19,748 bases of DNA, taken from contig JAFSIU010000148.1 of NCBI GenBank assembly GCA_017439615.1, forward strand, positions 1 through 19,748, read 5' to 3'. Source of the stretch: Bacillota bacterium. Lineage in GTDB: Bacteria; Bacillota; Dehalobacteriia; UBA4068. A program made the translations under genes and the position numbers. Positions 1 through 19,748 of this stretch are shown here, one piece after another (within the stretch, counting starts at the first letter, position 1; the number at the start of each line of letters is the position of its first letter). Under the pieces are notes generated by a model, which was not told the origin of the DNA, ran no database searches, and saw nothing but the letters and a program-made list of their open reading frames with translations.

Positions 1-170
1 CTAAGGGGTTCGCAATCCCCTCTGGCCAACTGCAGACATAAAATAATATTAACTCCTTTATAAAACTGCTTGCAGAAAAGACGCTTAAGTCCCAAAATAG
101 GCAAGCCCTGCATCAAAAATTTATGCAGGGCTTATTTATAAGAACAGCTGTTTTATGAAGCATTTCATTA
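1..170 (+). repeat. Dispersed intergenic repeat, copy A, with hairpin
   Basis: No gene is visible here. The stretch aligns by eye, in the same orientation, with 19454-19631: a G/C-rich start (AGGGG hairpin at 4-21), then CTGCA, TTTATAAAACTGC, a long hairpin and a tail resembling AAGAACAGCTGTTTTATGA. The hairpin arms are AAGCCCTGCAT (103-113) and ATGCAGGGCTT (123-133) with a 9-nt loop. Covarying arms (CCCTGCAT kept, flanking pairs different) between the copies suggest the structure is what is conserved. The hairpin could also end transcription coming from upstream, although its T-run is poor. The copy may begin before the window. Confidence 0.6.
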
Positions 171-230
171 AAAAGGATTTTCATATCAAAAACCTTGCTG
201 AAAATGCTTATCGATATGCAAAAATCGTGC

Positions 231-258
231 TTGCATTTTTGCTGTACTGTGTTATTAT
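231..258 (+). promoter_or_regulatory. Promoter of the nucleoside-recognition gene pair
   Basis: A TTGCAT -35 (231-236) and TATTAT -10 (253-258) are separated by 16 nt, 37 nt before the first start codon. An inverted repeat GCAAAAAT (218-225) / ATTTTTGC (235-242) overlaps the -35 and could be an operator. This was read by eye only. Confidence 0.5.
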
Positions 259-295
259 TTATAGATAAAATGTCAAAGCCAAAGAAGGAAGAATT

Positions 296-718
296 ATGGA
301 AATAGTAAAAAAATGCTGCCTGAACGGCCTCAAAAGCGGCTGGCAGGTTTTTCTGAAAATGCTGAAGGTTGTGGCACCGATTTATTTTGCGGTTGCTTTT
401 CTTGATTTCTGCGGAATTTTGCCCAAAATCGCAGTCTGGCTGCAGCCCGTGATGCAGATTTTCGGTCTGCCCGGAGAGGCTTCCATCGTTTTGGTGCTGG
501 GCAATCTGGTAAATGTCTATTCTGCTCTGGGCGGTATGGCAGCGCTTACTCTCACTGTCAAGCAGTGTACCATAATCGCGGGTATGATACTCATTTCCCA
601 TTCGCTTATTATGGAAGCTGTCATCATCAGACAATCCGGTGTTTCTGCATGGGGGACACTTGTGCTGCGCTTTTGCGCCTGCATAGTGTTCGGCCTTTTG
701 CTGAATATGATGCTTTAA
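296..718 (+). CDS. Nucleoside recognition (Gate) domain membrane protein A
   Basis: A 140-residue, very hydrophobic protein with about four membrane segments. The central part (LPGEASIVLVLGNLVNVYSA, then ISHSLIMEAVI) matches the style of the Gate/nucleoside-recognition domain (PF07670) found in SpmA/SpmB, YjiH-like proteins, nucleoside transporters and FeoB. Family members probably form half of a gated membrane pathway; the substrate is not known. The start at 296 has AAGGAA 5 nt upstream. The partner gene begins 12 nt after the stop and encodes a second Gate-domain protein, so the two probably work as a heteromeric pair, as SpmA and SpmB are thought to. It is too short to be a complete transporter by itself. 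Family assignment is from sequence style; function is unassigned. Confidence 0.75.
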   Translation: MEIVKKCCLNGLKSGWQVFLKMLKVVAPIYFAVAFLDFCGILPKIAVWLQPVMQIFGLPGEASIVLVLGNLVNVYSALGGMAALTLTVKQCTIIAGMILISHSLIMEAVIIRQSGVSAWGTLVLRFCACIVFGLLLNMML

Positions 719-730
719 GGGGGTGGCGGA

Positions 731-1237
731 ATGGATTTTTTAAGCTGGCTCAAAGCAACTGCGCTTGGCTGCGCGGATAATCTTTTTCAAATGATAATCA
801 TCATCATTCCCCTGATGATAGCCATTGAATTTCTGAAGGAATTCAAGCTTCTGGAAAAGGCATCGCCCGCTCTTGCTCCCGCAATGCGTGTCATCGGTTT
901 GCCTGCAGAGGCAGTGCTGCCTATTCTGGCAGGACTTTTCCTTGGTATCATCTATGGCGCGGGGCTCATCATTCAGTCTGCCAAGGACGGCTCCCTCACG
1001 CATAAGCAGATGACTCTCGTCTGCAGCTTTTTGGTCATCTGTCATTCCATTGTCGAGGACCATGCTCTGTTCGGGGCACAGGGTGCGCAGGCGGTGCTGC
1101 TCATTTTCCTGCGACTTGCCTTTGCAATCCTCATCACCTTCATTCTCAATAAGGTATTGCCCGAGAAAAAGGAAGCCCCCACCGACAAGGATTTTGCTGT
1201 GCTCAATTCTCTTGACACCTGCGGACATCAGCACTAA
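731..1237 (+). CDS. Nucleoside recognition (Gate) domain membrane protein B
   Basis: A 168-residue membrane protein and the partner of the preceding gene, read from the same transcript; the RBS AAGGGGGTGG (717-726) overlaps the upstream stop. Hydrophobic segments are near residues 18-36, 58-78, 93-110 and 120-140. The motif LVICHSIVEDHALFGAQGA fits the CHS-x-x-ED signature of nucleoside-recognition proteins, and the earlier IGLPAEAVLPILAGLFLG mirrors LPGEASIVLVLG of protein A. This supports two related Gate halves. The tail (from about residue 145) is hydrophilic and ends in Cys-Gly-His-Gln-His, a possible metal ligand set that is not part of the core domain. A strong terminator follows at once. 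The transported substrate cannot be inferred here. Confidence 0.75.
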   Translation: MDFLSWLKATALGCADNLFQMIIIIIPLMIAIEFLKEFKLLEKASPALAPAMRVIGLPAEAVLPILAGLFLGIIYGAGLIIQSAKDGSLTHKQMTLVCSFLVICHSIVEDHALFGAQGAQAVLLIFLRLAFAILITFILNKVLPEKKEAPTDKDFAVLNSLDTCGHQH

Positions 1238-1259
1238 ATCAAAAAGGTCAAATCTTTTC

Positions 1260-1304
1260 AAAAGCGTTCTCCCTGCTAAATTAGCGGTGAGAACGCTTTT
1301 TTGT
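1260..1304 (+). terminator. Intrinsic terminator after the Gate-protein pair
   Basis: The 12-bp outer stem AAAAGCGTTCTC (1260-1271) / GAGAACGCTTTT (1289-1300) encloses a small GCTA/TAGC stem and is followed by T-rich DNA. It separates the Gate genes from the ctsR promoter. Confidence 0.85.
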
Positions 1305-1309
1305 TGTTT

Positions 1310-1370
1310 GGTCAAAATTTTCTTGACATTCTTTGACCTTTGTGCTAAACTAAAGTCAAAGATGGTCAAA
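1310..1370 (+). promoter_or_regulatory. ctsR operon promoter with CtsR operator
   Basis: The -35 TTGACA (1323-1328) and -10 TAAACT (1346-1351) are 17 nt apart, with a TG extension at 1343-1344. Directly behind the -10 lies AGTCAAA (1354-1360), three bases, then GGTCAAA (1364-1370): the tandem heptad that CtsR binds in Firmicutes. It covers the expected transcription start, so bound CtsR should block initiation. Two more half-sites, GGTCAAA (1310-1316) and its inverse TTTGACC (1332-1338), flank the -35 and may add a second contact. Confidence 0.92.
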
Positions 1371-1434
1371 AGGACAAAGAAAATCAGAAATTGTCGTTGT
1401 TAATGAAATTCAGAAGAAAAGGAAGGGAAATGAA

Positions 1435-1911
1435 ATGGGCGTTTTGGCAAATGAAATAGAAAAATATATCAAGCAAATGCTGGCGGCCTCCACAAACGGT
1501 ATGGTCGAGCTGCAAAGGAGCGATCTGGCGGATATCTTCACCTGCGTGCCTTCGCAGATCAACTATGTGCTGGATACCCGTTTTGCCAATCAGATGGGCT
1601 ATCATGTTGAAAGCCGCAGAGGCGGCGGCGGATATATCCGCATCGTCAAGCTTTATCCCGCGAGCGATGCTGAGCTGCTGCAGAATATCAATGCCACAAT
1701 GGCAAACGGTCTTTCGGAGCAAGCGGCATTTTCGCTCATCGGCAGATTGGTGCAGGAGGAGCTGCTAACTGTGCGTGAGGGCAAGCTGCTTTCTTCAATG
1801 CTGCAGAACAGTGTACTGAAGCTGCCTGCAAGAGATGCCGAGCTTTTGCGCGGCAGATTGCTGAAAAATGCTTTTATCAATCTTATGAGAAAAGATTTTG
1901 AGGAGGAATAA
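1435..1911 (+). CDS. ctsR: Transcriptional repressor CtsR
   Basis: CtsR is the dimeric winged-helix repressor of class III heat-shock genes (clp genes). At 158 residues it has the family's normal length. Residues 1-70 form the HTH with its wing; the hallmark SRRGGGGYIRI lies at about 60-70, and its arginine/glycine wing is what contacts the GTCAAA heptads and is the reported target of McsB. The C-terminal half is the dimer and McsB-contact region. It is the first gene of its own regulated operon, with a perfect heptad operator at 1354-1370, so it is autoregulated. The ATG at 1435 is preceded by GGAAGGG. The RBS of mcsA is embedded in its last codons, so translation is coupled. Confidence 0.97.
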   Translation: MGVLANEIEKYIKQMLAASTNGMVELQRSDLADIFTCVPSQINYVLDTRFANQMGYHVESRRGGGGYIRIVKLYPASDAELLQNINATMANGLSEQAAFSLIGRLVQEELLTVREGKLLSSMLQNSVLKLPARDAELLRGRLLKNAFINLMRKDFEEE

Positions 1912-1913
1912 AA

Positions 1914-2399
1914 ATGCTTTGTGATAACTGCAAGAAAAACCCTGCCACAGTGCATATGGTCAAGGTGATAAACGGTGTGAAAACCGAGCAGCATCTTTGT
2001 GCCGAATGTGCGCAGAAGAACAATGAGCTGTCATTCAATAAGGACAGCATCGCTGATTTCTTCCCCTTTTTCGGACAAATGCCGCAGGTGAAAAAGGCGG
2101 CCTTTGAGCCTTGTCCCACTTGCGGAATGAGCTTTGCCGAGCTGCAGAAATCGGGTCTTGTCGGCTGCGATAAATGCTATGCGCATTTCAAGCCTTATAT
2201 AGCACAGCTTCTGCCCCGCATACAAAAAGGCAATGAGCATCAGGGCAAGGTTCCCGGCAAGGATTATGCCGAGCTCACCAAGGCCAAGGAGCTGCAGGCT
2301 TTGAAGACCGAGATGACAAAATGTATTCTTGCCGAGGAATTTGAAAAAGCAGCGGAATTGCGCGACAAAATCCGTGCTTTGGAAGGCGGTGCGAAATAA
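1914..2399 (+). CDS. mcsA: McsA, zinc-binding activator of McsB
   Basis: McsA binds zinc and activates the McsB kinase; it also tunes CtsR. The 161 residues carry four CxxC pairs, at about C3/C6, C29/C32, C67/C70 and C85/C88, as expected for two zinc sites. A C-terminal UVR-type helix pair (about residues 126-157, with [17 protein letters not shown]) resembles the UVR motif of ClpC and UvrB. The start ATG at 1914 is 2 nt after the ctsR stop, with AGGAGGA at 1901-1907. The gene's stop TAA shares its last A with the mcsB ATG, so the activator and kinase are translationally coupled. No cysteine of the four pairs is missing. Confidence 0.96.
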   Translation: MLCDNCKKNPATVHMVKVINGVKTEQHLCAECAQKNNELSFNKDSIADFFPFFGQMPQVKKAAFEPCPTCGMSFAELQKSGLVGCDKCYAHFKPYIAQLLPRIQKGNEHQGKVPGKDYAELTKAKELQALKTEMTKCILAEEFEKAAELRDKIRALEGGAK

Positions 2400-3442
2400 T
2401 GGTCAATATGAATGTTAATCTGCCCTGGACAGAAGTAAAGGGCGAAAACTCGGATATAGTGCTTGCAACCAGAGTCCGTCTGGCTCGTAATATCGCCGAT
2501 CGTCTGATGCCGCAGAAGCTTGATGCAGAGCAGGGAGGACAGGTGCTCAATCAATGTCTGGGCGTGCTCAACAAATGCGATTCTCCCAAATTTACCTGCT
2601 GCAAAATGGCAGAGCTGCACCCCTTGGAAAGAGGCGTGATGGTGGAAAAGCATTTGGTCAGCCCCGCTTTTATGAATCCTTCGGACTATGCTCTGGCCGC
2701 AGTCTCCGAAGATGAAAAAACCTGCGTAATGATCAATGAAGAGGATCATATCAGAATTCAATGCCTGCTTCCCGGCCTGCAGATCGAGGCTGCATGGCAG
2801 GAGGCATCCCGCATTGATGATATGCTGGCCAAAGATATCACCTATGCCTTTGATGCGCAGCTTGGTTATCTCACAGCCTGCCCCACCAATCTCGGCACAG
2901 GTCTGCGAGCATCGCTGATGGTGCATTTGCCTGCGCTCACTCTCACCGGCAGACACAAGGCGATTTTTGCTAATCTTGCCCGTATGGGAATGACTGTCCG
3001 CGGTATGTATGGCGAGGGCAGCGAGGCAGCCGGCAATCTTTATCAGATATCCAATCAGGTAACCTTGGGAATCTCCGAGCAGGATATCATCGAGAATATG
3101 CATAATGTTACTCTGCAAATTGTCGAGGCCGAACGCGAAGCCCGCAAGGCATTGCTGCAAAAAAGCGAAATCGATTTTCAGGACAATGTCTGGCGTGCCT
3201 ATGCCGTGCTTGCCCACAGCCGCAGAATAAATATCGGCGAAATGATGGAAAAGCTTTCCTATCTGCGCTTGGGTATTGATATGGGTATGATAGAGGGCAT
3301 TACTCCGCATCAGCTGACCCAGCTGATGATCAAGGGACAAACAGCATATATTCAAAAAGCCGCTGACAAGCCCTTGAATGAAATCGGCATCGAATGTGCC
3401 AGAGCAGATATGCTGAGACAGGAGCTTCCGCTGCTGAAATAA
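2399..3442 (+). CDS. mcsB: Protein arginine kinase McsB
   Basis: McsB uses ATP to phosphorylate arginines on misfolded proteins and on CtsR; phospho-arginine then targets clients to ClpC-ClpP. The 347 residues show the phosphagen-kinase fold signatures: TRVRLARN at about 24-31, NEEDHIR at 113-119 with the catalytic acidic residue, and CPTNLGTGLRAS at 161-172 with the active-site cysteine. Length is slightly under the B. subtilis protein. At the C-terminus the allosteric phospho-arginine motif, RDxxRA in well-studied McsB, reads ADMLRQ (about 336-341), keeping D and the second R only. The start overlaps the mcsA stop. ATG 2408 is a weaker alternative start. Confidence 0.97.
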   Translation: MVNMNVNLPWTEVKGENSDIVLATRVRLARNIADRLMPQKLDAEQGGQVLNQCLGVLNKCDSPKFTCCKMAELHPLERGVMVEKHLVSPAFMNPSDYALAAVSEDEKTCVMINEEDHIRIQCLLPGLQIEAAWQEASRIDDMLAKDITYAFDAQLGYLTACPTNLGTGLRASLMVHLPALTLTGRHKAIFANLARMGMTVRGMYGEGSEAAGNLYQISNQVTLGISEQDIIENMHNVTLQIVEAEREARKALLQKSEIDFQDNVWRAYAVLAHSRRINIGEMMEKLSYLRLGIDMGMIEGITPHQLTQLMIKGQTAYIQKAADKPLNEIGIECARADMLRQELPLLK

Positions 3443-3495
3443 CACATTTTTTAGCAAGGAATTGATTATACTAAAAACCGAAAGGGATGATTCAA

Positions 3496-5943
3496 TTGTT
3501 GAGATATACACAATCAGCGCAGAATGCGCTCAAACTTGCAGAACAAAAAGCTCGCGAAGATGGCTCTGCCGTGATCGGCAGTGAGCATATTTTGTGGGGA
3601 ATCGCCAAGGAGGGCAGCGGATTTGCCGCCGCACTTCTGGCACAAAGAGAAATAAAACCCGAGGATATCGATGCTATCACCGACAAGGAAGGGAATAAGG
3701 GCAGCTTTTCAGGCTTTTCGCCCCGTTCAAAGCTTGCCCTGCAGATAGCCGCCGAGCAAACCGTGCGTATGGGCAATGGCTTCATCGGCACCGAGCATAT
3801 TTTGCTGGGGATTTTGCTTGAAGGCGGCGGTGTGGCAGCAAGCTTCTTGAAGGAGAATTGCGGTATCACTCCCGAGGAGCTTTTCCGTCTTATTGTCGAG
3901 GCAAAGGGCAATGCTGCCTCCGAAGGCGGCAGCGGCGAATGTCCTCATGCTGCCAAGGGTAATGCTGCAGCAGACCCCAACAGCAAAACCCCCACTCTCG
4001 ATAAATTCGGCAGAGATCTGACCGCCATGGCACGCGAAGCCAAGCTTGATCCCGTCATCGGCAGAGAAAAGGAGGTTCAGCGTGTCATTCAGATCCTTTC
4101 CCGCCGCACCAAGAACAATCCCGTGCTGATCGGCGAGCCAGGTGTCGGTAAAACCGCCATCGCCGAGGGTCTGGCACAGATGATAGTCAAGGGCGAAGTT
4201 CCCTCCACTCTGCGTGATAAGCGCGTGATGATGATCGATGTTTCTTCCATGGTCGCAGGCACCAAATATCGCGGCGATTTCGAGGAAAGAATGCAGAATC
4301 TGGTCGAAGAGGTCCGTAATGCTGATGATGTGCTGCTTTTCATCGATGAGGTGCATACTCTTGTGGGTGCAGGCAGTGCTGAGGGTTCTGTCGATGCCTC
4401 GAACATTCTGAAGCCTGCTCTCGCGCGTGGTGAGCTGCAATGCATCGGCGCGACAACCCTCGATGAATACAGAAAGCATATCGAAAAGGATGCCGCCTTG
4501 GAGCGCCGCTTCCAGACCGTGCTCGTTGGCGAGCCCACTCCCGAGGATGCTATCGCTATTTTGACAGGCCTGCGTGATAAATATGAAGCACATCACCGTG
4601 TCAAAATCACCGATAAGGCGATCGAGGCAGCCGTCAAACTCTCCGACCGCTATATCTCCGACCGTTATCTGCCCGATAAGGCAATAGACTTGATCGACGA
4701 GGCTTCCTCTATGGTACAGCTTTCGGCAAAGGTCGCACCGCTCGATTTGCAGGAAATGGAAGAAGAGCTTGCATCCTTGAAAACCGAAAAAGAAGCAGCC
4801 ATTGCCGCACAGGATTTCGAAAAGGCAGCCGAGCTGCGCGATGCCGAAAAGGCACAGCTGCATAAAATCGAACAGGCCAAGGCAGATTGGGAACGTGAGC
4901 AGCAGGCACAAATCATCACCGTTGATGAAGAGGAGATTGCCAAAATTCTCTCCGATTGGACCGGTGTTCCCGTGACCCGCCTTTGCTCCGATGAGGCAGA
5001 GCAGCTCCTGCACCTCGAAGAAAAGCTGCACGAAAGAGTGATTGGTCAGGATGAAGCCATCAAGGGTGTCTCAAAAGCTATCCGCCGTGCCCGCGCAGGC
5101 TTAAAGGATGTCAAGCGCCCTGTCGGCTCTTTCATCTTCGCAGGCCCCACAGGTGTCGGCAAAACCGAGCTTGCCAAGGCTCTCGCCGCTTCGCTTTTCG
5201 GCTCCGATGAAAATATGATCCGCCTCGATATGAGCGAATATATGGAAAAACACAATGCCTCCCGTCTGGTCGGCGCACCTCCCGGCTATGTCGGCTATGA
5301 AGAGGGCGGTCAGCTCACCGAGGCAGTGCGTCGCAATCCCTATTCCGTTATCCTGCTCGATGAGATAGAAAAGGCTCATCCCGCCGTCTTTGATATGCTG
5401 CTTCAGGTGCTTGATGACGGCAGACTCACCGATAACACAGGCAGAACCGTCGATTTCCGCAATACAGTGATCATCATGACCTCCAATCTCGGTCTTACCG
5501 AGGGCAAGAAAAAAGCAGTTCTGGGCTTCGGAGTTTCCGAGGAGAAGCAGGAAGGCGAGCACAATGAAATGAAATCCAGAGTGGAAGAGGCGCTTAAAAA
5601 GGCTTTCCGCCCCGAATTCCTCAATCGTATCGACGATACCTTCGTTTTCCATTCCCTGACAGGCGAGCAGATCAAGGAAATCGCAGGCATCATGGTTCGC
5701 GATTTGCAAAAACGCCTTGCCGAACGCGAAATCACTCTCGCCGTCAGCGATGAAGTCTATCAGAAAATTGCCGAGGTTGGCTTTGATGAGCTTTATGGCG
5801 CGCGTCCCCTGCGCCGAGCCATTCAGCGTCATCTCGAGGACACCCTATCCGAGCAGATGCTCGAGGGCAAGATCGCAGACGGCGATCATATCGAGGCTGT
5901 TCTCATTGACGGAGAAATTGCTTTCAAAAAGCAGGGAGAATGA
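3496..5943 (+). CDS. clpC: AAA+ unfoldase ClpC
   Basis: ClpC is a hexameric ATPase that unfolds proteins and feeds them to ClpP. Two N-terminal repeats (GSEHIL near residue 30 and GTEHIL near 100) keep the glutamates that recognise phospho-arginine. NBD1 has GEPGVGKT and LLFIDEVH. The middle domain has a UVR-like helix ([17 protein letters not shown]). NBD2 has GPTGVGKTE and [12 protein letters not shown], and a VLGFG loop fits the ClpP-docking loop. I chose TTG 3496, giving MLRYTQSAQ as in other ClpC proteins, because AAAGGG at 3481-3486 is well spaced for it but abuts the ATG at 3487, which would add three residues. It is the last gene of the CtsR operon, 53 nt after mcsB, and a terminator follows. 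Confidence 0.97.
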
Positions 5944-5955
5944 GTCTTATGTCGA

Positions 5956-5987
5956 AATAAGCAAGGAGAAATCCTTGCTTATTTTTT
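5956..5987 (+). terminator. Terminator of the ctsR-clpC operon
   Basis: A perfect 12-bp stem AATAAGCAAGGA (5956-5967) / TCCTTGCTTATT (5972-5983) with a GAAA tetraloop is followed by a run of T (from 5982). It lies between clpC and radA. A TTGCTT...CATAAA pair 17 nt apart, overlapping the right arm (from about 5975), might serve as a radA promoter, so read-through is not the only way to express radA. Confidence 0.88.
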
Positions 5988-6020
5988 GTTTAATTTGCAT
6001 AAAGCGAAAGGAGCCAAAAA

Positions 6021-7382
6021 ATGGCGAAAACAAAAACGATATTTGTCTGCAATGAATGTGGTGCTTCGAGCGTTCGCTGGATGGGGCGCTGCCCTGCCTG
6101 CGGCGAGTGGAACACTCTTGTCGAGGAAAAAACCGCTGTCGAAGCCTCGCCCAAGGACAAAAGAGGTCCTGCCCGCGGCGGCAAAATTCAGCCCATCACG
6201 CATATCGAAGAAGAAAAGCTGCCGAGAATGGTGCTGGATATGGAAGAATTCGATAATGTTTTGGGCGGCGGCCTGGTGCCCGGCTCCTCGGTGCTTTTGG
6301 GCGGCGAGCCGGGAATAGGCAAATCCACCCTGCTGATGCAGACGGCAGCGGCTGCTGCCAAAAAATACGGCAAGGTGCTTTATATCACGGGTGAGGAATC
6401 CGCCGCACAGGTCAAGCTGCGTGCTACGCGCCTTGATGCTGCAGATGAAAATGTCTTTCTCATCTCCGAGACCAATCTCAATGCTGCACTCGAGATGGCA
6501 GAAAAAGAGGATTTCAAGCTGATTATCCTCGATTCCGTGCAGGCAGTTTTCTGCGAAAATACCGAATCTGCCGCCGGCAGCGTTTCGCAGGTCAGAGCCT
6601 CGGCAGCCGCAATGATAGAATTCGCCCGTCGCAGCAATGCCGCCGTGATTTTGGTCGGCCATGTCACCAAGGAGGGTATGCTTGCAGGCCCTCGTGTCCT
6701 GGAGCATATGGTGGATGCGGTGCTCTATTTCGAGGGCGAGCGCAGCACCTCCTTCCGCATTTTGCGTGCGGTGAAGAATCGTTTCGGCTCCACCAATGAG
6801 ATCGCCGTTTTCGAAATGGCGGAAAAAGGTCTTTTGCCTCTTTCCGAACCCTCGGGCTTTTTCCTCTCGCATCGCCCCGCCGATGCTCCCGGCTCGGCTG
6901 TGACCTGTGTTATGCAGGGAACTCGCCCTGTGCTGCTGGAGGTGCAGGCCCTCACCTCGCCAACCTCCTTCGGCAATCCGCGCAGGCTGGCTGCCGGCTA
7001 TGACTATAACAGGCTTCTGATAATAATTGCCGTTCTTGAGCGCAAGCTGCATCTGCCGCTTAGCTCGCAGGATGTCTATATCAATATGGCAGGCGGCATG
7101 CGTGTTGATGATCCTGCCTGCGATCTGGCTGTGGCAGCAGCGATAGCATCTTCGGTGAAGGGCATGCCCATCGAAAAGGAAATCGTCATCATGGGTGAGC
7201 TGGGTCTGCTGGGTGAGATTCGCGGCATTTCCCAGGACAGCCGCCGCATAAAGGAGGCCGCCCGCTTCGGCTTCACCAAGCCTATGCTGCCTTTCTCCAA
7301 TCAAAAGAATCTGAAGGAAAACTTCCCCCTCGCCGTCGCGGATATCGAAAAAGCCCTGTTCTATCTTGGGCTGAATGGCTGA
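6021..7382 (+). CDS. radA: DNA repair protein RadA
   Basis: RadA (Sms) is a RecA-related ATPase, a DnaB-like branch-migration helicase acting in recombinational repair and transformation. The 453 residues hold a zinc finger (C10, C13, C24, C27), a RecA-like core with Walker A GEPGIGKST (95-103), Walker B LIILDS (about 167-172), the RadA-specific KNRFG motif (252-256), and a C-terminal Lon-protease-like domain without catalytic function. Length is normal. The ATG at 6021 is preceded by AAAGGAG. It follows clpC after a terminator, an order shared with many Firmicutes in which radA lies next to the clpC operon. A strong bidirectional terminator follows. Confidence 0.97.
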   Translation: MAKTKTIFVCNECGASSVRWMGRCPACGEWNTLVEEKTAVEASPKDKRGPARGGKIQPITHIEEEKLPRMVLDMEEFDNVLGGGLVPGSSVLLGGEPGIGKSTLLMQTAAAAAKKYGKVLYITGEESAAQVKLRATRLDAADENVFLISETNLNAALEMAEKEDFKLIILDSVQAVFCENTESAAGSVSQVRASAAAMIEFARRSNAAVILVGHVTKEGMLAGPRVLEHMVDAVLYFEGERSTSFRILRAVKNRFGSTNEIAVFEMAEKGLLPLSEPSGFFLSHRPADAPGSAVTCVMQGTRPVLLEVQALTSPTSFGNPRRLAAGYDYNRLLIIIAVLERKLHLPLSSQDVYINMAGGMRVDDPACDLAVAAAIASSVKGMPIEKEIVIMGELGLLGEIRGISQDSRRIKEAARFGFTKPMLPFSNQKNLKENFPLAVADIEKALFYLGLNG

Positions 7383-7401
7383 AGAATTGAAAGCTGATCT
7401 T

Positions 7402-7438
7402 AAAAAGCCAAGCTGTTTGAAAACAGCTTGGCTTTTTT
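7402..7438. terminator. Bidirectional terminator between radA and the ABC cassette
   Basis: The 17-bp stem AAAAAGCCAAGCTGTTT (7402-7418) / AAACAGCTTGGCTTTTT (7421-7437) has a very short loop. On + it runs into TTTTTTA; on - the stem is followed by TTTTTAAG. It can serve both convergent units. Confidence 0.9.
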
Positions 7439-7473
7439 TATTTGTGCGAATTGCGGATACTTTTCATGATTTA

Positions 7474-8127
7474 TCAAAAATCTATTTTTTCAAAGCTTTT
7501 TTGTGAAGCCTTGCAAGCAGCGGCAGTTGCGGCCGCATATATCACAAAAGCCGCAAGCAAAATGCTGAGCTGCTGCCCCGCATAGCTGAAATCAAGCGTA
7601 TTTAGCCATTGCAAGCTTGGCAAATGGTGCAGAGCCTCCGCAATACCGATAATTATGAAATTTATAATGATGAAAATCACAAAGGGCTTGCCGATAGTAT
7701 ATGCCGTTTTGAAAAAGCCGCCGAGAAAAATAACATTGAATGCCATAAATATCAGCAAGACAAATGCCAGAAAAATGAGATTGGCGCTCATCAGGGCATT
7801 ATGCTTATAAACTGCGGCCTCCGACAAAAAAGTCATTCTTATGCAGGTGCAAAGTGCGCAGCCGAAAAAGGCGAGCATCTGCAGAAAAACGGCTGATGCA
7901 TATTTTGCTTTTACTACATCGGTTTTTTTGACAGGCAGCAGCAGGGAATATGCTATATCATTAGCCTCTCGCCCCAGCTGATAGCCTTGGAATATGCCGA
8001 GGCAGACAAAGAAAGCACCGCAGAGAATAGGATATCCGGGGATAAATGTCATAAGCGAAAAGGCAAGGAATAAAAAAGTCAGCAGCGGTGTCGCCAGCCT
8101 GAGTTCTTTATAAAGCAAGTTTTTCAT
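7474..8127 (-). CDS. ABC-2 type transporter permease
   Basis: A 217-residue polytopic membrane protein with about six hydrophobic segments. The opening MKNLLYKELRL is the usual cytoplasmic start of ABC-2 permeases of the small exporter class (ABC2_membrane_5-like). There is one six-helix unit, so two copies are expected per transporter. I chose the ATG at 8127: AAAGGAGGCG lies 5-12 nt upstream on this strand, while the ATG at 8145 precedes that RBS. The start lies 20 nt inside the end of the ATPase gene, so the two are coupled. Last gene of the XRE-ATPase-permease operon, ending before the bidirectional terminator. The substrate is unknown; self-immunity or peptide export are options for such cassettes but unproven. 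Confidence 0.85.
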   Translation of the reverse strand: MKNLLYKELRLATPLLTFLFLAFSLMTFIPGYPILCGAFFVCLGIFQGYQLGREANDIAYSLLLPVKKTDVVKAKYASAVFLQMLAFFGCALCTCIRMTFLSEAAVYKHNALMSANLIFLAFVLLIFMAFNVIFLGGFFKTAYTIGKPFVIFIIINFIIIGIAEALHHLPSLQWLNTLDFSYAGQQLSILLAAFVIYAAATAAACKASQKSFEKIDF

Positions 8128-8827
8128 GGAACGCCTCCTTTTCATGCTTCAGCATAACAGCTTCCAGGCTTTCGCCTTGGGTGAAGCCCTCTATGCTGCC
8201 TGTATATATGATGCGGCCGTCTCTGATATAGGTGATATCGTCCGCACATTTATCGAGGTCGGAGGTGATATGCGTTGAAAACAGAATGGAAACTCCCTGA
8301 GCTTTCAGATAGCGGAAAATATCAAGCAATTCCTCTCTCGAAACGGGATCAAGACCGCTGGTCGGCTCATCCAAAATCAAAAGCTTTGCTCTGTGAGAAA
8401 GTGCGATTACCAGATTCAGCTTCACCTTCATTCCGGCAGAAAGCTCCGAGGGTGTTTTATTCGCATCAAGGGAGAAAAGCTTCATATATTTTTCGCAAGT
8501 TTCATCATCCCAGTCTGCAAAGAATCGCTTTGTGGTTTCAAGCAGCAGGCCGATCTTCTTCTTTTGATAATAATCAACCGCACCGCCTGCATAGCCTATG
8601 CGCTGCTTGATGGCAGATTCATTGTCCTTCATATCCAGGCCGAAGAATTCAACCTTTCCTTCCGAGATATGCACCATATTCATAATGGCCTTCAGTGCAG
8701 TTGTTTTTCCTGCGCCGTTTCTTCCTATGAAGCCCATGATGGTTCCTTTTTCCATGCTGAAGGAAGCATGCTGCAGCTTGAAATTGGGATATTCTTTATA
8801 AATATTTCTGACCTGAAGAATCTTCAT
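8108..8827 (-). CDS. ABC transporter ATP-binding protein
   Basis: A 239-residue ATPase that powers the permease encoded next to it. Walker A is GRNGAGKTT (35-43), Walker B is LLILDEP with D-loop SGLD, and the switch histidine is in STHITSD. The signature is LSAGM instead of the common LSGGQ, as in the YtrB/EcsA-like exporter ATPases. The tail after the D-loop is short, with no added domain. The start at 8827 has GAAGGAGCG upstream; a longer reading from 8854 would overlap the regulator gene and bypass that RBS. It begins 11 nt after the regulator stop, and its end overlaps the permease start by 20 nt. Confidence 0.93.
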   Translation of the reverse strand: MKILQVRNIYKEYPNFKLQHASFSMEKGTIMGFIGRNGAGKTTALKAIMNMVHISEGKVEFFGLDMKDNESAIKQRIGYAGGAVDYYQKKKIGLLLETTKRFFADWDDETCEKYMKLFSLDANKTPSELSAGMKVKLNLVIALSHRAKLLILDEPTSGLDPVSREELLDIFRYLKAQGVSILFSTHITSDLDKCADDITYIRDGRIIYTGSIEGFTQGESLEAVMLKHEKEAFHEKLAL

Positions 8828-8838
8828 TTGTCGCTCCT

Positions 8839-9234
8839 TCAAAACTGGCTGCACTTCACAAGAGCCATGCCTTGTCTTTTATCTGCCAAAAGCAGCAGTT
8901 TTCCGCCATATTGCAGATCAAACATTTTCATCAGCGCATCGGGAAGCTGTATGCTGCCTGTTTCTGAAATGTCCAGAACTCCGCAGACAAGCTCCTCTTT
9001 GTCTGAAAAATTGCTGTTTATGGCCTCCCGCAGCGGTCTGTTCACCAGCTCATCCAAAGAGATTTTATATAAATTTGCCAGCTTGACGCAATTTGCTATG
9101 TCCGGCGAGGAATCTCCCGACTCCCATTTCGCGACGGTTTGACGGGAAACAGAGATGATTTCCGCAAGCGATTCTAGAGTATAACCGTTTCTCTGCCTTA
9201 AAAGATTCAGGTTTTCTGCAATGCATATATCCAT
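8839..9234 (-). CDS. XRE-family regulator with AbrB-like C-terminal domain
   Basis: A 131-residue DNA-binding protein. Residues 6-62 are a Cro/C1-type HTH (NLNLLRQRNGYTLESLAEII, then SVSRQTVAKWESG). Residues 80-131 (GVLDISETGSIQLPDALMKM, ending GMALVKC) look like a SpoVT/AbrB swapped-hairpin domain, normally a second DNA-binding or dimer module. It is first in the operon with the ABC ATPase and permease, as often seen for self-contained transporter cassettes controlled by their own HTH gene. The RBS is AAGGAGGAT. The promoter just upstream carries an inverted repeat over the -35, so autoregulation is likely. The ligand is unknown. Confidence 0.88.
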   Translation of the reverse strand: MDICIAENLNLLRQRNGYTLESLAEIISVSRQTVAKWESGDSSPDIANCVKLANLYKISLDELVNRPLREAINSNFSDKEELVCGVLDISETGSIQLPDALMKMFDLQYGGKLLLLADKRQGMALVKCSQF

Positions 9235-9257
9235 GTTTTCATCCTCCTTACAAGAAA

Positions 9258-9294
9258 ATTATATAGTCGGTTTGTTTTTTTCGCAAGAAACCGA
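9258..9294 (-). promoter_or_regulatory. Promoter and probable operator of the XRE-ABC operon
   Basis: On the minus strand, -35 TTGCGA (9281-9286) and consensus -10 TATAAT (9258-9263) are 17 nt apart. The inverted repeat TCGGTTT (9267-9273) / AAACCGA (9288-9294) lies over the spacer and -35. A looser inverted repeat, TTAACCATTT...AAATGGATTAA (9297-9323), sits just upstream. Both are candidate binding sites for the downstream XRE protein. Confidence 0.78.
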
Positions 9295-9325
9295 TATTAA
9301 CCATTTGTGTTAAAATGGATTAACG

Positions 9326-9357
9326 AAAAAGCCACAGCGATTCTCATCGCTGTGGCT
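9326..9357 (-). terminator. Terminator of the ECF transporter operon
   Basis: A perfect 12-bp stem AGCCACAGCGAT (9330-9341) / ATCGCTGTGGCT (9346-9357) has a 4-nt loop and, on the minus strand, is followed by TTTTTCG. It closes the operon ending at 9383 and insulates the XRE promoter. Confidence 0.88.
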
Positions 9358-9382
9358 GAAAATTCTTTTTGTATAATAAGAA

Positions 9383-10072
9383 TCATTTTTCTTTTGACAT
9401 GAAAATGCCGTATTTTTGCTCAAGTCTCTGCATTTTCTTTTGCAAGGGTTGATAAAGCAGGGCAAGAAAGATGATGGTGGAAATGCAATGCGTGATATCC
9501 ATAGGAAGCGCGACGATATATGCCGCCAGCAGCGAATCCGCCGATGAAATCGCTTGTATCATCAGGAGTGAGGCCGGATTCATGATGAGTGCGAATATGC
9601 CAAAAACAGCCGCTCCGCCGAAGAGGCACACCTGCCATGTTGCAGGCTTTTTGCCAAAGAACAGCTTACCTGCCAAAAGTCCGATAAGCCCCCAGCAGAG
9701 CATTTGCCACGGTGTCCACGGCCCCTGCCCGAAAACGAAATTGCTGACAAGGCCTGCGCAGGCGCCGATTAAAAAGCCGTTTTTTGCACCGGTGAAAACG
9801 CCTGCCAGCACTATCATTGCGGTGATGGCCTTGATGAAGGGGGTATAGAAAAATGCTGCTCTGCCGACCACGGCCAGCGCACAGAAAAGAGCGCAAATGA
9901 CCATTTCGGCAGCACGCTGCTCCCGTCTTTCATTTTGCAGGGCAAGCAGCAAAAATCCGCCTCCCATCATCAGCAGGCTCGGAACATAAAAGCTTCGCGC
10001 TCCCCAAAGCATCAGCAGCAGGGCAGCGGCAAAGCACAGACATAATGAAATTGTGAGAAATGCTTTTTTCAT
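9383..10072 (-). CDS. ECF transporter S component (probable cobalamin-specific)
   Basis: A 229-residue membrane protein with about six hydrophobic segments, the substrate-binding unit of an energy-coupling factor importer. The phrase FGQGPWTPWQM followed by GLIGLLAGKLF is typical of ECF S components. I take the ATG at 10072, which has GGGAGAAG upstream; further upstream in-frame sequence belongs to the 3' end of the ATPase gene read in another frame. It is last in an operon that starts with a cobalamin riboswitch and a DUF4430 lipoprotein, so B12 or a B12 precursor is the likely substrate (CbrT-like role). The specificity is inference from context; the family call is sequence-based. It lies 25 nt after ecfA and before a terminator. 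Confidence 0.85.
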   Translation of the reverse strand: MKKAFLTISLCLCFAAALLLMLWGARSFYVPSLLMMGGGFLLLALQNERREQRAAEMVICALFCALAVVGRAAFFYTPFIKAITAMIVLAGVFTGAKNGFLIGACAGLVSNFVFGQGPWTPWQMLCWGLIGLLAGKLFFGKKPATWQVCLFGGAAVFGIFALIMNPASLLMIQAISSADSLLAAYIVALPMDITHCISTIIFLALLYQPLQKKMQRLEQKYGIFMSKEK

Positions 10073-10097
10073 CTCTTCTCCCGGAAAGTGATTTGTT

Positions 10098-11522
10098 TCA
10101 GCTGCCGAGCAGGGTGTATATTTTCTCCGAAGCGGCTGTATCAGGTGTTCTGTAATAGCTGCTTTGTGCCATAAATTCCTGTGCAGGCATTTGGCAGGCA
10201 ATTTCTTTGTTGAAAAGCAGAATGATTTCATCTGCCGCCTCCGCGCAAAGCTGCATATCATGCGTGGCAAAGCAGACAGCAAATCCTTCTGCCGCCAAAT
10301 CCCGCAATATGGCGGCAAGCTCTTTTTTTGCAGGAAAATCCAGACCGCTGGAAGGTTCGTCAAGCATCAGCAGAGCAGGCTTTTTCAAAAGTAGTCTGAT
10401 CAGCGCCGCCTTTTGCAGCTCGCCACCCGAAAGGTCGAGAAAATGGCTTTCGAGCTTTTCTTCCAATCGGAAACGCTGCACAAGCGGCATCCATTCCTCT
10501 TGCGGTGCGGCAGCGGCAAGCTCCTCGTGCAGGCTGCTGTGCGTGAAAATATCCCCTGCATTCTGCGGCAGCAGGCAAATTTTGCCCGAAGCTTTGATTT
10601 TTCCTGTCAATGGCGGCAGAATTCCCGTCATCAGCTTCAGCAGGGTGGATTTGCCGCAGCCGTTTGCGCCGATCAGTGCCGTGCAGCAGCCCTTTTTCAG
10701 CTCCAGCGAGAGATTTTGCAGGATATATTCGCCCTGCCTTTCATATTTATGCGCCAGCTGCTTGATTTCAAGCACCGCAGGGGAGGCCGGCTGCGCTTTT
10801 GCGCTTGATATAACTTTTTTCTGCTCTTTTATGCTTTGCGGCAGCGCCGTTTTTTCATCGAAAAATATCAGCTTCCCATTTTGCAGCAAAAGCAGTTTGC
10901 TGCACAGGGGCAGGATTTCTTCGATAGAATGCTCGGCAATCAGCACCGTCATATTGCGGCGGCGGCAATATTTCTGCAGCAGGGCGAGGAAGTCGCCGGC
11001 GGCAACAGGGTCGAGAGATGAAATCGGCTCATCAAGCAGCAGCAGCTCCGGCTCGGCGATAAGCACCGAGGCCAGCGCCACCTTCTGCCGTTCTCCGCCC
11101 GAGAGCTTGTCGATAGGCTTGGAAAACAGCTTTTCCAAGCCGAATTCGGCACAGATTTCGGCCAATTTCAGGCGTATTGTTGCGGGCGCGGTGTTCAGAC
11201 TTTCCAAAATGAAGGCAAGCTGCGCGCTGACAAATTCTGAGGTCAGCATGCAATCCCGCCCGACATAGCCGATGGAGCGCACGCTTTCTTTTTCCGAAAT
11301 TTCCTGTAAGAGCGTGCTTTTGAAGCGTATTTCGCCGCTTTTTTTGCCATGGGGCGCGATCTCTTTTTTCAGCAGGCGCAGCAGGGTGGATTTTCCGCAG
11401 CCGTTGGCCCCGGCAAGCAGCACAAAATCGCCCTGCTCCAAGCTGAATCCGATATTTTCAAGGGCAGCTTGCGCCGCTCCGTTATAGGCAAAGCCTAAAG
11501 CCTTGCAGCTAAGGATTTCCAT
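10098..11522 (-). CDS. Fused two-domain ECF ATPase (EcfA)
   Basis: A 474-residue protein with two complete ABC domains, replacing the usual separate EcfA1 and EcfA2. Domain 1: Walker A GANGCGKST (38-46), signature LSGGERQ (140-146), Walker B LLLLDEP (160-166), switch His198. Domain 2: Walker A GANGCGKST (285-293), signature LSGGELQ (364-370), Walker B LLMLDEP (384-390), FATHD switch. A linker of about 20 residues near 228-250 joins them. It energises the S component and EcfT of the same operon. The chosen ATG at 11522 has GAGGTGAT upstream and lies inside the end of ecfT (28-nt overlap), so translation is coupled. Both catalytic sites look intact. Confidence 0.93.
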   Translation of the reverse strand: MEILSCKALGFAYNGAAQAALENIGFSLEQGDFVLLAGANGCGKSTLLRLLKKEIAPHGKKSGEIRFKSTLLQEISEKESVRSIGYVGRDCMLTSEFVSAQLAFILESLNTAPATIRLKLAEICAEFGLEKLFSKPIDKLSGGERQKVALASVLIAEPELLLLDEPISSLDPVAAGDFLALLQKYCRRRNMTVLIAEHSIEEILPLCSKLLLLQNGKLIFFDEKTALPQSIKEQKKVISSAKAQPASPAVLEIKQLAHKYERQGEYILQNLSLELKKGCCTALIGANGCGKSTLLKLMTGILPPLTGKIKASGKICLLPQNAGDIFTHSSLHEELAAAAPQEEWMPLVQRFRLEEKLESHFLDLSGGELQKAALIRLLLKKPALLMLDEPSSGLDFPAKKELAAILRDLAAEGFAVCFATHDMQLCAEAADEIILLFNKEIACQMPAQEFMAQSSYYRTPDTAASEKIYTLLGS

Positions 11523-12352
11523 TTCATCACCTCGTATAAATGCAGAATGGCTGGCAGCAGGAAGAAAGCAGACAAGGTCAGAAGCAGCCAAAAATCAGGA
11601 GCAGCAATTCTTATCAAAGGGAAAAATTGCGCCGAAAGCAGCCTGTGCCCCAAAAGCAAAAGTGCAGCTATCAGTACGAAAAGCAGCAGAAAAAGCAAAT
11701 CACTCCTGCCGAAGCGAAAGCTTGTGAAGCTGCTGCGCGGTGTCAGTGCATAGCCTCTTGCCCTCATCGATGCCGCACGGTCAAGGCTTTGCTCCAGCTC
11801 TCGGTCAAGCAGGGAGGAAATAAGCTGTGTGCCATATTTCAGCCGCCCTTTCAAGCCCTGGCCTGCCGCATCCTCACCGATGCCCTTTTTCGCCTCATGA
11901 ATTTGCCGGAGTCGGGCATTGAGCCTTGGAATGAAATAAAAGACCAGCGAGAGGAACATACAAAGCCTCGGAAAGCGCTTGCCGAGCAGGGCGGCGAGCT
12001 TATCAGATCCGAAAAGGCGATTGAAGCAAAAGCACCAAAAAAGCGTCGCAATGAGCATACCGGCAGCACAAAAGCCATATAGCAAGGCCTCAAGAGTGAT
12101 CGGATTTCCGAAAAGATAAAAAAGAATGGTCACTCCCTGATGATTGAAAAGCGGATTGAAAAGACTTGCCAAAATGGCGAATGGCAGCAGCGCAAGCAGG
12201 GTTTTGAACGCTTTTTTGCCCTCCAAAAGAAACCAAAATCCAAACCCGCCAAAGAAAGAAAGCAGAGTGATCCATGGATTAAGGCAGCAAACCGTCAGCA
12301 AAATAACGGCAAGGAAATATATTAAGATGATTATGGGATGTCTTTTTTCCAT
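11495..12352 (-). CDS. ecfT: ECF transporter transmembrane protein EcfT
   Basis: EcfT is the membrane scaffold that couples the ATPases to the S component. The 285 residues show several membrane helices, a cytoplasmic helical region (about 150-210) and a final pair of helices. The coupling motif Ala-Arg-Gly is clear at about 198-200 (SMRARGYA); the first coupling helix is less canonical (EAKKG, about 163-167). The start at 12352 has AAAGGAGC. The gene follows the lipoprotein gene by 66 nt and overlaps the fused ATPase gene. The late segment LLFLLLFVLIAALLLL fits the extra membrane helix before the C-terminus. The dedicated T, A and S genes indicate a group I-type ECF transporter. Confidence 0.9.
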   Translation of the reverse strand: MEKRHPIIILIYFLAVILLTVCCLNPWITLLSFFGGFGFWFLLEGKKAFKTLLALLPFAILASLFNPLFNHQGVTILFYLFGNPITLEALLYGFCAAGMLIATLFWCFCFNRLFGSDKLAALLGKRFPRLCMFLSLVFYFIPRLNARLRQIHEAKKGIGEDAAGQGLKGRLKYGTQLISSLLDRELEQSLDRAASMRARGYALTPRSSFTSFRFGRSDLLFLLLFVLIAALLLLGHRLLSAQFFPLIRIAAPDFWLLLTLSAFFLLPAILHLYEVMKWKSLAARL

Positions 12353-12418
12353 GGCTGCTCCTTTCTTTCGTGATTATCTCAATTCATTTTTGTGTTCCGA
12401 ATTGCAGGGAAGGGTGCC

Positions 12419-12907
12419 TCACCACTCCAGGCCAAGGTCAGCGCCCATATCGCAGGTGTATTTGAATTCGATGATGTCGCCGTCAGAGAGCATTGCTTCA
12501 TTTGCGCCAACCATTGAGGATTCGCCGTTGACAAAGAACAGCCAGCCCGAAAGCTCTCCGCAATCTCCGCCATAGATATTGCCGATGCCTGTGATATATG
12601 AGCCGTCAACCACATCAATATGCAGCCTTTCTTTTTGGGCAAAGCGCTGCACCAGCTGCAAAACAGTTTCGTTTTCATAAAAATCCAGCGAAATGGGAGC
12701 GACGATATATCCGTTTTCGGGGATAAGCGACTTTTTGTCCGCTGACAAGCCTTTCAGTGCTTCTTCATTGGCAAGTATCGTTTCGCAGCTGATGACAAGC
12801 TCGCAGCTGCCTGCAGCTTCTTCATTGGGTGCAAACAAGGAGCAAGCTGCAGCTAGTGCAACGATGATGAGAAGTAGAGCGACGAGTAACAGTTTTTTGT
12901 TTTTCAT
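12419..12907 (-). CDS. DUF4430 lipoprotein, likely surface cobalamin-binding
   Basis: A 162-residue secreted lipoprotein. Residues 1-22 are a lipoprotein signal: KNKK start, long hydrophobic core, lipobox ending AAAC with Cys22 as the lipid anchor. The mature part carries a DUF4430 domain, the fold found in the beta-domain of intrinsic factor/transcobalamin (hallmarks DCGELSGWLFFVNGE and GDIIEFKYT near the end). Bacterial DUF4430 proteins are often tied to B12 uptake. The start at 12907 has GGAGGCG; upstream in-frame codons lie within the riboswitch and terminator. It is the first gene under the cobalamin riboswitch and precedes ecfT. I infer it captures corrinoid outside the cell for the ECF importer. 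Binding itself is not shown by the sequence. Confidence 0.85.
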   Translation of the reverse strand: MKNKKLLLVALLLIIVALAAACSLFAPNEEAAGSCELVISCETILANEEALKGLSADKKSLIPENGYIVAPISLDFYENETVLQLVQRFAQKERLHIDVVDGSYITGIGNIYGGDCGELSGWLFFVNGESSMVGANEAMLSDGDIIEFKYTCDMGADLGLEW

Positions 12908-12936
12908 AAGCGCCTCCAAACGATGTTTTCTGTGCA

Positions 12937-12964
12937 AATAAAAACGCACCCCTTTCGGGGTGCG
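12937..12964 (-). terminator. Riboswitch expression-platform terminator
   Basis: On the minus strand, GCACCCC (12957-12963) and GGGGTGC (12946-12952) pair around a GAAA loop, then GTTTTTATT follows. It lies between the aptamer and the lipoprotein start, so ligand binding can end transcription. An upstream stem (AGCAT 12966-12970 with ATGCT 13001-13005; CAGACC 12980-12985 with GGCCTG 12995-13000) is a candidate companion structure. Confidence 0.8.
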
Positions 12965-13009
12965 GAGCATAACAAGAAACAGACCTTCAAAAAAGGCCTG
13001 ATGCTTCTT

Positions 13010-13195
13010 TTTCCCCCTTGCCCGGGAAAGCACTTCGCATCGGACAAGGTCTTTCGACTTGGCTTCATTCCTGCACGGAGCGCCTTCTCATTCTTGCGAA
13101 CAATGGCATTTGCTCCGGAGGTCAGCTACACGGCAGTGGCTGCTGTACGGGATTCTCACCCGTTTCCCTTTTTCCGAGCGCATATTTGGGATTTG
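13010..13195 (-). promoter_or_regulatory. Cobalamin riboswitch
   Basis: The minus strand shows the class signatures in order: GGGAAACGGGTGAGAATCCCG (GGTGAGAATCCCG at 13148-13160), CCACTGCCGTG (13129-13139), and a B12-box-like GAAGCCAAGTCGAAAGACC (13048-13066). P1 can form from CGCTCGG (13174-13180) with CCGATGCG (13036-13043), with one bulge. The region is followed by a terminator at 12937-12964. It controls the lipoprotein-ecfT-ecfA-S operon. The ends are approximate. This region accounts for most of the 359-base gap between the lipoprotein gene and the YchF-family gene. Confidence 0.9.
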
Positions 13196-13209
13196 GTAAA
13201 AGATGAATT

Positions 13210-13239
13210 TATATAAAGCTTTCACCGCCAAATCGGCAA
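13210..13239 (-). promoter_or_regulatory. Likely promoter of the riboswitch operon
   Basis: On the minus strand, -35 TTGCCG (13234-13239) and -10 TATATA (13210-13215) are 18 nt apart, about 30 nt before the aptamer. No strong terminator is visible between it and the YchF-family stop at 13267, so some read-through from that gene is possible. Confidence 0.5.
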
Positions 13240-13266
13240 AAGGTTTATAACAGGGTTTGTGCAAAA

Positions 13267-14343
13267 TCAGACATTGAAGCGGAAATTGATAATATCGCCG
13301 TCTTGCACGATATATTCCTTGCCCTCTAGGCGATATTTGCCCTTGTCACGGGCGGCGGCAACGGAGCCCAAGGCCTCCAGATCGGCAAAGGCAATAGTCT
13401 CGGCACGAATGAAGCCTCTTTCAATATCGGAGTGGATCTTGCCTGCGGCAGCCTTGGCATTGATACCCTTGCGAATTGTCCATGCTCGCACCTCGTCCTC
13501 GCCTGCGGTCAGGAAGGAAATGAGTCCCAGCTGGGCATAAACAGCCTGTGCCATACGCGCGATACCGCTTTCGGTGATGCCCAATTCCTCCATAAATATC
13601 GCTCTGTCTTCGGGCTCCATTTGTCCGATTTCTTCTTCCATCTGGGCAGAAATGCAGAGCAGCTCGATATTATTTTCGGCGGCATAAGCCTGTACTTCGT
13701 CTTTTTGCGGATATTCACCCGAGGCGAGCATATCATCGGAAAGATTCAGCACCAAAAGCATCGGCTTCATAGTCATAAAGGTGATATGATGAATGGCATC
13801 CAGCTCGTCCTCGTCGAATTGCACGGAAGAAAGAGGTCTGCCTTCATCGAGTATCTCGCGGCATTTTTGCAGGGTGGCTTCTTCCTGCGGATGCTCAAGC
13901 TTTTTCTTGTTGCCCTGATTGATGCGGTCGAGTCTGGTTTCGACCAATGCCATATCAGCCAGCAAAAGCTCGGTGTTTATTTCTTCGATATCATGCATAA
14001 TGTCGATTTCCTCGCCGGCGGCATTTTCAAAAACGCGCACGACCTGAGCCAAGGCATCTGCATCTCTGACTGCGGTGAGGAATTCATTTGCACTTTTGGC
14101 GCCGCCGCCCTGCTGCAGACCCGGGATATCGATGATCTCGATCTGGGCAAAGGTGGTTTTCTTGGGGTGATACATTTCGGTGAGAAAATCCAATCTGCTG
14201 TCAGGTACGCTGACATGACCGATATTGGCAGCGGTTTTTCCCATTGAATAAGCCCCTGTCTGAATTCCCGCATTGGTGAGCAGGTTGAAAAGAGTTGTTT
14301 TACCGGAAAGCGGCAAGCCGATGATTCCGCAAGTTAATGCCAT
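13267..14343 (-). CDS. YchF/DUF933-family GTPase or ATPase, divergent
   Basis: A 358-residue P-loop protein of the Obg-related YchF family. The G1 loop is GLPLSGKTT (9-17), where typical YchF has a Lys-Ser loop such as GLPNAGKST. The G3 region is DIPGLQQGGGAKSANEFL, which lacks the usual glycine run GASxGxGLGN of YchF. A coiled-coil insert follows, then an NLSD G4-like motif. The C-terminal TGS/DUF933 domain is highly typical (VRAWTIRKG, GFIRAE, VQDGDIINFRFNV). Canonical YchF is an ATPase linked to ribosomes and stress. This looks like a paralogue rather than the standard copy. The start at 14343 has GGGAGG upstream. It is monocistronic with its own promoter at 14417-14445. Confidence 0.88.
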   Translation of the reverse strand: MALTCGIIGLPLSGKTTLFNLLTNAGIQTGAYSMGKTAANIGHVSVPDSRLDFLTEMYHPKKTTFAQIEIIDIPGLQQGGGAKSANEFLTAVRDADALAQVVRVFENAAGEEIDIMHDIEEINTELLLADMALVETRLDRINQGNKKKLEHPQEEATLQKCREILDEGRPLSSVQFDEDELDAIHHITFMTMKPMLLVLNLSDDMLASGEYPQKDEVQAYAAENNIELLCISAQMEEEIGQMEPEDRAIFMEELGITESGIARMAQAVYAQLGLISFLTAGEDEVRAWTIRKGINAKAAAGKIHSDIERGFIRAETIAFADLEALGSVAAARDKGKYRLEGKEYIVQDGDIINFRFNV

Positions 14344-14384
14344 TTTGAAAGCCTCCCAAAGAAAATTTGAAGAAAATTTGCAAG

Positions 14385-14406
14385 CTTGCCTTATTGCCAA
14401 GGCAAG
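14385..14406 (-). other. Hairpin in the leader of the YchF-family gene
   Basis: An 8-bp stem CTTGCCTT (14385-14392) / AAGGCAAG (14399-14406) with a 6-nt loop lies between the promoter and the start codon. No T-run follows, so it is not a simple terminator; it may affect mRNA stability. Role unknown. Confidence 0.45.
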
Positions 14407-14416
14407 AGTTTTTTCC

Positions 14417-14445
14417 ATCATACAACAAAATCATCGCTTTTGCAA
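14417..14445 (-). promoter_or_regulatory. Promoter of the YchF-family gene
   Basis: On the minus strand, -35 TTGCAA (14440-14445) and -10 TATGAT (14417-14422) are exactly 17 nt apart, about 75 nt before the start at 14343. Confidence 0.7.
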
Positions 14446-14541
14446 GCGGTGCCGTGCCAAAAAGCCTTGCCGCATAAGCATTTTTAGCTATCAAAAGCCG
14501 CAAAATTTAATTATTTTGCTATGGTATTGCAGGCGGTCTTG

Positions 14542-14550
14542 TGATAAAAT
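14542..14550 (+). promoter_or_regulatory. Possible extended -10 promoter of the CvpA-like operon
   Basis: TGATAAAAT (14542-14550) matches an extended -10 (TG-N-TAAAAT), 48 nt before the first start codon. No good -35 lies 17 nt upstream, so it depends on the TG extension. Confidence 0.4.
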
Positions 14551-14597
14551 GTTTATATATGTCCGTTTTGCAGACGGATAGTTTGAGGAGGGATAAT

Positions 14598-15170
14598 ATG
14601 TCCGATCTGGTAATCATTCTTGTCATCTTGCTTATTGCAGCTTTAGGTTGGAAAAGCGGCGCCATCAATATCCTTGGCAGCCTTGGCTCTTGGATAGTCG
14701 GCTATCTGGCAGCCCGCAGCTTTTCTGCAACTCTTGCCGTGCTCGTAACGGAGAAATTTCCTTCCCTGATGCCCGATCCCTCTTCCAGCGACACAGCACA
14801 GCTTATCTCCATGTTTATTGATATGGATGTAATGGCAAACCGTATAGTCCAGATTTTGTGCTTCATCGTTATTTTCATTGTTGCGTCATTCTTGGTTCGC
14901 AAGATTTGCAGCCTGATTTCGGGAATGTTCAGCGGCACCCTGCTCGGTATGGTGAACGGAGCTATCGGTGCAGGTCTGGGTTTTTGCTTCTCCATTCTGC
15001 TGCTTGGTATTGCGGTCGAAATCGTGCTTCCCGCCCTTTCTTCTATGGATTGGGCAGTCAGCACAATGCAGTTCTTTGCCAAATCTCAGATCATGATGGG
15101 CTTTGTCCATGATATGTTGGATCTTTTTGTTGCAAATATCCCTGCTATCTCTATGGATATGTTCAAATAA
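14598..15170 (+). CDS. CvpA-family membrane protein
   Basis: A 190-residue integral membrane protein with about four hydrophobic segments (roughly 3-20, 28-45, 75-100 and 120-145). The start VIILVILLIAALGWKSGAIN and the GMVNGAIGAGLGF segment fit the CvpA/YshB family, first known for colicin V production in Escherichia coli and since linked to envelope stress. The biochemical role is unknown. The ATG at 14598 has GAGGAGGG just upstream; an upstream in-frame ATG at 14541 would lie on the promoter and lacks an RBS. It is the first gene of a run of six genes with short gaps, followed 11 nt later by the next gene. Family call is moderate to good; function unassigned. Confidence 0.85.
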   Translation: MSDLVIILVILLIAALGWKSGAINILGSLGSWIVGYLAARSFSATLAVLVTEKFPSLMPDPSSSDTAQLISMFIDMDVMANRIVQILCFIVIFIVASFLVRKICSLISGMFSGTLLGMVNGAIGAGLGFCFSILLLGIAVEIVLPALSSMDWAVSTMQFFAKSQIMMGFVHDMLDLFVANIPAISMDMFK

Positions 15171-15181
15171 AGGAGGCAGCC

Positions 15182-15625
15182 GTGAACGAGAAAAAGCTTA
15201 TGCCCGAAAGCAGCTACATATCCGGTTTTCAAATCAGTCAGGATCCCAAGGCTTTACTCACGGCATATCAGCGGGAGCAACAGGGCCAAAATGATTCCTT
15301 GCTGCTTTTGCTGCAGCATGATTATTTGGGCTGCGACACCGACTTGGGCAGAGAACAGCTGCAAGAATTGCTTGCCGCTGCATCGAATGCTGAGCAGCTT
15401 CCACAGTTTATCGTCCTGATGGACAAAGCTGTGCTGCTTGCATGTTCAGGGAATGAAGCTTTGGGAAGTCTTTGCAGAATGGAAGCAATGGGTACAGAAA
15501 TCATTGCCTGCCGCCGCGCTGCCGAAAGCTATGCCGCAGATGCGGAGCTTTGCTGCGGCGAATTGGAGGATGAAGCGAATATCTGGTCTTTGCTGCTGAA
15601 GGCTCAGAGAGTCATCGCTCTTTGA
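15182..15625 (+). CDS. YedF-like DsrE/F-family protein lacking TusA domain
   Basis: A 147-residue soluble protein. Residues 38-147 line up by eye with the C-terminal DsrE-like half of YedF, the selenium-metabolism sulfurtransferase-like protein: LGCDTDLGREQLQELL (49-64), LPQFIVLMDKAVLLACSG (73-90), GTEIIACRRA (104-113) and KAQRVIAL at the end. The N-terminal TusA/SirA half is absent. In YedF the last core motif is a CGTC pair; here it reads C110-R-R-A, so the second Cys is lost, although a separate pair C124-C125 appears. A thiol-transfer role is therefore uncertain. The start is GTG at 15182 with AGGAGGCAG upstream. It sits between the CvpA-like and HEAT-repeat genes. Confidence 0.7.
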   Translation: MNEKKLMPESSYISGFQISQDPKALLTAYQREQQGQNDSLLLLLQHDYLGCDTDLGREQLQELLAAASNAEQLPQFIVLMDKAVLLACSGNEALGSLCRMEAMGTEIIACRRAAESYAADAELCCGELEDEANIWSLLLKAQRVIAL

Positions 15626-15672
15626 TTTGATATCAGAAAATTTGAATTGGTTTTTGCTTAAGGAGGAGCATA

Positions 15673-16836
15673 ATGGAAATTTTGAACAGCGTGGGCAATT
15701 TTTTTGTTTCGCTTTGGTTTGATTATATTCTGCCATTTTTCTTTATGATAGGAAATTGGTGCATCAACACTTTCAATACTCTCTATGCCGCAGCACAAAG
15801 TGCAATACAGCAAAATGTGTTCTGGCAATATGCCTTGCTGGCAGCAGGAATTCTGCTGGTGCTGGTGATTCTCATTGTCATTATACAAAAGCTGCGCCGC
15901 CGTGCTGAGCGCAAACGCCTCTGGAAGAAAAAACAGGCCAAGCGCAAGAGCATAGAAGAACAAAAAGAAATTGCCGATCAAGGCACAGTCTTTATGCCCG
16001 AGCCGATGGTCGGAATCGAAGAAAATCAGCTGCTGCAGAAGCTGCTCACCGCTCCCGATTGGAATGATGAGCTTTATGAGCTTTGCCGCACAGAAGGGCC
16101 TGCCTTTATCTTCACGCTTGCTTCTGCCTGGCTGCGCATACCGCCGCAGATCAAGCAAGGCTTGGCAGAGCTTGCCCTGAATGAAAAATGGGCAAAGCAA
16201 TATATCTCCCGTATGGACAATTTCCGTTATACTGCCGATTATGCCATGCTGCTCTGGGATCTTGCTCCCGATCCCGATTGTCTGCCCTTGCTTGCCGATC
16301 TGCTCGGCGCCAGGGAGCAGAGAGTTCAGCTTGCCGCAGTCGACCTGATAGACAAAATCAGAGATAAGCGTATGATACCCTATCTCGTTGCCAATCTGCT
16401 GCGCCCCGAGCATTTTGTAACAGCTCGTGTGGGAGAGGCTCTTGTTTGTATGGGTATCGATTCGGCCAAGGTTTGTGTTGAAATGCTGCCCCGCAGCGAA
16501 GAAAAGGAGCAAGTGCTGCTTTTGGAAGTGCTTTCGCTTTTCAATTGCGATTATCCCATTGAAAATGTTCTCGATTGCCTCAATTCTCCCTCCGAAAAGG
16601 TTCGCGCCCGTGCTGCCAAAACTCTTGGTGCAGGCAAAAGACAAAAGGCCCTTGATCGCCTGACCTTTGCTCTGCGTGATGACAATGCGCAGGTCCGTGC
16701 CGCCGCGGTGCTGGCACTTGGTGAGCTCAAGGCAAAATCCGCTCTGCCCGCCATTGAGGCTTTACAAAAAGATGATGATTGGGCTGTGCGTGTCAACAGC
16801 AAAAAAGTTGCCGACAGCCTGAAGAATAAAAAATAA
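15673..16836 (+). CDS. Membrane-anchored HEAT-repeat protein
   Basis: A 387-residue protein. Two hydrophobic segments are near residues 6-30 and 50-73, then a strongly basic stretch (RRRAERKRLWKKKQAKRK, about 75-92) that should stay in the cytoplasm. Residues about 180-385 are alpha-helical repeats of HEAT/PBS-lyase type, clearest as VRARAAKTLGAGKRQKALDR and VRAAAVLALGELKAKSALPA near the end. Such repeats act as protein-binding scaffolds. The RBS AAGGAGGA (15660-15667) precedes the ATG. The gene lies between the YedF-like and MscS-type genes, so a membrane-associated scaffold for neighbours is a reasonable inference. No catalytic motif is seen, and the partner is unknown. Confidence 0.75.
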   Translation: MEILNSVGNFFVSLWFDYILPFFFMIGNWCINTFNTLYAAAQSAIQQNVFWQYALLAAGILLVLVILIVIIQKLRRRAERKRLWKKKQAKRKSIEEQKEIADQGTVFMPEPMVGIEENQLLQKLLTAPDWNDELYELCRTEGPAFIFTLASAWLRIPPQIKQGLAELALNEKWAKQYISRMDNFRYTADYAMLLWDLAPDPDCLPLLADLLGAREQRVQLAAVDLIDKIRDKRMIPYLVANLLRPEHFVTARVGEALVCMGIDSAKVCVEMLPRSEEKEQVLLLEVLSLFNCDYPIENVLDCLNSPSEKVRARAAKTLGAGKRQKALDRLTFALRDDNAQVRAAAVLALGELKAKSALPAIEALQKDDDWAVRVNSKKVADSLKNKK

Positions 16837-16864
16837 TTTAATGTAAGAAAGAAGGCTTTTTTCA

Positions 16865-17683
16865 ATGACAGAGTTTTTTCAGTCCCCGGTAGGTATCGTT
16901 TTGATGAAGATCATATATGTGCTGCTTATTCTGGCAGTCAGCGGCATTGCCATCAAGCTATTTAAGCGTATGACCAAAAATGCCGTTGCCAAAAGCAAGG
17001 CCGAAGGCAATATGCGAGCAGGCACAATCTTGACAATTTTCAACAGCACCATCAAATATGTTATCTATTTCATCGCATTTGCTGCTATCATGAGCACGTT
17101 TGGTGTGAATATCGCTCCCATCATCGCTTCTGCCGGTGTTGTCGGTGTTGCTGTTGCATTTGGTGCACAGAGTCTGGTCAAGGATGTCATCACCGGTATC
17201 TTCATTATGCTTGAGGATTCCTATTCTGTCGGCGATTATGTCAAAGCGGGTGGTGTATCCGGTTTTGTTACCGAGGTCGGTCTGCGCTCCACCAAGATCC
17301 GCGATTGGACCAATGAGGTACATATTGTGCCCAATGGCAATATTGCCGTCATCACCAATTATTCCAAGGAGAATCTGAATTGCTTCATCGATATCCCTCT
17401 TGCCTATGCCGAAAATGCCAATATCGCTATCGGTATCATGCAGTCCGCTTTGGATAAATTCAATGCTGATTATGCTGAGCAGGCTCCAGATGCAAAGATA
17501 CTCGGTCTTAACAGCTTTGAAAATAACCGTATGCTCATTAAGGTTTGTCTGACTGCTGATGCTGATGCACAGGCCGGTCTGGAAAGAGCCTGCCGCCTCT
17601 ATTGCAAGAATGCCTTTGATGAGGCAGGTATTATGATGCCCGCTTCCTACACCATGATTTCCGAGCAGAGAGTTCTTGATTGA
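16865..17683 (+). CDS. MscS-family mechanosensitive channel
   Basis: A small-conductance mechanosensitive channel that releases solutes on osmotic downshock; it forms a heptamer in the membrane. The 272 residues have three predicted membrane segments (about 10-28, 60-80 and 84-110). The third is the pore helix, with the Gly/Ala-rich GVVGVAVAFGAQSLVKD, then the signature GIFIMLEDSYSVGDYVK at the membrane-cytoplasm border. The rest forms the cytoplasmic beta/cage domain (VGLRSTKIRDWTNE, VHIVPNGNIAVITNYS). Length fits the short YkuT/MscS type. It is followed 1 nt after its stop by the DUF951 gene. The upstream RBS is AGAAAGAAGG. No missing pore residue is obvious. Confidence 0.93.
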   Translation: MTEFFQSPVGIVLMKIIYVLLILAVSGIAIKLFKRMTKNAVAKSKAEGNMRAGTILTIFNSTIKYVIYFIAFAAIMSTFGVNIAPIIASAGVVGVAVAFGAQSLVKDVITGIFIMLEDSYSVGDYVKAGGVSGFVTEVGLRSTKIRDWTNEVHIVPNGNIAVITNYSKENLNCFIDIPLAYAENANIAIGIMQSALDKFNADYAEQAPDAKILGLNSFENNRMLIKVCLTADADAQAGLERACRLYCKNAFDEAGIMMPASYTMISEQRVLD

Positions 17684-17684
17684 C

Positions 17685-17909
17685 ATGTCGGATAAAGAGA
17701 TAAAAATGCCTGTCAATGGCGATATCATCATCCTGAAAAAACCTCATGCCTGCGGTGGAAATGAATGGCAGGTCACCCGCACAGGTATGGATTTTGGCCT
17801 GCGCTGCCTGCAATGCGGCAGGAATATCATGCTTCCCCGCCGCGAGCTGCAAAGACAGCTCAAGGAAATAATTTCAAAAGACAAAAAAGAAGGGACCCTC
17901 GAAAAATGA
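17685..17909 (+). CDS. DUF951 family protein, zinc-ribbon-like
   Basis: A 74-residue protein. The core GDIIILKKPHACGGNEWQV, with later LRCLQCGRNIMLPR, matches the DUF951 family, known in Firmicutes next to MscS-type and YchF genes. Cys residues in ACGG and CLQC could bind one metal ion or form a knuckle, with His near the first. Function unknown; the small size suggests nucleic-acid or ribosome binding, but that is only inference. The ATG at 17685 is one base after the mscS stop (TGACATG), so it is coupled by translation. TTG 17676 could add three codons and the internal ATG at 17706 could shorten it. The stop overlaps the next start. Confidence 0.88.
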   Translation: MSDKEIKMPVNGDIIILKKPHACGGNEWQVTRTGMDFGLRCLQCGRNIMLPRRELQRQLKEIISKDKKEGTLEK

Positions 17910-18571
17910 TTCTCACAACCGCAAAATTTAATGATGCAGTAGCTCTTATGCAGGGCAAGCGCAAAGCAGATGCGTTGCTTGAGGCATTTCGCAGCTTTGC
18001 TCATGCACAATATGGCATTGATATTCTTGATATAGAATTTAAGGGCAAGCCCGGTCTGAAACGCCTGAATATCCTGCTCTCCAATCATGCGGATATGCAC
18101 AAAATCGGTGCCTGCGGTGCCGATGGAGATGATCAGGTACGCGCTGAACTGACTGCAGAATTTCGCCGCATCTGCGAGGAGCAAAAGCTTGCGGACTATT
18201 CCCCCGCCGACAAAATTTATATCTCCTTTGGCGATATCGAAACCGAGATCAAAGCCCGCGTGCTGGAGGCAGCCAAACAGGAGCTGCAGCAGGCCAAGGA
18301 GCTTTTCCCCGATGCCGCAATCACTCAGGTTTATGCCGTCAGCAATGCCGTGCATATTTTCTGCGCGCAGGAAGCTCAAATCAAAGCAAATAAACAAAGC
18401 AGCATAGACAATGCCGTGCGCGAATATTGCCGCAATGCCGTTGCCAAATATGACGAGTTGCAGCTTTTTGTGCATTTCCTGCCCATATATTTTGTCAGCG
18501 AGGAAATGCTCGCCGAAAAATATGAGAACAATCTCTTCACCTATCTCAGCGGAGTTTCACTGCATTGTTAG
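17906..18571 (+). CDS. Hypothetical protein, last gene of the CvpA-like operon
   Basis: A 221-residue protein I do not recognise. The ATG at 17906 overlaps the DUF951 stop (ATGA), with AAGAAGGG upstream; an upstream extension in this frame overlaps DUF951 and is less likely. The sequence is soluble-looking, with no membrane segment, signal or clear motif. It is helix-rich (RRICEEQKL, VLEAAKQELQQAKEL) and Ala-rich, with five Cys spread over the length. It falls in the same packed operon as the MscS-type and DUF951 genes and is followed by a strong terminator. Codon choice looks like the neighbours, so transfer is not indicated. The exact role is open. Confidence 0.75.
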   Translation: MILTTAKFNDAVALMQGKRKADALLEAFRSFAHAQYGIDILDIEFKGKPGLKRLNILLSNHADMHKIGACGADGDDQVRAELTAEFRRICEEQKLADYSPADKIYISFGDIETEIKARVLEAAKQELQQAKELFPDAAITQVYAVSNAVHIFCAQEAQIKANKQSSIDNAVREYCRNAVAKYDELQLFVHFLPIYFVSEEMLAEKYENNLFTYLSGVSLHC

Positions 18572-18598
18572 CACTGGTATTGATGAGATTTCAACCTG

Positions 18599-18634
18599 AA
18601 AAGAACACAGTTTTACTGTGTTCTTTTGTTTTTT
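18599..18634. terminator. Terminator of the CvpA-like operon
   Basis: A perfect 13-bp stem AAAAGAACACAGT (18599-18611) / ACTGTGTTCTTTT (18615-18627) with a 3-nt loop is followed by GTTTTTT on +. The A-rich left arm gives T's on the other strand too, so it may also serve the convergent gene whose stop is at 18633-18635. Confidence 0.88.
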
Positions 18635-18944
18635 AAAGCATCAGTTTCTCTATTTTTAAATATTTTGTTATTCTCTCCGATTCTCTGCACAAATCCAGTT
18701 TATTGATTATTTGCAGCAAGGCTAAAGACGTTTTGAAATCCTGTGGCAGTTCATGATCAAATTCTGCATAAACATCCAGAAAATCCTTTAACTCCAGTCG
18801 TGCTTGCATTGTCGGATTAAGAAAATCCGTTCTGTGCAAAAATTCATCATTGCAAATTAACAGTGCTTGTTTTAAGCTCTCTTCATTTGGTTTTGATGAC
18901 AAACTCGTCAGAAACAGTTCTGATAAACAGTTATGTTTAGTCAT
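18633..18944 (-). CDS. Hypothetical 103-aa protein
   Basis: A 103-residue protein I do not recognise. It is mostly charged and helical, with no membrane segment, signal peptide or metal motif: for example MTKHNCLSELFLT at the start, DFLDVYAEFDHELPQDF in the middle, and a Lys-rich end. A strong RBS AAAGGAGG precedes the ATG at 18944, which argues for a real gene despite the size. It is divergent from the small Cro/XRE regulator at 19037 and shares the palindrome at 18963-18980 between them. Its stop overlaps the T-run of the terminator. Co-regulation by the divergent regulator is inferred. A role cannot be proposed. Confidence 0.72.
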   Translation of the reverse strand: MTKHNCLSELFLTSLSSKPNEESLKQALLICNDEFLHRTDFLNPTMQARLELKDFLDVYAEFDHELPQDFKTSLALLQIINKLDLCRESERITKYLKIEKLML

Positions 18945-18962
18945 AATAACATCCTCCTTTAT

Positions 18963-18980
18963 GGTTCCGAATATGGAACC
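18963..18980. promoter_or_regulatory. Palindromic operator between divergent small genes
   Basis: GGTTCC (18963-18968), six bases GAATAT, then GGAACC (18975-18980). For the left gene the palindrome overlaps a candidate -10 (CATATT on the minus strand, with TTGTAT 18 nt away). For the right gene it lies just before the -35 position, upstream of an extended -10 TGCGATAAT (19001-19009). One site could thus control both, most simply bound by the small XRE protein. Confidence 0.65.
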
Positions 18981-19036
18981 TTCCAGCGCGAAAATACAAT
19001 TGCGATAATTAAAGAAAAAACAAAGAAGGCAGTTGT

Positions 19037-19249
19037 ATGATTAAATATGATAAACTCTGGCGGCTGATGGAGGAAAAGGGTATTTCCAAAAATATGCTTC
19101 ATGTCAAGTATAATGTCAGCAAAGCTCAGCTATATAGATTAAGATATAACCAAAATGTCAGTACCAATACGCTTGACAGATTATGCAATCTTTTGGAATG
19201 CGATATCGGTGATATCGCTGAGCATATACCTGATGACAATGTTTTTTGA
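19037..19249 (+). CDS. Small Cro/XRE-family HTH regulator
   Basis: A 70-residue protein that is little more than one HTH domain: MIKYDKLWRLMEEKGISKN, then YNVSKAQLYRLRYNQNVSTN with the recognition helix, then TLDRLCNLLECDIGDIAEHI. This is the usual shape of short Cro-like repressors (HTH_26-type) common in Firmicutes. The ATG at 19037 has GAAGGCAG upstream. It is divergent from the 103-aa unknown gene, with a perfect palindrome between them that is likely its operator. Such regulators are often found on mobile elements or with small toxin-like partners, but nothing here proves this. Two strong hairpins follow after about 60 nt. Confidence 0.88.
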   Translation: MIKYDKLWRLMEEKGISKNMLHVKYNVSKAQLYRLRYNQNVSTNTLDRLCNLLECDIGDIAEHIPDDNVF

Positions 19250-19312
19250 TAGAGTGAATGCTGATGCAAACCATAAAGTCATTGTCATAATAGGTGTTCA
19301 TAAAAAAGTAAC

Positions 19313-19367
19313 AAACGGCATTACCCTTTCGGGTAATGCCGTTTTAAAATCGGCAAAAGCCGATTTT
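19313..19367 (+). terminator. Two tandem hairpins after the small regulator
   Basis: Hairpin 1: AAACGGCATTACCC (19313-19326) / GGGTAATGCCGTTT (19331-19344), 14 bp, loop TTTC, followed by TTTT at 19342-19345. Hairpin 2: AAAATCGGC (19346-19354) / GCCGATTTT (19359-19367), 9 bp, loop AAAA. Hairpin 1 is a good intrinsic terminator; hairpin 2 may act on either strand. They start 63 nt after the regulator's stop. Confidence 0.75.
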
Positions 19368-19453
19368 GCGAATGTATAAACTAACTGGTTTAAGATGGAG
19401 CTCCTTGAGAAAGCTACCGTAACAGCCTCGGACAAAAAGCGTTTGAAGGGGAT

Positions 19454-19631
19454 TAGGGGGTTGCAAGGAGGCCAGGGGACCCTGTCCCCCTGCAAAAACA
19501 AATACAAACCTGACGCTTTTATAAAAAACTGCTGGCAGAAGCAAAACCAATATTCTGAACAAATAACCCCTGCATAAAATCATTTTATGCAGGGGTTGCT
19601 TCACAAGAATAACTGTTTTACGAGCACCGAC
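19454..19631 (+). repeat. Dispersed intergenic repeat, copy B, with hairpin
   Basis: This is the second copy of the element at 1-170, in the same orientation. It has a G-rich start (TTAGGGGGTTGCAAGG; GGGGAC 19475-19480 / GTCCCC 19484-19489 pair), CTGCAAAAAC, TTTATAAAAAACTGCTGGCAG, then a 15-bp hairpin AACCCCTGCATAAAA (19565-19579) / TTTTATGCAGGGGTT (19583-19597), and a tail like ACAAGAATAACTGTTTTACGAGCA. The preceding stretch 19385-19453 (around GAGCTCCTTGAGAAAGC) may be part of it. The final bases 19632-19748 show no gene, only AT-rich DNA. The whole 19250-19748 region lacks a supported coding sequence. Confidence 0.65.
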
Positions 19632-19748
19632 CTTAAGTTCTTCCCTTTTTCTTATAAACAAATATTAATCCCAATTTACTTTGGGACTGACGGACTACAA
19701 CTTTGGCGATTTTTCCAAGTATTGATGTGAACAGAAAAATATGATAAA

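What the first reader, a model, noticed from the sequence alone, without database searches (positions are those of the whole stretch)
9383..13239. Riboswitch-controlled ECF importer with its own DUF4430 capture lipoprotein
The operon order is riboswitch, DUF4430 lipoprotein, EcfT, fused EcfA, S component. ECF importers normally bind substrate with the S component alone and do not use an extracytoplasmic binding protein. Here a lipoprotein with the intrinsic-factor-like DUF4430 fold is first in the operon, right behind a cobalamin riboswitch. This suggests a surface B12-capture protein handing corrinoid to the S component. The signatures are seen directly; the hand-off is inference.
Basis: partly seen in the sequence, partly recalled or inferred. 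Interest (0 to 1): 0.72.

Follow-up and report, generated by a model that had tools for sequence, protein, structure and literature searches.

The report
B12 importer with transcobalamin-like lipoprotein
A bacterial gene set behind a vitamin B12-sensing RNA encodes a B12-type importer plus a small surface protein predicted to be shaped like half of the human B12 carrier; such sets are widespread, their role was largely predicted in 2007, and the hand-off between the two parts is untested.

The parts
13026..13211 (-). cobalamin riboswitch aptamer (RF00174)
   Evidence: cmscan 59.3 bits, E 1.1e-12, model 1-189/189; re-found by model R1, which was trained without it, 62.7 bits
12945..12964 (-). 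terminator-like hairpin (8 bp, then TTTTTATTT), likely expression platform
   Evidence: RNA fold z -3.69 for the 57-nt stretch; function inferred
12419..12907 (-). DUF4430 lipoprotein, 162 aa, transcobalamin beta-domain-like
   Evidence: PF14478 E 7e-13; model pLDDT 93.6; nearest folds haptocorrin, intrinsic factor, transcobalamin
11495..12352 (-). EcfT membrane coupling subunit
   Evidence: phmmer finds 96 homologues in the other fetched loci; 8 of 12 aligned members match CbiQ PF02361, the window's own does not; ARGY motif
10098..11522 (-). fused EcfA-EcfA' ATPase, 474 aa
   Evidence: two ABC_tran stretches, PF00005 E 1.7e-52; GANGCGKST and LSGGE in both halves (sequence; motif meaning recalled)
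9383..10072 (-). CbrT-like S component, 229 aa
9330..9357 (-). terminator-like hairpin after the operon (12 bp, TTTT)

Best explanation
This is a riboswitch-controlled, group I ECF importer of the CbrT type for cobalamin or related corrinoids, with an accessory surface-anchored transcobalamin-beta-like (DUF4430) lipoprotein. When cellular cobalamin is low, the riboswitch lets transcription pass the terminator, and the lipoprotein, EcfT, the EcfA pair and the S component are made. The lipoprotein binds corrinoid outside the membrane and raises its local concentration at, or presents it to, the CbrT-like S component, which topples it across the membrane on ATP hydrolysis by EcfA/T. Shown here: the parts, their order, family membership, predicted folds and conserved linkage. 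Inferred: riboswitch action, corrinoid binding, surface location. Hypothetical: direct hand-off to the S component.
Against: No binding or transport data for a bacterial DUF4430 protein were seen. Nine of 68 S-selected operons show no DUF4430 in the fetched stretch, seven of them with the riboswitch 126-225 nt before EcfT, so there the importer presumably works without it; purified ECF-CbrT of L. delbrueckii takes up cobalamin with no extra binding protein mentioned in the passages read. Sequence profiles of DUF4430 reach the carriers only weakly (A2: none at E<=1; A5: 4kki E 0.02). In transcobalamin the toroid supplies part of the site, and no second DUF4430 protein was found here. Two FecCD/BtuC-like permeases occur elsewhere in the assembly, so this need not be the only corrinoid route. 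Absences are in a 74%-complete genome. The S fold search ranks folate S components first and does not list 6fnp.
Confidence: 0.75

Rival explanations
1. The importer is a self-sufficient CbrT-type corrinoid transporter; the lipoprotein binds corrinoid only to concentrate, store or protect it at the surface and never docks on the S component.
For: No DUF4430 in the fetched stretch of 9 of 68 S-selected operons; L. delbrueckii ECF-CbrT is active as a purified complex; many D proteins look membrane-anchored, 26 of 84 small D frames showing a lipobox by a crude pattern that misses some.
Against: The D-T adjacency is tight (50 of the 56 gaps between match ends in the S-selected set are 11-43 nt) and conserved across many Bacillota, which favours a partner of the transporter.
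Confidence: 0.35
2. The system takes up a corrinoid precursor or incomplete corrinoid (such as cobinamide, or a lower-ligand compound) rather than complete cobalamin.
For: CbrT also transports cobinamide; the riboswitch would control salvage genes alike.
Against: The carrier-like fold of the lipoprotein and the CbrT kinship point to the corrin ring itself; no CbiC or PduO match was found (other salvage enzymes were not searched).
Confidence: 0.15
3. The lipoprotein is unrelated to corrinoid: DUF4430 binds another ligand such as a metal or polysaccharide and is in the operon by chance.
For: The structure 3u7z is titled a putative metal-binding protein; lone DUF4430 proteins occur without ECF genes or a cobalamin riboswitch in the fetched stretch in three relatives of the same family (L065-L067).
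Against: Conserved adjacency to CbrT-type ECF genes and riboswitch linkage far above the genome density.
Confidence: 0.08

Closest known systems
[quoted passage not shown] 2007, PMC1796856; passages read)
   Same: Secreted DUF4430-like SLBB proteins in operons with CbiO-like ATPase and CbiQ-like membrane genes; alpha/alpha-toroid fusions; B12 scavenging proposed.
   Different: In the passages read no S component is named, and the word riboswitch does not occur in the main text; the window has a DUF4430-only lipoprotein and no second DUF4430 protein in the assembly.
ECF-CbrT of Lactobacillus delbrueckii (Santos et al. 2018, PMC5997447; passages read; PDB 6FNP)
   Same: S component of the same sequence family; ECF mechanism.
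   Different: L. delbrueckii uses an ECF module shared by several S components; the word lipoprotein does not occur in that paper's main text; the window has a dedicated T and fused A in one operon and a DUF4430 protein.
Human transcobalamin, intrinsic factor and haptocorrin beta domains
   Different: 12-17% identity; the animal proteins add an alpha/alpha toroid and are soluble carriers.
BtuG/BtuH surface lipoproteins of Bacteroides (PMC6143338 and PMC8941943, search listings only; BtuG passage in PMC6977713)
   Same: Surface protein that captures B12 for uptake.
   Different: BtuG is a beta-propeller that works with the transporter BtuB; no ECF importer.

Membership tests
Cobalamin riboswitch RF00174 | score over the gathering cut-off, full-length aptamer | tested here: met
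   59.3 vs 31.5 bits, 1-189/189
Cobalamin riboswitch RF00174 | binds cobalamin and changes expression | not testable with these tools
   terminator-like hairpin downstream is consistent
DUF4430 (PF14478) | HMM score over curated cut-off | tested here: met
   49.3 vs 23.8 bits
Transcobalamin-like clade of SLBB | beta-grasp fold with beta-hairpin after the helix | tested here: met
Transcobalamin-like clade of SLBB | binds cobalamin | not testable with these tools
   no ligand assay
Bipartite (alpha+beta) transcobalamin architecture | alpha/alpha toroid in the same protein or operon | tested here: not met
   162-aa DUF4430-only protein; the upstream gene is YchF; one DUF4430 in the 74%-complete assembly; a toroid protein without DUF4430 was not searched for elsewhere in the assembly
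Group I ECF importer | dedicated T, A and S genes in one operon | tested here: met
CbrT S components | sequence kinship to L. delbrueckii CbrT above other solved S families | tested here: met
   6fnp_A E 1.1e-15, next 0.0021; E 1.3e-4 for the single sequence
CbrT S components | transports cobalamin | not testable with these tools
   no assay
BtuCDF-type ABC importer | BtuF fold binding protein and BtuC permease | tested here: not met
   lipoprotein and S match other families

The most novel reading that the evidence does not exclude
The DUF4430 lipoprotein and the CbrT-like S component form a two-part corrinoid clamp at the membrane, the S component taking the place of the alpha/alpha toroid. 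That would make this a class of ECF importers that use an extracytoplasmic binding protein, with the window as its minimal form.
Probability: 0.22. Interest if true: 0.75.

Novelty: new member of a known kind. Interest (0 to 1): 0.42.

Why it matters
ECF importers are described as binding substrate with the S component itself. A widespread operon family that pairs a B12-type S component with a homologue of the human B12 carriers' beta domain would, if the two touch, change that view and tie animal intrinsic factor to bacterial uptake. It also gives DUF4430, still named 'unknown function', a testable ligand and partner in many Bacillota.

Tried and rejected
Longer start codons of the lipoprotein frame (such as GTG 13033) were rejected because they lie inside or next to the aptamer; ATG 12907 has GGAGG before it. 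The S component's only NCBIfam hit is the folate-family model, below its cut-off (36.1 vs 60 bits), and its Pfam name mentions riboflavin; both were set aside for the CbrT match. The structural search of the S model does not tell substrates apart: top rows are folate S components, and 6fnp is not listed, so it was used for the fold only. The DUF4430 profile A2 found nothing in the PDB by sequence; the wider profile A5 found haptocorrin at E 0.02. No complex prediction was made (the tool folds single chains; both jobs used). Genome tests of B12 synthesis were limited to CbiC and PduO. Repeats in the operon were unremarkable apart from the two ATPase halves.

Literature: no experimental test of a bacterial DUF4430 protein was found in searches of an open-licence library; mostly titles and abstract starts were seen. 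Of the six papers that name DUF4430, passages were read in PMC4350170, PMC9963975, PMC9801417 and PMC12176410; PMC11835882 and PMC8997978 were seen as listings only. Rodionov et al. 2009, cited as the source of the CbrT prediction, is not held and was not read; it may describe these operons.

Counting notes: 97 operons with EcfT came from 25 DUF4430-selected loci (24 unnamed-genome loci and the window; 20 with D adjacent, 4 with the D match 580-640 nt away, 1 with D elsewhere) and 72 S-selected loci; 4 of the latter with under 1200 nt upstream were dropped (recounted). 'Adjacent' means under 250 nt between match ends. Three unnamed-genome contigs equal in length named records (L050=L077, L048=L093, L044=L145), so the count without these duplicates is 73 of 90. 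In one search, 39 of 61 genomes had DUF4430; 40 stretches were fetched, not every hit. Riboswitches in loci were found with model R1, trained on 23 RF00174 matches from those same loci, while the background density is from RF00174 itself with rounded genome sizes. Of 65 frames of 420 aa or more with a DUF4430 match, 8 were picked by hand; 7 of the 8 lie in a locus with EcfT, L058 does not.

Full report
What is there. All genes of the finding are on the minus strand. A cobalamin riboswitch (RF00174, 13211-13026, 59.3 bits, E 1.1e-12) is the only match at gathering threshold in the window and the only RF00174 match in the 1.26-Mb, 74%-complete assembly. After a terminator-like hairpin (12964-12945) comes a 162-aa DUF4430 lipoprotein (12907-12419; PF14478 E 7e-13), then EcfT (12352-11495), a fused EcfA pair (11522-10098) and an S component (10072-9383), with a terminator-like hairpin after the last gene (9357-9330). 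EcfT itself has no Pfam hit, but 8 of 12 aligned family members match CbiQ.

How general it is. Of these, 72 hold an EcfT, 68 with at least 1200 nt upstream. In 56 of 68 DUF4430 lies directly before EcfT, in 3 more it is elsewhere in the operon, and in 9 none is seen in the fetched stretch; 7 of those 9 have the riboswitch 126-225 nt before EcfT. Over all 93 operons, 76 have DUF4430 adjacent, three of them duplicates. In DUF4430-selected stretches of a 61-genome set, a same-strand cobalamin riboswitch lies within 1 kb upstream of 16 of 54 DUF4430 frames and within 5 kb of 23 of 34; the genome-wide density (222 matches in 129 Mb, summed) predicts about 0.05 and 0.15. By record title the S-selected loci are mostly Bacillota such as Paenibacillus, Clostridium, Acetobacterium and uncultured Clostridia; one is titled an archaeon (L114). 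The window's own family probably includes genomes titled Peptococcaceae bacterium (contig-length match, inference).

The fuller version in relatives. Beside D-T-A-S, relatives often encode long proteins with a further DUF4430 domain (65 frames of 420 aa or more with a match, some of them the short protein in a long frame). All 8 that were scanned have SLH surface anchors and DUF4430; 4 of 8 also pass the cut-off of an alpha/alpha-toroid family (SQHop_cyclase_C or Prenyltrans), and 2 more match below it. Toroid plus DUF4430 is the two-domain plan of transcobalamin. The window's assembly has a single DUF4430 and its upstream neighbour is YchF, so this is a reduced form, with the caveat of incompleteness.

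Host physiology. The assembly has one match for the B12-binding domain, a MetH-like frame, and no match for CbiC or PduO, fitting a corrinoid user that must import it. Two BtuC/FecCD-like permeases exist elsewhere, below the BtuC cut-offs; their substrates are unknown.

Prior knowledge. Burroughs et al. [quoted passage not shown] The word riboswitch does not occur in its main text. A proteomics paper notes a DUF4430 gene next to rtpR in Lacticaseibacillus rhamnosus (PMC9963975, one passage); that RtpR needs adenosylcobalamin is recalled. No experimental test of a bacterial DUF4430 protein turned up in ten literature searches. So the finding is a member of a predicted kind; the CbrT kinship of the S component and the riboswitch statistics strengthen that prediction.

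Mechanism and its limits. The best reading is capture of corrinoid by the lipoprotein and import by the CbrT-like ECF complex. Capture is inferred from fold and linkage. Hand-off is hypothetical, and the operons without DUF4430 suggest that the importer can do without it. A stricter clamp model, in which the S component replaces the toroid, is not excluded and is the reading that would matter most.

Noticed in passing
L033, L035, L083, L090, L123 and others: In 54 of 104 fetched loci with a CbrT-like S component (duplicates included), ATPase domains and the S component lie in one open frame (A-A'-S fusion, mostly 780-1130 aa). A tethered S component sits oddly with models in which it leaves the ECF module each cycle.
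   Followed up: partly
L053-L056 (G041:C1:5454001-5530000): One 6.4-Mb genome has nine DUF4430 matches and ten listed cobalamin riboswitch matches clustered within about 75 kb, with open frames of up to 3635 aa.
   Followed up: no
L065, L066, L067 (G001, G013, G018): Lone DUF4430 proteins in relatives of the same family (the L065 one with a lipobox), with no ECF genes or cobalamin riboswitch in the fetched stretch; their ligand may differ.
   Followed up: partly
L111 1995-2891, L136 1887-2780: Additional S-component-like matches upstream of the DUF4430 gene in Acetobacterium paludosum and a Eubacteriaceae genome, as if the operon carried two S components.
   Followed up: no
L153 (G000:C97): The MetH-like protein ends after the B12-binding domain; the methionine synthase model is matched only to position 855 of 1182.
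   Followed up: no
window 296-1234, 1435-7382: Two Gate-domain membrane proteins, then CtsR, a UVR-motif protein (McsA-like), an ATP:guanido phosphotransferase (McsB-like), a ClpC-like ATPase and a RadA-like ATPase (the McsA, McsB, ClpC and RadA names are recalled): an ordinary Bacillota stress operon.
   Followed up: partly
window 7474-9234: An ABC-2 type transporter pair with an HTH_3 regulator directly downstream of the operon, same strand; not linked to B12 by any evidence here.
   Followed up: no
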